From NCBI RefSeq assembly GCF_900094595.1, contig NZ_FMAD01000004.1, positions 372,001-436,000 of the forward strand: a stretch of 64,000 bases of DNA. The letters are read 5' to 3'. Positions 1 to 64,000 of the stretch are shown here, piece by piece (the stretch's first letter is position 1; each line of letters begins with the position of its first letter). Source of the stretch: Cupriavidus alkaliphilus (GTDB lineage Bacteria > Pseudomonadota > Gammaproteobacteria > Burkholderiales > Burkholderiaceae). The position numbers and the translations under genes were made by a program. The notes beneath the pieces were generated by a model. That model did no database searches. It was not told the DNA's origin and worked only from the letters and a program-made list of their open reading frames with translations.

Positions 1-2
1 TC

Positions 3-53
3 CCACTGCTGGTCCTGGCCTGCGGTCTGTCGCTGCTGTGGTTCCGGCGGTGA
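3..53 (+). CDS. C-terminal end of a membrane protein (partial)
   Basis: The window opens inside a reading frame that ends PLLVLACGLSLLWFRR before a TGA. A hydrophobic helix closed by two arginines is what the last membrane segment of a transporter looks like. Only 16 residues are visible, so the family cannot be named. An integrase remnant on the other strand starts right after the stop, so the gene may have been clipped by that element. Confidence 0.4.
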   Translation, partial: PLLVLACGLSLLWFRR

Positions 54-130
54 ACTGGGGCTTGCGCATCCGCATGTCTTCAATCATGCGCTGGCGCAGC
101 GGGCTGATGGCGGGCGTCGCGAACAAACGG
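54..130 (-). pseudogene. Tyrosine recombinase (integrase) N-terminal remnant
   Basis: Read on the minus strand, this stretch gives RLFATPAISPLRQRMIEDMR followed by MRKPQF. The string ISPLRQRMIEDMRMRK matches, from memory, the start of the core-binding domain of common proteobacterial site-specific integrases. The match stops at about residue 25, where the frame runs into the end of the upstream membrane protein gene. No catalytic domain follows, so this is a dead fragment marking an old insertion or deletion edge. Confidence 0.6.
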
Positions 131-761
131 CTGCCTTGCCAGAACTTTAGGCGCCATGGGTCTCAATCAGCACCCGAACAGGTATCGGCCGCCCTGTCAG
201 ACCAGATCCAGGCCCGAGTTCCACGCCCGGTTCGACGGCGCTTCTGGAGGGGCTGGGGAGCGGCAGGTCGCCGCAGTATGCCGTTTGGATGAACCGCCCT
301 CGAACTCACGTCGTCGCAATGTCCGGCACGTTATTCAAAGTCATTGCAAGTAGGGTCGCACCATGGCGGCTGAGGCACGGTGGATGATATCGATGCTCGT
401 CTTCGGCATCGCCGGTCGATAGGCGTCCGCTCTCCACCACCATGGCCGAAGTTTGTTGCGATGACAATCAGGAGCGCCTAGTTCCTGGAGCTAACGTGAA
501 AGCCAGTGCCGAGTTCAGCGTGCATTATGAAGATGCTGATTTCTTAGAAACGTGTGACGGCCTTTTCGCGCGCAATCAAGAATTCATTGTCATGCAAGGG
601 GGAAAATGTAGCCCAATGCAGGAAGGCGGCCGACCTCTTCTTGAATCCCAGCGACCAAGAGGACGATGGGAGAATCTGAAGATGCTTGCAAAACTTGGCT
701 CGGCTGGAATGCGCGCCCTCAACTAATGGCTGTGTAACAAGGGGACTTTGCTGGGCTGGAC
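131..761. other. Stretch with no recognisable gene
   Basis: Only short open frames occur here, none with a convincing start and none that I recognise. The longest is a 94-residue frame at 442-726 (plus) with no known motif. The position between two integrase fragments suggests decayed mobile-element DNA, but that is inference. Confidence 0.4.
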
Positions 762-917
762 AGTTATCGTCGGGAACGAACAAAACGAGGTCCTTCACCT
801 CTTCAAGCGCTCCAGCAAAACAACAACCTGACGCAGACGTCCGCTATGGTCATAAATTGGTATCTTGGCATCGAGGTCGACGACGCTCTTGAGATGGCGG
901 AGCAGACCGAAGTTTGA
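762..917 (+). pseudogene. Tyrosine recombinase C-terminal remnant
   Basis: The frame reads SYRRERTK, then a degenerate middle, then NWYLGIEVDDALEMAEQTEV before TGA. Intact integrases of one widespread family end in a conserved block close to RYLGIEVDDALEIAEQ, just after the LGHT active-site box. The LGHT region is unrecognisable here, so the piece is a decayed C-terminus. It belongs to a different integrase type from the fragment at the window start. Confidence 0.6.
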
Positions 918-1089
918 TGACATCACGGCCGGCGAGCGGTCGCTTGCCGGCCGACTTCTGCCATCGGGGAAACGGTCTCGCAACGACCGCATTCGGCCGA
1001 GTCTCTGCCACGCACCAGTCATTGCCACTCTACCACGCAATGTGTCGATAAAATCACATATTCCCTCGTACTTGTCATAAAGAATTCAC

Positions 1090-1118
1090 TTCTCAGAGTT
1101 CCATGATTCGACTATATT
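1090..1118 (+). promoter_or_regulatory. Probable arsR promoter, leaderless transcript
   Basis: A -35-like TTCTCA at 1090-1095 is separated by 17 bases from a good -10 box TATATT at 1113-1118. Transcription would start about 7 bases later, at or within one base of the A of the arsR ATG at 1125. No ribosome-binding site fits before that ATG, which agrees with a leaderless mRNA. Confidence 0.55.
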
Positions 1119-1128
1119 CGAATCATGG
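1101..1128. promoter_or_regulatory. ArsR operator palindrome over the start codon
   Basis: There is a perfect inverted repeat with 11-base arms, CCATGATTCGA and TCGAATCATGG, around a 6-base centre. It covers the -10 box and the arsR start codon. Dyads with ATTCGA/TCGAAT-like cores are typical targets of ArsR-family repressors, so bound protein would block RNA polymerase directly and arsenite would relieve it. Confidence 0.75.
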
Positions 1129-1460
1129 AAACCAATCACGCCCTTGAAGCGCTTGCCGCGCTCGCTCATTCGATCCGCTTATCCGTGTTCAGGATGCTGG
1201 TCCAGGCCGGTCCGCAAGGACTGCCGGCTGGTCGGGTCGCCGAACTGATGGACATGCCGGCGTCCTCGCTGTCCTTCCACCTCAAAGAATTGCACCGCGC
1301 GGGCCTGCTTTCCAGCCGCCAGGTTGGACGCTCCATCATCTATACGGCTCGGTTCGAGACCATGAACGCATTGCTGGGTTATCTCACGGAGAACTGCTGC
1401 AGCGGCAATCCGTGCTCTCCTGTGTCCAACTGCTCCGTCGCCTCCGAGCCAAAATCATGA
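1125..1460 (+). CDS. arsR: ArsR-family arsenic-responsive repressor
   Basis: This 111-residue winged-helix protein should repress the arsenic operon until arsenite binds. The helix-turn-helix lies at about residues 38-62 (RVAELMDMPASSLSFHLKEL), and the wing follows with GRSIIYTA. The N-terminal metal-binding CVCD motif of the classical plasmid ArsR is absent. Instead, cysteines cluster near the C-terminus (ENCCSGNPCSPVSNC), as in ArsR types that bind As(III) with C-terminal cysteines. The ATG lies inside its own operator palindrome, and the stop overlaps the arsI start as ATGA, so the two are translationally coupled. The family call is firm; the As(III) ligands are inferred. Confidence 0.92.
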   Translation: METNHALEALAALAHSIRLSVFRMLVQAGPQGLPAGRVAELMDMPASSLSFHLKELHRAGLLSSRQVGRSIIYTARFETMNALLGYLTENCCSGNPCSPVSNCSVASEPKS

Positions 1461-1939
1461 AACGCTTCCATGTCCACGTCAGCGTCGCCGACCTGACCGC
1501 GAGCATCCGCTATTACTCGGCCCTCTTCGCAGCCGAACCCACTGTCGTGAAAGAAGACTACGCGAAATGGATGCTGGAGGATCCTCGCGTGAATTTCGCG
1601 ATTTCGGCGCGCGGTGCGGAGACCGGCGTCGACCATCTCGGGTTTCAAACAGACGATGCAGGCGAGTTGGCCGAACTGAAGCAGCGCGCCGAAACCGCCG
1701 ACATGGCGCTGCTCGACGAGGGCGAAACCACCTGCTGCTATGCGCGAAGCGAGAAGTACTGGGTCACGGATCCGCAAGGCATTGCATGGGAGCACTTTCA
1801 CACCCTCGGCAATGTGGCGGTGTACGGCGAATCCCGAAAAGCCGACGCGTCTGGTCAGGAATCGGCCTGTTGCGCCCCTCGTGCTCCGAAGGGCAAGCCG
1901 CTCGGCATTGCGGTCAACTCGAAGTCCTCCTGCTGCTAA
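1457..1939 (+). CDS. arsI: ArsI/CadI-type VOC metalloenzyme, probable C-As lyase
   Basis: This 160-residue vicinal-oxygen-chelate protein resembles ArsI, a non-heme iron dioxygenase that cleaves the carbon-arsenic bond of trivalent methyl- and aryl-arsenicals. Likely iron ligands are visible: H5 in MKRFHVH, H60 in GVDHLGF and E112 in AWEHF. The vicinal cysteine pair that binds the organoarsenical in ArsI is C93-C94 in TTCCYA. The C-terminus adds two more CC pairs (SACCAP and the terminal SSCC). The start at ATGAAACGC overlaps the arsR stop. CadI-like cadmium-inducible proteins share the fold and cannot be excluded by sequence alone, but the ars context favours ArsI. Confidence 0.88.
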   Translation: MKRFHVHVSVADLTASIRYYSALFAAEPTVVKEDYAKWMLEDPRVNFAISARGAETGVDHLGFQTDDAGELAELKQRAETADMALLDEGETTCCYARSEKYWVTDPQGIAWEHFHTLGNVAVYGESRKADASGQESACCAPRAPKGKPLGIAVNSKSSCC

Positions 1940-1948
1940 TGGTGCTCC

Positions 1949-2431
1949 ATGAGCGATGTGCTGTTCATCTGCACGGGCAATTCGGCACGTTCGATTTTGT
2001 CGGAAGGGCTGATGAACCATCTGGGCAAGGGGCGCTTCCGGGCGTATTCCGCCGGTAGCCATCCGACCGGCGTGGTAAATCCGCTGGCGTTGGCGGCGCT
2101 GGCGCGACACGGACTGGATACAACGGCTTTTCGCAGCAAGAGCTGGGATGAATTCTCGCAGGACGGTGCGCCACAACTCGATTTCGTCTTCACGGTATGT
2201 GACAAGGCAGCAGGTGAGGTCTGCCCCGTGTGGCCTGGCCAGCCCATGACAGCGCATTGGGGCGTCCCCGATCCGGCTGCCTGCGAGGGAACGGAAGCCC
2301 AGAAGCAGCAGGCCATCAACGACGCAACCATTTCGCTCAAGCGCCGTATCGAACTATTCCTGTCATTGCCTTTTCCCAAGCTGGACGCAGTCGCGCTTCA
2401 GAAGGCTGTCCAGGACATCGGAAAGCGCTGA
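1949..2431 (+). CDS. arsC: Arsenate reductase, low-molecular-weight phosphatase type
   Basis: This cytoplasmic enzyme should reduce As(V) to As(III) by a cysteine relay with thioredoxin or a thiol carrier as final donor. The P-loop CX5R motif is C8-TGNSA-R14. The two further redox cysteines are C84 (FTVCDK) and C92 (EVCPVW), and the general acid is D108 in VPDP. This spacing is typical of the Staphylococcus ArsC class. It has 160 residues, a normal length being about 130-165. It sits 9 bases after arsI and is a paralogue of the next gene, sharing AYSAGS and RSKSWDEF blocks. Confidence 0.92.
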   Translation: MSDVLFICTGNSARSILSEGLMNHLGKGRFRAYSAGSHPTGVVNPLALAALARHGLDTTAFRSKSWDEFSQDGAPQLDFVFTVCDKAAGEVCPVWPGQPMTAHWGVPDPAACEGTEAQKQQAINDATISLKRRIELFLSLPFPKLDAVALQKAVQDIGKR

Positions 2432-2473
2432 CACGTTTTCCAATCCGCATTCATTCTTGTTTCGCAGCGCCCC

Positions 2474-2968
2474 ATGACGACGAACGTATTGATCCTCTGT
2501 ACCCATAATTCAGCCCGCAGCGTGCTGAGCGAAGGGATGTTGAACCATCTGGCCCAACAATTCGGCCGAGACGTGCGCGCCTATAGTGCCGGAAGCGCCC
2601 CCAGCGGACGGATCAACCCGTTAGCCATCGAGGCGCTTGGCAACGCCGGCGTGGACGTCAGCGGTTATCGCAGCAAGAGCTGGGATGAGTTCACTGGCGA
2701 CGGTGCCCCTGAGATGCGCATTGTCATCACTGTCTGCGACAGCGCGGCGGCCGAAGAATGCCCGTACTGGCCGGGAAGCCCAGTCAAGGTGCATTGGGGA
2801 TATGTCGATCCCTCCAATGCGCCAGGCGGTGATGAAGGGAAGCGCCAAGCCTTCGAGTTGACGCGGCAGGCCATCGGCTATCGGATGATGCAACTGCTGA
2901 TGCTGCCGCTGGACTCGATGAGCAACGCCGAGTTGCGGGAGCACCTCGACCGTATCTCGAAGAGCTGA
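2474..2968 (+). CDS. arsC: Second phosphatase-type arsenate reductase
   Basis: This 164-residue paralogue of the preceding gene has all catalytic residues: C9-THNSA-R15 (CX5R), C88 in ITVCDS, C96 in EECPYW and D112 in YVDP. The P-loop carries histidine (CTHNSAR) where the first copy has glycine (CTGNSAR), so the two may differ in reducing partner or kinetics. It ends only 4 bases before the aquaporin gene, which suggests tight coupling of As(III) production with export through the channel. Confidence 0.92.
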   Translation: MTTNVLILCTHNSARSVLSEGMLNHLAQQFGRDVRAYSAGSAPSGRINPLAIEALGNAGVDVSGYRSKSWDEFTGDGAPEMRIVITVCDSAAAEECPYWPGSPVKVHWGYVDPSNAPGGDEGKRQAFELTRQAIGYRMMQLLMLPLDSMSNAELREHLDRISKS

Positions 2969-2972
2969 GGCC

Positions 2973-3677
2973 ATGATCGATTTACGCAACAGATTGGCCG
3001 CCGAAACGCTTGGAACAGCCCTGCTGCTTGCCATCGTCATCGGCTCGGGCATCATGGCCGAGCGGCTTGCAGGCGGCAATGTCGCTGTGGCACTCCTGGC
3101 CAATACGGCGGCAACCGTCGGTGGCCTGTACATCCTGATTGAAGTCTTCGGTCCGATCAGCGGCGCCCATTTCAACCCGGTGGTCAGTTCGGTCATGGTG
3201 GTGCAAGGAGAACTGCCTGGCGCCGCACTGGTTCCGTATATCGCCGCACAACTTATCGGCGCGGTCCTGGGAGCGTGGCTGGCTCATGCCATGTTCGACA
3301 TGACAATCCTGCAGTTCTCCGCCAAGGTCCGTAGTGGTCCGGGGCAATGGATTGCAGAGACCGTTGCAACCGCCGGTCTCCTTCTGGTGATCCTGCGCGC
3401 ACCGAACGGTCGGGCTTCCGCCATGGTGGCGGCGTATATCGGTGCTGCCTACTGGTTCACCGCGTCCACGTCGTTTGCCAATCCGGCGGCGGCGTTTGGG
3501 CGGATGTTCAGCGACAGCTTCGCCGGTATTGTACCGGGCAGCGTACCGGGATTCGTGCTGGCTCAATGCGCAGGTGCCGCGATCGGACTCATGCTGCATC
3601 GGATGCTCGAGCCACGCCGCGTGCGCCGTGATCATCCCAATGTGATTGAGTCTTCTGGTGAGCATCAGGTCGACTGA
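2973..3677 (+). CDS. aqpS: Aquaglyceroporin of the AqpS type, As(III) channel
   Basis: This 234-residue inner-membrane channel of the MIP family has about six hydrophobic segments and two half-helix motifs: NPV at residues 68-70 (first NPA altered) and NPA at 170-172. The arginine that normally follows the second NPA in the selectivity filter is replaced by alanine (NPAAAFGR). A similar loss of this arginine is known in rhizobial AqpS, where the channel passes arsenite downhill after ArsC makes it. No ArsB or Acr3 pump gene is in this operon, so AqpS is the only visible exit for arsenite. Selectivity is inferred. Confidence 0.88.
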   Translation: MIDLRNRLAAETLGTALLLAIVIGSGIMAERLAGGNVAVALLANTAATVGGLYILIEVFGPISGAHFNPVVSSVMVVQGELPGAALVPYIAAQLIGAVLGAWLAHAMFDMTILQFSAKVRSGPGQWIAETVATAGLLLVILRAPNGRASAMVAAYIGAAYWFTASTSFANPAAAFGRMFSDSFAGIVPGSVPGFVLAQCAGAAIGLMLHRMLEPRRVRRDHPNVIESSGEHQVD

Positions 3678-3705
3678 TTCTGAGGCAGAGCACCCGAGAA
3701 ACACT

Positions 3706-4128
3706 ATGTCCATCACCATCTACCACAATCCTGAGTGCGGCACATCCCGCAACACGCTGGCGATGATCCGCAATGCCGGAATCGAGCCACTAGTCATCGA
3801 ATACCTGACCAACCCTCCCTCTCGCGCCGAATTGCAGGACATGATCCGCCAAGCCCGGCTCACGGTTCGCCAGGCCATCCGCGAGAAGGGCACACCGTTC
3901 AGCGAACTGGGTCTCTCCGATCCGGCGTTCAGCGATGATCAATTACTCGATGCGATGCTGGCTCAGCCGATCCTGATCAACCGGCCGTTTGTCAAAACGG
4001 AGCTTGGCGTACGGCTGTGCCGGCCCTCGGAAGTCGTGCTCGAGATTCTGCCTTCGCCACAGCAACGCGCATTTTCCAAAGAGGATGGCGAGATCGTCGT
4101 CGACGCACAAGGCCGGAGGGTCGAATGA
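3706..4128 (+). CDS. arsC: Arsenate reductase, glutaredoxin-dependent type
   Basis: This 140-residue enzyme has the thioredoxin-like ArsC fold of plasmid R773, unrelated to the two phosphatase-type reductases upstream. The single catalytic cysteine is C11 in PECGTSRN. The arginines that hold arsenate are R59 (RQAIRE), R93 (INRPF) and R106 (LCRPSE). It uses glutathione and glutaredoxin. I chose the ATG before SITIYHNP because the family starts there, although an in-frame start 60 bases upstream exists. The stop overlaps arsH as ATGA. Confidence 0.92.
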
Positions 4129-4889
4129 CCGTGGACTTGCCCAATGTCGTCTCCGCAGTGCTCGACACACCGGACCTGACCAAGCTGGAGCCGCCACGGA
4201 TCAGCACGCATCCGCCACGTATCTTGCTGCTCTATGGGTCGCTGCGAGAGTCATCATACAGCCGCCTGCTCGTGCACGAAGCCGAACGGATACTGCAGCA
4301 TTTCGGCGCGCAGACCCGCGTGTTCGATCCACATGGCCTGCCAATGTGCGACAGTGTTCCGGCGGACCATCCCAAGGTGGTCGAGTTGCGCAAGCTCTCG
4401 CAGTGGTCTGAAGGCCAGGTGTGGTGCAGCCCCGAGCGACACGGAACGCTAACTGCAGTCTTCAAGAACCAGATCGACTGGCTACCGTTGGAAATGGGCA
4501 GCATTCGGCCGACACAGGGACGCACGCTCGCTGTGATGCAAGTCTGCGGTGGCTCTCAATCCTTCAACGCGGTAAATGCACTGCGCGTGCTTGGGCGATG
4601 GATGCGCATGGTGACGATCCCGAACCAGTCGTCAGTCGCCAAGGCATACCAGGAATTTGACGCGAATGGCCGCATGAAGCCATCGTCCTACTATGACCGA
4701 GTGGTCGACGTCATGGAGGAACTGTACAAGTTCACGCTGCTGGTGCGAGATCGCAGTGACTACCTGACGGACCGCTACAGCGAGCGCAAGGACGCCGCGC
4801 CAGCGGAAGTGGCCGCCTTGACCACCGCGGCGATGCGCCACGAGAAGGACGCTGAAGTTGGCGATACCGATAGCGGCGAAGTCGAATAA
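4125..4889 (+). CDS. arsH: ArsH NADPH-dependent FMN reductase
   Basis: This 254-residue flavodoxin-like flavoprotein oxidises toxic trivalent organoarsenicals to less toxic pentavalent forms with NADPH, as known for ArsH. The FMN phosphate loop is [10 protein letters not shown] near residue 38, and the family blocks [19 protein letters not shown] and IPNQSS are present. Its start codon overlaps the stop of the third arsC. With arsI upstream, the operon can deal with methylated arsenicals in two ways, cleavage and oxidation. It is the last gene of the operon; no clear terminator follows. Confidence 0.92.
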
Positions 4890-5169
4890 CAATAAAGGGA
4901 TGGCGATGGAGCCACGCACCGGCGTGATTGCCACTCCGGCAGTTCGGCGTTGAGTCGCTGGACGGCAGAGACGGGTCGGAAGTCTCTTCTGGCGCTGCAG
5001 AGTCCGGCCCCAAATGACCAGCGGGTCGAGACCGGCCAAAAGCGGCCTGTACCGTGCCATCGAGCCTCTAGCTCACTAATGGTGGCTTCCAAGCTTGCAG
5101 GGACATCAATTTGGCCGGCCAAAAACGCCCCACTCCACCGAGCGGGGGCGTCTCCCTGTTTAATCCCTG

Positions 5170-6033
5170 TCAGCTTACCGGATTGCGTGCCATGACGATC
5201 CACGCCGCGCCGTTGATCATCACCGACCGCTCGCCGGGGAGGCCCGCGAAGGCGGCACGAACTGCGGCCGAGGCGCGGGCGCGGATGTCGTCGGGCTGAT
5301 CAGCGAGCGCACGCGACAACGGGCCGACCTCGAGTGTCATCGTCACCGCGTCGTCGATCGCAGCGTCCCGCGTCCCGCCCTCGCCGAACGGGACGGCAGC
5401 GTCGAAGGGGTCGATAGCAATATCGGTGAAGCCAGCCGCCGTCAGGATGCGTGCCACGCGCCCCGGGTCGCCGAAGGAAAACGGGCCGGGCGCTTCGGGA
5501 TCGGGCAGCGCGATCGGCGGGACGATGCCCTTGAGCGCGCCCATCGGCAGGCGCACCCAATCGTTCTCGGCCGCGCCGCGCCAGCAGACGAAAGCGACCC
5601 GCCCGCCGGGCCGGAGCGCGCGTCGCATGTGTGCGAACGCCGCTATCGGGTCGTCGAAGAACATCACCCCGAAACGCGAGAACAGGATGTCGAACGCGGC
5701 CTCGGGCAGCTCTGCGCTGCTGGCGTCGGCCACCTGAAACAGGGCCGGCGTATCCCGTTGCGCAAGCGCGCGCGCCCGGCCGATCAGCGGTTCGGATATA
5801 TCCACGCCCAGCACTTGGCCCCCTGCGCCGACGCGGGCTGCGAGAGCCAGACTCGACGCGCCCGCGCCGCAGCCGATGTCCAGCACGCGCTCACCCGTCG
5901 CAGGTGCGGCGGCTTCCATCGCGGCCTGGCCGAACACCGCCACCATAGCGTCGAGCCGGGCCTGGTTGGCAACCCAGCGTTCCGCGCTTTGACCGTTCCA
6001 GCCACCGACCTGATCGGCACTTTGCTCTGCCAT
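5170..6033 (-). CDS. SAM-dependent methyltransferase (class I)
   Basis: This 287-residue protein has the Rossmann methyltransferase fold. Motif I is VLDIGCGAGASSLALA at about residues 50-65, the acidic loop is VLGVDIS, and a later motif reads ALRPGGRVAFVCW. I chose the ATG before AEQSADQ because AAGGAG lies 7 bases upstream. It follows the flavoprotein gene in the same direction, about 97 bases behind it, so both may be driven by the TetR-controlled promoter. It lacks the cysteine triad of ArsM arsenite methyltransferases, so despite the ars neighbour it is probably a small-molecule methylase of unknown substrate. Confidence 0.82.
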   Translation of the reverse strand: MAEQSADQVGGWNGQSAERWVANQARLDAMVAVFGQAAMEAAAPATGERVLDIGCGAGASSLALAARVGAGGQVLGVDISEPLIGRARALAQRDTPALFQVADASSAELPEAAFDILFSRFGVMFFDDPIAAFAHMRRALRPGGRVAFVCWRGAAENDWVRLPMGALKGIVPPIALPDPEAPGPFSFGDPGRVARILTAAGFTDIAIDPFDAAVPFGEGGTRDAAIDDAVTMTLEVGPLSRALADQPDDIRARASAAVRAAFAGLPGERSVMINGAAWIVMARNPVS

Positions 6034-6130
6034 GTCATCTCCTTGACTCGACGATTCGTCCTTCACCGCGCCGATCTACGCCAACCTTTTCGAAGGCGAC
6101 GACGCAAACGGGAGAAAGGAGTCTGTGCTC

Positions 6131-7024
6131 TCAAACAACCATCGACTGCTGGGCGAAGATACCCGCCATCGCGCCCTGCGATGATGCTTGGGTGACCGAG
6201 GGCAAGAAGGGCGTGGCGAGGTCGCCAGCGGCGTAGATGCCGGGGATGCTGGTTTGGCGGCGCTCGTCGACTTTGAGGACGATGCCAGTGGGCGTATCGA
6301 CCGTGGCAAGACCCAATGATTCATGCAGGCTTGCTGACGGTTGGTTGCGCGGATGGGCGAACAGGACGTCGACCGCGACATTGCGGCGGGTATCGAGATT
6401 GACCGTGGTGATATGGCCCTTGTGATGGGCGATCTCGACGATCCGGCCATCGACGACAGGTATGTTGCGGCGGGCCAGATCGGCCTGGATATCGGCCGCA
6501 ATGTCATGACCATCGGCGAAGACAGTCAACTTGTCAGTCCAATCGCGGAACAGCCTGGCAGACTGGTGCGACTGTGGGCCGGACCAGACGAGGCCCCAAT
6601 GCTGGCCGGCGACTTCAAAACCGTCGCAATAGGGGCAGGGCACGATGGATGTGCCCCAGCTTTCGGCAAAGCCCGGAACATCAGGCATCTGGTCGGCGAT
6701 GCCATAGCTCAGGATCAGGCGGCGCGCCCCAAGGCTTTCGTTATCGTCAGTGACGACGCAGAAATCGCCGATGGCGCCAGACACGCTCTCGGCCCGAGCA
6801 TTGACCAGGCTGATCGTTGGATAGCGCGCGAGCTGCTGCCGCGCCTCGACTAGGATGTCCATCGGCGGCTTGTGATCGTGGCCGAGCAGGCCATGCGAGT
6901 GGCCGGCAAAGCGGTTGCGCGGCCGGCCGGTATCGAGAACGGTGACTTTGCGGCGGGCACGGCCCAGCTGCAGGGCGGCGGCGAGGCCGGCAAAGCTGCC
7001 GCCGATGATGATGACGTCATTCAT
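6131..7024 (-). CDS. Thioredoxin-reductase-like FAD oxidoreductase
   Basis: This 297-residue pyridine nucleotide-disulfide oxidoreductase has the FAD dinucleotide site GGSFAGLAAALQLG at its N-terminus and a redox-active CPYC pair (IVPCPYCDGFE) in mid-protein, the thioredoxin reductase arrangement. A FAD-binding block GIYAAGDLATP lies near the C-terminus. It is close to thioredoxin reductase in size but probably acts on another disulfide or a small-molecule thiol. The ATG was chosen before NDVIIIGG, with GGAG about 9 bases upstream. It is transcribed away from tetR across a 282-base gap that contains the operator. Confidence 0.85.
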   Translation of the reverse strand: MNDVIIIGGSFAGLAAALQLGRARRKVTVLDTGRPRNRFAGHSHGLLGHDHKPPMDILVEARQQLARYPTISLVNARAESVSGAIGDFCVVTDDNESLGARRLILSYGIADQMPDVPGFAESWGTSIVPCPYCDGFEVAGQHWGLVWSGPQSHQSARLFRDWTDKLTVFADGHDIAADIQADLARRNIPVVDGRIVEIAHHKGHITTVNLDTRRNVAVDVLFAHPRNQPSASLHESLGLATVDTPTGIVLKVDERRQTSIPGIYAAGDLATPFLPSVTQASSQGAMAGIFAQQSMVV

Positions 7025-7064
7025 GGTGCTGGGCTCCGTGTTGTAGATGGAGAAGTGACTGGGC

Positions 7065-7145
7065 CTAGTGCGCAAGAACGTCCGGAGATAAGCGCTTGAG
7101 ACGGTCAGCGAGCAAGGCTTCGGCATTGGCGGGATTGTTGCCCAT
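7065..7145 (-). CDS. Possible 26-residue open frame upstream of the flavoprotein gene
   Basis: An ATG frame reads MGNNPANAEALLADRLKRLS plus six more residues and ends 40 bases before the flavoprotein ATG. It could be a leader peptide or the degraded head of a lost gene. No good ribosome-binding site is seen and I recognise no family, so it may be chance. Confidence 0.2.
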   Translation of the reverse strand: MGNNPANAEALLADRLKRLSPDVLAH

Positions 7146-7237
7146 GGCTATTGACCGGCCGGACAATGCCGCATTCGTTATCGCAAGGCGGCCAGGGGAA
7201 AGCTGAATTGGACAACCGGTTGGAACCTACCCTTGGC

Positions 7238-7268
7238 TTGCACATTTACGATACTCCGTGGTATCGTA
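7238..7268 (+). promoter_or_regulatory. tetR promoter with palindromic TetR operator
   Basis: A perfect inverted repeat with 8-base arms, TACGATAC and GTATCGTA, spans 7247-7268 around TCCGTG. A possible -35 TTGCAC at 7238-7243 and -10 TATCGT at 7262-7267 flank and overlap it. The site sits about 40 bases before tetR and faces the divergent flavoprotein gene, so the repressor probably controls both sides. Confidence 0.6.
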
Positions 7269-7306
7269 GTACAAGAATTTGAATACTGTCAAGTACTGGA
7301 ATTGAC

Positions 7307-7972
7307 GTGACCGAAAACAGCCAGAGCCGGCGCGGTCGGCCCGCCAACGAGGCGCTTCGCCAAACGATAGTCGACACCGCCTGCGAACTCTTCGTGGAAC
7401 TGGGTTTTCAAGCGACGACCATGGACAAGGTCGCCCAGCGGGCGAAGATATCCAAGCTAAGCATCTATCGGCACTTCGAGAACAAGGAGGCGCTGTTCAG
7501 CGCGGCCATGACGGCCCGCTGCGAGCAGTTTGCACCGCAGGCTCTTTTTGAAGGCGTCGACGGTTCAGCCGAAGATCAGCTCATGGCGGTGGGGTCATCC
7601 CTGCTTCGCACGCTGTTGAGCCCGGACGTCCGCAGTGTCGAAGCCATGGTTTTGGCCGACAAGACGAACCAAAAGTCGTTAAGCAAGCTCCATTACGAAG
7701 CAGGGCCCGCCCATGTCATCGCCCAAATCGAGGCGGTGTTGCGTCAGTTGCACGCGAAAGCGATTCTGAACGTACCCGATGCTCGCCAGTCGGCCCGCTT
7801 GTTTGCCGCGCTTTTCAAAGGATCCGATCTCCTGCTTATCGCCCGCTTCGACGAGGCGAGAGCAGAGGACGACAACGAAATCGAATCCTATTGCCGGTCG
7901 GCCGTCGCCATGTTCATCGCCGCGCACGATGAAAAACACGCAGCAGGTGCATGCGCTGTTCGCTCGCCCTGA
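7307..7972 (+). CDS. TetR-family transcriptional repressor
   Basis: This 221-residue regulator has an N-terminal helix-turn-helix at about residues 35-60 (TTMDKVAQRAKISKLSIYRH) followed by FENKEALF, typical of the TetR family. The C-terminal half is the helical ligand domain. The start is a GTG, with only a weak upstream GGA. It is divergent from the flavoprotein and methyltransferase genes, and a strong palindrome lies between them, so autoregulation and control of those genes is likely. The inducer is unknown. Confidence 0.88.
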   Translation: MTENSQSRRGRPANEALRQTIVDTACELFVELGFQATTMDKVAQRAKISKLSIYRHFENKEALFSAAMTARCEQFAPQALFEGVDGSAEDQLMAVGSSLLRTLLSPDVRSVEAMVLADKTNQKSLSKLHYEAGPAHVIAQIEAVLRQLHAKAILNVPDARQSARLFAALFKGSDLLLIARFDEARAEDDNEIESYCRSAVAMFIAAHDEKHAAGACAVRSP

Positions 7973-8229
7973 GCAACCTATGGATGATGCGTGGACGACT
8001 GATGGGCAAGGCCATTGCATGAACGCAAAAGCCGTCCGCGCGGGGTAGGCAAAGGCCGCTTTACACACGATAGCGGCCGCTACTGCGGCCCACGTGGAAC
8101 GACAGAGAAGGGTCGGTAGTTGCCCTTGACGCCAGGAAGGCCGCTTCCCGACAGAAGGAGGGCCGAGACCGACCATCATTGACCGCGGCGGCCCATCTGC
8201 GAGCCTCGAGTCCATTCCACCCAGGCAGA

Positions 8230-9132
8230 TTATTTCTTGCGCAATCCGTCTATCGGATCCGTCTCAAATGCCTGCCATAGCGCATCGCGGCGCTGCAAGG
8301 CATCAATAACGGCCGGCTGGCGGAGTTGTGCGACCGCCGACACCAGCGCATTGCACAGGAAAAACGACGCAGTGTAGGAATCGAACGGCGACGCATTGGT
8401 CGTGCGCACCAGCAGGTGGTGATTTGCCAGTGGCACGAGCGGTGCGGCAGGGCTGTCGCAGATGGCCACGACGCGGGCGCCCATCTCTCGAAATGCCCTT
8501 GCGATGGCGACCGGCGCACTGGAATAGCGGCGAATGCTGAACGTCAGCAACACGTCTTCCGGCTCGACCCATAACATGGCGTCGGTGGCCGTCACGGCGC
8601 CTGCGCCTAGTTCCTGGACGTTCGGCCGGCACATGTTCAGATGCAGGGCCAACCAGGCGCTGACTGGAGCGCTGTTCTTTTGGGCGAGGATAAACACCCG
8701 CCCTTTTCCGCCGGCCAACAGGCGCGCAATCGCCTCAAAGGCGGCGAAATCCAGCGATTCGTGCGTCGCCGTCAGGTTGTGCTGGTCGTGCATGAAGGCG
8801 TCGTCGAGGCAGGCGCGCATGTCGCGCTTGCCTCCAATCAGCGCCGGCGCGCGCTGGCCCGCAGTCGGCAGCGTCGCGGTTACGTTGGCTCGTGCCTCGC
8901 GCTGAGCCTCTGCATAGCTTGCATAGCCCAGCTTGGCAAACAACCTTACCACCGTCGACGCGCTGGTGCCGTGCTGTGCGGCCAGTGCCGTTGCGGATTC
9001 CAGCAGCACGTGCGGATAGCCTCGCGTCAAAGCATCGGCCAGTTCGCGCTCGCGTGCCGTCAGCGTAGCGGCTTCGCGCGCCAGTCGGTCGAGCAGCGTG
9101 TCGCCGACAGTTTCGTTGCGGGTATTCGTCAT
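8230..9132 (-). CDS. MurR/RpiR-family transcriptional regulator
   Basis: This 300-residue protein has an N-terminal RpiR helix-turn-helix (QHGTSASTVVRLFAKLGY, about residues 54-71) and a C-terminal SIS domain for binding a phosphosugar-like ligand (RVFILAQKNSAPVSAW; VLLTFSIRRYSSAPV). The ATG before TNTRNETVG was chosen over a TTG five codons upstream. It is divergent from the M20 peptidase gene with 109 bases between, where a palindrome lies. It therefore probably controls the peptidase-Bug pair, an unusual target for a sugar-type regulator. Confidence 0.85.
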   Translation of the reverse strand: MTNTRNETVGDTLLDRLAREAATLTARERELADALTRGYPHVLLESATALAAQHGTSASTVVRLFAKLGYASYAEAQREARANVTATLPTAGQRAPALIGGKRDMRACLDDAFMHDQHNLTATHESLDFAAFEAIARLLAGGKGRVFILAQKNSAPVSAWLALHLNMCRPNVQELGAGAVTATDAMLWVEPEDVLLTFSIRRYSSAPVAIARAFREMGARVVAICDSPAAPLVPLANHHLLVRTTNASPFDSYTASFFLCNALVSAVAQLRQPAVIDALQRRDALWQAFETDPIDGLRKK

Positions 9133-9142
9133 GTTGACACCG

Positions 9143-9158
9143 TGCAATGCTCATTGCA
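9143..9158. promoter_or_regulatory. Palindromic operator between rpiR-type gene and M20 peptidase
   Basis: TGCAATG and CATTGCA form a perfect 7-base inverted repeat around CT, 10 bases upstream of the regulator ATG. An AT-rich stretch with TGATTATATCA and another ACTGCAAT half-site follows at 9159-9178. The repeated TGCAAT half-sites suggest cooperative binding of the neighbouring regulator. Confidence 0.5.
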
Positions 9159-9241
9159 TGATTATATCATCACTGCAATATTGATTTCATCGCCGTTTCA
9201 CTGCAGTCCATCGTTCCTCCCTGGTTGGGAAGAGGAAACCT

Positions 9242-10402
9242 ATGCAACTTGAAGAAACTGCCCCCGGCACCGATGCGCTGCTCGACTGGCTGCAGAGCCA
9301 GAATCAGGCAATGCAGGATTTGCTGCAGCAAATCGTGGATATCGACAGCAGCAGCCGCCATGAAGCCGGCGTGCAAGCCGTGGCCGAGACGCTTGGTACC
9401 CACCTGGAAGCCGCGGGCGTTCCTGTGCGCTTCCATACAGTCCCTGGATACGGCGTTTGCCTCGACGCACAAGTCCCCGGTTCTGGTGACGGCCTGCCGG
9501 TCTTGTTGATGGGGCATATGGATACGGTGCATCCCGTGGGTACGGCGGCCGAGCGCCCGTTCCGCGTTGAAGGCGGGCGTGCCTATGGCCCCGGCGTGGC
9601 CGACATGAAATCCGGCCTGGTGCTCAATGTGTTCGTTGCTGAAGCGCTCGTACGGCTGGGCCGGAACGCGCCTCCTGTGCGGCTATTCTTCTCGTGCGAC
9701 GAGGAGATCGGCTCGCCCGCCACACGCGACCGCATCATGACGGTCGCACGGGAAGTGCGCGCGGTCTTCAATGCCGAGCCGGGCCGCGTCAGCGGAAATC
9801 TCGTGACGGGCCGCAAAGGCTCGATGGTGGTCGAGTTCGAGGTCGAGGGCGTGGCCGCGCATTCGGGCATCAATCACGCCCATGGCGCCAGCGCAATCGA
9901 CGCGTTGGCGCGCAAGGTCCTGGCACTGCACGCGCTGACCGATGCCGCATCGGGCGTCACGACCAATGTCGGTTGCGTGCAAGGTGGGATCGTGCCGAAC
10001 ATGGTGGCGCCACACGCGAAGGCGCAGCTCGACGTGCGCTTCACCGCCGAAACCGATATGGAGGCGCTGTATGGCCGCATCCGCGAGATCATCGAAGCCG
10101 AATCGATCCCTCGTACGCGCGGCAGCATCACCGATATGCGCCGGACCATGCCGATGGCGACTACCCCGGACGCGCTGCTGGCGCTCTACCAGCGCAGCGC
10201 CGAGCGGGTTGGCTTTGCGGTCGCCGGCGAATTCACCGGGGGCGCGGCCGACAGCGGCCTGACCAGCTCCGTCGGCACGCCTACGCTGTGCGGAACCGGC
10301 CCGGTGGGCGGCCATCCCCATACCGAGCGCGAGTACTGCGAGCTTTCAACCTTCGTGCCGCGGGCGCAGGCCCTGGCGCTCGCCATCCTCGGCATGCAAT
10401 GA
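9242..10402 (+). CDS. M20-family metallopeptidase (glutamate carboxypeptidase-like)
   Basis: This 386-residue dizinc hydrolase probably removes an amino acid from an N-acyl or peptide substrate. Metal-site motifs are intact: GHMDTVHP, GPGVADMKSG, the catalytic glutamates in CDEEIGS, NAEPGR and the C-terminal GGHPHTE. The middle lid domain begins around GSMVVEFEVEGVAAHSG. The closest type is carboxypeptidase G2-like. The ATG has GAGGAAA upstream. It is followed by a Bug binding protein 52 bases on, so an amide-containing substrate may be bound and then hydrolysed by this unit. Confidence 0.87.
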   Translation: MQLEETAPGTDALLDWLQSQNQAMQDLLQQIVDIDSSSRHEAGVQAVAETLGTHLEAAGVPVRFHTVPGYGVCLDAQVPGSGDGLPVLLMGHMDTVHPVGTAAERPFRVEGGRAYGPGVADMKSGLVLNVFVAEALVRLGRNAPPVRLFFSCDEEIGSPATRDRIMTVAREVRAVFNAEPGRVSGNLVTGRKGSMVVEFEVEGVAAHSGINHAHGASAIDALARKVLALHALTDAASGVTTNVGCVQGGIVPNMVAPHAKAQLDVRFTAETDMEALYGRIREIIEAESIPRTRGSITDMRRTMPMATTPDALLALYQRSAERVGFAVAGEFTGGAADSGLTSSVGTPTLCGTGPVGGHPHTEREYCELSTFVPRAQALALAILGMQ

Positions 10403-10454
10403 GCGGCATGTCCCGCCATCGCCGGAATCCCTGATCCATCCAGCCTTTGCCATC

Positions 10455-11456
10455 ATGCAGAACCTGCCCTTTTCCCGCCGTAGCATCATTGCTTTTGGCC
10501 TGAGCGCCGCCACTCTTGCCGCCGCCGCACCGATTGGCGCCATGGCACAGGACAGCTGGCCTGCCCGGCCCATCACGCTGGTGGTCCCGTTTCCGCCTGG
10601 TGGTTCGGTCGACATCATGGCGCGGCAGTATTCGGAGCCGCTATCGCGCATTCTCGGCGTGCCGGTCGTTGTCGATAACCGTCCGGGTGCGGGCGGCTCG
10701 GTCGCGACGCAAGCGGTCGCCCGCAGCAAGCCAGACGGCTATACGCTAGTGGTCTCGTCGCAAAGCAGCCACCTTGCCAATCCGCTGACGCAGCCGCGCA
10801 TCGGCTACGATCCGATCAAGGACTTCGAGAACATCGCCATTCTCGGTCGCCAGCCTAACGCGCTTGTTGTACATGCCAGCCTCCCGGTCCGCACTTTTGC
10901 CGAGTTCATCGCCTATTCGAAGAAGAACCCTGGCAAGCTGGACTACGGCAGCGGCGGTGCCGGCAGCATGGGCCAGCTCAATGTCGAGATGTTCAAGGCA
11001 AGCACGGGTGCTGTTGCCACACATATCCCATACCGCGGTGGCTCGCAGTTGATTACCGCGGTGCTGAGCAGCGAGGTGCAGTTCATTCTCGACAACGTCG
11101 TCATCATGCTCCCGCACATCAAGGACGGAAAGGTACGCGCCCTGGCGGTAGCCTCAGAACAACGGCTCGAACAACTGCCCGACGTGCCTACGCTGGCCGA
11201 ACTCGGCCATCCGGAACTGAACCTGAGCTCTTGGACCGGCCTCGCGGCACCGGCCGGCACGCCTCAGCCGGTTGTGCAGAAGATCTACCAGGCCGTGCGC
11301 AAGGCCGCCACAGATCCCGCCATGCAGGCCACACTGCGCTCACGCGGCGTGGTGCCGCCGGAAGACATGGCACCGGCCGCATTCGAGCGCATGATGGCTG
11401 ATAGGCTGCAGCGCTATGGCGAGGTGGTCAAGCGGGCGAAGATTTCGGCGGAGTAA
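10455..11456 (+). CDS. Bug-family solute-binding protein
   Basis: This 333-residue periplasmic binding protein belongs to the Bug (TctC) family, the receptors of tripartite tricarboxylate transporters, often orphan in Bordetella, Cupriavidus and relatives. The signal peptide holds twin arginines (SRRSIIAF) and ends near GAMAQD. Family motifs are WPARPITLVVPFPPGG, VVDNRPGAGG and KPDGYTL. It lies behind the M20 peptidase and under the RpiR-type operator. The ligand is unknown, and the twin arginines may reflect Tat export. Confidence 0.9.
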   Translation: MQNLPFSRRSIIAFGLSAATLAAAAPIGAMAQDSWPARPITLVVPFPPGGSVDIMARQYSEPLSRILGVPVVVDNRPGAGGSVATQAVARSKPDGYTLVVSSQSSHLANPLTQPRIGYDPIKDFENIAILGRQPNALVVHASLPVRTFAEFIAYSKKNPGKLDYGSGGAGSMGQLNVEMFKASTGAVATHIPYRGGSQLITAVLSSEVQFILDNVVIMLPHIKDGKVRALAVASEQRLEQLPDVPTLAELGHPELNLSSWTGLAAPAGTPQPVVQKIYQAVRKAATDPAMQATLRSRGVVPPEDMAPAAFERMMADRLQRYGEVVKRAKISAE

Positions 11457-12249
11457 CGGCCACGTGAGTCCATGCGGGGCGGAGCCACCCTCCGGCCCTT
11501 CGGCGAAAAAACGCATCTTCGCGGGATTAGCCACGGCAACGGTAGCAGCCGGTCCGGAACGCGCAACGGACACTTGATTAGGCGATGCAGGTCCGTAACG
11601 GCTCGGTCACATTGTCAGCGGATATTCGCCATCGCCGAGTGCTTCCGCATCTAGCCCTACGTCCACGGCAAGCGTGCCGACGTGCGGCATATCCTGAAAT
11701 CGAAGACCATTTAACGGCCTTCCAGTCCCCTCCCTGTACGGATCGCTCGATCGGATCAAACATCGCTTCCCAGACGGCGCGGCAAGCCAGGCAGTCGCGC
11801 CGAACAGGCCGCAGCGGATCGCGACAAGGACCGAGTCTTTTGTATGGCCCTGATAGCTGTCGCCGAACAAACGTCCGCATTCGGGAAGCTTCGATGGCCG
11901 CTATGGGTCGTAAGCCGCCGGCCGATGCCCCTCACGAACGTCGTCTGACGAAGCGCCCCAAAATTGCGAATCGTCTGATCGCCATCCCCCACTGAAAAGG
12001 CAAAACTAAGGCCATCACCGAAACAACGGTGATCGGGTGTCGCAACCCGCTTTTCGTGGACGGATGGTCGCTCAGGCGACCATCTCCAAACGCACGCGCG
12101 CGTCGCTTCACCATGGCGGGCCGGGCGGGGCAGCCAATAGGCTGGCCGGTTGTTCGTCTGCGAGCCGGTATTGCGACCCCCGCTGTCTGGCCCGCCACCC
12201 TCTACTGTTTTGCATCAGGCGGGTCTCCACCCTTCTTCAGGAGAACGCA
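11457..12249. other. Long stretch with no recognised gene
   Basis: Several short open frames overlap on both strands, but none has a good start plus a known motif. A small inverted repeat ATCACCG/CGGTGAT lies near 12014-12033. The base composition is lower in GC in parts than the flanks, consistent with decayed DNA. The last 15 bases hold the AGGAG site of the next small gene. Confidence 0.4.
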
Positions 12250-12480
12250 ATGCAAGAGCAACCCCATCCCCAGCACGAAACCATCTTCATCGGCATTCCG
12301 GCAGAAACCCTGGAATCGCTCGAGCGGATCCAGGCCGGCCTGGGCAGCGTCCTGTCGCTGCTGGAAGTGGAAAGCGAACGGTCGGAGGGATGCCACGGCG
12401 TCCACTGCCTGCTGGCGATGATCAAAATGCAGGTGGATCAGATAGCGGAGGCGTTGCGTCCTGAGGCGGAAGCGTTATGA
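12250..12480 (+). CDS. Small protein, possibly DUF1484-like
   Basis: This 76-residue protein begins MQEQPHPQHETIF and has a mostly helical body (SLERIQAGLGSVLSLLEVE) with an ECHGVHCLL-type segment holding two cysteines (EGCHGVHCLLAMIKMQ). AGGAG lies 6 bases before the ATG, which decided this start over an upstream in-frame one. Similar small proteins of unknown function are known in Ralstonia and Cupriavidus (DUF1484), but this assignment is from memory. It ends inside the stop of the histidine-kinase remnant on the other strand. Confidence 0.6.
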   Translation: MQEQPHPQHETIFIGIPAETLESLERIQAGLGSVLSLLEVESERSEGCHGVHCLLAMIKMQVDQIAEALRPEAEAL

Positions 12481-12712
12481 GAGCTGGACATCCGGCCCTG
12501 TCCCTGCCGCGGACCTGTCTTCGCGCAGCCTGACGATAGATTCCGCACCCTGCCCGACCGTGCTTTCCGCGGTAATGCGGCCGCCATGGCGCTCGACCGG
12601 CGCGTAGCTGATCGACAGGCCGAGGCCGGTTACCATGTGCTTCTTGGTGGTAAAAAACGGATTGAACAGGTTGGGCAGTTCTTCAGGACCACCAGCACGC
12701 CCAGCACCCGAT
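12475..12712 (-). pseudogene. Sensor histidine kinase C-terminal remnant
   Basis: On the minus strand the frame reads EELPNLFNPFFTTKKHMVTG, then GLGLSISYAPVERHGGRITA and ESTVGQGAESIVRL, before TAA. These are the F and G2 boxes of the HATPase domain of NtrB-like sensor kinases, normally followed by the last beta strand as here. Nothing upstream encodes the H or N boxes; the frame is cut where the SDR gene begins. A kinase gene was therefore mostly deleted at this point. Confidence 0.72.
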
Positions 12713-12743
12713 TCCCTGTATTGCGGGACAGGAGGACATGCCC

Positions 12744-13628
12744 ATGGATCGCAGAAAGTTTCTTGCCGCAGGCGCCGGACTGGGTCCGGCCCTGGCCGCG
12801 GGATCGCTCATCGCCGCCACGACCTCCCGGGCGCAGACGCCCACGGATCCCCGCACGCAGCCCTCCATGCCAAACGCCCGGCGGGGCACCGGCCGCAAGG
12901 CCCGCGTGTTCATCACCGGCTCGTCCGACGGACTGGGCCATGCCGCTGCCCGGACGCTGCTTGCCGACGGCCATCAGGTGGTGGTGCACGTCCGCTCGCA
13001 GGCCCGGCTGCCCGCCGTGAAAGCACTGGTGGACCAGGGGGCCATCGCCACGATCGGCGACCTGTCGGACGTTGCGCAGATCCGCGATCTCGCCCGCCAG
13101 GTCAATGCGATTGGCAGGATGGACGCTGTCATCCACAACGCCGCCGTCATCTCCGGTGCGAAACTGATGGTGATCAACGTCGTGGCACCGTACCTGCTCA
13201 CGGTCCTGGTCCAGCGCCCCCGACGCCTGATCTACCTGAGCAGCAGCATGCACCGGGGCGCACGCGCCACGCTTGCCGGGATGGACTGGACGGGCCGCAC
13301 GGACACGGGCGGCTACTCGGAGAGCAAGCTCTTCATCACTACCCTCGCCGCAGCCGTTGCGCGGCTGTGGCCCGACGTGATCAGCAACGCCGTCGACCCG
13401 GGCTGGGTGCCGACGAAGATGGGTGGCCCGGACGCGCCGGACAACCTCCGGCTAGGGCACCTGACGCAGGAGTGGCTCGCCACCAGCGACGACCCCGCGG
13501 CGCTGACAAGCGGCGGCTACTGGTACCACCAGCAGCGCCAGCGGCCGCATCCCGCTGTCAACGATATCCGCTTCCAGGACGCGTTGCTGGCCGAACTGGC
13601 GCGTGCCACCGGTACCAGGCTGGGTTGA
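12744..13628 (+). CDS. SDR-family oxidoreductase with Tat-type signal
   Basis: This 294-residue short-chain dehydrogenase has the cofactor loop TGSSDGLGHAAA and the catalytic YSESK (Tyr-X3-Lys), preceded by a serine strand LIYLSSS. The unusual part is the N-terminus: MDRRKFLAAGAGLGPALAAG, a twin-arginine signal with an Ala-rich core, ending near SRAQ. AGGAGG lies 8 bases before this ATG, against 2 bases for the ATG two codons upstream, so the shorter start is preferred. Export of an NAD(P) enzyme would be unusual. Substrate unknown. Confidence 0.83.
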   Translation: MDRRKFLAAGAGLGPALAAGSLIAATTSRAQTPTDPRTQPSMPNARRGTGRKARVFITGSSDGLGHAAARTLLADGHQVVVHVRSQARLPAVKALVDQGAIATIGDLSDVAQIRDLARQVNAIGRMDAVIHNAAVISGAKLMVINVVAPYLLTVLVQRPRRLIYLSSSMHRGARATLAGMDWTGRTDTGGYSESKLFITTLAAAVARLWPDVISNAVDPGWVPTKMGGPDAPDNLRLGHLTQEWLATSDDPAALTSGGYWYHQQRQRPHPAVNDIRFQDALLAELARATGTRLG

Positions 13629-13675
13629 GTGGCAGGAAACGCGCCGCCACCGCTGCGGCCGCGAAAATCCGGCGG

Positions 13676-14188
13676 TCAGCCTCGCGCGGCCAGCAAGGCG
13701 TGCACGGCAGGCGTGGCCAGCGCCGCGAGCACACGCAACGCCGCCAGCTCCGCTACCGGCCATGCCGATCGGTCCGCAAGGTAGTTGAAGGTGCCTATCA
13801 CGCGCGACTGGTAGCACAGCGGCACATTGACCACCGCCGTGCAGCCCAGCCCGCGAATCACCTGCACGTCGTCGAACACCGCTGCCAGCGCGGCATCGCC
13901 CTCGCCGACAAAGACTTCGCCGCGTTCGAGCAACTGGCGCCGCCATGCGCTGTCGCCCTTCGACTTGCGTCCGCCGACCGGGTACGCGGACGGGTTGGAA
14001 GACCACAGGCGCTCGATCTGGGCCGGCCCGGCGTGCCAGGCGTTGATGGTCAGCAGGCCCGGCCCCATGGCCTGCAGCGTGGCGGCGCCGATGGCCTCGA
14101 ACGCCATGGCCGGCTCGCCGGCCTGCTGCAGCCGGTCGCACAGCGCATTGACGGTGGCCACCAGCGCGGCCGTGCGCAGTTGGCTCAC
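13676..14188 (-). CDS. GAF-domain protein
   Basis: This 170-residue protein consists mostly of one GAF domain, recognisable by GCTAVVNVPLCYQSRVIGTF near residues 115-134. No output domain is attached, so it is a free-standing small-molecule sensor or binding domain. It starts one base after the stop of the Bug gene and so is probably co-translated with it, last in the ggt-bug-gaf operon. A role in sensing the imported compound is an inference. Confidence 0.75.
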   Translation of the reverse strand: MSQLRTAALVATVNALCDRLQQAGEPAMAFEAIGAATLQAMGPGLLTINAWHAGPAQIERLWSSNPSAYPVGGRKSKGDSAWRRQLLERGEVFVGEGDAALAAVFDDVQVIRGLGCTAVVNVPLCYQSRVIGTFNYLADRSAWPVAELAALRVLAALATPAVHALLAARG

Positions 14189-14189
14189 G

Positions 14190-15167
14190 TCATTCCCCCT
14201 TGATGCCGAGTTCGCGGATCAGCTTGCCGTAGCGGTCGGCGTCGCGCTGCAGGATGGTGCCGAACTGCTGCGGCGTGGAGGTCGCGGTCTCGACGCCAAT
14301 CGCGTTCATCTTGGACTTGACCTCGGGCAGCGACATCACCGCGTTGATCTCGCGGTTCAGGCGTGCGGCCAGATCCGCCGGCATGCCCTTCGGACCGAAG
14401 GCGCCATACCAGACCGCCAGTTCATAACCGGGCACGGCCTCGGCCACGGTCGGCACGTTGGGCAGCAGCGGCGAGCGTTTGCTCTCCGTGACGGCCAGCA
14501 GGCGCAGCTTGCCACCCTTCACATGCGGCAGCGTCTGCGTGCCCGCCGAGAACAGCAGCTGGGTCTGGCCGGCCACGGTATCGACTACCGCGGGTGCGCC
14601 GCCCTTGTACGGCACGTGCAGCATCTGCACCCCGGCCATCTTCTCGAACAGCACCGCGCTCAGGTGGTTGGTCGAGCCCGGACCGGCGCTGGCGTAGGCC
14701 AGCTTGCCCGGGTTGGCCCTGGCGTAGGCAACCAGCTCCTTGACGTTCTGCGCCGGCACCGACGGGTGCACCACCAGCGTGTTGGTGACGTAGGCCAGCA
14801 GGCCCAGCGGCGTAAAGTCCTCCACGCCGCGGAACGGCATGTTCGGCATCAGCGCCGGGTTCATCGCGTGCGTACTCATCGAACCGACCAGCAGCGTGTA
14901 GCCGTCGGGCCTGGCACGCGCGACCATGGCCGAGCCGATATTGCCCGAGGCCCCGGGCTTGTTGTCGACGATCACCGGCTGGCCGAGCGAGCGCGTCAGG
15001 TGTTCGGACAGCACGCGCGCCAGGATATCGGTCGAGCCGCCGGCGGCCCACGGCACGATCAGCGTGACCGGCTTCTGCGGCCAGTTGTCGGCGGCGTGTG
15101 CGGCACCGCCTAGGCACATGGCCAGCGCGGCCATGCCGCCCAGCAGGGTTTTGGTCATCCATCGCAT
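14190..15167 (-). CDS. Bug-family solute-binding protein
   Basis: This 325-residue periplasmic receptor has a signal peptide MRWMTKTLLGGMAALAMCLG ending near AHAAD, then the Bug motifs WPQKPVTLIVPWAAGG, VIVDNKPGASG and RPDGYTLL. GAGGAGG lies upstream of the chosen ATG. It is the middle gene between a gamma-glutamyltransferase-like enzyme and a GAF protein, all in one direction. The bound solute might be related to gamma-glutamyl or N-acyl compounds, but this is only context. Confidence 0.9.
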   Translation of the reverse strand: MRWMTKTLLGGMAALAMCLGGAAHAADNWPQKPVTLIVPWAAGGSTDILARVLSEHLTRSLGQPVIVDNKPGASGNIGSAMVARARPDGYTLLVGSMSTHAMNPALMPNMPFRGVEDFTPLGLLAYVTNTLVVHPSVPAQNVKELVAYARANPGKLAYASAGPGSTNHLSAVLFEKMAGVQMLHVPYKGGAPAVVDTVAGQTQLLFSAGTQTLPHVKGGKLRLLAVTESKRSPLLPNVPTVAEAVPGYELAVWYGAFGPKGMPADLAARLNREINAVMSLPEVKSKMNAIGVETATSTPQQFGTILQRDADRYGKLIRELGIKGE

Positions 15168-15250
15168 GGTGTGATTCCTCCTCTTTCGGGACGGGCGCAC
15201 GATGCGGCCCGCCGTGTCTGTTTATTCGTGGGTTGCGCTCCGGTGCAGCG

Positions 15251-17080
15251 TCAGCGTCCGGCGGCATAGCCCTGCATGCCGCGCGGATTGGCGCCGGCGC
15301 GCAGCACCAGCCGGCCGCGGGCGTCGAACTGGCGCGAGCAGGCCGACATGCGGCCCTCGGACCACGGCTCGCCCACGCGCACGTCGTGGCCACGCTCGCG
15401 CAGCGCCGCGAGCGTGCTTTCCGGGAAGCGCGATTCGATGCTGATGCGGTTGAGCACGGTCTGGCGCGGCCAGAACGAAGCCGGGAAATGGTCGACATGC
15501 CAGGCCGGTGCGTCGATCGCCTCCTGCAGGTTCATGCCATGCACGGCATGGCGCAGGAAGAACGCCAGCGACCACTGGTCCTGCTGGTCGCCGCCGGGCG
15601 TGCCGAACACCATGTAGGGCTCGCCGTCGCGCAGCGCCAGCGACGGCGACAGCGTGGTGCAGGGCCGCTTGCCGGGCGCGAGCGTATTGGGCAGGCCGGG
15701 TTCCAGCCATGTCATCTGCAGGCGGGTATTGAGGGCGAAGCCGAGCGCCGGGATGGTCGGGCTCGACGACAGCCAGCCGCCCGACGGCGTCGCCGCGACC
15801 ATGTTGCCGTGGCGGTCGATCACATCGATATGGCAGGTATCGCCGACAAAGATCTCCTGTTCGGCCCATTCGGCCACCGGCGGCAGTTCGGCAAAGGTGG
15901 GCTCGCCCACGCCGAAGCGCACGTCGGCGCGCTGCAGCGTGCGCGTGGCCGCGGCCAGGTCGGGCAGGCGCGGCGCAATGCCGTTGACCGTGCCGGGCTC
16001 GAGCGACAGCGCCGCCTGCGCGCCGATGCGCTGCGCGCGCGCGGCCAGGTAGGCATCGTCCAGCAAACCCGCCAGCGGGCTCGCGGCGAAGCGCGGATCG
16101 CCGTACCACGCCAGCCGGTCGGCCATGGCGAGCTTGGCGGCCTCGGCAATGCGGTGCACGAACTCGGGCGAATCCGGCGCATGTTGCTCGAGGCCGGCAT
16201 GGCGCAACATGCCGAGCTGCTGCAGGAACACCGGCCCCTGGCTCCAGATGCCGCACTTGGCCACGGTATAGCGGCCAAAGTCCAGGGTCGCGGGCGCCTC
16301 GATCTCGGGCGTCCAGCTTGCCATGTCGTCAAGGCGCAGCAGGCCGGCGTGCTGGTCGCCGGTGGTGTCGCGCACGGGCGTATGGCGGCAATACGCATCG
16401 ATTTCCTGCGCGACGAAGCCGCGGTACCAGCAGTCCAGCGCGGCATCGATCTGGCCGGTGCGGGTATCGCTGCGGCGCTGCGCCTCTTCGACGATGCGGG
16501 TATAGGTGGCCGCCAGCACCGGCAGCGTGTGCAGGCTGCCGGGGCGCGGCACCTTGCCGTCGGGCAGCCAGGTCTGGGCCGAGCTGTGCCATTCGTCGCG
16601 GAACAGTGCCTGCACCGCCAGGATCGCGCGCGCGATGCGCGGCACCAGCGGAAAACCGTCGCGCGCATAGCCGATGGCGGGCGCCAGCACCTCGGCGAGT
16701 GACCAGCTGCCATGCTCGCGCAGCATCGTCAGCCATGCGCCGAAGGCACCGGGCACGGCGGCCGGGATCAGACCGATGCCGGGCACCAGGTCCAGGCCCA
16801 TGGCGCGCAGCGCGGCAGGATCTGCCAGCGCCGGCGCCGGGCCCTGCCCGCACACCGAGCGCATGGCGCGCTCGCGCTCGCTCCAGTACAGGATCGGCAC
16901 TTCGCCGCCGGGGCCGTTCAGGTGCGGCTCGACCACCTGCAGCACAAAGCCCGCGGCGGCCGCGGCATCGAAGGCGTTGCCGCCGCGCTCCAGCACGCCC
17001 ATGGCGGTCTGCGTGGCCAGCCAGTGCGTGGACGACGCAACGCCAAAGGTGCCAACGATCTCGGGACGGGTGGTGAACAT
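15251..17080 (-). CDS. Gamma-glutamyltransferase family protein
   Basis: This 609-residue Ntn-hydrolase-type protein resembles gamma-glutamyltransferase, with VASSTHWLATQTAMGVLERG near the N-terminus and a GNAFDAAAAAGF block. The autoprocessing threonine should lie in GDTCHIDVIDRHGN, matching the TTH(F)-x-VVD site that begins the small subunit. Downstream blocks include ATPSGGWLSSS and FGTPGGDQQDQW. No signal peptide is evident, so it may be cytoplasmic and act on gamma-glutamyl amides or cephalosporin-like acylamides. AGGAG is placed before ATG. It is divergent from a LysR gene and first in ggt-bug-gaf. Confidence 0.85.
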   Translation of the reverse strand: MFTTRPEIVGTFGVASSTHWLATQTAMGVLERGGNAFDAAAAAGFVLQVVEPHLNGPGGEVPILYWSERERAMRSVCGQGPAPALADPAALRAMGLDLVPGIGLIPAAVPGAFGAWLTMLREHGSWSLAEVLAPAIGYARDGFPLVPRIARAILAVQALFRDEWHSSAQTWLPDGKVPRPGSLHTLPVLAATYTRIVEEAQRRSDTRTGQIDAALDCWYRGFVAQEIDAYCRHTPVRDTTGDQHAGLLRLDDMASWTPEIEAPATLDFGRYTVAKCGIWSQGPVFLQQLGMLRHAGLEQHAPDSPEFVHRIAEAAKLAMADRLAWYGDPRFAASPLAGLLDDAYLAARAQRIGAQAALSLEPGTVNGIAPRLPDLAAATRTLQRADVRFGVGEPTFAELPPVAEWAEQEIFVGDTCHIDVIDRHGNMVAATPSGGWLSSSPTIPALGFALNTRLQMTWLEPGLPNTLAPGKRPCTTLSPSLALRDGEPYMVFGTPGGDQQDQWSLAFFLRHAVHGMNLQEAIDAPAWHVDHFPASFWPRQTVLNRISIESRFPESTLAALRERGHDVRVGEPWSEGRMSACSRQFDARGRLVLRAGANPRGMQGYAAGR

Positions 17081-17121
17081 GTTCGACGCTCCTGTGATGC
17101 CGGCCAGTATAGGTTTGCCGG

Positions 17122-17160
17122 ATAACCGGCAGCGCCTGATTGGTTATTGTGGTATTACCA
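17122..17160. promoter_or_regulatory. LysR-type binding region in ggt/lysR gap
   Basis: The 105-base gap holds an inverted repeat ATAACC (17122-17127) and GGTTAT (17142-17147), followed by a palindrome TGGTATTACCA at 17150-17160. LysR-type regulators usually bind such imperfect dyads between their gene and the divergent target. Confidence 0.45.
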
Positions 17161-17185
17161 TTCGGTCATACAACCAGACCGCCCC

Positions 17186-18151
17186 ATGGCGGCAGGCACC
17201 ATGTCCATCGCCCCCGACAAACTGGTCCACAACCTGGTATCGCGGCTGCGCCTGCGGCACCTGCCGCTGCTGCTCGCGCTGGCGCGGCAGCGCTCGGTGT
17301 CGCGCGTGGCGGCCGAGCTCAACCTGTCGCAGCCCGCCGTCACCAAGACCCTGCGCGAGATCGAAGACATCTTCATGGTGCCGCTGTTCACCCGCACCCG
17401 GCGCGGACTGGAGCCCACGCCCACCGGCCTGGCGGTGCTGGCACATGCCAGGCTGACACTGGCCGATGCCGATGCGCTGGGGCGCGAACTGGCGGCAATC
17501 GAAGCGGGGCTGTCGGGGCGGCTGCGCCTGGGCGTGATTCCCTACATCAGCCGCGGGGTGCTCGATACGGCCTGCACCTTCGGCATGGCGCAGACCCCGC
17601 GGGTGTCGGTGCTGGTGCGCGAAGGCACCACCGACGAGCTGGTCAGCGCGCTGCGCGAGCATGAGCTGGACTGCGTCATCGCGCGCACCTTCTTTGCACC
17701 GGGCGCGGACATCGTGCAGCAGCCGCTGTATCGCGAAGAGCCCGCGCTGGTCGTGCCCATCGCGGCCGCGGCGCGGCTGGCGCGCGGCGCGCTCGACTGG
17801 CACCGGCTGGCCGAACGCGACTGGATCCTGCCGCCGCCCAACACGCCGATCCGGCGCACCATCAACACCATCTTCGCGGTGGCGGGCGTGGCGCAGCCCA
17901 CGCCGATGGTCGAGACCTATTCGATCAAGACCATGGCCACGCTGATGCGCAGGCATCCGGCGGCGACGACCATCGTGCCCAGGGCGGTCGCCAACGAACT
18001 GGTCGAGGCCAGGGGCGCGGTGGCCCTGCCCCATGCGCTGAGCTGGGACCTGCCGCCGGTGGGCGTGATGTGGCGGCGCCAGCCGGTGGAAGACGATGTG
18101 GTGGCGGCGCTGGTAGCCTGCCTGCGCGCGCTGCCGGCAGACCTCACCTAG
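17186..18151 (+). CDS. LysR-family transcriptional regulator
   Basis: This regulator of about 321 residues has an N-terminal helix-turn-helix (SVSRVAAELNLSQPAVTKTL) with the long recognition-linker helix and a C-terminal substrate domain. It is divergent from the ggt-bug-gaf operon and probably activates it when an inducer binds. The start is uncertain: ATG before AAGTMS is used here, but an ATG five codons later is equally possible, since neither has a strong ribosome-binding site. Confidence 0.88.
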   Translation: MAAGTMSIAPDKLVHNLVSRLRLRHLPLLLALARQRSVSRVAAELNLSQPAVTKTLREIEDIFMVPLFTRTRRGLEPTPTGLAVLAHARLTLADADALGRELAAIEAGLSGRLRLGVIPYISRGVLDTACTFGMAQTPRVSVLVREGTTDELVSALREHELDCVIARTFFAPGADIVQQPLYREEPALVVPIAAAARLARGALDWHRLAERDWILPPPNTPIRRTINTIFAVAGVAQPTPMVETYSIKTMATLMRRHPAATTIVPRAVANELVEARGAVALPHALSWDLPPVGVMWRRQPVEDDVVAALVACLRALPADLT

Positions 18152-18199
18152 CCCGCGGCACGCGTGCGGGAAAGGCCCGCACCCGCTCACCGCCAGGCA

Positions 18200-20410
18200 C
18201 TAATTCCGCGTCAGCACCCGCACCGGCCCGCGCCGCTCCAGCACGTCGACCACCACGCGCTCGCCGGAGCGCCGCACCGCGACGTCGGCGCTGCCGCCGC
18301 CGACCCCGAGGTTGCGGAACACCACCTCGTCCAGGAACGGTGGCAGCGACGGGTTCTCGAACGTGATCGCCGGCTCCTGCGTGTCGAAGTCCAGCCCCAG
18401 GCAGGCCTGCAGCATCAGCAGCGGCGCGGCGGCGGCCCAGGCCTGCGGCGCGCACGCCACCGGATAGAAGGTCGGGCCCTGGCTGCGCTGGCGCGCGAAG
18501 CCGCAGAACAGTTCGGGCAGGCGGCGCAGGTCGATATAGCTCGATGCCGCGAACAGGCCCTCGAAGATGCGGCTGGCTTCGGGGTGGTAGCCGTAGCGCG
18601 CCATGCCTGCCGCGATCAACGCATTGTCGTGCGGCCATACCGAGCCGTTGTGGTAGCTCATCGGGTTGAAGCGCGCCGCGTCCGCGGCGACGGTGCGGAT
18701 GCCCCAGCCACAGAAGGAAGTGCTCTGCATCAGCGTGCCTACGACGGACGGCGCGCGCTGCGGCAGCGCGATGCCGGTAAACAGCGTATGGCCCGCGTTG
18801 GAGGCGCGGATGCGGCACGGCTGCTTCTTGCCATCCAGCGCCAGCACATAAGTACCCAGCGCGGGGTCATAGAAGTGCTTGTCGAAGGCGTCGCGCAGCA
18901 CTTCCGCCCTGGCGGCATAGCGGGCGGCGCCTTCGCTGTCGTCCAGCGCCGCGCGGATCTGCGCCGCGGCCTGCCAGGCGCCGTAGGTGTAGGCCTGGAC
19001 CTCGGCCAGCGCGATCGGACCGGCGGCAAGCCGCCCGTCCTCGTGGAACACCGAATCGCGGCTGTCTTTCCAGCCCTGGTTGATCAGGCCCTCGGGCGAC
19101 TGCCGGCCATATTCGACGAACAGGTCGCCGTCGCGGTCGCCGTATTCGCTGATCCAGTCCAGCGCGGCCTGCAGCCTGGGCCACAGCGCGCGCACGGTGT
19201 CGACATCGCCGGTGCGCCGCAGGTAGGCGCCCGCCAGCAGCACGAACAGCGGCGTGGCGTCGACGCTGCCGTAGTAAAGCGCGAACGGCACCTCGCCCAG
19301 GCGCGCCATTTCGCCATGGCGCATCTCGTGCAGGATCTTGCCGGGCTCGGCATCGGCGCCGGGGTCGACCGTCTCGGCCTGCATCGCGGCGAGGTACTGC
19401 AGCACGCCGCGCGCGATCTCGGGATCAAGCCATAGCGTCTGCAACGCGGTGATCAGCGCATCCCGGCCGAATACCGTGCTGAACCACGGGATGCCGGCAT
19501 ACGGGTAAGGTCCGTGCACGGTGTTGGTCAGCAGCATGTACAGGTCGGAGATGCTGCGCCGCGCGACTTCGTTGAACAGCTCGTTCGAGGTGGTGATCGA
19601 CGCGGCGCGCCCGGACGAGCGCCGCAGCTCGCGCCGCGACTGCAGCAGCGCGCCCAGAAAGGACTGGGCCTCGCGCTCCTCGTGGTCCACCGACTTGCAG
19701 CGGATCTCCATGCGCAGCAGCTGCATGCACGACGGCTTGAGCTGCAGCGTGAAGCTGGCGCGGGTGCCGCTCAGGGCCTGCGGCGGCGGATCGAACGACA
19801 GCCGGGTTTCGCGCCGCGCCTGGTCCAGGCCGGTATAGCTCAGCGTGACCGCGGCGCCGTCGACTTGCGGCGGGTGCATGGTGCCGCGGCGCAGCCGCTG
19901 CGTGCCGCGTACTTCGAACAGGTCGGCAAAGTCCGCATCGAAGGCGATGTCGATGCACACGCGCCGCGGCCGGTCGTCGAAGTTGCGCACGCTCAGGCGT
20001 TCATAGCAGGCGCCGTTCCACAGGAAGCGCGACCGGCGCAGGTGGATCAGGTCGTGCTCGAGCCACAGGCCGCCCTCCTGGTCGAACAGGTCCGGATTGG
20101 TCAGGTCGCAGGTCAGCGCGGCATTGTCGTCGCGCAGCGTTGACGACAACAGCATCGGGCGCTGCCCTTCCACCGTCAGCCGCAGGAAGGACAGGTGGCG
20201 CGTGTCGAAATGGAACAGCCCCTCTGGGCTGCCCGGCGCACCGATCGCATCGCCGTTATGGTCGAACAGCGCGAAGGTGTCGCCATGCTTGAGCGTGCGC
20301 GGGCGCCGCTCCTGCAGCGACGCCGCCGCGGGGATATAGAACTGCGCGACGTCGCCGGCGCCGGCGACCGCCACCGAGCGGTTGGAATGTTCCGTGGATT
20401 CTGCAGGCAT
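18200..20410 (-). CDS. Amylo-alpha-1,6-glucosidase (glycogen debranching type)
   Basis: This 736-residue protein has an N-terminal GDE-type domain (residues about 30-250; LFDHNGDAIGAPGSPEGLFH) and a C-terminal alpha/alpha-toroid catalytic domain (GIPWFSTVFGRDALITALQT; GLINQGWKDSRDSVFHEDG). Such enzymes cut alpha-1,6 branches or similar glucosides. Frame is open far upstream, but the ATG before PAESTEHSN has GGAGAG upstream and follows the glycosyltransferase stop by 32 bases. The pair with a family 4 glycosyltransferase is common in related bacteria and may act in storage polysaccharide or trehalose-type osmolyte metabolism. Confidence 0.87.
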   Translation of the reverse strand: MPAESTEHSNRSVAVAGAGDVAQFYIPAAASLQERRPRTLKHGDTFALFDHNGDAIGAPGSPEGLFHFDTRHLSFLRLTVEGQRPMLLSSTLRDDNAALTCDLTNPDLFDQEGGLWLEHDLIHLRRSRFLWNGACYERLSVRNFDDRPRRVCIDIAFDADFADLFEVRGTQRLRRGTMHPPQVDGAAVTLSYTGLDQARRETRLSFDPPPQALSGTRASFTLQLKPSCMQLLRMEIRCKSVDHEEREAQSFLGALLQSRRELRRSSGRAASITTSNELFNEVARRSISDLYMLLTNTVHGPYPYAGIPWFSTVFGRDALITALQTLWLDPEIARGVLQYLAAMQAETVDPGADAEPGKILHEMRHGEMARLGEVPFALYYGSVDATPLFVLLAGAYLRRTGDVDTVRALWPRLQAALDWISEYGDRDGDLFVEYGRQSPEGLINQGWKDSRDSVFHEDGRLAAGPIALAEVQAYTYGAWQAAAQIRAALDDSEGAARYAARAEVLRDAFDKHFYDPALGTYVLALDGKKQPCRIRASNAGHTLFTGIALPQRAPSVVGTLMQSTSFCGWGIRTVAADAARFNPMSYHNGSVWPHDNALIAAGMARYGYHPEASRIFEGLFAASSYIDLRRLPELFCGFARQRSQGPTFYPVACAPQAWAAAAPLLMLQACLGLDFDTQEPAITFENPSLPPFLDEVVFRNLGVGGGSADVAVRRSGERVVVDVLERRGPVRVLTRN

Positions 20411-20442
20411 GAGGGGGTCTCTCCAGCAGTGGTCGTGTGCGG

Positions 20443-21522
20443 TTATGCGAGCGCGAGTCCGTCGGCCTCGCCGTGTGCCTCGCCCGCGTCGCCGGGGGTC
20501 GGCAAGCCCTGGTAGATGCGCACGTAGTCGCGCGCCATCCGCTCCGCGGTAAATCGCGCGTCGAACGCGGCGCGCACGCCGGCGCGCGGCAGCGTGGCCA
20601 CGCGGGCGACGGCTGCCACTGCTTCGTCGACGCTGTGCACGATATAGCCGCTGATGCCCGGCTCGATCACCTCGGGCACCGAACCGCAGTCGAACGCAAT
20701 CACCGGCGTGCCACAGGCCATGGCCTCGATCATCACCAGGCCGAATGGCTCGGGCCACGCGATCGGGAACAACAGCGCACGCGCATTGCCCAGGAACGCC
20801 GACTTCGCGGACTCGTCGATCTCGCCGATGTATTCGACTTCGGCGTGCGCGGCCACCAGCGGGCGGATCACTTCCTGCCAATAGGTGCGGTCGACCCGGT
20901 CGACCTTGGCCGCCATCTTCAGCGGCAAACCCGCGCGCGCGGCCACCTCGATGGCATGGTCGGGACGCTTTTCCGGCGAGATGCGGCCCAGGAACGCCAG
21001 GTAGTCGCCCGCCGGATTGGCGCAGTAGTCCAGCAGCGTCGCCGGGATGCCGTGGTAGACCGTGCCCACCCAGTTTACCGGCGGCATCGGCGCGCGCTGC
21101 GCGTCAGAGACCGACACCAGCGGGAATTGCGGGAAATGCGCATAAAAGGGCTGCAGCTCCCGCAGGTCCAGCCGCCCGTGCAAGGTGGTCACCGCGCGCA
21201 CCGGCAGGCGCCGCAGCAGCGGGCATTGCAGCATGTCGATATGGAAATGCAGGACATCGAAGCACGTGGCGGCGGCCATCACGCGGTCCAGCATCATCAC
21301 GTAGTAAGGCAGATGGTCGCCGACGTCCGCATCGAGGCGCAGTGCCATGTCGCAGCACGGCACCAGTTCGGCGCCGGTGACCGAGTCGCCGCTGGCGAAC
21401 AGCGTGACCTCGTGGCCCTGGCGCACCAGTTCTTCCGTCAGGTACGAAACGATGCGCTCGGTGCCGCCATACAGGCTGGGCGGGCAGCGTTCGGCGAGTG
21501 GTGCAATCTGCGCAATCTTCAT
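20443..21522 (-). CDS. Family 4 glycosyltransferase
   Basis: This 359-residue GT-B enzyme has the N-terminal acceptor domain (MKIAQIAPLAERCPPSLYGG, with GTERIVSYLTEEL) and the C-terminal donor site with the EX7E motif in EPFGLVMIEAMACG. The ATG before KIAQIAP has GGGGAGAG upstream. It is followed by the debranching-enzyme gene in the same direction. Donor and acceptor sugars are unknown; a retaining transfer from a nucleotide sugar is family knowledge. Confidence 0.9.
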   Translation of the reverse strand: MKIAQIAPLAERCPPSLYGGTERIVSYLTEELVRQGHEVTLFASGDSVTGAELVPCCDMALRLDADVGDHLPYYVMMLDRVMAAATCFDVLHFHIDMLQCPLLRRLPVRAVTTLHGRLDLRELQPFYAHFPQFPLVSVSDAQRAPMPPVNWVGTVYHGIPATLLDYCANPAGDYLAFLGRISPEKRPDHAIEVAARAGLPLKMAAKVDRVDRTYWQEVIRPLVAAHAEVEYIGEIDESAKSAFLGNARALLFPIAWPEPFGLVMIEAMACGTPVIAFDCGSVPEVIEPGISGYIVHSVDEAVAAVARVATLPRAGVRAAFDARFTAERMARDYVRIYQGLPTPGDAGEAHGEADGLALA

Positions 21523-22137
21523 CGGCTCTCCCCCCTGGTCATCAGCAAACTGCAGGGTGGATTGCCGCGACAGTGCCTGGGCTGATGAAGGCACCATAGA
21601 AAGCGGCGGCGGCTTTTTCAAGCTGGTCCGGACCATGCAGGCGCGGCATGTCAACCATGTAGCGCAGCGATGGTGGCGGCCCGCTTCGTCAGGGCTTACC
21701 CGGAGGCGCGGCCGCTGCTATTTCGCGGTGCGGAATAGCGGGCCGCTTTCCTTGACGGTGCCCGCGGGCCTATGCAAAAGTCGGCGAAAACGAACGATCG
21801 TGCGGGAACGCTTTCCCGACACGGCGTCACCGGGCGGCAACACCGTCCGGCTTGCCGGGCGGCCCTCGCGCCGCATCGCACAGGAGACACCGCCATGCAG
21901 TATCCGCAGCACCGCATTGCGCACCGCCATTGCCTCGTCCCGCAGGTGGACCCGGCGCCCCCGCGCAGCAACGCACCCACTGCCGCACGCATTCCGGCAC
22001 GACAGCCCGCGCTGCCGCCGGCCTGACCCACCGCGCCCCGATTTCATCTGCGCGGCCGCGCTTGTCGCCGCCGCGACGGAACACGCACGGCCATTGCCGG
22101 CGCGTGCCTGGTTTTCTGAACCGTAAGAGGTACCCCC
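21523..22137. other. 615-base gap before the ABC transporter operon
   Basis: No gene longer than about 45 codons is supported here. The region must hold the promoters of the divergent glycosyltransferase and ABC transporter units. A GC-rich repeat GCGGGAACGC-TTTCCCGAC lies near 21808-21828. Near the right end a short frame with a good ribosome-binding site is listed separately. Confidence 0.45.
21895..22026 (+). CDS. Possible 43-residue upstream open frame
   Basis: ATG is preceded by AGGAG at a good distance and opens a 43-residue frame starting MQYPQHRIAHRHCLV and ending PALPPA. It is Pro-, Arg- and His-rich and has no family resemblance. It ends 111 bases before the first ABC transporter gene, so it might be a leader peptide or just a chance frame. 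Confidence 0.25.
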   Translation: MQYPQHRIAHRHCLVPQVDPAPPRSNAPTAARIPARQPALPPA

Positions 22138-23001
22138 GTGGCATTGTTCCTTCAACAGTTCCTGAACGGCCTGACGCTGGGCGGCGTGTACAGCCTGGTG
22201 GCGCTTGGCCTGACGCTGGTCTACGGCATCCTGCACGTGCCCAATTTCGCGCACGGCGCCTTCTACATGGCCGGCGCCTACGTGTCGCACTACCTGATGA
22301 CCGCGCTGGGCGTGAATTACTGGCTGGCGATGCTGGGCGCGGCGCTGGTGGTGGCGGTGCTGTCGATGCTGGCCGACCGGCTGGTGTTCCACCCGCTGCG
22401 CAATTCGCCCGAGCTGCACGACATGATCGCCGCCATCGGCATCCTGCTGTTTCTGGAAGCCGGCGCGCAGGCGCTGTGGGGTGCGGACTTCCACCGCATG
22501 CCCACGCCGTATGGTCAGATCGTCGACGTGTTCGGCCTGACCGCGCCGCTGCAGCGCCTGCTGATCATCGGCGCCGCCTTTGCGCTGATGGTGCTGCTGC
22601 ACCTGTTCCTGACCCGCACCATGACCGGCGCCACCATCATGGCGATGGCGCAGAACCGCGAAGGCGCGGCGCTGGTCGGCATCGACGCCACGCGCGTGAC
22701 CCTGCTGGTGTTCGCCATCTCCGGCGCGCTGGCCGCGATCGCCGCCACGCTGTACGCGCCGATCAACCTGGTCTACCCGAGCATGGGCAACCTGGTGATC
22801 ACCAAGGCCTTCGTCATCATCATCCTCGGCGGCATGGGCAGCATCCCCGGCGCCATCGTCGGCGGGCTGATCATCGGCATGGCCGAGAGCTTCGGCGGCT
22901 TCTACGTTTCCACCGACTACAAGGACATCATCGCGTTCGTGCTGCTGGTGGTGATCCTGTCGATCCGGCCGCAGGGCCTGTTTGCCGGCAAGGCAGCCTG
23001 A
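22138..23001 (+). CDS. livH: Branched-chain amino acid-type ABC permease (LivH)
   Basis: This 287-residue inner-membrane permease starts at GTG with AAGAGG upstream. It has about eight hydrophobic helices and LivH-family blocks LNGLTLGGVYSLVALGLTL and AFVIIILGGMGSIPGAIVGG. It is first of four contiguous genes for a complete importer. The substrate class (branched-chain or other amino acids, or aromatic acids) is not readable from the permease. Confidence 0.92.
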   Translation: MALFLQQFLNGLTLGGVYSLVALGLTLVYGILHVPNFAHGAFYMAGAYVSHYLMTALGVNYWLAMLGAALVVAVLSMLADRLVFHPLRNSPELHDMIAAIGILLFLEAGAQALWGADFHRMPTPYGQIVDVFGLTAPLQRLLIIGAAFALMVLLHLFLTRTMTGATIMAMAQNREGAALVGIDATRVTLLVFAISGALAAIAATLYAPINLVYPSMGNLVITKAFVIIILGGMGSIPGAIVGGLIIGMAESFGGFYVSTDYKDIIAFVLLVVILSIRPQGLFAGKAA

Positions 23002-23011
23002 GGAGTACGAC

Positions 23012-24035
23012 ATGAAAGCACTGCAAGGAAAGACCGGCTGGATGCTGCTGCTGGCCTGCGCCATCGCCTTCCCGCTGGTCACGCCCAACAGCTACTACCT
23101 GACCGTGATGACGCTGGCCTTCATCTATGCCATCGCCACGCTCGGACTGAACCTGATCACCGGCTATACCGGGCAGCTGAACCTGGCGCACGGCGGTTTC
23201 ATGGCCATCGGCGCCTACACGCTGGGGATCCTGACCGTGGACTACCAGGTGCCGTTCTGGCTGGCCTTCGTGCTGGCCGGGGTGCTGTGCATGGTGCTGG
23301 GCTATGTGGTCGGCGTGGTGTCGCTGCGCCTGAAGGGCCATTACTTCTCGATCTTCACCATGTGCGTGGGCTACATCATCTACCTGCTGATCGAGAAGTG
23401 GGAGAGCCTGACGCACGGCACGGTGGGCCTGATCGGCATCCCGGTGCCGGCGGCGATCGGGCCGATCGGCTTCGACAGCGTGCAGGCGCAGTATTACCTG
23501 GTGCTGGCCTTCCTGGCGGTCGGCGTATTCCTGATGCACCGCATCGTCACCTCGCTGCTGGGGCGCAGCTTCATGGCCGTGCGCAACAGCGACGCGCTGG
23601 CCGAGGCGCTGGGCCTCAACCTGATGCGCACCAAGGTGCTGTCGTTCGTGCTGTCGGTGGGCTACGCCGGCTTTGCGGGCGCGCTGTACGCGGGGCAGGT
23701 GCGCTTCCTGGGCCCGGACATCGCCCGCACCGACCTGACCTTCGACATGGTGATGTCGATGCTGGTGGGCGGCATCGGCACCATCTTCGGGCCGCTGCTG
23801 GGCGCGGTGCTGGTGCCGTGGATCACGCAGTCGCTGCAGTTCATGCAGGACTACCGCATGCTGGTGTTCGGGCCGGTGCTGGTCCTGCTGATCATCTTCG
23901 TGCCCGACGGCATCGTCGGCTCTTACCTGAAGAAGCAGGCGCGCAAGGCCGCCGCCGAGCGGCGCGGCAAGCTGGCCCAGCCCGCCGCCGCGAGCAACAC
24001 CGCCTCTGTACCGACCACCCGCGCCGGAGCCGACC

Positions 24036-24043
<8 letters not shown>
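23012..24043 (+). CDS. livM: Branched-chain amino acid-type ABC permease (LivM)
   Basis: This 343-residue partner permease has NLITGYTGQLNLAHGGFMA in the N-terminal half and DMVMSMLVGGIGTIFGPLLG near the C-terminus. The last 40 residues are a hydrophilic Arg/Ala-rich tail. TGAGGAG, containing the livH stop, supplies the ribosome-binding site. The stop overlaps livG by 8 bases, so translation is coupled. Confidence 0.92.
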
Positions 24044-24786
<743 letters not shown>

Positions 24787-24800
<14 letters not shown>

Positions 24801-25494
24801 ACGCGTCTCGCTGTCGTACGGCAGCTTCCGCGCGCTGGACAACATCACCCTGCACGCCGGCGCCGGCGAGCTGGTGGTGCTGCTGGGCGCCAACGGCGCC
24901 GGCAAGAGCTCGATCTTCCTGGCGATGAGCGCGATCCACCGCATCAGCGGCGGCAGCATGCGCTTCGACGGGCGCGAGCTGTCCGGCATGAAGCCGTCGC
25001 AGATCGTGCAGGCGGGGCTGGTGCACTGCCCGGAGGGACGCAAGCTGTTCCCGGCCATGAGCGTGGAGAAGAACCTGGTGCTGGGCGCGTATGTGCATCG
25101 GCGCGACGGCGCGGGCATCCGCAAGACGCTGGACGAGGTCTATGAACTGTTCCCGATCCTGCGGCAGAAAAAGGACGATGCGGCCGGCTCGCTGTCCGGC
25201 GGGCAGCAGCAGATGGTGGCGCTGGGACGCGCCCTGATGAGCCGCCCGCGCGCGCTGCTGCTCGACGAACCGTCGCTGGGCCTGGCACCGCTGGTGGTCA
25301 AGCAGATGTTCGAGATCATCCAGCGCATCAACCGCGCGGGCACGACGGTGCTGCTGGCCGAGCAGAACGCCTACGCGGCGCTGGGGATTGCGCATCGCGC
25401 CTATGTGATCGAGAGCGGAAGAATCGTGATGGAAGGAGACCGGGATGCGTTGCTGAAGGATGAGGGGATTCGCAAGGCGTATATCGGGGGCTGA
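24787..25494 (+). CDS. livF: ABC transporter ATPase (LivF)
   Basis: This 235-residue ATPase has Walker A GANGAGKSS, signature LSGGQQQMVALGRALMS and Walker B LLLDEPSLGLAP. The start overlaps the end of livG by 14 bases. It is the last gene before a 121-base gap with a hairpin and the binding-protein gene. Confidence 0.93.
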
Positions 25495-25527
25495 ATCCGA
25501 AAGGCCACCACTACCGATTACGTACTT

Positions 25528-25549
25528 CCTCTCCCGCACGCGGGAGAGG
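25528..25549. repeat. Perfect GC-rich hairpin between livF and the binding protein gene
   Basis: CCTCTCCCGC and GCGGGAGAGG form a 10-base perfect inverted repeat with only AC between, followed by GAAAAAAA. Dispersed repeats with CTCTCCCGC arms occur widely in beta-proteobacterial genomes. It could attenuate readthrough or protect the upstream mRNA, leaving the binding-protein gene to its own expression level. Confidence 0.6.
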
Positions 25550-25615
25550 GAAAAAAACCGAGGGGTCATTGAAGACAACCGGAACTGACAAGCCGTACTT
25601 TCAGGAGACAACACC

Positions 25616-26788
25616 ATGCAAAACAACCTCATGCGCCGCATCTTCCCGCTGGCCGCCACCGCCGTGGCCGCGATGCTGGCCTCGGGCGCCGCGCTGGCGC
25701 AGGAAGTGGTCAAGATCGGCTACACCGGCCCGCTTTCCGGCGGCGCCGCGCTGTATGGCAAGAACGTGCTGTCGGGCGTGCAGATGGCCGTCGACGAGAT
25801 CAATGCCTCGGGCCTGGAGGTCAAGGGCAAGAAGGTCAAGCTGGAGGTGGTGGCGCTGGACGACAAATACTCGCCCGCCGAGGCCGCGATCAACGGGCGC
25901 CGCCTGGTGCAGCAGCACAAGACCCCGGCGGTGTTCGTGCCGCATTCGGGCGGCATCTTCGCGCTGCAGGCCTTCAACGAGCAGGAGAAATTCCTGGTGA
26001 TGGCCTACTCCAGCGTGCCGCGCATCACCGATGCCGGCAACAAGCTGACCATCCGCATCCCGCCGGCCTACACCGGTTATATCGAGCCGTTCATCAAGGC
26101 GCAGATGAAGCGCTACGGCAAGAACGTGGCGCTGGCGCCGGCCGACCACGACTACGCCAAGGCCTGGGTGCAGGCCTTCCTGCCGGCTTGGGAAGCCGCC
26201 GGCGGCAAGGTGGTGGCGAACAACCCGATGTCGTACACCAAGGCCACCGACTTCTACAGCGGCGTGTCGCGCGCCATCAGCGAGAAGCCGGACGTGATGT
26301 TCGTCGGCGGCCCGTCGGAGCCGACCGCGCTGGTGGTCAAGCAGGCGCGCGAACTGGGCTTCAAGGGCGGCTTTATCGTGATGGACCAGGCCAAGATGGA
26401 CGAGATGGCGCGCGTCACCAACGGCCTGGGCATGCTGGAGGGCTCGATCGGCGTGCTGCCGCTGGTCAACGACAGCCGTCCCGCCGCGCAGGCCTTCAAC
26501 GCCCGCTACAAGAAGCTGCACGACGGGCGCGATGCCACCACCGAGATGTCGCTGAACTACACCATGGTGTATGCGCTGGCCGGGGCAATGAAGCTGGCCG
26601 GCACCACCAGCGATGCGGCGGCGATCCGCGCGAAGATGCCGGATGCGGTCAAGGGCCTGGCCAAGGAAGTCAATCCCAACGAAGTCGACGGCATCGACGC
26701 CAAGGGCGGATCGATGGCCGACACCGTGGTCGGCTGGGTGCAGAACGGCAAGATCTCGCAGGTCCGCTTGTCGGAACTGGCGAAGTAA
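25616..26788 (+). CDS. ABC transporter substrate-binding protein (LivK/J type)
   Basis: This 390-residue periplasmic protein has a signal peptide (MRRIFPLAATAVAAMLASGA, cleaved after ALAQ) and the Peripla_BP_6-type fold with IGYTGPLSGGAALYGKN. It feeds the LivHMGF complex encoded just upstream. CAGGAGA lies before the ATG. A strong terminator follows, so this is the last gene. Ligand is unknown; the family covers amino acids, urea, amides and aromatic acids. Confidence 0.92.
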   Translation: MQNNLMRRIFPLAATAVAAMLASGAALAQEVVKIGYTGPLSGGAALYGKNVLSGVQMAVDEINASGLEVKGKKVKLEVVALDDKYSPAEAAINGRRLVQQHKTPAVFVPHSGGIFALQAFNEQEKFLVMAYSSVPRITDAGNKLTIRIPPAYTGYIEPFIKAQMKRYGKNVALAPADHDYAKAWVQAFLPAWEAAGGKVVANNPMSYTKATDFYSGVSRAISEKPDVMFVGGPSEPTALVVKQARELGFKGGFIVMDQAKMDEMARVTNGLGMLEGSIGVLPLVNDSRPAAQAFNARYKKLHDGRDATTEMSLNYTMVYALAGAMKLAGTTSDAAAIRAKMPDAVKGLAKEVNPNEVDGIDAKGGSMADTVVGWVQNGKISQVRLSELAK

Positions 26789-26823
26789 CGCGAGACAAGC
26801 TGCCGGCTCGGCACCGGCAGCAC

Positions 26824-26860
26824 AAACCCCGGCATGTCGCCAGGCATGCCGGGGTTTTTT
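26824..26860 (+). terminator. Rho-independent terminator of the ABC operon
   Basis: A 13-base perfect stem, AAACCCCGGCATG with CATGCCGGGGTTT, closes on TCGCCAGG and is followed by a run of T. It lies 35 bases after the binding-protein stop. Confidence 0.9.
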
Positions 26861-26881
26861 CATTGCGGCGGGCGGGCGTGA

Positions 26882-29632
26882 CTAGCGGCGATCGCCGTCG
26901 CGGCCCTGGCGCGCTTCCATCTGGCCACGCTCCTGCTGCGCGCGTTGCTGCTGTTGCATCTGCCGCTGCTGGTCCATTTGCTGGCGCTGGCGCTCCTGCA
27001 TCTGCCGTTGCTGCTCGTGCATCTGCCGTTGCTGCTGTTCGGCCTGGCGCTGCATGGCCTGCTGGCGCTGCTGCTCATGCATCGCCCGCTGCTGTTCCTG
27101 CATCGCGCGTTGCTGTTCCTGCATATGGCGCTGCTGCTGTTCGGCCTGCCGCTGCATGGCCTGCTGGCGTTGCTGCTCCTGCATGGCCCGTTGCTGCTCC
27201 TGCATATGGCGCTGCTGCTCGGCCTGGCGCTGCATGGCCTGCTGCCGTTGCTGCTCCTGCGCCGCGCGCTGCTGGTCCTGCATCTGCCGCTGCTGATCCG
27301 CTTGCCGCTGCATGGCTTGCTGGCGCTGCTGCTCCTGCGCCGCGCGCTGCTGGTCCTGCATCTGGCGCTGCTGATCCGCTTGCCGCTGCATGGCCTGCTG
27401 TCGTTGCTGCTCCTGCGCCGCACGCTGCTGGTCCTGCATCTGCCGCTGCTGCTGTTCGGCCTGGCGCTGCTGCCCTTCCTCCCTCTGCCGCTGCTGCTCG
27501 AAGCGCTGGCGCTGCATTTCCTGCGATTGCCGGGCCGGATCGGGGCGCTCCTGACCATCGGCCCACTGGCGGGGCGGCATGCCCTGCTGGCGCTGCTCGT
27601 CCAGTTGCCGTTGCTGCTCGCGCAGGGCACGCTGCTGCTCGAAGCGCTGGCGCTGCATTTCCTGCGATTGCCGCGCCGGGTCGGGGCGCTCCTGACCATC
27701 GGCCCACTGGCGGGGCGGCATGCCCTGCTGGCGCTGCTCGTCCAGTTGCCGTTGCTGCTCGCGCAGGGCACGTTGCTGCTCGATCTGCTGGCGCTGCTGC
27801 TCACGCTGCATGGCCTGTTGCTGCCGCTGGGCATCCCCTGGCACGCCCGGCTGCCCGGCAAAGCCGCGCGCCTCGTCGGGCCGGGTGCTCTGGCCCCGCC
27901 CAGGGCCGCGCCAGGGCTCGCCCCGAGGCTGGGCATCGTTGCGATCCGCGCGGCCGTCGCCGTCGGCATCGATACGCCCGGGGCGCGGCTGGACTGGAGC
28001 GTGGTCGCGCGATGCGATCGCGGCCTGGCTCATGCGCACGTCCGGCACCGGCCGTGCGTCGCGGCCGGGCCGGCGCTCGTTGCCGCCGCGCCAGGCCGGG
28101 CCGGCACCGGGCACGACCCCGCCCTCGCGCGCAAAGCGCCGGGCCAGGTCGTCCGTGGCCGGTCGCCCGGGCGGGCGCGCGGCGATGGCCTGGCGTTCGA
28201 AGCCGTGGCGGGCCTGCGGCGGCAGCGGGCGCGGCGGCGCCGCGCCTACCAGGCTGCCCTTGACCGGCGCCACCGGCGGCGCGCCGTGGGCCTCGCCCGC
28301 CGGCACGTTGCGCCATTCGGGGCGGTGCAGGCCGCGCGCGGGGCGTCCTTCGACAAAGTTGCGCGCCGGCATGCCGGTGATGGCGCCGGGCACGGTGCGG
28401 TTGACGTAAGGCGGCGGGCGGCGGTCGCCCATCACGAAGTTGTTGACCGTAACCCGGTTGATGCGGGCGACGTAAGTCGGGCTGGCGCGATAGACCGGCC
28501 GGTAGGCATCGCGCGGACCCAGCGGATACCAGGCCACGCCCGGTCCGCTGCCGACGCGCACGCTCCAGTTGGGCCCGGCGGCGCCGACAAAGGCCACCAG
28601 CGCCGGGGCATAGCACGGGCGCACGCGCGGCCCGGGAACCCAGCCCCAGCGCGAGCCCACATAGGCCCAGCGGCCATAGTGCGAGGGCGCGAAGCCCCAC
28701 GGCGCGTCGTCGATCCAGGTCCAGCCCCACGGCGCGATCCAGGCCCAGTGGCCGGTGCTGTACGGCACCCATCCCGCGCTGACCGCGCGCGGGAACCAGA
28801 TCGCGCCGTAGCCCGGGTCTTCCTGCCAGTCGCCATAGCCGTCCAGCGCGGCGTAGCCCGGCATCTCGCGCGGCACGTAGCGCGCCGACTGCGAAGCATC
28901 CTCGCGCGCGTCGCGCGCCGCGGTCCAGCGATCGAACCCGTCTTCGGCCACCGGGCCGCCGCCTGCATCGGCCAGGTCGGTGCCGGCAAAGCGCATGCGG
29001 TCGCCGCGCTGCAGTTCGATGGTGCGGCTGTCGCCATAGACCACCGCGCTGCCATGGCGCAGCGTGACGGTGGTGGTGCTGCCGTCGGGCGCCACGTCCA
29101 GGCGGTAGTCGCCGGGCTCGCGCGGCACGAAGGCCAGGTTCGGGGTATCGACCTCGACCGTCTGGCCCGGCGGCAACGCGCGCACGCGCACCTGCAGCGT
29201 GCCCTGCGTCAGCTTGACCTGCGTGGTGCTGTCGTCGAGGTTCAGGATGCTGGCCGCGGTGGCGCCGCCCATGCGCAGCGCCACCGTGCCGGCGTGCAGC
29301 TCGGCGCGTCCGCCGGGTTCCAGCCAGAGCCGGTCGCCGGTGGTGACCGGCCGGTTCAGCCCGGCCGCGGCCCAGGCGTCCGAGCCGGCGGGGGCAAAGC
29401 TGAGGTTGCCGTCGACCGCGGTCAGCGTGGCGATGCGCGAGGAAGGATCGGCCTGCTGCTGCGCGGCGTCGGCCACCGGGGCATCGAGGTAGGGTTCGCC
29501 CGGCGCGCCGGGCACCTGCGCCAGTGCAGCAGCCGCCACTGCAAGGCCGGCTGCGGCCGCCAGCGCAGTCAGCACCATGCGGCCGCCAGGGCGGCCCGTA
29601 AAGCGGCCAGCGGATTGGAAAGAATCAGACAT
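26882..29632 (-). CDS. FecR/DUF6600-type secreted protein with Gln-rich repeat tail
   Basis: This protein of about 916 residues starts with a signal sequence (VLTALAAAAGLAVAAAALAQ). A FecR-like beta domain follows (about residues 60-210; VTTGDRLWLEPGG). Next comes a Trp-rich DUF6600-like region (APWGWTWIDDAPWGF; HYGRWAYVGSRWGWVPG). The last 300 residues are almost pure Gln/Arg/Glu/Met, likely coiled coil, made of 26- and 47-residue tandem repeats. The start before SDSFQSAGR lacks a clear ribosome-binding site. A surface or periplasmic scaffold role is plausible, but function is unknown. Confidence 0.8.
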   Translation of the reverse strand: MSDSFQSAGRFTGRPGGRMVLTALAAAAGLAVAAAALAQVPGAPGEPYLDAPVADAAQQQADPSSRIATLTAVDGNLSFAPAGSDAWAAAGLNRPVTTGDRLWLEPGGRAELHAGTVALRMGGATAASILNLDDSTTQVKLTQGTLQVRVRALPPGQTVEVDTPNLAFVPREPGDYRLDVAPDGSTTTVTLRHGSAVVYGDSRTIELQRGDRMRFAGTDLADAGGGPVAEDGFDRWTAARDAREDASQSARYVPREMPGYAALDGYGDWQEDPGYGAIWFPRAVSAGWVPYSTGHWAWIAPWGWTWIDDAPWGFAPSHYGRWAYVGSRWGWVPGPRVRPCYAPALVAFVGAAGPNWSVRVGSGPGVAWYPLGPRDAYRPVYRASPTYVARINRVTVNNFVMGDRRPPPYVNRTVPGAITGMPARNFVEGRPARGLHRPEWRNVPAGEAHGAPPVAPVKGSLVGAAPPRPLPPQARHGFERQAIAARPPGRPATDDLARRFAREGGVVPGAGPAWRGGNERRPGRDARPVPDVRMSQAAIASRDHAPVQPRPGRIDADGDGRADRNDAQPRGEPWRGPGRGQSTRPDEARGFAGQPGVPGDAQRQQQAMQREQQRQQIEQQRALREQQRQLDEQRQQGMPPRQWADGQERPDPARQSQEMQRQRFEQQRALREQQRQLDEQRQQGMPPRQWADGQERPDPARQSQEMQRQRFEQQRQREEGQQRQAEQQQRQMQDQQRAAQEQQRQQAMQRQADQQRQMQDQQRAAQEQQRQQAMQRQADQQRQMQDQQRAAQEQQRQQAMQRQAEQQRHMQEQQRAMQEQQRQQAMQRQAEQQQRHMQEQQRAMQEQQRAMHEQQRQQAMQRQAEQQQRQMHEQQRQMQERQRQQMDQQRQMQQQQRAQQERGQMEARQGRDGDRR
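27231..27464 (-). repeat. Three 78-bp tandem repeats coding the Gln-rich tail
   Basis: Units begin at 27231, 27309 and 27387 with TGCATGGC and have a 78-base period, coding a 26-residue unit built around QQAMQRQADQQRQMQDQQR. Differences between units are few. More degenerate copies extend leftwards to about 26940. Copy number is likely to vary between strains. Confidence 0.85.
27494..27781 (-). repeat. 141-bp tandem duplication in the same gene
   Basis: Two nearly identical 141-base units encode a 47-residue block with GMPPRQWADGQERPDPARQS. They differ at only a handful of bases, and 141 is a multiple of three, so the frame is kept. The near identity points to a recent duplication. Confidence 0.85.
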
Positions 29633-29916
29633 GGAAGGGAGGAGCGGGACCCGACACGGGTCGGCGGGCAGGCCGGCCCACGCCGGCGGCCACCCTATTG
29701 TCACCATACATGGCCCCGGGGTGCGGCGGCGCGTTCGGCGCGGCACAGTTTGTAAGCTCGTATTTCGCCCGGCGCCGGCGCCGGGCGGCGCGGCCGGTGC
29801 GCGCGGCAGGCTGCGGGCGGGCCGGCGGGCGACGCCGCCGTGGCCACGGCGGACCAGCCGTCAAAGGTGGAAACAACTTCGGTGCGCCGGACAGGCTGGC
29901 CCGGGCCGGATGCCGC

Positions 29917-31272
29917 TTAGCGGCCGGATTGCTGGCGCAGCATCTCGGTCAGCCGCTCGGCCGGCATCGGGCGCCCGTACAGGTAGCCCTGCGCCTCATG
30001 GCAGCCGTTGGCGAGCAGGAAGTCGCGCTGTTCGGGGGTTTCCACGCCTTCGGCCACCACGCCGATGTGCAGGCTGGCGCCCACGTTGATCACCGAGCGC
30101 ACGATGGCCGCGTCGACCGGGTCTACGGTCACGTTGCGGATAAAGGACTGGTCGATCTTGAGCCGGTCCACCGGGAACGACTTCAGGAAACTGAGCGAGG
30201 CATAGCCCGTGCCGAAGTCATCGCAGGTCAGCGTGATGCCGTCGCGGCGCAGCGCCTGCAGCTGGTCCGAGACTTCGTCGCCCTGCTGCAGGGCGATGGT
30301 CTCGGTGATCTCGATCTCAAGGCAGTCAGGCGCCAGCTCCAGCGCCCGCAGCACGTGGCGGACCTCGGTCAGCAGCCGGCTTTCGGAGAGCTGGGCCGCG
30401 AACAGGTTGATCGCCACCCGCGGCGGCCGCGGAAACGCCAGCGCCCAGGCACGGGCCTGGGCGCACGCAGTCTGCAGCAGCCACATGCCGACATCGCTGG
30501 CGATGCTGCTGCCGGCCAGCGCGTCGATGAACGCGGCCGGCGACAGCAGCCCGCGGGTGGGATGGCGCCAGCGCATCAGGGCCTCGGCGCCATGGACCCG
30601 GCCGTCGCGCAGGTCGACCTGCGGCTGGTACAGCAGCTCGAACTGGCGCTGTGCGTAGGCCTCGTGCAGGGCCTGCACCAGCGACAGCCGCGTGGTCACG
30701 TCCGAGCGCATCTGCGGCTTGAAGAAACGGATGGTGCGGCCGCCGTCGTGCTTGGCCCGGGCCAGCGCCAGGCTGGCCGCCGCCAGCATGTCCGAGGCCT
30801 GTTCGCCGGCCGCGGGCGCGACGCACGCGCCGATGCTGGCCAGCACGTGATGGCGGCGCCCGGCATGCTCGTGGGGAGAGGACAGCATCGACAGGATCGC
30901 GGCGCTGACATGGCGCACCAGCGTGGGATCGGCAATGGACGGCAGCAGCACGCTGAATTCGTCGCTGCCGATGCGGCCGATGATGGCGTCGCGGGGCGAG
31001 GCATCGCGCAGGCGCCGGGCCACGCGCTGCAGAATGACGTCGCCTTCGGCATGGCCATGCATGTCGTTGAAGGCGCGGAAGTCGTCAATGCCGATCAGCA
31101 GCAATGCACAGCGTGGCACAGCCTCGCTATGCAGGCGTGCCTCCAGCCGTTCCAGAAAGCCCTGGCGATTGTCAACGCCGGTCAGCGGATCGAGATCCGA
31201 GCCTGGCGAGGCGCCAGCCGACTTCGCCCCCGACTTGGCCACCATCCCTGCCCCATCTGTGATTGTCGACAT
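29917..31272 (-). CDS. GGDEF-EAL protein, probable c-di-GMP phosphodiesterase
   Basis: This 451-residue protein lacks transmembrane segments. The GGDEF domain (about residues 25-185) carries GSDEF at 102-106 instead of GGDEF and no RxxD inhibition site, so cyclase activity is doubtful. The EAL domain (about 195-445) keeps EAL at 230-232, the DDFGTGYASLSFL loop and KIDQSFI, so it should cleave c-di-GMP. It is divergent from the wsp operon across 227 bases and would balance the c-di-GMP made by WspR. That link is inferred from position. Confidence 0.9.
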   Translation of the reverse strand: MSTITDGAGMVAKSGAKSAGASPGSDLDPLTGVDNRQGFLERLEARLHSEAVPRCALLLIGIDDFRAFNDMHGHAEGDVILQRVARRLRDASPRDAIIGRIGSDEFSVLLPSIADPTLVRHVSAAILSMLSSPHEHAGRRHHVLASIGACVAPAAGEQASDMLAAASLALARAKHDGGRTIRFFKPQMRSDVTTRLSLVQALHEAYAQRQFELLYQPQVDLRDGRVHGAEALMRWRHPTRGLLSPAAFIDALAGSSIASDVGMWLLQTACAQARAWALAFPRPPRVAINLFAAQLSESRLLTEVRHVLRALELAPDCLEIEITETIALQQGDEVSDQLQALRRDGITLTCDDFGTGYASLSFLKSFPVDRLKIDQSFIRNVTVDPVDAAIVRSVINVGASLHIGVVAEGVETPEQRDFLLANGCHEAQGYLYGRPMPAERLTEMLRQQSGR

Positions 31273-31499
31273 TGTTACCTGCTAGCAATTTAGCAAGTGT
31301 GACGAAAACTTGGAAAAAATCAAGCAGTTCCGATACACGCCAAAACCCCTAGGCGCCGGCGCAACGCCGGGCCTGCGCGGACCGTGCTGCGCGTTGAATC
31401 GGGCGGCCGCATACAGTACCCTACCGCGCATCGGCGCCCTGCCCCCCTTCAGTCTGGCCCGGGCCGCGCCCTGAACAAGAACATCACCGGGATCTCACC

Positions 31500-33116
31500 G
31501 TGAATGAATGGACCATCCGCACGCGCATCCTGGCAAGCTTTTCGCTGATCCTGCTGGTCATGGCACTGATGGGCGTGGTCGCCTATACCCGCCTGGTCGC
31601 GATCGAGCGCGAAACCGCGCTGATGCTGCACGACGCCCTGCCCGGCCTGAACTACAGCACCGGCATCCGCGGCATCTGGGGCGAGCGCTATGTGCTGGCC
31701 TGGCAGACCATCAACGCCACCGACCAGGCTGACCGCCAGCGCTTCCAGCAGCAAGCCAGCGAGGCGGTCGGCCGCCTCGACAAGCTGGAGCAGCAATACG
31801 AAACCACCATCACGCGCGCGGAAGACCGGACTGCGTTCCAGGCCTATCGCGACATGCGCGCCCGCTATGATCAGGCGACCCAGGTCCTGTCGGGCCAGGC
31901 CGAGTGGAACGGCGCCGCCGCCGCGACGGCGCTGCGCGGCGAGGCGCATGACCGCTGGCTCGACGCGCGCAAGGCGACCCAGCGCCTGGTCGACGACAAC
32001 AGCGCGGTCAGCGCGCGCGCCGCGCAGGGCATCGACGATGCCGTCAATGCCGCGAAGATCGGCATCGAAGCCGCGCTGATCGTGGCGGTGGCGGTGGCGC
32101 TGGTCTGCGGCTACCTGCTGCTGCGCGCGATCACGGTGCCGATGCAGTCGATCGTCGGCCTGCTGGCTGGCATCCGCGGCGGCGACCTGCGCCTGCGCAT
32201 GGCACTGCGCCGCAAGGACGAGTTCCAGGAAGTGGAGGAAGGCTTCAACCAGATGACCGGCGAGCTGACGTCGCTGGTGGGCCAGGCCCAGCGCACCGCG
32301 ATCCAGGTCACCACCTCGGTCAACGAGATCGCGGCCACGGCGCGCCAGCAGCAGGCCACCGCCACCGAAACCGCCGCCACCACCACGCAGATCGGCGCGA
32401 CCTCGCGCGAGATCTCGGCCACCGCGCGCGACCTGGTGCGCACCATCCACGAAGTCTCCAGCGCCGCCGAACAGGCCGCGACGCTGGCCGGTACCGGGCA
32501 GGTCGGGCTGTCGCGCATGGAAGGCACCATGCAGCATGTGATGGATGCCGCCGGCTCGGTCAACGCCAAGCTGACCACGCTCAACGAGAAGGCCGGCAAC
32601 ATCAACCAGGTGGTGACCACCATCGCCAAGGTGGCCGACCAGACCAACCTGTTGTCGCTGAACGCCGCGATCGAAGCCGAGAAGGCCGGTGAATACGGCC
32701 GCGGCTTTGCCGTGGTAGCCACCGAGATCCGCCGCCTGGCCGACCAGACAGCGGTGGCCACCTATGACATCGAGCAGATGGTGCGCGAGATCCAGTCGGC
32801 GGTGTCGGCCGGCGTGATGGGCATGGACAAGTTCTCGGAGGAAGTGCGCCGCGGCATGTCCGAAGTGACCCAGGTGGGCGACCAGCTGTCGCAGATCATC
32901 GCCCAGGTGCAGTCGCTCGCGCCGCGCGTGCTGATGGTCAATGAAGGCATGCAGGCCCAGGCCGGCGGTGCCGAGCAGATCAACCAGGCGCTGATGCAAC
33001 TGTCCGAGGCCGCGCAGCAGACCGTGGAATCGCTGCGCCAGTCGAGCCAGGCGATCGACGAGCTGACGCTGGTCGCCAACGACCTGCGCAGCGGCGTGTC
33101 GCGCTTCAAGGTCTAG
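31500..33116 (+). CDS. wspA: WspA methyl-accepting surface-sensing receptor
   Basis: This 538-residue receptor starts at GTG. It has a membrane segment at about residues 9-30, a periplasmic four-helix domain to about 185, a second membrane segment (AALIVAVAVALVCGYLLL), a HAMP domain to about 260 and a cytoplasmic signalling helix pair. The hairpin tip holds VADQTNLLSLNAAIEAE. In Pseudomonas WspA senses surface contact and drives the WspE kinase. It is the first gene of the operon with no RNA polymerase site clearly visible; a weak TTGAAT (31394) and TACCCT (31417) pair is possible. Gene order identifies the Wsp set. Confidence 0.93.
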   Translation: MNEWTIRTRILASFSLILLVMALMGVVAYTRLVAIERETALMLHDALPGLNYSTGIRGIWGERYVLAWQTINATDQADRQRFQQQASEAVGRLDKLEQQYETTITRAEDRTAFQAYRDMRARYDQATQVLSGQAEWNGAAAATALRGEAHDRWLDARKATQRLVDDNSAVSARAAQGIDDAVNAAKIGIEAALIVAVAVALVCGYLLLRAITVPMQSIVGLLAGIRGGDLRLRMALRRKDEFQEVEEGFNQMTGELTSLVGQAQRTAIQVTTSVNEIAATARQQQATATETAATTTQIGATSREISATARDLVRTIHEVSSAAEQAATLAGTGQVGLSRMEGTMQHVMDAAGSVNAKLTTLNEKAGNINQVVTTIAKVADQTNLLSLNAAIEAEKAGEYGRGFAVVATEIRRLADQTAVATYDIEQMVREIQSAVSAGVMGMDKFSEEVRRGMSEVTQVGDQLSQIIAQVQSLAPRVLMVNEGMQAQAGGAEQINQALMQLSEAAQQTVESLRQSSQAIDELTLVANDLRSGVSRFKV

Positions 33117-33155
33117 GCTGCCGGTTCCCGCACCGGGCCGTCGCGCGCCGCCGCC

Positions 33156-33632
33156 ATGAAACTCTTCCTGCTGTTCCGCCTTGGCGCCGACCACTACGCG
33201 CTCGATGCCACCGAGATCGCGGAAGTGCTGCCGCTGACGCGGCTGAAGCAGATTCCCGGCGCGCCGGCCTGGGTGGCCGGCCTGATGGAGCGGCGCGGCC
33301 AGCCGGTGCCGGTGATCGACCTGCCCGCGCTCGCCACCGGCGTGCCCGCGGCGCCGCGCACCAGCACGCGCACGGTGCTGGTCCATTACCGCCGCGCCGA
33401 AAGCGAACCGGCGCGGCTGCTCGGCCTGCGCCTGGAAGCGGCCACCCAGACCCTGCGCTGTCCGGCGGAATCGTTCGTCGACGCCGGCGTGGCTGGCGCC
33501 AGCCCGCGCTACCTTGGCCCGGTGCGGCATGACGCGCGCGGCCTGGTGCAATGGGTCAGGGTCGGCGCCCTGCTGCCGGACGAGGTCCACGCCATGCTGT
33601 TCGCCGACGCTGCCGGGGAGACCGCCGCGTGA
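33156..33632 (+). CDS. wspB: WspB CheW-like coupling protein
   Basis: This 158-residue protein is a single CheW domain (LFRLGADHYALDATEIAEVL) with the conserved PGAPAWVAGLMERRG block. It couples WspA to the WspE kinase. It begins 39 bases after wspA, and its stop overlaps the GTG start of wspC as GTGA. Confidence 0.9.
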   Translation: MKLFLLFRLGADHYALDATEIAEVLPLTRLKQIPGAPAWVAGLMERRGQPVPVIDLPALATGVPAAPRTSTRTVLVHYRRAESEPARLLGLRLEAATQTLRCPAESFVDAGVAGASPRYLGPVRHDARGLVQWVRVGALLPDEVHAMLFADAAGETAA

Positions 33633-34924
33633 GCACCGCCGCGCATATCGAAGCCTTGCTCAAGGCCCGCATCGGCCTGGACGCCGGCGCCATCGGCAGC
33701 GGCGCGGTGGCACGCGCCGTGCGCGAGCGCCAGCAGGCACGGCACGCGCCCGATACCGAGGCCTACTGGCAGCTGCTGCAGGGCACCGCCGACGAATTCC
33801 AGGCGCTGATCGAAGCCGTGGTGGTGCCCGAGACCTGGTTCTTCCGGCACCGCGAAGCCTTGCTGGCACTGGGCCGTTTTGCCGCCGAACGCGCCTTTGC
33901 CGACGGCAGGCGCACACTGCGGCTGCTCAGCCTGCCCTGCTCCACCGGCGAAGAGCCGTATTCGATCGCCATGGCGCTGCTCGATGCCGGCGTGCCGCCG
34001 GGGCGCTTCTATATTGACGCGGTCGACATCAGCGCGCGCGCACTCGCCCGCGCGCGCCAGGCGCAATACGGCGCCAATGCCTTCCGCAGCGCGCCGCTCG
34101 ACTTCCGCGACCGCTATTTCAGCGCCACGCCCATGGGTTACGTGCTGGACGCGCGCGTGCGCGCGCAGGTGCGGCTGCTGCAGGGCAACCTGGTCGAGCC
34201 CGGCCTGCTGGCGGGCGAGGCGCCCTATGACTTTGTGTTCTGCCGCAACCTGCTGATCTACTTCGACGCCGCCGGACAGCGGCAGGCGGTACAGACGCTG
34301 GTGCGCCTGACCATGGCCGACGGCCTGCTCTTCGTCGGGCCGGCCGAGGCGAGCGTGCTGAGCGCGCAGGGGCTGGAGCCGGTCGGTGTCCCGCTGACCT
34401 TTGCCTTCCGCAAGCCGGCGGCCGCAACGCAGCGTGCGCGGGCCCCGTCCCACCCGCCGGTCCACGCCACCCAGCCACCCCGCATGGCGGCGCCGCCGCG
34501 GCTGCCGCGCCCGCCCGCGACCATGCGTCCGCCGGCGCCGCGGGCATTTGCGCCGGCTGCACCGCCGCCCGCACCGCCCGCTGCCGATGCGCGCGCCGCA
34601 GAGCTGGCCGCCATCGCGGCGATGGCCGACCGCGGCGAGCTGGACGCCGCCACGGCTGCATGCGTGGCGCTGCTCGAGCGCGCCGCGCCGGATGCCGATG
34701 GCGCCGCGCTGGCCGATGCCTATGGCATGCTCGGCGTGCTGCACGACGCCGCCGGCCGTGTCGCCCAGGCGCATGCGGCCTACCGCAAGGCGCTCTACCT
34801 GGATCCTTCGCACCAGGAAAGCCTGTATCACCTGGCCGCGTTGCTCGACACCGAAGGCGACCACGACGGCGCCACCCGCTTGCGCCAGCGCGCGCAGCGC
34901 CACACCCGCAAGCACCATGGCTGA
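33629..34924 (+). CDS. wspC: WspC CheR-type methyltransferase with TPR tail
   Basis: This 431-residue protein methylates WspA glutamates. The CheR domain has VPETWFFRHREA, LSLPCSTGEEPYSIAMALLD for SAM binding, and FCRNLLIYF. A Pro/Ala-rich linker (PPAPRAFAPAAPPPAPP) leads to tetratricopeptide helices at the end (AYRKALYLDPSHQESLYHLA), as in Pseudomonas WspC. The start is GTG, overlapping the wspB stop, and the end overlaps wspD by 8 bases. Confidence 0.9.
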   Translation: MSTAAHIEALLKARIGLDAGAIGSGAVARAVRERQQARHAPDTEAYWQLLQGTADEFQALIEAVVVPETWFFRHREALLALGRFAAERAFADGRRTLRLLSLPCSTGEEPYSIAMALLDAGVPPGRFYIDAVDISARALARARQAQYGANAFRSAPLDFRDRYFSATPMGYVLDARVRAQVRLLQGNLVEPGLLAGEAPYDFVFCRNLLIYFDAAGQRQAVQTLVRLTMADGLLFVGPAEASVLSAQGLEPVGVPLTFAFRKPAAATQRARAPSHPPVHATQPPRMAAPPRLPRPPATMRPPAPRAFAPAAPPPAPPAADARAAELAAIAAMADRGELDAATAACVALLERAAPDADGAALADAYGMLGVLHDAAGRVAQAHAAYRKALYLDPSHQESLYHLAALLDTEGDHDGATRLRQRAQRHTRKHHG

Positions 34925-35645
34925 AACCCGCGACCGTACCTTTGCCACCGTGGTGCGCGCCGAAGGCGTGGACGACTGCTGGCGCCGCATCGGCGTGCGC
35001 GGCGACGGCAGCTGCCCGGCGCTGGCCGAGCACGCCCACTGCCGCAACTGCCCGACCTACGCGCAGGCCGCGGCCATGTTGCTGGACGCCCAGCAGCTGG
35101 AGCAGGATCTGCAGGGCTTGCCCGATGCCGCCAGCCTTGCCGGCGGCGGCGCGGGCCACGACGGCGACGATAGTGACGATAGCGACGACGCCGGCACCGC
35201 AATGGCCTGCCTGGTGTTCCGCATCGGCGATGAATGGCTGGCGCTGCCGACCGCCGCGCTGGGTGAAGTCACCGCGCCAGCCCCGGTCCATTCGCTGCCG
35301 CACCGGCGCGATGCCGCCGTGCTCGGGCTGGCCGCGGTGCGCGGCAACCTGCTGGCCTGCCTGTCGCTGGCGCATGTGTTCGACGCGGGCGCAGCCCGCG
35401 CCGAGCTCGACGCCGCGGGCAGCCGCTTCCTGATCCTTGGGCAGGGCCGCGCCGCGATCGCACTGCCGGTGGCCGAGGTCGCCGGCATCGTGCGGGTGCG
35501 GCACGCCGCCCTGCTACCGCTGCCCGCCACGCTGGCGCGCGCCTCGGCCCGCTATACCCAGGCGCTCTTCGTCGACCAGGGCCGCAGCGTCGGCCTGCTC
35601 GATGCCGCGCAGGTACGCCAGGCCCTGGCACGGAGCCTGGCATGA
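34917..35645 (+). CDS. wspD: WspD CheW-like coupling protein
   Basis: This 242-residue protein has a unique N-terminal part with a Cys-rich segment (SCPALAEHAHCRNCPTY) of the kind seen in WspD, an acidic Asp stretch (GDDSDDSDDAG), then one CheW domain (LVFRIGDEWLALPTAALGEV). Two coupling proteins in one operon are a Wsp hallmark. It overlaps wspC and shares ATGA with wspE. Confidence 0.9.
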   Translation: MAETRDRTFATVVRAEGVDDCWRRIGVRGDGSCPALAEHAHCRNCPTYAQAAAMLLDAQQLEQDLQGLPDAASLAGGGAGHDGDDSDDSDDAGTAMACLVFRIGDEWLALPTAALGEVTAPAPVHSLPHRRDAAVLGLAAVRGNLLACLSLAHVFDAGAARAELDAAGSRFLILGQGRAAIALPVAEVAGIVRVRHAALLPLPATLARASARYTQALFVDQGRSVGLLDAAQVRQALARSLA

Positions 35646-37960
35646 ATCCCGAACAATTGCGCGACGCCTCGCTGCTGGAACTGTTTGCGCTCGAAGCCGA
35701 CGCCCAGGCCGAAATCCTCAACGCCGGCCTGCTGGCGCTTGAGCGCAACCCGGGCGCGCCCGAGCAGCTCGAGGCGTGCATGCGCGCGGCCCATTCGCTC
35801 AAGGGCGCGGCCCGCATCGTCGGGCTCGACGGCGGCGTGCGGCTGGCGCATGCCATGGAAGACTGCCTGGTCGCCGCACAGGGCGGCATGCCGCTGGCAG
35901 CCGCGCATATCGATGCGCTGCTGCAGGGCACCGACCTTTTGCTGCGCATCGGCCATCCGCCTGGCGGCGATCCGGACTGGTCCGAACACGCCGGCCGTGC
36001 CGAGATCGACGCGGTGGTGCAGCGGCTGAGTTCGCTCGATGGCGGCGGCGCGCCAGCGCAGCCCGCCGCTGCGCACGCGCCCGCCGCCGCCGCGAGGCCG
36101 GTTGGTACACCCGCCCCCTCGCCCACGCCTGCCCTCGACCCCGAACCGGCACCGCCGGCACCGGTAGCCGCGCATGCCGCCGACGGCCACGAGCGCATGC
36201 TGCGCATCAACGCCGATGCGCTGGACCAGCTGCTGGCGCTGTCGGGCGAGGCCATGGTCGAATCGCACTGGCTGCGGCCATTCGGCGAGTCGCTGCAAAA
36301 GGCGCGGCGCCAGCAGGCGCGCGCGCTGCGCGCTGCCGACGCCCTGCAGCAAGTCTTGCGCGAAACGCAGGATGGCGCCGGCGCGCATGCGTTATCGGTC
36401 GCCCAGGCGGCGCTGGCCGAGCTGCGCCAGTTGCTCGACGATGGCCAGCAGCAACTGGCGGCGCGGCTGGACGAGTTCGAGCAGTACGACCATCGCGCCA
36501 CGCGGCTGGCACGCCGGCTCTATGACAGCGCACTGGCGTCGCGCATGCGTCCGCTGTCCGACGGACTGGCCGGCTACGCGCGCATGGTGCGCGACCTTGG
36601 CCGCTCGCTGGGCAAGTCCGTGCACCTGGAACTGTCCGGGGCCGGCACGCAGGTGGACCGCGACATCCTCGAGGCGCTGGACGCGCCGCTGGCGCACCTG
36701 CTGCGCAATGCCGTGGACCATGGCATCGAGGCGCCGGCGGTGCGCCAGGCCCAGGGCAAGCCGGCGGAGGGCCGGGTGACGCTGCACGCGCGCCACAACG
36801 CCGGCCGGCTGCAGATCGAGATCACTGACGACGGCGCCGGGGTCGACCTGGATGCGCTGCGGCGCGCCATCGTGCGCCGGCGGCTGGCCTCCGAAGACAC
36901 GGCGGCGCGGCTGTCGCAGGCGGAGCTGCTCGACTTCCTGCTGCTGCCCGGCTTCAGCATGCGCGACACCGTTTCCGAAGTGTCCGGGCGCGGCGTCGGC
37001 CTCGACGCGGTGCAGGAGATGGTGCGCCGCGTGCGCGGCAGCCTGCGCCTGACGCAGCAACCCGGTCACGGCCTGCACTTCAGCCTGGAGCTGCCGCTGA
37101 CACTGTCAGTGGTGCGCACGCTGCTGGTGGACGTGGCCGGCGAAGCCTATGCCTTCCCGCTGGGCCGCGTGCTGCGCGCGACCTCGGTGGCGCGCGGCGA
37201 GATCGAGCAGACCGAAGGCCACCAGCATTTCCGCCACGAGGGCCGCGCCATCGGGCTGGTCAGCGCGGCGCAGATGCTGCAGCGCGCCGGCGCCGATGCC
37301 GCCCCGGCGCGCGAGCAGGTACCGGTGGTGGTCATCGGCGAGGGCGAGCGCACTTACGGCATTGCCGTCGACCGCATGCTGGGCGAGCGCCTGCTGGTGG
37401 TGCAGCCGCTGCCCGCGGCACTGGGCAAGGTCCGCGACATCGCCGCCGGCAGCCTGACCGACGACGGCACGCCGGTGCTGATCTTCGATGTCGAGGACAT
37501 GATCCGCTCGGTCGAGAAGCTGGTCTCCGAAGGCCGCATCGAAGGCGTGCGCCAGGCCGCGGCGGCGAGCCTGCAGGCGCGCGCGCGCCGGGTGCTGGTG
37601 GTGGACGACTCGCTCACCGTGCGTGAGCTGCAGCGCAAGCTGCTGGCCGGTCGCGGCTACGACGTGACGGTGGCGGTCGACGGCATGGACGGCTGGAACG
37701 TGTTGCGCGCCGAGCCGTTCGACCTGGTCATCACCGACATCGACATGCCGCGCATGGACGGTATCGAGCTGGTGCGCCGGATCCGCCAGGACGCCGCGCT
37801 GCGCCAGTTGCCGGTGATGGTGGTTTCGTACAAGGACCGCGAACAGGACCGCCAGCGCGGCCTGGAGGCCGGCGCGGATTATTATCTGGCCAAGGGCAGT
37901 TTCCACGACGCCGCGTTGCTCGACGCGGTCCAGGACCTGATCGGCGAGGCACGTCCATGA
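35642..37960 (+). CDS. wspE: WspE CheA-type hybrid histidine kinase
   Basis: This 772-residue kinase has an N-terminal Hpt domain with phosphorylated H51 (AAHSLKGAARIVG), a dimerisation part and a HATPase with LRNAVDHGIEAPAV and DDGAGVD. CheW-like and receiver domains follow; the receiver has its phospho-acceptor near residue 699 (VITDIDMPRMDG). It phosphorylates WspR and WspF. No separate CheY-binding P2 domain is evident. The start ATG overlaps the wspD stop, and the end shares ATGA with wspF. Confidence 0.92.
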   Translation: MNPEQLRDASLLELFALEADAQAEILNAGLLALERNPGAPEQLEACMRAAHSLKGAARIVGLDGGVRLAHAMEDCLVAAQGGMPLAAAHIDALLQGTDLLLRIGHPPGGDPDWSEHAGRAEIDAVVQRLSSLDGGGAPAQPAAAHAPAAAARPVGTPAPSPTPALDPEPAPPAPVAAHAADGHERMLRINADALDQLLALSGEAMVESHWLRPFGESLQKARRQQARALRAADALQQVLRETQDGAGAHALSVAQAALAELRQLLDDGQQQLAARLDEFEQYDHRATRLARRLYDSALASRMRPLSDGLAGYARMVRDLGRSLGKSVHLELSGAGTQVDRDILEALDAPLAHLLRNAVDHGIEAPAVRQAQGKPAEGRVTLHARHNAGRLQIEITDDGAGVDLDALRRAIVRRRLASEDTAARLSQAELLDFLLLPGFSMRDTVSEVSGRGVGLDAVQEMVRRVRGSLRLTQQPGHGLHFSLELPLTLSVVRTLLVDVAGEAYAFPLGRVLRATSVARGEIEQTEGHQHFRHEGRAIGLVSAAQMLQRAGADAAPAREQVPVVVIGEGERTYGIAVDRMLGERLLVVQPLPAALGKVRDIAAGSLTDDGTPVLIFDVEDMIRSVEKLVSEGRIEGVRQAAAASLQARARRVLVVDDSLTVRELQRKLLAGRGYDVTVAVDGMDGWNVLRAEPFDLVITDIDMPRMDGIELVRRIRQDAALRQLPVMVVSYKDREQDRQRGLEAGADYYLAKGSFHDAALLDAVQDLIGEARP

Positions 37961-38994
37961 ACATCGGCATCGTCAATGATTCCGCGCTAGCGGTGGCCGC
38001 GCTGCGCCGCGCGCTGGCGCTGGATCCGTCGTTCGAGATCGCGTGGATTGCCGGCGACGGCGCCCAGGCGGTGCAGATGGCGGCGCGCCAGACCCCGGAC
38101 CTGATCCTGATGGACCTGCTGATGCCGGTCATGGACGGGGTCGAGGCCACGCGCCGGATCATGGCCGCCACGCCCTGCGCCATCGTGGTGGTGACCATGG
38201 ACCTGGGCCGCAACGCCACGCAGGTGTTCGACGCCATGGGCCATGGCGCCATCGACGCGGTCGACACCCCCACGCTGGCCGAGGCCGACGCGCAGCTTGC
38301 CGCCGGGCCGCTGCTGCGCAAGCTGCGCAATATCGCGCGCCTGCTGGCCGGGCGCGTGGCACCGCAGCACACGCTGGCGGTGGCGCCGCGCGCCGGCAGC
38401 GCGCCGCGGCTGGTGGCGATCGGCGCCTCGGCTGGCGGCCCGGCCGCGCTGGCCGCGCTGCTGGGCGCGCTGCCGGCCGACTTCGGCGCCGCGGTGGTCA
38501 CCGTGCAGCATGTCGACGAGGCCTTTGCCGCCGGCATGGCCGAGTGGCTCGACGGGCAGTGCGCGCTGCCGGTGCGCATTGCGCGCGCCGGCGAAACCCC
38601 GCAGGCCGGCACCGTGCTGCTGGCCGGCACCAACGACCACCTGCGCCTGGCCGGCCCGAACCGGCTGGCCTACACCGAACAACCCTGCGACTACCTCTAT
38701 CGCCCCTCCATCGATGTGTTCTTCGAAAGCGTGGTGGAACACTGGCGCGGCGACGTGATCGGCGTGCTGCTGACCGGCATGGGCCGCGACGGCGCGCTGG
38801 GACTGAAAGCAATGCGCGACCGCGGTTTCCTGACCATCGCCCAGGACCGTGCCACCAGCGCCGTCTACGGCATGCCCAAGGCCGCCGCCGCGCTCGGCGC
38901 CGCCGCCGAGATCCTGCCGCTGCCGCGCATCGCGCCGCGGCTGGTGCAGGCGTGTGGCCCCGCGGCACTGCCATGGCCCGCGCCGCCCGCGTGA
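37957..38994 (+). CDS. wspF: WspF CheB-type methylesterase
   Basis: This 345-residue protein has an N-terminal receiver with D53 ([13 protein letters not shown]) and a C-terminal methylesterase with the catalytic serine in [11 protein letters not shown], the histidine in TVQHVDEAF and a later aspartate in [10 protein letters not shown]. It removes methyl groups from WspA and shuts the system down, and its loss in Pseudomonas gives hyper-biofilm wrinkly mutants. It is complete here. Confidence 0.93.
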
Positions 38995-39046
38995 AAGCAT
39001 GCAGCGGATCCCGGCCGCGCCGGGACCGCGAGAACAGGAATTGAAT

Positions 39047-40081
39047 ATGCAACCCGAATCCTCCAACCCCTCCGCCGTGCCCGCGCCGGCGCCCGCCACC
39101 GACAAGCAGGAGTACCTGGCCATGGTGCTGCTGGTGGACGACCAGGCCATGGTCGGCGAAGCGGTGCGCCGCGCGCTGGCCAGCGAGCCGGATATCGACT
39201 TCCATTACTGCTCGCAGCCGGATGAAGCGGTGGCCGTGGCGCAGCGCACCAAGCCCACCGTGATCCTGCAGGACCTGGTGATGCCGGGCGTGGACGGCCT
39301 GACGCTGGTGCAGCGCTATCGCGACAACCCCGCCACGCGCGATATCCCGATCATCGTGCTGTCGACCAAGGAAGAGGCCGCGACCAAGGGCGCGGCGTTT
39401 GCCGCCGGCGCCAACGACTACCTGGTCAAGCTGCCGGACAGCATCGAGCTGATCGCGCGGATCCGCTATCACTCGCGCTCCTACGTGAACCAGCTGCAGC
39501 GCGACGAAGCCTATCGTGCACTGCGGCAAAGCCAGCAGCAACTGCTGGAAACCAACCTGGAGCTGCAGCGCCTGACCAACTCGGACGGCCTGACCGGCTT
39601 GTCCAACCGGCGTTATTTCGACGAATACCTGGGGGCGGAATGGCGCCGCGCGCTGCGCGAGCAGACCGAGCTGGCGCTGCTGATGATCGATGTCGACGCC
39701 TTCAAGGCCTACAACGACACCTATGGCCACGTTGCGGGCGACGAGGTGTTGCGCCGCGTCGCCACGGTGATCCGCGACAATTGCGCGCGTGCCACCGACC
39801 TGCCCGCGCGCTTCGGCGGCGAAGAGTTCGCCATGGTGCTGCCGGCGACGTCGCCGGGCGGCGCGCGGCTGCTGGCTGAAAAGGTGCGGCGCGCAGTGCA
39901 GGGGCTGGCCATCGCCCACAGCGGCTCGCCCACCCTGGACTGCGTCACGGTCAGCATCGGCGGCGCGGTACTGGTGCCACAGCCCGGCACACAGCCAGGC
40001 CAGCTGGTGGAAGCGGCCGACGCGGGCCTCTACCAGGCCAAGCGCAATGGCCGCAACCAGGTCACGATGTCGCCGGGCTAA
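39047..40081 (+). CDS. wspR: WspR receiver-GGDEF diguanylate cyclase
   Basis: This 344-residue response regulator has a receiver domain with D76 ([13 protein letters not shown]), a helical linker (about 148-178) and a GGDEF domain with an active GGEEF at 257-261. The RxxD inhibition site is R248-ATD-251, so product feedback should work. It makes c-di-GMP when phosphorylated by WspE and forms clusters in Pseudomonas. The ATG was chosen before QPESSNPS. It follows wspF by 52 bases and is the last wsp gene. Confidence 0.93.
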
Positions 40082-40086
40082 GCCGC

Positions 40087-40112
40087 GCCGGCACCCGCAC
40101 GCGGGTGCCGGC
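40087..40112 (+). terminator. Hairpin after wspR
   Basis: GCCGGCACCCGC and GCGGGTGCCGGC pair perfectly over 12 bases with only AC in between. There is no T run, so it is either a factor-dependent stop or an mRNA-stabilising 3' hairpin. Confidence 0.5.
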
Positions 40113-40440
40113 CAACCCTCGCAACGTCCGGTGGCAACAACCGGTTACACATCTGTGCAGGCGGCGTGGCCGCCTGCGGCCGCGGCCCGTCGCGCCGCCG
40201 CGCTTGCGCTGCCAAGGCGCGCCGCCCCGCCCCCGCGCGCCCGCATCACCTCCTGTCGGAATCGTCCGACACTGAATTCGGAGCGTCGCGCCTGTCTGGC
40301 CTATCGCTTCAAACCTATCGTTGCATCACGGCAAGCGTGATCCCGCGCCTGCATACCAGATAGCAACTGGCCACGGGGCCGCCGCGACCCGCGCCGGCAT
40401 GGGCCAGCTCGTCTCTGACTCTAACAGCAAGAGGTGACCC
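40113..40440. other. Gap between wspR and the lipoprotein gene
   Basis: No gene is supported. A small perfect inverted repeat TGTCGGA/TCCGACA around ATCG lies at 40254-40271, and a ribosome-binding site AAGAGGTG stands just before the next ATG. A promoter for the lipoprotein gene probably lies in the last 150 bases, but I could not fix it. Confidence 0.4.
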
Positions 40441-41220
40441 ATGCTTCGATCCAAGACCCTTTTCCTCGGCCTCGCGCTGGCCGCGACCGCAGTGCTGACA
40501 GCGTGCGGCGGCGGCGATGACGGCATCGACGACCGCATCGGCCTGAGCAAGCCAAGCGTGCGCGTGATCCACGCCGTCACCGGTGGCCCTAACGTCGACG
40601 TGCTGCAGAACGGCGCGCTCACCAGCATGGTCAACAAGCCCTACAAGTTTGTTTCGACCTATTTCAACGTCGAAACCGGCAACCAGCTGATCTCGTTCAA
40701 CGCCGCCGGCACGCAGACCGAACTGGCCCGCTCCAGCCTGGTGGCGGCCACCGGCCACAAGTACACCGTGGTGGCGCTGCCGGGGGCGGCAACCGCGGAA
40801 ACGGTGACGATCGATGATCCGTTCGGCAAGGGCCTGCTGTCGAACAAGGCGCGCGTGCGTGCGCTGAACGCATCGTTCAATGCGCAGAACGTCGACATCT
40901 ACGTGACCATGCCCGCCATTGACCTGAACTCGGTCGGCCCGACCTTCGCCGCGGTGGGCTACAAGCAGGCCTCGCCGGCCTCGGGCCAGGACTCGATCGA
41001 CCTGGACGGCAACACCACCTATCGCCTGCGCATTACCACTGCCGGCACCAAGACCGTGATCTTCGACTCAGGCGCGCTGACGCTGGCGAATAACGCTGAC
41101 TGGCTGATCACCACCATCCCGTCGGATGGCATCGCCGGCCTGACGCCGAACAAGATCAAGGTACTGGTGGCGCGTGGCGACGACGAGTCGCAAGCCGGTC
41201 TGGAACTGGTGACGCAATAA
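40441..41220 (+). CDS. DUF4397-type lipoprotein
   Basis: This 259-residue protein has a lipoprotein signal (FLGLALAATAVLTAC, with the lipobox LTAC and cysteine near residue 22). The body resembles DUF4397 repeats, shown by VRVIHAVTGGPNVDVL and later VRALNASFNAQNVDIYV, probably two beta-sandwich repeats. It would sit in the outer membrane or face the periplasm. It follows wspR but has its own spacing and terminator, so it may be separately expressed. A surface or biofilm role is a guess from context. Confidence 0.8.
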   Translation: MLRSKTLFLGLALAATAVLTACGGGDDGIDDRIGLSKPSVRVIHAVTGGPNVDVLQNGALTSMVNKPYKFVSTYFNVETGNQLISFNAAGTQTELARSSLVAATGHKYTVVALPGAATAETVTIDDPFGKGLLSNKARVRALNASFNAQNVDIYVTMPAIDLNSVGPTFAAVGYKQASPASGQDSIDLDGNTTYRLRITTAGTKTVIFDSGALTLANNADWLITTIPSDGIAGLTPNKIKVLVARGDDESQAGLELVTQ

Positions 41221-41260
41221 CCGCTGCCGCGGTTGCCCGTGGCAGGCGGGCAGCGTGCGG

Positions 41261-41293
41261 GAGGCCGGTCCGGAAGGACTGGCCTCTTTTTTT
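41261..41293 (+). terminator. Rho-independent terminator after the lipoprotein gene
   Basis: GAGGCCGGTCC pairs with GGACTGGCCTC (one G-T wobble) around GGAA and is followed by seven T. It is a textbook terminator for the plus strand. Confidence 0.88.
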
Positions 41294-41346
41294 GGTTCAT
41301 CGCCGGCACGCGACCACGGAACGCCATCCATTCCGCAGGAGGATCT

Positions 41347-42171
41347 TCAAGAGCCGCCGGACATCTCACTTTCCAGCCGTCGCATCCGCGCCTGTATCGC
41401 CGCCGCAAGGTCCATCAGTGGCTCTGCCAAAGCAGCCTCGACAGCCTCGGCATCTTCCTGGGTCGATACACTCACGTTCAAGGCATGGACCCCATAGCCG
41501 CCGATCTGTAATGGCGTCGCCATCGCCATGACCTGCGGCTGCCATGAAGCAGCGCAGTAGCCCTTTTCTCGCACCGAAAGGACTGCGACCTCGATTTCCC
41601 GCCGCAAGCTCCGCCAGCCGCGGCCCTGGTGTTTTTCAGCGAGCGCCAAAAGCGTCGCGCTGAACGCCTCGGGTGCTAGCGTCGCAAGGTAGGCACGGCC
41701 CAGCGAAGTCAATGCCATCGGGATACGCTGCCCGCTCACCACCGTTCGTAATGACTGTCGCCGGTTGTAGCGAAACGACTCGAGATAGACCATCTCATCC
41801 CCGTCGGGCGCCGCCAGGCCGACGTTAATCTTGTGTCGCATCGCGACCTCAACCATCATTGGCGCCGCGACTTTGAGGACCTGCGAGCTGTCTCGCATGG
41901 CGTGCGCCATGCTGAGCACCGGCACAGCAAGGCGATAGGCTCGAAACTGCGGGATGTATTCGAGCATACCTGTCTCGATCAGCGACTGCGTCAGCCGGCT
42001 GACGGTCGACCGGGACAAACCGGTGCGCTCCGCAATCTCACTGTTGCCCAGCATCGAGGAACCGGCACGGAAGGCGCGCAGCACGGCAATGCCACGTTCG
42101 AGCGAGCGATTTGGCGTTGCCTTGCCCCGACCTGGTTTTATCCGTTCAATGCTGAGCGTGCTGTTTGACAT
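41347..42171 (-). CDS. IclR-family transcriptional regulator
   Basis: This 274-residue regulator has an N-terminal winged helix (SEIAERTGLSRSTVSRLTQS) and a C-terminal IclR effector domain. It is the last gene of a long minus-strand row that starts at 48485 and holds two CoA enzymes, a hydrolase and an MmgE/PrpD protein. A repeat with ATTCCA/TGGAAT half-sites lies upstream of that row and could be its operator. IclR members often bind the catabolic substrate or its product. Confidence 0.88.
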   Translation of the reverse strand: MSNSTLSIERIKPGRGKATPNRSLERGIAVLRAFRAGSSMLGNSEIAERTGLSRSTVSRLTQSLIETGMLEYIPQFRAYRLAVPVLSMAHAMRDSSQVLKVAAPMMVEVAMRHKINVGLAAPDGDEMVYLESFRYNRRQSLRTVVSGQRIPMALTSLGRAYLATLAPEAFSATLLALAEKHQGRGWRSLRREIEVAVLSVREKGYCAASWQPQVMAMATPLQIGGYGVHALNVSVSTQEDAEAVEAALAEPLMDLAAAIQARMRRLESEMSGGS

Positions 42172-42231
42172 GAAAGCTATCCAAGGCTCGCCAGACCGTC
42201 CGGACGGTAGCTGGCGTGACTCCAGGGAATG

Positions 42232-42318
42232 CTACTCGATGCGGATCTCCTTGTCCTTCATCACCTGCTCCCATCGGCCGGCCTCTCTGGTGTAGCCGGG
42301 AAGCAAGGCCGGAGCCCC
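42232..42318 (-). pseudogene. Bug protein C-terminal remnant
   Basis: Minus-strand frame reads GAPALLPGYTREAGRWEQVM then KDKEIRIE before TAG. Intact Bug proteins here end in blocks such as RWSKIIKEANI or RYGKLIRELGI, so this is a plausible 27-residue tail of a lost copy. Everything upstream is gone and the MmgE/PrpD stop lies at the break. Confidence 0.55.
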
Positions 42319-42319
42319 T

Positions 42320-43654
42320 TCACGCAAACAGTTCGCGGATACTTTCGGATTCAACATGCCAAATTCGCCCTGCCAGCCGACGTGCGGCATCAACGCCCAC
42401 AATCGGGGACGCCAGTTCCATCAGCTTGCCGTCGAGATCCGCGTCCAACAACGGATCCTCGGGATCGCCCTTCCGGTTTGGCTGAAGGTAGTCGGCCGTG
42501 GCGCCGTCCAGGGTTTCGATCTCCACCCTGGCTGCGCGCTTGCCGGGAAACCACCCATCGATCTCGGCATCGGCCTCGATTGTCATGCAATCCATCAGCC
42601 GGCGCGTCTCATCGTCCCGCAGCCGCTCCGGTGCGTAGGCCGACAGGCGTACGCTGCCGTGCACCAGGGCGGTAGCGACGATGTACTTGAGACTGAACTT
42701 GGCCTCGTTCTCCGTCCTGGGATCGAGGTAACAGGCGATCTCCAGTGCAGGACGGTAGGTAGCAACGTGAATGCGCCGGATCTGCGAGGTGTCGATGCCC
42801 AGCTTCGCCTTCAGGGCGAGCGCGCCGTCAATGGCCGCAAACGTGTGGCCGCAGCCGATGTGGTTCTTGAAGGTCAGTCGGCAGATATGGAAATCCTTGC
42901 CCAGTGTCGTGGCCAACGCGCCCCATTCCGGGCCGTCAGACATGGCACGGCCAAGTCCCGTCTCGCCGTCGAGCACATCCAGCGAACCGGTGATACCGGC
43001 AACGGCAGCACGGGCAGCCAGCACGCCTCCCTCTGCCGCGCGGCCCACGTGCAGGGGCTTGGACATCGAGTCCATGCGGAATGCCTGCTGCAGGCCGGCA
43101 GCGAAGGTTGCCGCGGTTGCCAGCGCGTGCGCAAGCTGCTCCTCGGTCGCGCCATAGATAAACGCGGCCGCCGCCGCCGCGCCGAAGGTGCCGACGGTGG
43201 CGGTGCTATGCCAGTAGCGATAATGCGCGCGGCCCAGTACCACGCCGATGCGGGTCGACACTTCATAGCCAACCACGATCCCCTTCAGCAGCAGCTCACC
43301 GGTGGCGCCTGCGTCCTGCGCGGCAGCGATCGCGGCGGCAATGGTGGGAGCACCGGGGTGATACATCGCGTCGCGAAAGCTGTCGTCGATTTCGGCAGCG
43401 TGAGCGGCGGCGCCATTGAGCAACGCCGCAACGCGCGCCGTGACATGTTGCCCGTCAGGCAGCCTGGCATTGCCCCGGCCGAACTCCTCTTCCAGTGCGC
43501 CGCGGAGTCGCTGTATCGCCTCCGTGTCAAGGCCCGGGAACAGTGCTGCATGCCAGTCGATCAGCGCGCGCTTCGCATGGTGAAGTACCTCGACGGGCAG
43601 CGGTCCAGCTTTGACGGTGCTGAAGAATGGCCCGAAAGCCTCTGTTGCGTACAT
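42320..43654 (-). CDS. MmgE/PrpD-family protein
   Basis: This 444-residue protein belongs to the MmgE/PrpD family, which includes 2-methylcitrate dehydratase and cis-aconitate decarboxylase and some isomerases of carboxylic acids. Family blocks are NGAAAHAAEIDDSFRDAMYH, GVVLGRAHYRYWHST and KPLHVGRAAEGG. GAGAGGA precedes the ATG. It is followed only by a Bug remnant before iclR. A second family member is encoded at 52983-54368, so this chemistry is used twice in the cluster. Substrate unknown. Confidence 0.88.
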   Translation of the reverse strand: MYATEAFGPFFSTVKAGPLPVEVLHHAKRALIDWHAALFPGLDTEAIQRLRGALEEEFGRGNARLPDGQHVTARVAALLNGAAAHAAEIDDSFRDAMYHPGAPTIAAAIAAAQDAGATGELLLKGIVVGYEVSTRIGVVLGRAHYRYWHSTATVGTFGAAAAAAFIYGATEEQLAHALATAATFAAGLQQAFRMDSMSKPLHVGRAAEGGVLAARAAVAGITGSLDVLDGETGLGRAMSDGPEWGALATTLGKDFHICRLTFKNHIGCGHTFAAIDGALALKAKLGIDTSQIRRIHVATYRPALEIACYLDPRTENEAKFSLKYIVATALVHGSVRLSAYAPERLRDDETRRLMDCMTIEADAEIDGWFPGKRAARVEIETLDGATADYLQPNRKGDPEDPLLDADLDGKLMELASPIVGVDAARRLAGRIWHVESESIRELFA

Positions 43655-43684
43655 GGATGTTCCTCTCAGCCGGCCCTGGCCGGC

Positions 43685-44527
43685 TTATGTCATTGTCTGA
43701 GCGCGCTGCCGCAGCCACGCGTTCAGCATCGTGTTGACTTGCTGGTGGGCCTCGTATTGCACCCAATGCCCGGCGTGCGGGACCAGTTGGACGCTGACTG
43801 GGTGCGCTCCTGCCGGCGCCCCTGCGCGAGCGTTACGGGCGACTTCCGCGAGCGATTCAGGTGACATGGTCACGTCCTTCTCGCCCCAGATCATCAGTAT
43901 TGGTCCTGCGAAGCGGGCAAGTACGTCTTGCAAACCACCGGCACGCGAAATCGCCTTGCTGCGGAAACGCGTCGCACGGCAAGCCTCGGTATGGATAGCC
44001 ACGGCCTCGTCATCGATCCCGGCTGGATCTGCAATCATGAATGCCGCCAAGTTGTGACGCATTGCATTGGCCAGCGCCGCAGGGCTTTCACAGCGGCGCC
44101 AGTCGACGAGCGCCTGTGTCATGCGCCGTGGCCCGCCATGGCCAGCCGGCCCGATCAGCGCCAGACGATCGACGCTCACCTGAACCAGGCCCGCATGGGT
44201 TGCCAGGTGTGCTGCCACCAGCGCCCCAAACGAGAAGCCCACCAGGTCAACGCAATCCAGCGGCAACTGCGTCAGCGAGCGGGCCAGGACATCGACGAAG
44301 CCCGGCAAATCCGGGCATGGTGCCGGCCCTGCCTCGCCAAAACCCGGCATGTCGGGCACCAGCAGCCGGCGTGTCCGGGAAAGCGGCTCGATATTGCGCG
44401 CCCAATGCTGCCAGTTTCCGTGACCGCCGTGGAGCATGACGGTAGTCGGTCCGGTGCCAAAGCTTCGCCAGACGACCTCGCAGCCGTCGACAGAAGTCAC
44501 CAGGGCACTCTCCCGCTCACCGCGCAT
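43685..44527 (-). CDS. Alpha/beta hydrolase with intact triad
   Basis: This 280-residue hydrolase has the oxyanion HGG loop (MLHGGHGNWQHW), the nucleophile S99 in GFSFG, the acid in IWGEKDVT and the histidine in PHAGHWVQYE. The order and size match lactone, ester or C-C hydrolases of ring-cleavage pathways. It starts 13 bases after the acyl-CoA ligase stop in the same row. It is the one hydrolase of the cluster that should be active by the usual mechanism. Confidence 0.87.
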   Translation of the reverse strand: MRGERESALVTSVDGCEVVWRSFGTGPTTVMLHGGHGNWQHWARNIEPLSRTRRLLVPDMPGFGEAGPAPCPDLPGFVDVLARSLTQLPLDCVDLVGFSFGALVAAHLATHAGLVQVSVDRLALIGPAGHGGPRRMTQALVDWRRCESPAALANAMRHNLAAFMIADPAGIDDEAVAIHTEACRATRFRSKAISRAGGLQDVLARFAGPILMIWGEKDVTMSPESLAEVARNARAGAPAGAHPVSVQLVPHAGHWVQYEAHQQVNTMLNAWLRQRAQTMT

Positions 44528-44539
44528 GCCGTTGCCTCA

Positions 44540-46642
44540 TTAGCGATTGCCGCCGTCGGCCAGTACCGCCACGCCGTCTGCGGCCACGACGCCCTGCCCT
44601 TCCGGTAGTACGAACACAGGATTGATCTCGGCCTCGATCAGCCTGTCGCCCAGCGTGGCCACCATCCGCGAGAAGGCGACAATGGCGTCGGCCAGCGCAT
44701 CCACGTCCGCCCTGGGCCGGCCGCGGTAGCCCTGCAGCAGGGGAGCCGTCTTCAGCCGCTGGATCATTTCCAGTGCGGCCTGGCGCGTCAGGCCGTGGCC
44801 GCTGGGCAACAGCCGCAGCGTGGTATCACTGAACAGCTCTGCGGTAACCCCACCCATGCCAAGGAGGATGGCGGTACCCAGCGCATCCCGGTGCATGCCG
44901 AGAATCACCTCCACCCCGCCCTTGACCATCTCCTGCACCAGGTAACGCCGAGGCACGATTCCCGTGGCGGACTGTACGTCCGAAGCCATCTTCGCGAGCC
45001 GTTCCGCCACCTCGGCGGGCGAAACATTGACGGCCACGCCGCCGACATCGCTCTTGTGCGTGATCTCGGCCGATAGCACCTTCAGCACGACATTGCCGCC
45101 GAAGCCCTGCGCGGCCGCCCGCGCCTGGTCGCCGCTGGTGACCACAATCTCTTTCGCAACCGGCACATCAAAGCCGGCGAACAGCGTCTTTGCCGCGGCT
45201 TCGTCAAGCGGGCCGGTGCCAAAGGGGTGCAGATCCGGCAGCGGCAGCGAGGCAGTCCCCGCTTCTTCGTCCGCCCCGATTTCGCTCGCGCGGAGCATCG
45301 CATCGAATGCTACCGTGCATGCCTCTGGCGCCGAGAATGCCGGCACGCCGCGGCGACTGAGCAGCGATGCGACTTCCGGCGCATGCGGGCTGACGTAGGC
45401 GATCACCGGCTTGTCGCTGTCGGGCAGGCAGTCACGGATCGCATCGGCCATCAGGTCCGGCATTGCCAGGCTTGACGAACCCACGATCACCGATACCGCG
45501 TCATAGCTCGGGCTTTCGAGCAGGATCCGGATTGCGGCACGCAGCAGGTCGGGCTGCAGCCCAGCCAGGGTCACATCGATCGGGTTGCGGTCCAGCGCTG
45601 CATGGTCACCCTTCTGCAATGCCCGCAGCTTCGCCGCGGTCTCTTCGTCCGGTGCCGGTGTCTCGAAGCCGGCCACACCCAGGCTGTCGGAGACCAGCGT
45701 ACCCGCGCCGCCGGTCGAGGTCAGGATGGCGATGCGCTTGCCGCGCAGCTTGCGGCCCGTTGCCAGTGCCGCAGGCATGTCGAGCAGGTCGGAGAAGGTT
45801 TGCGCGCGGATCACGCCGACTTGCTCGAACAGAGCGTCGTACATACGGTCGGCGCCGGCCAGTGCGCCGGTGTGGGAGACCGCGGCGCGTGCCCCGCTTT
45901 CGGAGCGGCCGATCTTGAACGCCACCACGGGCTTGCCGGCGCGCGCCGCCTTCAGCGCGGCGCGGCGGAACGTGTCAGGGTTGCGCACGCTCTCGACATA
46001 GAGCGCGATCACGCGGGTGGCCTCGTCGTCGGCGAGGTAGTCGATGAAATCGGCCAGGTCCAGGTCGACTTCATTGCTGGTGGAAATCAGCTTGCTCAGG
46101 CCGATACCCCGCGCCGCGGCGCGTGACAGGAGGGCGCCGAGGATACCGCCGCTCTGCGAGACCACGCCAATGCTGCCAGCCGGGAACTGGTCCATCTCCA
46201 GCGCGCCGCTGGCCGACAACGGAATATTGTCGGTCAGGTTGACCAGCCCGATGGTGTTGGGGCCCAGCAGGCGCATGCTGCCGGCTGCCTCGATCAGCTC
46301 GGCCTGGCGCCGGGCGCCCTCCGCGCCGGTCTCGGTATAGCCGCTGGCCAGCACGATGGCAGCTCCCGCACCGCGAGCCGCCAGGTCGCGCACCGCCAGG
46401 TGGGCGCGCTCGGCGCCCAGCAGCACGATGCCGACATCCGGCACTTCCGGCAACGACGCGATGTCGGGATAGCAGCGCAGGCCATCGATCGATTTGACCT
46501 TGGGGTTGACCGGGTAGATCGCCCCGCTGAAACCGTGCTTGCGCAAGTAGGACACCGGACGGCCGGCGGTTTTGGCGGGATCGGCGGAAGCCCCGATCAC
46601 GGCGACACTGCGCGGCGTGACAAGTCGTTGGATGGCGTTCAT
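44540..46642 (-). CDS. NDP-forming acyl-CoA synthetase (Acd/SucC-like)
   Basis: This 700-residue protein has a CoA-binding Rossmann domain (NPKVKSIDGLRCYPD), a succinyl-CoA ligase-like domain with the phospho-histidine in AAVSHTGALAGAD, and a C-terminal ATP-grasp domain (LFAGFDVPVAKEIVV; LLGMGGVTAELF). It activates an acid to its CoA ester with ATP or GTP and gives ADP/GDP plus phosphate, or runs in reverse. It sits between the enoyl-CoA hydratase and hydrolase genes with overlaps of 2-12 bases, so it likely makes the CoA ester that the hydratase uses. Confidence 0.88.
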   Translation of the reverse strand: MNAIQRLVTPRSVAVIGASADPAKTAGRPVSYLRKHGFSGAIYPVNPKVKSIDGLRCYPDIASLPEVPDVGIVLLGAERAHLAVRDLAARGAGAAIVLASGYTETGAEGARRQAELIEAAGSMRLLGPNTIGLVNLTDNIPLSASGALEMDQFPAGSIGVVSQSGGILGALLSRAAARGIGLSKLISTSNEVDLDLADFIDYLADDEATRVIALYVESVRNPDTFRRAALKAARAGKPVVAFKIGRSESGARAAVSHTGALAGADRMYDALFEQVGVIRAQTFSDLLDMPAALATGRKLRGKRIAILTSTGGAGTLVSDSLGVAGFETPAPDEETAAKLRALQKGDHAALDRNPIDVTLAGLQPDLLRAAIRILLESPSYDAVSVIVGSSSLAMPDLMADAIRDCLPDSDKPVIAYVSPHAPEVASLLSRRGVPAFSAPEACTVAFDAMLRASEIGADEEAGTASLPLPDLHPFGTGPLDEAAAKTLFAGFDVPVAKEIVVTSGDQARAAAQGFGGNVVLKVLSAEITHKSDVGGVAVNVSPAEVAERLAKMASDVQSATGIVPRRYLVQEMVKGGVEVILGMHRDALGTAILLGMGGVTAELFSDTTLRLLPSGHGLTRQAALEMIQRLKTAPLLQGYRGRPRADVDALADAIVAFSRMVATLGDRLIEAEINPVFVLPEGQGVVAADGVAVLADGGNR

Positions 46643-46644
46643 GG

Positions 46645-47439
46645 TCAGGCCTTGCTAGCGGCTTTATTGAGGAAAGCCAGCACGGACTCGCGATGCTCGG
46701 TGCTGGTGTAGCAGATGCCCTGCGCCTGGCTGCCTTGCGCAAATACCTGGTCGGCGGGAAGTTCGAACGACTGATTCATGATGCTCTTGCCCAGCGCGAT
46801 GGCGGTGGCCGAGCCCTGGCTCAGCTCTGCCGCCCACGCCAGCGCATCGCCGATCAGCGTTTCGGGCTTGCTCAGGCGGTCTGCAATGCCCAACGCCTTG
46901 GCTTCCTCCGCCTCGACTTTTCGGCCGGTGAAGACCAGCTCCTTCGCCGTCGACAAGCCCACGCGGCGCGGCAGGAAATACATGCCGCCGCCATCCGGGA
47001 TCAGCCCGCGGTTGATATACGACCACGAGAACGAGGCCGATTCGGAGGCCACGACGAAATCGCAGCATAGCGCCGTATCGGCTCCCAGGCCCGCCGCGGC
47101 GCCATTGACCGCCGCAATCGTGGGCTTCGGCATGGTATGCAGCAACTTGATGGTGTGGTGCACCCGCTGCTGGCGGCTCCACCCGTTAAAGCCAACTTCA
47201 CCCTGCGGCGCTTCCATGCGGCGCTGCATCCCCGCCACGTCGCCGCCGGCGCAGAAGCCCTTGCCATTGCCGGTGAGCACCAGCGCGCGGATTGCCTTGT
47301 CGGCCGCGACGCGCTCCAGCGCATCGATGAATTCCGTACGCATGTCATCACTCATGGCATTACGCTTGTCGGGGCGGTTGAAGGCGAGCATCGCGATGCC
47401 CGCTTCGATCTTCAGTTCGATCAGGGAATAGTTGTCCAT
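46645..47439 (-). CDS. Enoyl-CoA hydratase/isomerase
   Basis: This 264-residue crotonase-fold protein has the oxyanion block GNGKGFCAGGDVAGMQ and the mid-part AAAGLGADTALCCDF. At the sites of the two catalytic glutamates of rat hydratase it has aspartate (GADTA) and a non-acidic residue, while IPDGGG keeps the aspartate typical of PaaG-type isomerases. So isomerase activity is as likely as hydration. Its neighbours are a Bug protein and the CoA ligase. Confidence 0.87.
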   Translation of the reverse strand: MDNYSLIELKIEAGIAMLAFNRPDKRNAMSDDMRTEFIDALERVAADKAIRALVLTGNGKGFCAGGDVAGMQRRMEAPQGEVGFNGWSRQQRVHHTIKLLHTMPKPTIAAVNGAAAGLGADTALCCDFVVASESASFSWSYINRGLIPDGGGMYFLPRRVGLSTAKELVFTGRKVEAEEAKALGIADRLSKPETLIGDALAWAAELSQGSATAIALGKSIMNQSFELPADQVFAQGSQAQGICYTSTEHRESVLAFLNKAASKA

Positions 47440-47489
47440 GAATTGATCCGGTCCGGTGTATCTGATGTGTTCTGTCGTTGGCGCCGCGC

Positions 47490-48485
47490 TCAGTCGGCGG
47501 TGATGTTGGCTTCCTTGATGATCTTGCTCCAGCGCTGGCTCTCGGCCTTGACGTAGCGGCCAAATTCGTCCGGCGTGCCGCCACTCACGGCGAGGCCCTC
47601 TTGCTCGGCGCGCTTGCGGAATGCCTCGGTATGCACGGCTTTCTTCGCCGCCGCGTTCAGGCGCGTGATCACCGCCGGCGGCGTACCCGCCGGCACAAAC
47701 AGGCCATACCAGCTGTCGGCCACGTAGTTGGGCACGCCGCCTTCGGCGATTGTCGGCACCTTGCTCAGCGCGGGCGCCTGTGAACGCTGCGCGGTCGTGA
47801 CCGCCACCGCGCGCAGCTTGCCGCTCTCCAGGTGTGGCGCCACCGCAGCCGCCGTGGCGAACATCACATCAACCTGTCCGCCGAGCAGATCCGTAATGGC
47901 CGGGCCGGCGCCACGGTACGGGATGTGGTTGATCTCGACCTTCGCCAGCTTCTTGAACAGCTCGCCTGCCAGGTGCGCGGAGGTACCCGCGCCCTGCGAT
48001 GCGTAGTTCAGCTTGCCCGGCTTGGCCCTGGCAGCGACGATCAGGTCCTGCACGGTCTTGATCGGGCTGTCCGGCTTCACTACGAGAACATTGGGTGAGC
48101 GCCCCACCAGCATGACCGGCGAAAAGGCCTTGTCGGTATCGAATGGCAGCTTCTTGTGCAGGCTCGGGTTAACGGCGTGGGCCATGGTCGCCATGACCAG
48201 CGTGTAGCCATCGGGGGCGCTCTTGGCCACCGCGTCGGTCCCGATGATGGTGCTGCCGCCGGGCTTGTTCTCGACGATGACCGGCTGGCCCAGATCCTCG
48301 CCCATGGTGATGCCCATTGCCCGCGCCACCAGGTCGGTGCCGCCACCGGGGGCGAACGGCACCACCAGGCGAATCGGCTTGTCGGGGAAAGCTGCCAGTA
48401 CAGGGAGCGGCACGGCGGTGACCATCATGAAGGGGATGGCAGCCTTGGCAAGCTGGCGGAAGAATCCGGTACGGATCGAATGCAT
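47490..48485 (-). CDS. Bug-family solute-binding protein
   Basis: This 331-residue periplasmic receptor heads the long minus-strand row. The signal peptide starts MHSIRTGFFRQLAKAAIPFM; the mature part opens with FPDKPIRLVVPFAPGGG, then VIVENKPGGST and PDGYTLVMATMA. AGGAGA lies before the ATG. It probably binds the acid that the downstream hydrolase, ligase and MmgE/PrpD genes break down. Confidence 0.92.
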   Translation of the reverse strand: MHSIRTGFFRQLAKAAIPFMMVTAVPLPVLAAFPDKPIRLVVPFAPGGGTDLVARAMGITMGEDLGQPVIVENKPGGSTIIGTDAVAKSAPDGYTLVMATMAHAVNPSLHKKLPFDTDKAFSPVMLVGRSPNVLVVKPDSPIKTVQDLIVAARAKPGKLNYASQGAGTSAHLAGELFKKLAKVEINHIPYRGAGPAITDLLGGQVDVMFATAAAVAPHLESGKLRAVAVTTAQRSQAPALSKVPTIAEGGVPNYVADSWYGLFVPAGTPPAVITRLNAAAKKAVHTEAFRKRAEQEGLAVSGGTPDEFGRYVKAESQRWSKIIKEANITAD

Positions 48486-48598
48486 GGAGTGTCTCCTGGA
48501 AGGATAGGAACGCTGCCGGCTTACTCGCCAAACTACGCCGCGTGCGTCTTATTTGTTGGAGACAGCTTAGGCCTTGTCACGTTGACATTCACCCCCGC

Positions 48599-48617
48599 AA
48601 TTCCACTACATGGAATT
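48599..48617. promoter_or_regulatory. AATTCCA-N5-TGGAATT palindrome upstream of the catabolic row
   Basis: A perfect inverted repeat with 7-base arms, AATTCCA and TGGAATT, around CTACA. It lies about 115 bases upstream of the Bug ATG. A closely related repeat precedes the hydrolase gene at 57348. The IclR or LysR protein of the cluster is the likely binder. Confidence 0.5.
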
Positions 48618-48644
48618 TGCATGTACCGACAAAGCGCCGGAACG

Positions 48645-48681
48645 AAAAAAAGCCCGGCAGAGCGCACAAACTCTGCCGGGC
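48645..48681 (-). terminator. Rho-independent terminator of the Bug/lactonase row
   Basis: On the minus strand, GCCCGGCAGAG pairs with CTCTGCCGGGC over 11 bases and the next bases are seven T. It ends the transcript that runs from 52540. Confidence 0.9.
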
Positions 48682-48768
48682 CCACGCCCTCTCCAGACCG
48701 GTCCCAGAACGCCAGTCCGAAGCTTGAGGACCTCTAATCAGACGCCCGAGGAAGATCCGGCCAACACC

Positions 48769-49728
48769 TTACTCGGGCTTGACGTTCCGCTCCGCAATCA
48801 ACCTGGACCACTTTCCCCCGTCCGCGCGGATCCGATCGGAGAACTCCGCCGCGGTGGACGGTGCCGGCGTCAATCCCATCTTCGCGAGACTGGCCCTGAC
48901 GTCCTTGTTTTCCAGTGTTCTTCGGACAGCGCCATTCAGCGCCTGCACAATCTTGGGAGGTGTACCAGCGGGGACCATCAGACCGTACCAGTTTTCGGCA
49001 TAGACACCCTTGATGCCGCTTTCGTCCAGCGTCGGCACGTCCGGCAGGTAAGGTAGCCGCCCGGACGTGGTCACCCCGACAGGCTTCAGTTTTTTTCCCT
49101 CGATGAACGGCACAAGGCCCGACGCATCGCCAAAGAATGCGTCGACCTGCCCGCCAATCGTGTCGGTGATGGCCGGCGCTGCGCCCTTGTACGCCACATG
49201 CAAGAATTCAGCCGAGGTCGCGGCCTTGAGCAATTCGATCGCCATGTGCGGCATACTGCCAATCCCTGACGATGCCAGCGACACCGAACCGCCCGCGCGG
49301 CTCTGGGCCACGAGGTCCTTGGCGGAGTTCACCTTGGACTGAAGGGGCACCACCAGGACCTGGGGCGTCGTGACCACCATGGATACCGGCACCAGGTCAC
49401 GCTCCGGACGGTAGGACAGGTTCTTATACAGCGCAGGGTTGATAACGATAGCTCCAGCGCTGGTCAGGAAGAACACCGAGCCATCTGCCGGGCCTTTTGT
49501 CACGGCACTGATCGCGATGGCGCCGTTGGCACCCGGCCGATTGTCGATGATCACGGTGCGTTTCAGTTCCGTCTCCAACTGCCTGGAGATGGCACGCGCC
49601 AGCGCATCGGCCGGCCCGCCGGCGGGGAATGCCACCACCATCCGCGCCACGTCGCCGGCGATGGCTGCCTGGCCGAACGACATCGCCACCAGCGCTGCCA
49701 GCGATCCCTTCAGGAAAGCCCTGCTCAT
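48769..49728 (-). CDS. Bug-family solute-binding protein
   Basis: This 319-residue receptor starts at MSRAFLKGSLAALVAMSFGQ with GGAG 8 bases upstream. The mature part opens ARMVVAFPAGGPADAL and includes VIIDNRPGANG. It is the last gene of a row that contains an SMP-30 lactonase, an SDR and a CMD protein, and a strong terminator follows. It may replace the decayed Bug copy in the same row. Confidence 0.9.
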   Translation of the reverse strand: MSRAFLKGSLAALVAMSFGQAAIAGDVARMVVAFPAGGPADALARAISRQLETELKRTVIIDNRPGANGAIAISAVTKGPADGSVFFLTSAGAIVINPALYKNLSYRPERDLVPVSMVVTTPQVLVVPLQSKVNSAKDLVAQSRAGGSVSLASSGIGSMPHMAIELLKAATSAEFLHVAYKGAAPAITDTIGGQVDAFFGDASGLVPFIEGKKLKPVGVTTSGRLPYLPDVPTLDESGIKGVYAENWYGLMVPAGTPPKIVQALNGAVRRTLENKDVRASLAKMGLTPAPSTAAEFSDRIRADGGKWSRLIAERNVKPE

Positions 49729-49781
49729 ACTGCAACTCCTCACTCGTGCGGATATCCGCCCTTAGCCGCCCTCAGCCGCCC

Positions 49782-50744
49782 TCAGCCGCCTGGTGCGCCC
49801 TGCGTATTGACATACAGCGCATAGATCGATGTACACGACGCCATGAACAACCGGTTGCGGTGTCGCCCGCCGAAGCACAGGTTGGCGCATCGCTCGGGTA
49901 AGCTGATATGCCCGATCGGTTCGCCATCCGGCGCGAAGACTCGCACGCCATCCAGCTCGGGCGTACCCATGCCCCAGCCGCACCACAGGTTGCCGTCGAC
50001 ATCGACCCGAAAGCCATCCGGGGTCCCTGGGCCGGCATCTGCCAGCACGCGACTTTCGCCCAGTGCCTTGCCACCGTTACTAACCTGGAAGGCGCGAATC
50101 CGCCGCGGGCGGGTACGGGACTCGATCACGTAGAGCACTTCTTCGTCGGGAGAGAAGGCCAGGCCATTGGGACCACTGACGTCGTCGGCAACCACATCCA
50201 GTCGACCCGTGTCGGGATCGATGCGATAGATCCGCTCGGGCAGTTCTGGCTGCGCCTTCTCGCCCTGGTAATAGCCGGCGATGCCGAATGGCGGGTCGGT
50301 GAACCAGATCGAGCCGTCTGACTTCACGACCACGTCGTTGGGAGAGTTCAACGGCTTGCCGCCAAAGCCGTCCGCCAACACCGTGATGCCGCCGTCGTAC
50401 TCCGTGCGCGTGACCCGCCGGCCACCATGCTCGCAGGAAATCAGCCGCCCTTGCCGGTCACGGGTATTGCCGTTGGCATGATTGGAGGGACTGCGGAACA
50501 CCGTGGTGTGCCCGCTTTCTTCGTCCCACCGCAGTATCCGGTTGTTCGGGATATCGCTCCACAGCAGGTAGCGGCCGTCGCCGAACCAGACCGGCCCTTC
50601 GCTCCAGCGGCTGCCGGTGGCGATGCGGTCGATCGCTGCCAGAGGCAAGTGGTATTTGTCGAAGCGCGGACTCAGTGCCTGGACGCGCGCATCCGGATAA
50701 CGCACCGGGTCGGCCGGTGCAAGAGTGGATTCCGTGATTCTCAT
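49782..50744 (-). CDS. SMP-30/gluconolactonase-family lactonase
   Basis: This 320-residue six-blade beta-propeller has the expected metal-site blocks SEGPVWFGDGRYLLWSD, NSPNDVVVKSDGSIWFTDP and GPNGLAFSPDEEVLYVIES. Such enzymes open lactones (gluconolactone, or lactones made during ring cleavage) with a divalent ion. The ATG before RITESTLA was chosen because the family starts here; it lies 17 bases after the broken Bug gene, so the upstream frame is not part of it. The only weak ribosome-binding site is seen as GGCAAAACG. Confidence 0.85.
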   Translation of the reverse strand: MRITESTLAPADPVRYPDARVQALSPRFDKYHLPLAAIDRIATGSRWSEGPVWFGDGRYLLWSDIPNNRILRWDEESGHTTVFRSPSNHANGNTRDRQGRLISCEHGGRRVTRTEYDGGITVLADGFGGKPLNSPNDVVVKSDGSIWFTDPPFGIAGYYQGEKAQPELPERIYRIDPDTGRLDVVADDVSGPNGLAFSPDEEVLYVIESRTRPRRIRAFQVSNGGKALGESRVLADAGPGTPDGFRVDVDGNLWCGWGMGTPELDGVRVFAPDGEPIGHISLPERCANLCFGGRHRNRLFMASCTSIYALYVNTQGAPGG

Positions 50745-50760
50745 CGTTTTGCCGGGAAGG

Positions 50761-51096
50761 TTACGCAACAGGCGCGAAGATCTGATCGGGATTGAGCCTG
50801 GTGTTATTGAACAAGGCCGGCGAAATCGCGATCGACGAGCTGTTGTACAACAGTGTGTAGCCGTCCGCCGGGGCTTTTGCCACGAACTCGGCAGCAATAT
50901 TGCCGCCTGCGCCAGGCCGGTTGTCAACGATGATCTGCTGCCCCAGCCGCGTGCCCATGTCCCTTGCGATCACGCGGGCAATGATGTCGGTCGGACCGCC
51001 GGCGGAGAAGGCGACAACCAGCCGGATTGGCTTGTCCGGGAATGCGCCGGCGATCATGGCCAGGGCCTGGCGGCGGCTGCTATGGAAAGACTTCAT
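50761..51096 (-). pseudogene. Bug protein with two deletions
   Basis: The frame starts MKSFHSSRRQALAMIAGAFP and keeps the Bug blocks KPIRLVVAFSAGGPTD and IIVDNRPGAGGNIA up to PDQIFAPVA, then stops. Only about 110 of 320 residues remain. The signal peptide has also lost its hydrophobic core and cleavage site. So both a signal deletion and the loss of the last two thirds are seen, and no functional receptor can result. Confidence 0.82.
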
Positions 51097-51141
51097 TTGA
51101 AACTCCGGATCTCTACCTGCTAGTGCGTGTGGCGATGTCGA

Positions 51142-51942
51142 TCAATCGCAGCGCACGCTCATGCCGCCATCCACCACGATCTCCGCGCCTGTTACGAAGC
51201 GTGCTTCGTCGGACGCGAGAAACAGCGCCGCGTTGGCGGTATCGCGGCCGTCGCCCATGAAGCCAAGAGGAATGCGGGCCTGGCGCTGCGCCAGCAGCGC
51301 TTCCACGTCGCCGCCTGAACGTTGGCCTGCGAGGCGCACTTCCACCATTGGTGTGTGCATCTGGCCGGGAATGACCGTGTTGACGCGGATGTTCTTCTTG
51401 GCATATTCCACGGCGACCACGCGCGAGAGCTGGATGATCCCCGCCTTGGCCGACGCGTAGCCGACCTGCGAAGAGCCAGTCCAGCGGATGCCGGAGGTCG
51501 ATGCCGTGTTGACAATGGCCCCTCCGCCTTGCTGCTCCATATAGGGGAGAACATGCTTGCAGGCGAGGAAGACGCTCTTCAGGTTGAAGTTGAGCTGCCG
51601 GTCCCAGTCCGCTTCACTGAGTTGGACCGGGCCGCCCTTGGCCGATCCACCCACGTTGTTGACCAATACATCCACCCGCCCGAATCGCGCCACGCAGGCT
51701 TCGACCATGCCCTTGACCGCAGCCGAGTCCGTCACGTCGCACAGATGGGAGGCATACTCGGCGCCGGTGGCCTCTAGCCGCTCCAGCGTTTCACGCATCG
51801 CGTCGCCGCTCTTGTCGACCGCGAAAATCCTGGCGCCTTCCTGCGCAAAGCGCACGGCAACCGCACGACCATTGCCCCAGCCTGGGCCAACGCATCCAGC
51901 GCCAGTGACAATGACGACCTTTCCTTCGAGACGGCGAGACAT
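51142..51942 (-). CDS. SDR-family oxidoreductase
   Basis: This 266-residue short-chain dehydrogenase has the cofactor loop VTGAGCVGPGWGNGRAVA, NNVGGSAKG, the catalytic S in TASTSG and Y-x3-K in YASAK, and the C-terminal GAEIVVDGGMSVRC. The GAGCVGPGWGNG loop is longer than the classical TGxxxGxG. It sits 43 bases after the CMD gene, and the next gene in the row is the broken Bug. It likely oxidises an alcohol intermediate of the pathway. Confidence 0.88.
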   Translation of the reverse strand: MSRRLEGKVVIVTGAGCVGPGWGNGRAVAVRFAQEGARIFAVDKSGDAMRETLERLEATGAEYASHLCDVTDSAAVKGMVEACVARFGRVDVLVNNVGGSAKGGPVQLSEADWDRQLNFNLKSVFLACKHVLPYMEQQGGGAIVNTASTSGIRWTGSSQVGYASAKAGIIQLSRVVAVEYAKKNIRVNTVIPGQMHTPMVEVRLAGQRSGGDVEALLAQRQARIPLGFMGDGRDTANAALFLASDEARFVTGAEIVVDGGMSVRCD

Positions 51943-51985
51943 ACGGAATCCTTCCTTGCTGCGGATAATGGGTGGTTTGTGGGGT

Positions 51986-52540
51986 TCAGGCTTGCGCGAG
52001 CTCGGGCGCGCTGCCATCGGGCGGCACAACGCCAAAGACATTGATGGTCATGGAAATCAGCGTGTAGTAGCCGGCCAGGCCGACGAGATCCACCACTCGG
52101 TCCTTGCCCAGCACCACCATTGCGCGCTGGTACAGCGCATCCGGGACATTGCGGGTGGCGTGCAATACCGTCAGGAATTCGTAGATCACCTGCTCGTCTT
52201 CGTTGCCAAACACCGGCTCCTGTCCCGTCCGGATCGCCTCCACCACCTCTTCGGCTACCCCGGCCTTCAGGGCGATGGGCTTATGCGCCCACCATTCAAA
52301 TTCCGACATCCACGTGCGCGCCATCACCAGAATGGCGAGCTCCGACAGCCGGGGCGGCAACGATGAGTCATAACGGCAGTACTGGCCCAGCGCCTGGGCA
52401 CGGTTTGCCAGCCCCGGACGGTGCAACCACATCGCAAGCGGACCGCGAACCTGCCCGCGTGGACCGGAAGCGATCGCAGCATGGACTTCCTGCTGCTCGG
52501 GTGTCAGTTCTTCGGGTTTCAGTGGCTTGAGACGTTCCAT
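51986..52540 (-). CDS. Carboxymuconolactone decarboxylase-like protein
   Basis: This 184-residue helical protein resembles the CMD/AhpD superfamily (LAILVMARTWMSEFEWWAHK, then GVAEEVVEAIRTG). AhpD-type catalytic cysteines (CxxC) are absent, so a decarboxylase-like or unknown role is more probable than peroxidase chemistry. It heads the SDR-lactonase-Bug row and is preceded by a shared upstream motif. The start before ERLKPLK is the likeliest ATG but its ribosome-binding site is weak. Confidence 0.82.
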   Translation of the reverse strand: MERLKPLKPEELTPEQQEVHAAIASGPRGQVRGPLAMWLHRPGLANRAQALGQYCRYDSSLPPRLSELAILVMARTWMSEFEWWAHKPIALKAGVAEEVVEAIRTGQEPVFGNEDEQVIYEFLTVLHATRNVPDALYQRAMVVLGKDRVVDLVGLAGYYTLISMTINVFGVVPPDGSAPELAQA

Positions 52541-52682
52541 CTGTCGCTTGCGCTCCGTCTTGAGTTCGGAAACGGGGCGCGCGCCATGGCACCGCTCGAG
52601 CGCCGTCCGACGAGATCGGCTGCGCTGTCTCCGCTTCATTGTTGGTTTGATGAAGGGTATTCTGGTCGGCGTCGGCGATAGC

Positions 52683-52698
52683 GTCCAATACAGATTTC
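52683..52698. promoter_or_regulatory. GTCCAATAC site upstream of the CMD row
   Basis: GTCCAATACAGATTTC, about 145 bases upstream of the CMD ATG, closely matches GTCCAATACTGTTTC found at 55458. It is probably a binding site of the LysR protein of the cluster. Confidence 0.4.
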
Positions 52699-52771
52699 GG
52701 AAGAGACTGATTCCGTTCTAGAATAAGTCGCAACCTGTCCGAACGACCGCCACTGGCCCCTCACGTCCACC

Positions 52772-52985
52772 TGCATCCAGGCAGGTTTCGGCCCGCATAT
52801 CCGCCACTACGCCAAACACTTGCTGTCCGTGGTCAGCCTGGCTGGCCTGGGCCGCGGAATCGCTTTGGTACCGGCTACGCTGGGCAAGGCATCACTCCCC
52901 GGAGTGGCCCTGCGCGACATCACCGGGAGCCCGCCATTGCTGAGCGCTGCGCTCGCTCGGCGTGCCACACAGGTAAGCCAGGTCA
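52772..52985 (+). pseudogene. LysR regulator C-terminal remnant
   Basis: The plus-strand frame reads CIQAGFGPHIRHYAKHLLSV then VSLAGLGRGIALVPATLGKA and SLPGVALRDITGSPPLL. This is the effector-domain end of a LysR protein, where AGLGxALVP and LPGV are conserved. Nothing of the helix-turn-helix remains. Similar residues are found in the intact LysR gene at 55572 (HAGFSPVI; LGLGVALVP). The fragment ends in the stop of the MmgE/PrpD gene on the other strand. Confidence 0.72.
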
Positions 52986-54368
52986 GGCGACGGGTTCCGC
53001 GGTGTCCAGGATCTGGCATACGGGTGTTGTCGCCAGGTTGCCAAATGCGTTGATCAGCGCTTGCGCCTGATCGGCGACCAGCACGCCCGCAGTCAGCGCA
53101 CGGAACTTTTGCTGGATCGAGTGCGTGCGGACCGGATTCTCGGCCGACCCCGAAGGGTTGGTCTGGTCCTCGCGAAGTGGCACACCGCTCCTCGACTGCA
53201 GTTCCACCCAGCCACAAAAGCTGGCCGGGTACAGTGCGTCGAGCTCTGGATCCCGCACGATTTCGATCGCGTTGGCGAGTCCGACGATCTCAGGATCCGA
53301 CAAGCGGCCTGCAGCGAACTGCGCGGGCAGCACCTCCCCGTCCAGCAGGGCCACCGCCAGCGCGTAGCGGGCGCTCATCTGCGCGTTGAGCACGCTGCCC
53401 GGCACGTAGCGATAACCGCATTGCACATCGACCACGGTGGGCATGCCGACGCGGATGGGTCCAGTACCCGCCCAGTCGCCACGGAGCCGCAGCGCGCAAT
53501 CGACATGGGCGTGCGCACTGCCGCAGCAGGCATAGGGCTTGAAGTTGGTCCTGGGCATATGCCACTCGCTACCCAACCCGTTCAGCAACTCCTCCGCCCT
53601 GGGGGACTCGGAGAAGGCCTTGAGCCAGCCACCGTCCGCGGTTTCGAATAGTTGGGTCGGGCCGGAAAGGCCCCGCGCTGCGAGTTCCGCAGCCATGACA
53701 CCTGCCTGTGCACCGCGTCCCGGATGAAAGCGCTTGGAATCAGTGCCGTCACAGGCGAAGGCAAAGAGGCCGCCGGACTGGGTGCCGGCGAGGCCCAGGG
53801 CCCAGGCGGTACGCTCGGCATCGAGGCCGAGCATCACTGCCGAGGCCGCTGCCGCGCCGATCGGCGCGCACACGGCCGTCATATGCCACCCCTTCATCCG
53901 CGCCCGCGCCGGCTGCAGCGCCAGCGAGCAGCGGATCATCGTTTCGTAGCCGACTGCGATGGCGGTCTCTACCCGTCCGGGCGGCGCGTCCAGCGTCTCC
54001 GCCAGCGCGAATACCGCAGGCAATACCACCGCACCCAGATGGACCTTGGCGTTATGGAAGTCGTCCAGTTCGTAGGCGTGTGCCGCGGCGCCGTTCACCA
54101 GTGCCGCGTCTGCGGCGCGGTATCGCCTCCCACGCCTGCCCCATGCCCGGGCCCCGACGCCGCACGGAGCGGCGTAGCCCTCGCTCGCCCAACCGCTGAT
54201 AGCTAGCGACCAAGGCTCATCATGCCCGGTCAGCCCGGCGCCGAACGTATCCAGCGAGAGTTCGCCAACCGCCTGGCGCACCGCGTCTGGCAGATCGGTA
54301 TTGCGTATCCCTGCGATCCATCCGGCGATATCGCGCGTGATGGCCATCGATTTCGTTTGCTGATGCAT
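52983..54368 (-). CDS. MmgE/PrpD-family protein, second copy
   Basis: This 461-residue protein has NGAAAHAYELDDFHNAKVH, the KRFHPGRGAQAGVMA block and PYACCGSAHAHVDCALRL. It differs widely from the copy at 42320 (family likeness only), so the two probably act on different substrates or steps. It follows its Bug gene by 19 bases in one transcript. The start before HQQTKSMAI was chosen; an ATG seven codons later is possible. Aconitate decarboxylase, 2-methylcitrate dehydratase or an unknown isomerase are all open. Confidence 0.85.
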   Translation of the reverse strand: MHQQTKSMAITRDIAGWIAGIRNTDLPDAVRQAVGELSLDTFGAGLTGHDEPWSLAISGWASEGYAAPCGVGARAWGRRGRRYRAADAALVNGAAAHAYELDDFHNAKVHLGAVVLPAVFALAETLDAPPGRVETAIAVGYETMIRCSLALQPARARMKGWHMTAVCAPIGAAAASAVMLGLDAERTAWALGLAGTQSGGLFAFACDGTDSKRFHPGRGAQAGVMAAELAARGLSGPTQLFETADGGWLKAFSESPRAEELLNGLGSEWHMPRTNFKPYACCGSAHAHVDCALRLRGDWAGTGPIRVGMPTVVDVQCGYRYVPGSVLNAQMSARYALAVALLDGEVLPAQFAAGRLSDPEIVGLANAIEIVRDPELDALYPASFCGWVELQSRSGVPLREDQTNPSGSAENPVRTHSIQQKFRALTAGVLVADQAQALINAFGNLATTPVCQILDTAEPVA

Positions 54369-54387
54369 GATTAGCGTCGACGCCTTC

Positions 54388-55383
54388 TCAATCGATCCGG
54401 ATATTGGCTGACTTGACGATGCCGGCAACCTTGTCGATCTCGTCCTTGATCACCACCTTGAATTGTTCCGGCGTGGACTGCACCGTTTCGAACGCCAGGT
54501 CGTCGAAGCGCGACTTCATGCTGGCTTCCCGCACTGCCTTGTTGACCTCCTGCGACAGCTTGCGGGTGATCTCAGCCGGCAGGTTGGCGGGACCCCAGAG
54601 CCCGTACCAGGAGAGCAGTTCGAACCCTGGCAGGCCGCTTTCGGCTACCGTCGGCACGCCGGGGAGCTGCGGAATTCGCTTGCTGCTGGTGACCGCCAGA
54701 ACCTTCAGGCGTCCGGCCTTGACGAACGGATAGGCGCCCGGCATCGGCGACACCGCCGCCGATACGTGCCCGCCCATCACGTCGTTCAACTGCGGCACGG
54801 CGCCCTTGTAGGACACGATATCCATGTCCAGCTTGAATGCATGGCGAATCATCTCTTCCGCGAGATGGCTCGTGGTGCCAAGGCCCGAGGTGGCCCAGGT
54901 GTAGGTCCGCGGCTTGGCCTTCGCCAGCTTGACCAGGTCGCGCAGAGAATTGAAAGGAAGGTTGGTGTTGGCCACGACGATCAGCGGCACGTGGCCCACT
55001 TGCGCAATCGGCGTGAAGTCCTTGATCGCGTCGTACGGTGCGTTTTTCGCAACCAGCGGCAAGTAGACCTGGCTGGAGGCATTGAAGAGTAGCGTATAGC
55101 CATCGGCCGGCGCCTTTGCCACGGCTTCAGATCCGATCATTCCCGATGCGCCGGGCCGATTTTCGATCACAATTGCCTGCCCCATCTGCCGTTGCAGTTG
55201 CGCAGCGACCAGGCGACCCACCGTGTCGATCGACCCTCCTGGGGTGTAGGGGATGATCATCTTGATCGGGCGATTGGGATACGCGTCGGCTGCAAATGCG
55301 ACCGGGTTCCACCCGGCCATCATCGCCACCGCGCCAATAGCGCCAAGCGCCGCGCGGCGCCGCATACCAACTTTCCTTTCCAT
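54388..55383 (-). CDS. Bug-family solute-binding protein
   Basis: This 331-residue receptor begins MERKVGMRRRAALGAIGAVA with AAGGAG 6 bases before the ATG, a good ribosome-binding site. The signal is followed by AYPNRPIKMIIPYTPGGS, AIVIENRPGASG and PADGYTLLFNASS. It is first in a two-gene row with an MmgE/PrpD protein and divergent from a LysR gene, so LysR probably switches it on. Confidence 0.92.
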   Translation of the reverse strand: MERKVGMRRRAALGAIGAVAMMAGWNPVAFAADAYPNRPIKMIIPYTPGGSIDTVGRLVAAQLQRQMGQAIVIENRPGASGMIGSEAVAKAPADGYTLLFNASSQVYLPLVAKNAPYDAIKDFTPIAQVGHVPLIVVANTNLPFNSLRDLVKLAKAKPRTYTWATSGLGTTSHLAEEMIRHAFKLDMDIVSYKGAVPQLNDVMGGHVSAAVSPMPGAYPFVKAGRLKVLAVTSSKRIPQLPGVPTVAESGLPGFELLSWYGLWGPANLPAEITRKLSQEVNKAVREASMKSRFDDLAFETVQSTPEQFKVVIKDEIDKVAGIVKSANIRID

Positions 55384-55457
55384 GCCTGTCTCCTTGGGTC
55401 GCCGCGCGGTCATCGCGCCGCGCTATGCAGGGCACTGTAGGGACGGGCATGGATGCC

Positions 55458-55472
55458 GTCCAATACTGTTTC
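55458..55472. promoter_or_regulatory. GTCCAATAC site between Bug and LysR genes
   Basis: GTCCAATACTGTTTC lies about 80 bases upstream of the Bug ATG and 100 bases from the divergent lysR ATG. It is the expected place for a LysR-type site and has a near copy at 52683. Confidence 0.45.
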
Positions 55473-55571
55473 GCACCATGAGTTATAGGGCTCGCGTATG
55501 ACGCAGCGCGGGACCTGTGCAAGCGCGTTGCGGCTATCCTAGTGGCCCGTCACGCATGAAATATCAACGGC

Positions 55572-56459
55572 ATGGAACTCCGACAACTGCTTTACTTCGT
55601 CACCGTCGCGGATGAACTGAACTTCAGCAAGGCCGCCGTGCGCCTGCACATGTCGCAGCCGCCGCTTTCTCAGCAGATCAAGGCGCTGGAGGACGAGATG
55701 GGTGTCGAACTGCTCGTCCGGAACCGTCGGGAAGTACGCCTGACCGATGCGGGTCGCGCATTCCAGGCGGATTGCCGGGCCATGCTCGAACAAGTCCGCG
55801 TGGCTGTGACTAAAGCGCAGCGCACCGCGGCCGGAGAGATCGGCACGCTGCAGATCGGGATGGTGACATCGGGAATCTTCCATGTGCTGCCGACCATCTT
55901 GACGCGCATGGCGGAGCGCTTCCCCGGCTTGCACATTGCCGTGACCGACATGGGCTCGGCAGATCAGGCGCATGCCGTACTACAGGGCAAGCTCGATATC
56001 GGCATCGTGCATTCGGTCCCCACGCGAGGTGGACTGGGCAAGGCCCCCATTTTCACCGAGCATTTCACGGTCGTCGTGCCGGAAGGCCATGCGCTGGCAA
56101 CGAAGCCTGATCTGACGCTCAGGGATCTGGAAGGCATACCGTTAGTCGCGTTCTCGCGCGAGCATGCGCCAGCACTGTTTGACGGCATGATTGCCTCATG
56201 CCTGCATGCGGGTTTCAGTCCCGTCATTGCCCATACGGCACGGAACCCGCTGACCACCTTCCAGATGGTGAAGCTCGGCTTGGGCGTGGCCCTGGTGCCT
56301 CGCTCCTACGCACGGGCTGGACTACCGGGTGTGGTGTTCCGCGAGATCGGACAGACCGCCGGCCATATCCAGCTCTATGCAATCTGGCGAGAACAGGCGC
56401 CCAGCGACCTGGTCCAGCGAGTCCTGGATGAGGTGATGAGCGAGCCGATCGCGGAATAG
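55572..56459 (+). CDS. LysR-family transcriptional regulator
   Basis: This 295-residue regulator has the typical N-terminus MELRQLLYFVTVADELNFSK, helix-turn-helix AVRLHMSQPPLSQQIKALE, and a C-terminal effector domain with LGLGVALVPRSYARAGLPGV. It is divergent from bug-mmgE and convergent with the hydrolase gene. It resembles regulators of the CatM/BenM group in its start, so a carboxylate inducer is plausible. Confidence 0.9.
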   Translation: MELRQLLYFVTVADELNFSKAAVRLHMSQPPLSQQIKALEDEMGVELLVRNRREVRLTDAGRAFQADCRAMLEQVRVAVTKAQRTAAGEIGTLQIGMVTSGIFHVLPTILTRMAERFPGLHIAVTDMGSADQAHAVLQGKLDIGIVHSVPTRGGLGKAPIFTEHFTVVVPEGHALATKPDLTLRDLEGIPLVAFSREHAPALFDGMIASCLHAGFSPVIAHTARNPLTTFQMVKLGLGVALVPRSYARAGLPGVVFREIGQTAGHIQLYAIWREQAPSDLVQRVLDEVMSEPIAE

Positions 56460-56463
56460 CGCG

Positions 56464-57348
56464 TCATGCGGCCACGCTTTCCCTAGGCGCCAGCGCGGTC
56501 AGATAGCTGAGGATGGCACTCACCACCTCATCGGGCCGCTCCGGTAGCAAGGCATGCGCGGCACCGCGGATCGTGAGGTTGGTGACACGATCGCCCAGGT
56601 ACTCCCTGAGCACGCCGGCATAGCGTTGCGGCGCGATGACGTCAAACTCGGCCTGCACGTTCAGGATCGGTACGTTGCCGCCGGCAAAGAAGTCATCGAC
56701 TGGCGTGCGCTTCTGTGCAAGCGTCTGCATGGTCATCAACTCCGTATTCCAGCCGTGCAGCCATGGTTCAGGGTCGTTACCGGGCGCGAAGAACACCGCT
56801 CGCAGGCTTTCCAGACGTACCGGATCCGGCAAGGCTGTATCCCCGCAACGCTCGATCTGGGCGCGCACTTCCGGTGGAATCGGCACGGCATCTACGCCCT
56901 TCGGCACCTTCCCTGCCGAGCCCGCCAGCAATACCAGCGCGCGCACCAGGTCCGGTCGATCGCTCGCTACGGTGCGCGCGATCCAGTTGCCATGTGCGTG
57001 CCCGACGATCACGACTGGGGCCTGGCCTGCGTGCTCGATCACCGCCGCGATATCCTCAGCCCAATCGTGCAACGTCTTGTCGGCCAGCGGGCCCGTGCTG
57101 CGGCCATTGCCGCGCGGCTCCGGGCAGAGAACCCGGTATCCGGCGGACGACAGCGGCTCAGCAAGTTCCAGCATGTCGGTAGCGCCGCGCCCGAGCGATG
57201 GCAACAACACAATAGTCGGACCGGTACCCAACTCATAGACCTCGATCGAAATCGATGCTGAGCGCGGCACGTCATATCTTCGTACTACGCTCGACTGGAT
57301 GTGCGCATGGGATGTTGGGAGGGCTTTCTGTTCCGTATTGCTTGCCAT
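56464..57348 (-). CDS. Alpha/beta hydrolase lacking the nucleophile serine
   Basis: This 294-residue alpha/beta hydrolase-fold protein has LLPSLGRGATDMLELAEPL at the oxyanion region and RGNGRSTGP, both normal for the fold. The nucleophile elbow reads GHAHG (A118) where a serine, aspartate or cysteine normally stands. The acid (NVQAEFDVIAP) and histidine (IRGAAHALLP) sites are present. GHAxGN elbows occur in other bacterial family members, as I recall, so this may be a distinct subgroup with another mechanism or a binding role. It is preceded by the ATTCCA/TGGAAT palindrome. Confidence 0.82.
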   Translation of the reverse strand: MASNTEQKALPTSHAHIQSSVVRRYDVPRSASISIEVYELGTGPTIVLLPSLGRGATDMLELAEPLSSAGYRVLCPEPRGNGRSTGPLADKTLHDWAEDIAAVIEHAGQAPVVIVGHAHGNWIARTVASDRPDLVRALVLLAGSAGKVPKGVDAVPIPPEVRAQIERCGDTALPDPVRLESLRAVFFAPGNDPEPWLHGWNTELMTMQTLAQKRTPVDDFFAGGNVPILNVQAEFDVIAPQRYAGVLREYLGDRVTNLTIRGAAHALLPERPDEVVSAILSYLTALAPRESVAA

Positions 57349-57429
57349 GAGCTGGTCTCCTTAGTGTTCACGCAAGGACAGCGAACTGCTGTTCCTTGGC
57401 CAGTCCACTCTACCGAGGCCGTCGCACAA

Positions 57430-57444
57430 ATTCCAATATGGAAT
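57430..57444. promoter_or_regulatory. ATTCCA-N3-TGGAAT palindrome upstream of hydrolase
   Basis: A perfect inverted repeat with 6-base arms ATTCCA and TGGAAT around ATA, about 82 bases upstream of the ATG. It has the same half-sites as the repeat at 48599 with a 3-base instead of 5-base centre and contains TCCAATA as in the sites at 52683 and 55458. Confidence 0.45.
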
Positions 57445-57495
57445 CTGACTGACAGTTATAGGGCTGGCGTCGGATGCGCCCACCCCTTCTTGCGA

Positions 57496-57605
57496 TTAGT
57501 CAGCCTTGATGCCGAGCCTGGCTACGACCGCTCCGGGTCTTCACTTTCCGGCCGATCAGCGCGGCGAACTGCTGCGGCGTTCCACCTGCCGGGGCTGCAC
57601 CATCG
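57496..57605 (-). pseudogene. Bug protein C-terminal remnant with frameshift
   Basis: Minus-strand reading gives GTPQQFAALIGRKVKTRSGR in one frame and, in another, a tail LGIKAD before TAA. Intact family members end with TPxQFxxxI and a KxAGIKxD-like tail, so this is a frameshifted C-terminus. It lies near tctBA, which lack their own tctC, so it may be the lost partner of that transporter. Confidence 0.55.
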
Positions 57606-57607
57606 GT

Positions 57608-57934
57608 TCAGACTTGGGCATCGGCTCGCCCCAGCGCTTCGTCGGCAGGTTCCAGCTCCGCCTTCAGCACGGCCAGGTGCGAGATATAAGACTCCAGCTC
57701 CGCCCGCCCCTGCGCGGTGATGCAATACACGCGGCCGCTGCCTTCGACCAGCTCCGCGGTAATGGCGCGGGCCATCATCAGGCTGCGCAGGATCGGCCGC
57801 AGCGAGCGGATGTTCTTGTCGATGCCGCGCTCGCGCAGCCGGTCGACCAGGCTGAGCACCGTCGACGGGCTGGACTGGACCAGCTTGAGCACATAGATTC
57901 TGGAGAAAAACCGGTCAAGGGTAGGCGGTTTCAT
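57608..57934 (-). CDS. PadR-family-like regulator
   Basis: This 108-residue winged-helix protein (LVDRLRERGIDKNIRSLRPI, then RVYCITAQGRAELESYISHL) resembles PadR-type repressors, with the wing carrying YxIT-x-GR. It is close to the minimum length of the family, since the C-terminal dimerisation helix is short. The ATG before KPPTLDRF is the likeliest start, but the upstream frame is open and no ribosome-binding site is evident. It follows tctBA after a terminator, so it has its own promoter. Confidence 0.75.
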   Translation of the reverse strand: MKPPTLDRFFSRIYVLKLVQSSPSTVLSLVDRLRERGIDKNIRSLRPILRSLMMARAITAELVEGSGRVYCITAQGRAELESYISHLAVLKAELEPADEALGRADAQV

Positions 57935-58050
57935 GGGCGCTGTCGGCGCACCGGATGGTGCGGAATCCTGATCATCATGCGCAGTCCATGACTGCTGCCG
58001 CAGTCGGGCACTCTCTGGGAATAAGGGCGCGGATGCGCGGCGCGTCCGCA

Positions 58051-58080
58051 AAAGAAAACGGGGTGCGCGAAGGCACCCCG
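58051..58080 (-). terminator. Rho-independent terminator of tctBA
   Basis: On the minus strand, CGGGGTGC pairs with GCACCCCG around CTTCGC, followed by TTTTCTTTTG. It lies about 66 bases downstream of the tctA stop. Confidence 0.8.
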
Positions 58081-58146
58081 AATGCTTGCATTGCGTACGC
58101 CGGTCGCGGTCAAGGCGCCGGCGCCATTCCGGGGCGCGCGCTGGCG

Positions 58147-59649
58147 CTAGTCTTCCTGGAACGCTTCCTCGCGCTTGGCCTTGATCGACGGCAGCGCCAC
58201 CACTGCCACCAGCGCGGCGGCTGCGATCAGCAGGCCCACCGACAGCGGCCGGGTCACGAACACGCTGAAGTCGCCACGCGACAGCAGCAGCGTGCGGCGG
58301 AAGTTTTCTTCCATCATCGGCCCGAGCACGAAGCCGAGCAGCAGCGGCGCGGGTTCGCACTTCAGCTTCAGGAACAGGTAGCCGATCACGCCGAAGCCGG
58401 CGGCCATGAACACGTCGAAGGTCTGGTTGTTGACCGAGTACACGCCGATGCCGCAGAACACCAGGATCGCCGGGTACAGGAAGCGGTACGGCACGGTCAG
58501 CAGCTTCACCCAGATGCCGATCATCGGCAGGTTCAGGATGATCAGCATCAGGTTGCCGATCCACATCGAGGCGATCAGGCCCCAGAACAGCGACGGGTTG
58601 CTGGTCATCACCTGCGGGCCGGGCTGGATGTTGTGGATAGTCATCGCCCCCACCATCAGCGCCATCACCGCGTTGGGCGGGATGCCCAGCGTCAGCAGCG
58701 GGATGAACGAGGTCTGCGCCGCGGCGTTGTTGGCCGATTCCGGACCGGCCACGCCTTCGATCGCGCCCTTGCCGAATTCGTGCGCGTTCTTGGACGTCTT
58801 CTTCTCGAGCGAGTACGCCGCGAACGAAGCCAGCGAAGCGCCGCCGCCCGGCAGGATGCCCAGCGCCGAACCCAGCGCGGTGCCGCGCAGCACGGCCGGG
58901 ATCATGCGCTTGAAGTCTTCGCGGGTCGGGAACAGGTTGGTGACCTTGTTGGTGAAGGTCTCGCGGGCTTCCTTCTGCTCCAGGTTGGCGATGATCTCGG
59001 CAAAGCCGAACATGCCCATCGCCAGCGCCACGAAGTCGATGCCGTCGGTCAGCTCCGGCACGTCGAACGAGAAGCGCGCGGCGCCCGAGTTGACGTCGGT
59101 GCCGATCAGGCCCAGCAGCAGGCCCAGCACGATCATCGCGATCGCCTTGGGCAGCGAGCCGGAAGCCAGCACCACGGCACCGATCAGCCCCAGCACCATC
59201 AGCGAGAAGTATTCGGCCGGGCCGAACTTGAAGGCGATTTCCGACAGCGGCGTGGCGAAGGCGGCCAGGATCAGCGTGGCCACGCAGCCGGCGAAGAACG
59301 AGCCCAGACCCGCTGTCGCCAGCGCCACCCCCGCTCGTCCCCGCCGCGCCATCTGGTAGCCGTCGATGGTGGTCACCACCGACGACGATTCACCGGGCAG
59401 GTTCACCAGGATGGCGGTGGTCGAGCCACCATACTGCGCACCGTAGTAGATGCCGGCCAGCATGATCAGCGCGGCCACCGGCGGCAGCGTGTAGGTGATC
59501 GGCAGCAGCATGGCGATGGTGGCCAGCGGCCCCAGGCCCGGCAGTACGCCGATCAGTGTCCCCAGCACGCAGCCCAGGAAGGCATAGGCCAGGTTCTGCA
59601 GCGACAGCGCCGTGGAGAAGCCCAGCGCGAGGTGTTCAAACAATTCCAT
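58147..59649 (-). CDS. tctA: TctA tripartite tricarboxylate transporter large permease
   Basis: This 500-residue membrane protein has about twelve hydrophobic segments and TctA-type blocks: GLGPLATIAMLLPITY, AGIYYGAQYGGSTTAIL, LPGESSSVVTTIDGYQ and GILPGGGASLASFAAYS. It forms the sodium- or proton-coupled channel half of a TTT transporter, with TctB as the small partner and a Bug protein as receptor. It follows tctB by 13 bases. No tctC lies next to it, so one of the orphan Bug proteins of the genome would have to serve. Confidence 0.92.
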   Translation of the reverse strand: MELFEHLALGFSTALSLQNLAYAFLGCVLGTLIGVLPGLGPLATIAMLLPITYTLPPVAALIMLAGIYYGAQYGGSTTAILVNLPGESSSVVTTIDGYQMARRGRAGVALATAGLGSFFAGCVATLILAAFATPLSEIAFKFGPAEYFSLMVLGLIGAVVLASGSLPKAIAMIVLGLLLGLIGTDVNSGAARFSFDVPELTDGIDFVALAMGMFGFAEIIANLEQKEARETFTNKVTNLFPTREDFKRMIPAVLRGTALGSALGILPGGGASLASFAAYSLEKKTSKNAHEFGKGAIEGVAGPESANNAAAQTSFIPLLTLGIPPNAVMALMVGAMTIHNIQPGPQVMTSNPSLFWGLIASMWIGNLMLIILNLPMIGIWVKLLTVPYRFLYPAILVFCGIGVYSVNNQTFDVFMAAGFGVIGYLFLKLKCEPAPLLLGFVLGPMMEENFRRTLLLSRGDFSVFVTRPLSVGLLIAAAALVAVVALPSIKAKREEAFQED

Positions 59650-59662
59650 GATGCGGCGCTCC

Positions 59663-60124
59663 TTAACCGGTGATGAAGGCCGGCCACACCGGCATCTGCA
59701 GGTTGATGCCGTACACGAACGCGCCCAGGCTGATCAGCACCAGCACCACCGCGTTGAGCAGCGCGCCCTTCCAGCTGAACTCATGGCTCGCCATCGACGA
59801 CACCAGCACCAGCACGAACACCGACAGCACCATGCCCAGCGGCTTGAGCAGCAGGCCGAACAGCACCACCGAGCCCAGGATCCACAGCAGGGTCTTCAGG
59901 TCCCAGCGCGCCAGATGGTCTTGCTCGCCCTTCGGCGACATCGAAGTCAGCAACACCACCGCGCCCAGCACGGCAAGCACCAGGCCCAGCAGGAATGGAA
60001 AATATCCGGGTCCCATCTTGGCGGCCGTCCCCATGGAATAGCCGCGAGCGACCCAGGAAAAGCCCAGCCCGACCAGGATGAACATCAGGCCGGAGGCAAA
60101 GTCCTTTTGGCTGCGTATGCGCAA
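59663..60124 (-). CDS. tctB: TctB tripartite tricarboxylate transporter small subunit
   Basis: This 153-residue protein has about four hydrophobic segments and the TctB-type features DFASGLMFILVGLGFSWVAR and a late GINLQMPVWPAF. The start is TTG: GAGGAG stands 7 bases before it, and no ATG fits. It precedes tctA by 13 bases. The 27-base palindrome at 60326 lies 200 bases upstream and may control the pair. Confidence 0.85.
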   Translation of the reverse strand: MRIRSQKDFASGLMFILVGLGFSWVARGYSMGTAAKMGPGYFPFLLGLVLAVLGAVVLLTSMSPKGEQDHLARWDLKTLLWILGSVVLFGLLLKPLGMVLSVFVLVLVSSMASHEFSWKGALLNAVVLVLISLGAFVYGINLQMPVWPAFITG

Positions 60125-60265
60125 AACGATTCTCCTCAAAGTTCACGAAATGCCGTGCCGGGGGCGCACTGGCTCAGGCGCGCCGCGCATGCAGGACGGC
60201 ATGCTTCCCGACGGTTGACCCGAACCTTAGAGACGTGATCTTTCAGGTGCCTTTCATTTGTCCGG

Positions 60266-60297
60266 TTTTAGGGGTATTTACCAATAACCCCTTAAAA
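60266..60297. promoter_or_regulatory. Imperfect inverted repeat upstream of tctB
   Basis: TTTTAGGGGT and ACCCCTTAAAA pair with one bulged A, around ATTTACCAATA. It lies about 140 bases before tctB in the gap after the MATE gene. It may be a terminator for the MATE gene or a binding site. Confidence 0.4.
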
Positions 60298-60325
60298 CAA
60301 GGCAAATCCGGCGATGGCGCATGCG

Positions 60326-60352
60326 CAAATACATCACGTTGTGATGTATTTG
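60326..60352. promoter_or_regulatory. 27-base perfect palindrome upstream of tctBA
   Basis: CAAATACATCAC and GTGATGTATTTG form 12-base perfect arms around GTT. Such long, AT-rich, perfect dyads usually bind a dimeric repressor. It lies between the MATE stop and tctB. The PadR-like regulator beyond tctA is one candidate; GntR-type proteins also use similar dyads. Confidence 0.65.
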
Positions 60353-60558
60353 GACGCAAGGAATCCGAACGGAGACTCGACAGGAACGTCAGGCGAAACA
60401 AGACGGCGCGCACCCTTGCATCGACGCAAGGGTGCGGCCGCAAAGACGCGCGCCGCTGCCGGGTCGGCGGGCACGCGCGCGCTGGGAGGGAGTGCCAGCG
60501 ATGACACGATGACACATCGATCTTTCGGAAGGCTTTCAATGCGGACGTCGCAGAGCAA

Positions 60559-62049
60559 TCAGCGAGCGGCTTCGGCAGCTGGCCTGGCGCTGCTCGCCGC
60601 ATCGACAACCTCGCCGGCGTCTTCACAGGGCGTGCCCATGCTGGTATCGGGCGCCTGCCCCACCGCCTCCGCGGGATGCGCCACGGCGGGCAGGATCTGG
60701 CTGCCACGCCAGTTGCCGAAGCGGTAGTAGCCGAGCGCCAGCGCCAGCGACACCACCGAGCCGAGCGGGAAGCTCCACCAGATCGCGTCGGCGCCGATGC
60801 GCGGGCCCAGCGCCCACGCGAACGGCAGCCGGATCACCCACATCGACAGGAACAGGATCACCAGCGGCGCCATCACCGCGCCGGTGGCGCGCACCGTGCC
60901 GAAGATGACGATGGTGAAGCCGAACAGGATGAACGACCACAGCACCACCACGTTGATATGCTGGGCGATGCCGATGGCGACGCCGTCGGTGCCGAGGAAC
61001 AGGCCCAGCGAATGGCGGTTGAACAGGTAGATCAGCGCCACCAGCGCGCCGGTCATGGCCACGTTGAACAGCAGCCCCATGCGCGTGATGCGCGCCACGC
61101 GCTGCCACAGCCCGGCGCCGACGTTCTGCGCCACCATCGACGACACGCTGGCGCCCACCGCCAGCGCGGGCATCTGCACATAGGTCCACAGCTGCGACGC
61201 CACGCCATATGCGGCGGTGGTCTGCGAGCCATAGGCGTTGACCAGCGCCATCATCACGATCGCGGACGACGAGATCACCACCATCTGCAGGCCCATCGGC
61301 AGGCCCTTGACCACCAGCGCGCGCAGGATCGCCGGGGCCGGCACCAGCAGCGCCAGCTGGCCGCGATGCAGCAGCAGGAAATGCCGACGCCGGTACAGCA
61401 GCGCCATCATCGCCGCCAGGCTCGCGAGCTGGGCGATCAGCGTGGCCAGCGCCGAGCCGGCGATGCCCATGGCGGGGATCGGGCCCACGCCGAAGATCAG
61501 CACCGGGTTGAGCACCACGTCCAGCACCACCGACAGCAGCATGAACCAGAACGGCGTGCGCGAATCGCCGGCGCCGCGCAGCGTCATCATCACGAAGTTG
61601 TAGAAGTACATGAACGGCAGCGCCAGGAAAATGATGCGCAGATAGGCCACCGCCAGCGGCGCGGCGTCGGGCGGGGTCCGCATCGCTGCCAGGATGTCGG
61701 GGGTGTAGAAATAGCCGAACGCCGAGGCCAGCACCGACAGCGCGACGAAGAAAGTGGTGCTGGTACCCACCACGCGGCGCGCCTCGTCGACGTCGCGCGC
61801 GCCGACGGCCTGGCCGATCATGATGGTGTTGGCCATGCTGATGCCGAACACCACGCCGAGCAGGAAGAACAGGATGATGTTGGCGTTGGAGGTGGCGGTC
61901 AGCGCGGCCTCGCCCAGGAAGCGCCCGACCCAGACCGAGTTGATCGAGGCGTTCAGCGACTGCAGGATGTTGCTGCCGAGCACCGGCAGCGAGAACAGCA
62001 GCAAGGTCCGGCCGATCGGGCCGGTGGTCAGTCTGGCATCGGGCTTCAT
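60559..62049 (-). CDS. MATE-family efflux transporter
   Basis: This 496-residue membrane protein has about twelve hydrophobic segments and MATE-type blocks: TGPIGRTLLLFSLPVLGSNI near the start, VWVGRFLGEAALTATS and a second repeat with MGLQMVVISSSAIVMMALVN and YGVASQLWTYVQMPALAVG. These export cationic or other small compounds in exchange for protons or sodium. It stands alone; the substrate cannot be told from sequence. It ends with a hydrophilic tail of about 40 residues (PAVAHPAEAVGQ onwards). Confidence 0.9.
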   Translation of the reverse strand: MKPDARLTTGPIGRTLLLFSLPVLGSNILQSLNASINSVWVGRFLGEAALTATSNANIILFFLLGVVFGISMANTIMIGQAVGARDVDEARRVVGTSTTFFVALSVLASAFGYFYTPDILAAMRTPPDAAPLAVAYLRIIFLALPFMYFYNFVMMTLRGAGDSRTPFWFMLLSVVLDVVLNPVLIFGVGPIPAMGIAGSALATLIAQLASLAAMMALLYRRRHFLLLHRGQLALLVPAPAILRALVVKGLPMGLQMVVISSSAIVMMALVNAYGSQTTAAYGVASQLWTYVQMPALAVGASVSSMVAQNVGAGLWQRVARITRMGLLFNVAMTGALVALIYLFNRHSLGLFLGTDGVAIGIAQHINVVVLWSFILFGFTIVIFGTVRATGAVMAPLVILFLSMWVIRLPFAWALGPRIGADAIWWSFPLGSVVSLALALGYYRFGNWRGSQILPAVAHPAEAVGQAPDTSMGTPCEDAGEVVDAASSARPAAEAAR

Positions 62050-62306
62050 GGGGCGTCGGCTGGCGGAAATCCGCCCAGTCTATGCCTGCCTACAGGGCGC
62101 TTCAAGCACGCCAGGCTGCGTCTCGCGCCGTTTTTTACCTGAATGAGTTATTTTCCGGCGATGGCCGGCGACCCCATACTCCGCAAGGGACCAGCGCGTC
62201 CCGGGCCGGCTGCCGGACGGTGATATCCGGGATTGTTCGGGCTTATCCGGATGGATCCGACCTGCGCGAGCGCCTTCCGTCGCTGTCAAAACAAGGAGGT
62301 GGGGTC

Positions 62307-63101
62307 ATGTTTGTCGGTTTCGAGCCTGTTGCCGGCGCCCTGGTGCCGTTTGCCTATGACTGGCCGATGGTGGGCCTGTCTTTCCTGATCTCGGTGTGCG
62401 GCGCCTACGTCGGCCTGCGCTGGTCGCGCCGGGTGCGACAGCCCGACGGGCGCCTGGACGTCGACCGGCTGCTGTGCGCCAGCGTGGCGCTGGGCGGCGG
62501 CGCGGTCTGGTCGATGCATTTCATCGGCATGGTCGCCTACCAGACCCCGACCCACCGCGAGTTCGGGCTGTTCACCACGCTGGCCTCGCTGCTGGTGGTG
62601 ATGGTGCTGGCCGGCGCGGGCCTGGCAATCGCGTCGCGGCCGCGCGGCAGCCGTACCGGCAACGTGGTGCAGGGCGGCGTACTGACCGGACTGGGCGTGG
62701 TGGCGATGCACTACACCGGCATGGCGGCGATCCGCTCCAATACCCGCTTCGACTGGGATCTCGCCATCATCGGGCTGTCGGTGGTGATCGCGGTGGTGGT
62801 GTCGGTGGTGGCGCTGTGGCTGGCCGTCACGGTGAAGACCGGCGGCAAGCAGCTGGCGGCGGCCGTGGTGATGGGAGTGGCAGTCTGCGGCATGCACTAC
62901 ACCGGCATGTCGGCCGGCACCATGATCTGCACCAGCCCGACCTACGCGCCCAGCCTGTTTGCGATCGAGGGCGACAGCATCGGCTATGCGGTGTTCGGGC
63001 TGAGCCTGATCACGCTGCTGGTGATCCTGGTGGTGGAGGCCACGCGCACCGGCGCCGTGGCCGGAACCCCCGCCATGGCACGCACCCGCGATTCCGCCTG
63101 A
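62307..63101 (+). CDS. MHYT-domain membrane sensor
   Basis: This 264-residue protein has about seven membrane segments and three MHYT-type motifs: [16 protein letters not shown] and CGMHYTGM. The domain probably binds copper and senses a diatomic gas or redox change. No GGDEF, EAL or kinase domain is attached, so the signal must go to a partner protein or the domain is used alone. AAGGAGGT 6 bases before the ATG fixes the start, well inside the upstream open frame. Confidence 0.9.
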
Positions 63102-63231
63102 CCGCGGACGAACGGGCCGGCGCCCAGCGCGCCCGTTCCCGCACATTCCTGGCGGGCCGGCACCCGGCGCGCTGCATGAACGCGGCGGCCGGGTTAAGCT
63201 TGCGGTTTCACCGCCCACCAGGAGAACACGC

Positions 63232-64000
63232 ATGTACCAGGATCTCGCCCTCTATATCGACGGGGAATTCATCAAGGGAGGCGACCGGCGCGAGCAGGAG
63301 GTCATCAACCCGGCCACGCAGGAAGTGCTGGGCCAGCTGCCGCACGCCACGCGCGCCGACCTGGACCGCGCCCTGGCCGCCGCGCAGCGCGCCTTCGAAA
63401 CCTGGAAGAAGACCTCGCCGCTGGAGCGCGGCAAGATTCTGCGCCGCGTCGGCGAGCTCGCCCGTGAGCGCGCCCGCGACATCGGCCGCAATATCACGCT
63501 GGACCAGGGCAAGCCGCTGGCTGAGGCAGTCGGCGAGATCATGGTCTGCGCCGAGCACGCCGACTGGCACGCGGAGGAATGCCGCCGCATCTACGGCCGC
63601 GTGATCCCGCCGCGCCAGCCCAATGTGCGCCAGCTGGTGGTGCGCGAGCCGATCGGCGTCTGCGCCGCGTTCACGCCGTGGAATTTCCCCTTCAACCAGG
63701 CCATCCGCAAGATCGTCGCCGCGGTGGGCGCGGGCTGCACGCTGATCCTGAAGGGACCGGAGGACTCGCCCAGCGCGGTGGTGGCGCTGGCGCAGCTGTT
63801 TCACGATGCCGGCCTGCCCCCGGGCGTGCTCAACATCGTCTGGGGCGTGCCGGCCGAGGTCTCGACCTACCTGATCGAATCGCCGATCGTGCGCAAGATC
63901 TCCTTCACCGGCTCGGTGCCGGTGGGCAAGCAGCTGGCGGCGCTGGCCGGCGCGCACATGAAGCGCGTGACCATGGAGCTGGGCGGGCATTCGCCGGTGC
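63232..64000 (+). CDS. Succinate-semialdehyde-type aldehyde dehydrogenase (partial)
   Basis: The window ends after 256 codons of an NAD(P)-dependent aldehyde dehydrogenase. It has [14 protein letters not shown] at the start, [40 protein letters not shown] and the general-base block MELGGHSP. The catalytic cysteine lies beyond the window. The closest types are succinate-semialdehyde and alpha-ketoglutaric semialdehyde dehydrogenases. AGGAG is placed before the ATG. Substrate is not settled by these motifs. Confidence 0.88.

Follow-up and report, generated by a model that had tools for sequence, protein, structure and literature searches.

The 64,000-nucleotide stretch of Cupriavidus alkaliphilus DNA analysed here (the window) carries a gene for a 916-residue protein in which a signal-peptide-like start is followed by a FecR-like fold, a DUF6600 region, a linker and a long tail rich in Gln and Arg. 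The features of the locus are:

26824..26857, plus strand: terminator-like hairpin between the DUF6600 gene and a convergent ABC-transporter gene (2 such sites in the region against 1.5 expected in shuffles)
26882..29632, minus strand: coding sequence of the DUF6600 gene, 916 aa, with signal-peptide-like start, FecR-like fold, DUF6600, linker and Gln/Arg tail
29519..29632, minus strand: predicted signal peptide, residues 1-38, from an ALA/Q cut site judged by eye and the N termini of relatives
28901..29449, minus strand: FecR-like periplasmic fold, residues 62-244 (strong matches at about 97-240), from the AlphaFold2 model and structure matches
28511..28852, minus strand: DUF6600 (PF20245), Trp-rich beta hairpins, residues 261-374, from Pfam and the AlphaFold2 model
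27833..28372, minus strand: linker, residues 421-600, mostly predicted disordered (pLDDT mostly below 50)
26885..27832, minus strand: Gln/Arg-rich tail, residues 601-916, with 269 of 316 residues predicted helical
29917..31272, minus strand: GGDEF-EAL protein gene, directly upstream and on the same strand in all 14 named Cupriavidus loci (13 distinct)

The reading frame runs on the minus strand from an ATG at 29632 to a stop at 26882-26884, with an alternative GTG start possible at 29746. Its N-terminal segment is the sole strongly hydrophobic stretch of the protein, no second transmembrane-like window was found beyond it, and since the single cysteine is residue 340 the protein is without a lipobox. 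Secretion, which a sequence-only reading of this DNA had proposed, is thus upheld as a predicted export signal, given the hydrophobic N-terminal segment, its ALA-Q end as judged by eye and a fold of the periplasmic kind. The same reading had called the product a FecR/DUF6600 protein, and we agree on both counts: PF20245 matches residues 261-374 (E 1.1e-24, 86.9 bits against a curated cut-off of 27), the only DUF6600 match in the window genome, and although the FecR Pfam model PF04773 had no match in the window protein at E 0.1, its FecR identity is clear by fold. On the plus strand a 936-residue antisense open frame (26945-29755) runs through the whole gene, and high GC together with codon choice probably accounts for it.

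An AlphaFold2 model of residues 39-415 (43 sequences, mean pLDDT 78) is beta-rich in its first part and places three hairpins in the Trp-rich DUF6600 region. The modelled first part matches the periplasmic domain of PupR (6ovk_R, Z 16.3 over 137 residues, rmsd 3.0) and that of a putative Parabacteroides anti-sigma factor (4m0n, Z 15.1), and the two matches with E below 0.001 in a viral structure search were both phage ‘FecR protein’ models. The N-terminal part also resembles 5ix9, a ‘cell surface anchoring domain’ presumably from a Marinomonas adhesin, but this is only a lead, as its Z of 6.3 lies below 8 and may reflect no more than a common arrangement. For DUF6600, a part that the comparison barely probed, no fold match appeared among solved structures, and the sequence search of solved structures returned one irrelevant match (E 0.22). 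Pfam assigns DUF6600 no function, and we found no mention of it in the open PMC literature. FecR-type anti-sigma regulators typically have a partner sigma factor gene nearby. The window protein shares the fold of the FecR/PupR periplasmic signalling domain at residues ~97-240, but it lacks the cytoplasmic anti-sigma part and has DUF6600 and the tail after the fold; ahead of the fold we found no cytoplasmic anti-sigma domain with transmembrane helix, only the signal-peptide-like segment and a short stretch. The 16 sigma-70 region 2 matches in the genome include none on the window’s contig, and the six neighbouring window genes are other than sigma-factor genes. With neither an anti-sigma part nor a sigma-factor gene on the contig, we rejected a FecR-type anti-sigma regulator.

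The tail makes up the last 34% of the protein, and its 316 residues include 132 Gln (42%), 56 Arg, 30 Glu, 30 Ala and 23 Met; it is 32% charged with a net charge of +12, contains Arg and no Lys, and uses CAG for 111 of its 316 codons. Repeats of 26 and 47 residues (78 and 141 bases) had been reported in this last third, and we recovered two 47-mers and four 26-mers:

27632..27772, minus strand: 47-residue repeat copy 1, residues 621-667 (Tandem Repeats Finder and sequence)
27491..27631, minus strand: 47-residue repeat copy 2, residues 668-714, its RQWADGQ module doubled only here among 27 genomes
27374..27451, minus strand: 26-residue unit 1, from residue 728 (sequence)
27296..27373, minus strand: 26-residue unit 2, from residue 754 (sequence)
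27218..27295, minus strand: 26-residue unit 3, from residue 780 (sequence)
27140..27217, minus strand: 26-residue unit 4, from residue 806, more diverged (sequence)

As had also been claimed, the repeats keep frame, so that growth proceeds in in-frame steps. The two 47-residue copies are identical apart from 2 of 141 bases, where both changes are synonymous and at third positions. Between any two of the 26-residue units 1-3 there are 5-7 synonymous and 0-1 non-synonymous codon differences, so that in these units the protein sequence is held while the DNA drifts. Tandem Repeats Finder reported arrays of period 141 (score 576), 78 (score 506) and 21 (score 230), the last a loose one of 28 copies with 65% matches, together with further overlapping periods. 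Because of this loose 21-bp array, and because period 7 is among the top four residue periods in all 31 genus tails, we take the base unit to be 7 residues (21 bp) and the 78- and 141-bp repeats to be higher-order units.

We found the head and linker in 52 of 60 genus genomes, and Gln-rich tails are common to the genus. Seven of the genomes have heads identical to those in named Cupriavidus records, in line with the genus being Cupriavidus. In two genomes (G029 and G052) the head frame has two in-frame TGA stops, pointing to possible pseudogenes or sequencing errors. Thirty of the 52 matching loci were fetched and 27 gave complete tails; G057 (L036) and G009 (L154) were added outside those 30, the tail of G009 staying outside the tail analyses. 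The genus counts for hydrophobic period, charge pairs and length leave out L021 (contig end) and L029 (N run), and those for hydrophobic period and length also L030 (N run), which is not listed for charge pairs; one sequence set lost 7 of 50 (L082, L105, L125, L127, L129, L134 and L135), with a stop codon in one. Over the 27 species with complete tails the head measures 451-458 residues (CV 0.004) against 259-424 for the tail (CV 0.131), and among ten close species tail length differs in 45/45 pairs, while head length differs in nine, by one residue. The predicted change in length is therefore borne out between species. Within species the sole fetched pair with readable tails, C. metallidurans CH34 and FDAARGOS_675, is identical over 13 kb, and the recorded source of the latter, a zinc factory pond, suggests that both are one strain; for C. 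campinensis there are two records, of which L070 stops before the tail. In some draft assemblies the contig ends ahead of the tail (L070, L021) or the tail contains N runs (L029, L030), so that tail length may be misjudged in such genomes. Of 27 genomes, only that of the window carries two copies of the RQWADGQ module of the 47-mer; 17 have a single copy and nine have none, and because of this the 141-bp duplication looks recent, with assembly error possible in a draft of 34 contigs. Over the 45 pairs the head has a pN/pS of 0.116 and the tail one of 0.146, the latter approximate as misaligned repeat units inflate pS, and from these codon comparisons we could show that the amino acids of the tail are under constraint.

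The tail had been read as a Gln/Arg coiled coil, and it is here that our results depart from the earlier claim. In a classical coiled coil, hydrophobic residues are expected every 3.5 residues. A hydrophobic period of 3.4-3.8 beat shuffles (25 or fewer of 500 shuffles as strong) in just 3 of 31 genus tails, and that of the window tail was matched by 433 of 500 shuffles; we therefore rejected a hydrophobic coiled coil as the leading reading. What the tails carry instead is a charge ladder, in which acid-to-base +3 and base-to-acid +4 pairs are enriched 3.3- to 6.9-fold over expectation in 28/28 genus tails (31 and 29 such pairs in the window tail against 7.7 expected), whereas charge pairs at spacings 1, 2 and 5 are for the most part no commoner than expected and those in reverse order (acid-to-base +4, base-to-acid +3) range from far below to about 1.7 times expected. 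The power of the charged-residue period was reached by 0 of 200 shuffles in genus tails, with the best period in the window clade at 3.40-3.49, the edge of the band. According to PMC5347031, the two enriched spacings are favoured in designed single alpha-helices (SAHs), and the charge ladder fits a single or polar helix better than a hydrophobic coiled coil. An AlphaFold2 model of the tail (27 orthologues) contains helices of 37, 31, 93 and 109 residues with pLDDT mostly 75-90 inside and lower at the ends, at an overall mean pLDDT of 62.5 and pTM of 0.25; of the three helix breaks, two lie within the Pro/Trp portion of the 47-mers and the third elsewhere. Sequences of this kind are readily modelled as helix, which weighs against this model.

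Beyond the genus, DUF6600 was found in 123 of 200 sampled genomes of the host’s taxonomic family and in 11 of 299 of the phylum, and the named matches include Acidobacteriota and Gemmatimonadota MAGs. Among 57 diverse members, some of them end-cut, DUF6600 was present in 57/57 (E 0.001) and FecR PF04773 in 14/57, and Pfam found no domain after DUF6600 and no anchor, adhesin, TolA or TonB domain. DUF6600 proteins resemble the window protein in the sequence and order of the head and in having a tail that varies beyond DUF6600, but the Cupriavidus tail is Gln/Arg/Glu-rich and proline-poor whereas 75 of 125 family rows are proline-rich. When 100 tails (named records and other genera of the host family) were scored for P+G in their least P/G-rich 120-residue window, the count was at most 4 in 21, between 5 and 14 in 12, and at least 15 in 67. 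When a tree was built from 125 heads (48 with P/G-poor tails, at most 4; 75 proline-rich, at least 12; 2 between; some genomes twice), a quick tree with several long branches and without a shuffled-label control, tails were seen to change between P/G-poor and proline-rich at a minimum of seven points, the P/G-poor class being by itself no proof of helix. All 38 Cupriavidus rows are P/G-poor and group as a single clade (SH-aLRT 100). The tree leaves out L030, L082, L103, L125 and L130 as well as rows whose tails are short or masked, and for L091 and L101 the rows in the tail-type counts and tree are the second DUF6600 gene of the locus. Such a second DUF6600 frame downstream, perhaps a tandem paralogue, was seen at L091:5940-7772, L101:12263-14281, L103:12019-13797 and L125:11977-13743, and two other lineages (L152 and L146) have Gln-rich tails of their own, that of L146 preceded by a proline-rich stretch. 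As a group, the P/G-poor tails are the longer ones (p 3e-8, kinship ignored), with median lengths after the head of 513 in Cupriavidus, 410 in other P/G-poor rows and 431 in proline-rich rows, a comparison that further leaves out cut rows and seven same-genome duplicates. A constant-reach periplasmic ruler was dropped, since these lengths lack the two-fold ratio expected for helix versus polyproline.

We consider the best explanation, at a little under an even chance, to be that the protein is exported, probably to the periplasm, and that its folded FecR-like and DUF6600 head carries the C-terminal tail as a long, polar and length-plastic spacer. The 7-residue [DE]QQRxxQ-type unit would set its acid-to-base +3 and base-to-acid +4 pairs along one face, and the tail should therefore form long alpha-helices without a hydrophobic seam, near to SAH domains. 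At the alpha-helix rise of 0.15 nm per residue the tail would be ~40 nm long if the predicted helices are real, its reach would be altered by in-frame gain or loss of repeat units, and the Trp-rich head may bind an envelope ligand. In favour of this reading we count the nearly constant head beside a tail of changing length, the charge ladder with its lack of a hydrophobic period in most tails, the predicted helices, the low pN/pS of the tail, the finding of DUF6600 and FecR as the only Pfam domains in the family, and the swaps of tail type, which have a counterpart in TolA/TonB spacer domains (PMC12204202). As in SAH domains, the tail has these charge pairs, no hydrophobic seam and a long predicted helix, but at 42% Gln and 32% charged it is not made mainly of charged residues, and it has Arg and no Lys. 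By this analogy a monomeric SAH is doubtful, because designs that were Arg-rich or less charged oligomerised or aggregated (PMC5347031), and the tail has much Arg and Gln and no more than 32% charged residues. Also against an SAH-like spacer, the charge period of the window clade lies at the edge of the band, and the charge ladder may be no more than the legacy of a single ancestral 7-residue unit. Spacers normally join two domains, and judged by Pfam nothing recognisable follows the tail in the 57 members.

A rather more speculative possibility, which we put forward tentatively, is an unrecognised class of bacterial envelope protein. In it a conserved FecR-fold/DUF6600 head would sit on a physically tuned mast that has repeatedly switched material, between an ion-paired Gln/Glu/Arg helix, an Ala/Lys/Glu helix and a proline-rich chain, and that owes its length to in-frame repeats. 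Such proteins would parallel the TolA/TonB spacers without being related to them. TolA/TonB domain II likewise provides long, length-variable envelope spacers that swap between helical and proline-rich forms across lineages, as described in PMC12204202, but the window protein lacks their inner-membrane anchor helix and C-terminal domain, and its tail lies at the far end. A fixed head with charge-kept tails that vary from 259 to 424 residues offers a natural series for testing reach against charge and stiffness under selection, and if the spacer reading is true the tail would count as a Gln-rich candidate single alpha-helix from bacteria.

A Gln-rich coiled coil, in which tails dimerise or trimerise via core Gln to form an envelope fibre, would accommodate the period of 7 seen in all 31 genus tails, the long predicted helices and the oligomerisation of less charged designed helices (reported in PMC5347031); we think it rather unlikely, as the hydrophobic helical-band period rises above shuffles in so few tails and the heptad phase is broken by 26- and 25-residue units in several species. 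The tail looks more like a long charge-stabilised spacer helix than an ordinary coiled coil, and the coiled-coil idea should be replaced by that of a charge-laddered helix of any oligomeric state. If instead the head does all the work and the tail is a loosely selected low-complexity brush made by replication slippage in CAG-rich DNA, the abundance of CAG, the lineage-specific doubling of the 47-mer and the swaps of tail type across the family would follow readily; this is unlikely, however, in view of the excess of synonymous differences between units 1-3, a tail pN/pS near that of the head and a charge ladder kept in every one of the 28 tails.

We consider it quite improbable that the protein is a secreted adhesin or matrix protein whose basic tail binds anionic polysaccharide or DNA. 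The net charge of +12 would suit such a role, a FecR-domain protein (putative kin only) is among the L. pneumophila type II secretion candidates in PMC12239567, and the leptospiral adhesin Lsa19 model shows weak similarity in 19 of 57 members; the window protein, however, scores 20.6 against a 250-bit cut-off, none of the 57 has a Pfam anchor or adhesin domain, and three single-member NCBIfam matches to adhesin or TraG models look like low-complexity matches. The adhesin reading could also enlist the GGDEF-EAL and VpsR-domain neighbours, though the neighbouring genes vary between lineages. In Cupriavidus a chemotaxis-receptor gene lies beyond the upstream GGDEF-EAL gene in 13 of 14 named loci, and a gene for a branched-chain amino-acid-type periplasmic binding protein lies downstream in 13 of 14 (~1.3 kb off in two), whereas Burkholderia relatives have different neighbours, including a VpsR-domain regulator (a cluster of 13 non-Cupriavidus loci, identified from a domain scan of one member). 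These neighbours hint at c-di-GMP signalling, yet as they vary by lineage we take no proof from them. On a Legionella adelaidensis plasmid (L145:1477-8331) the DUF6600 gene lies beside two alpha-amylase-family genes.
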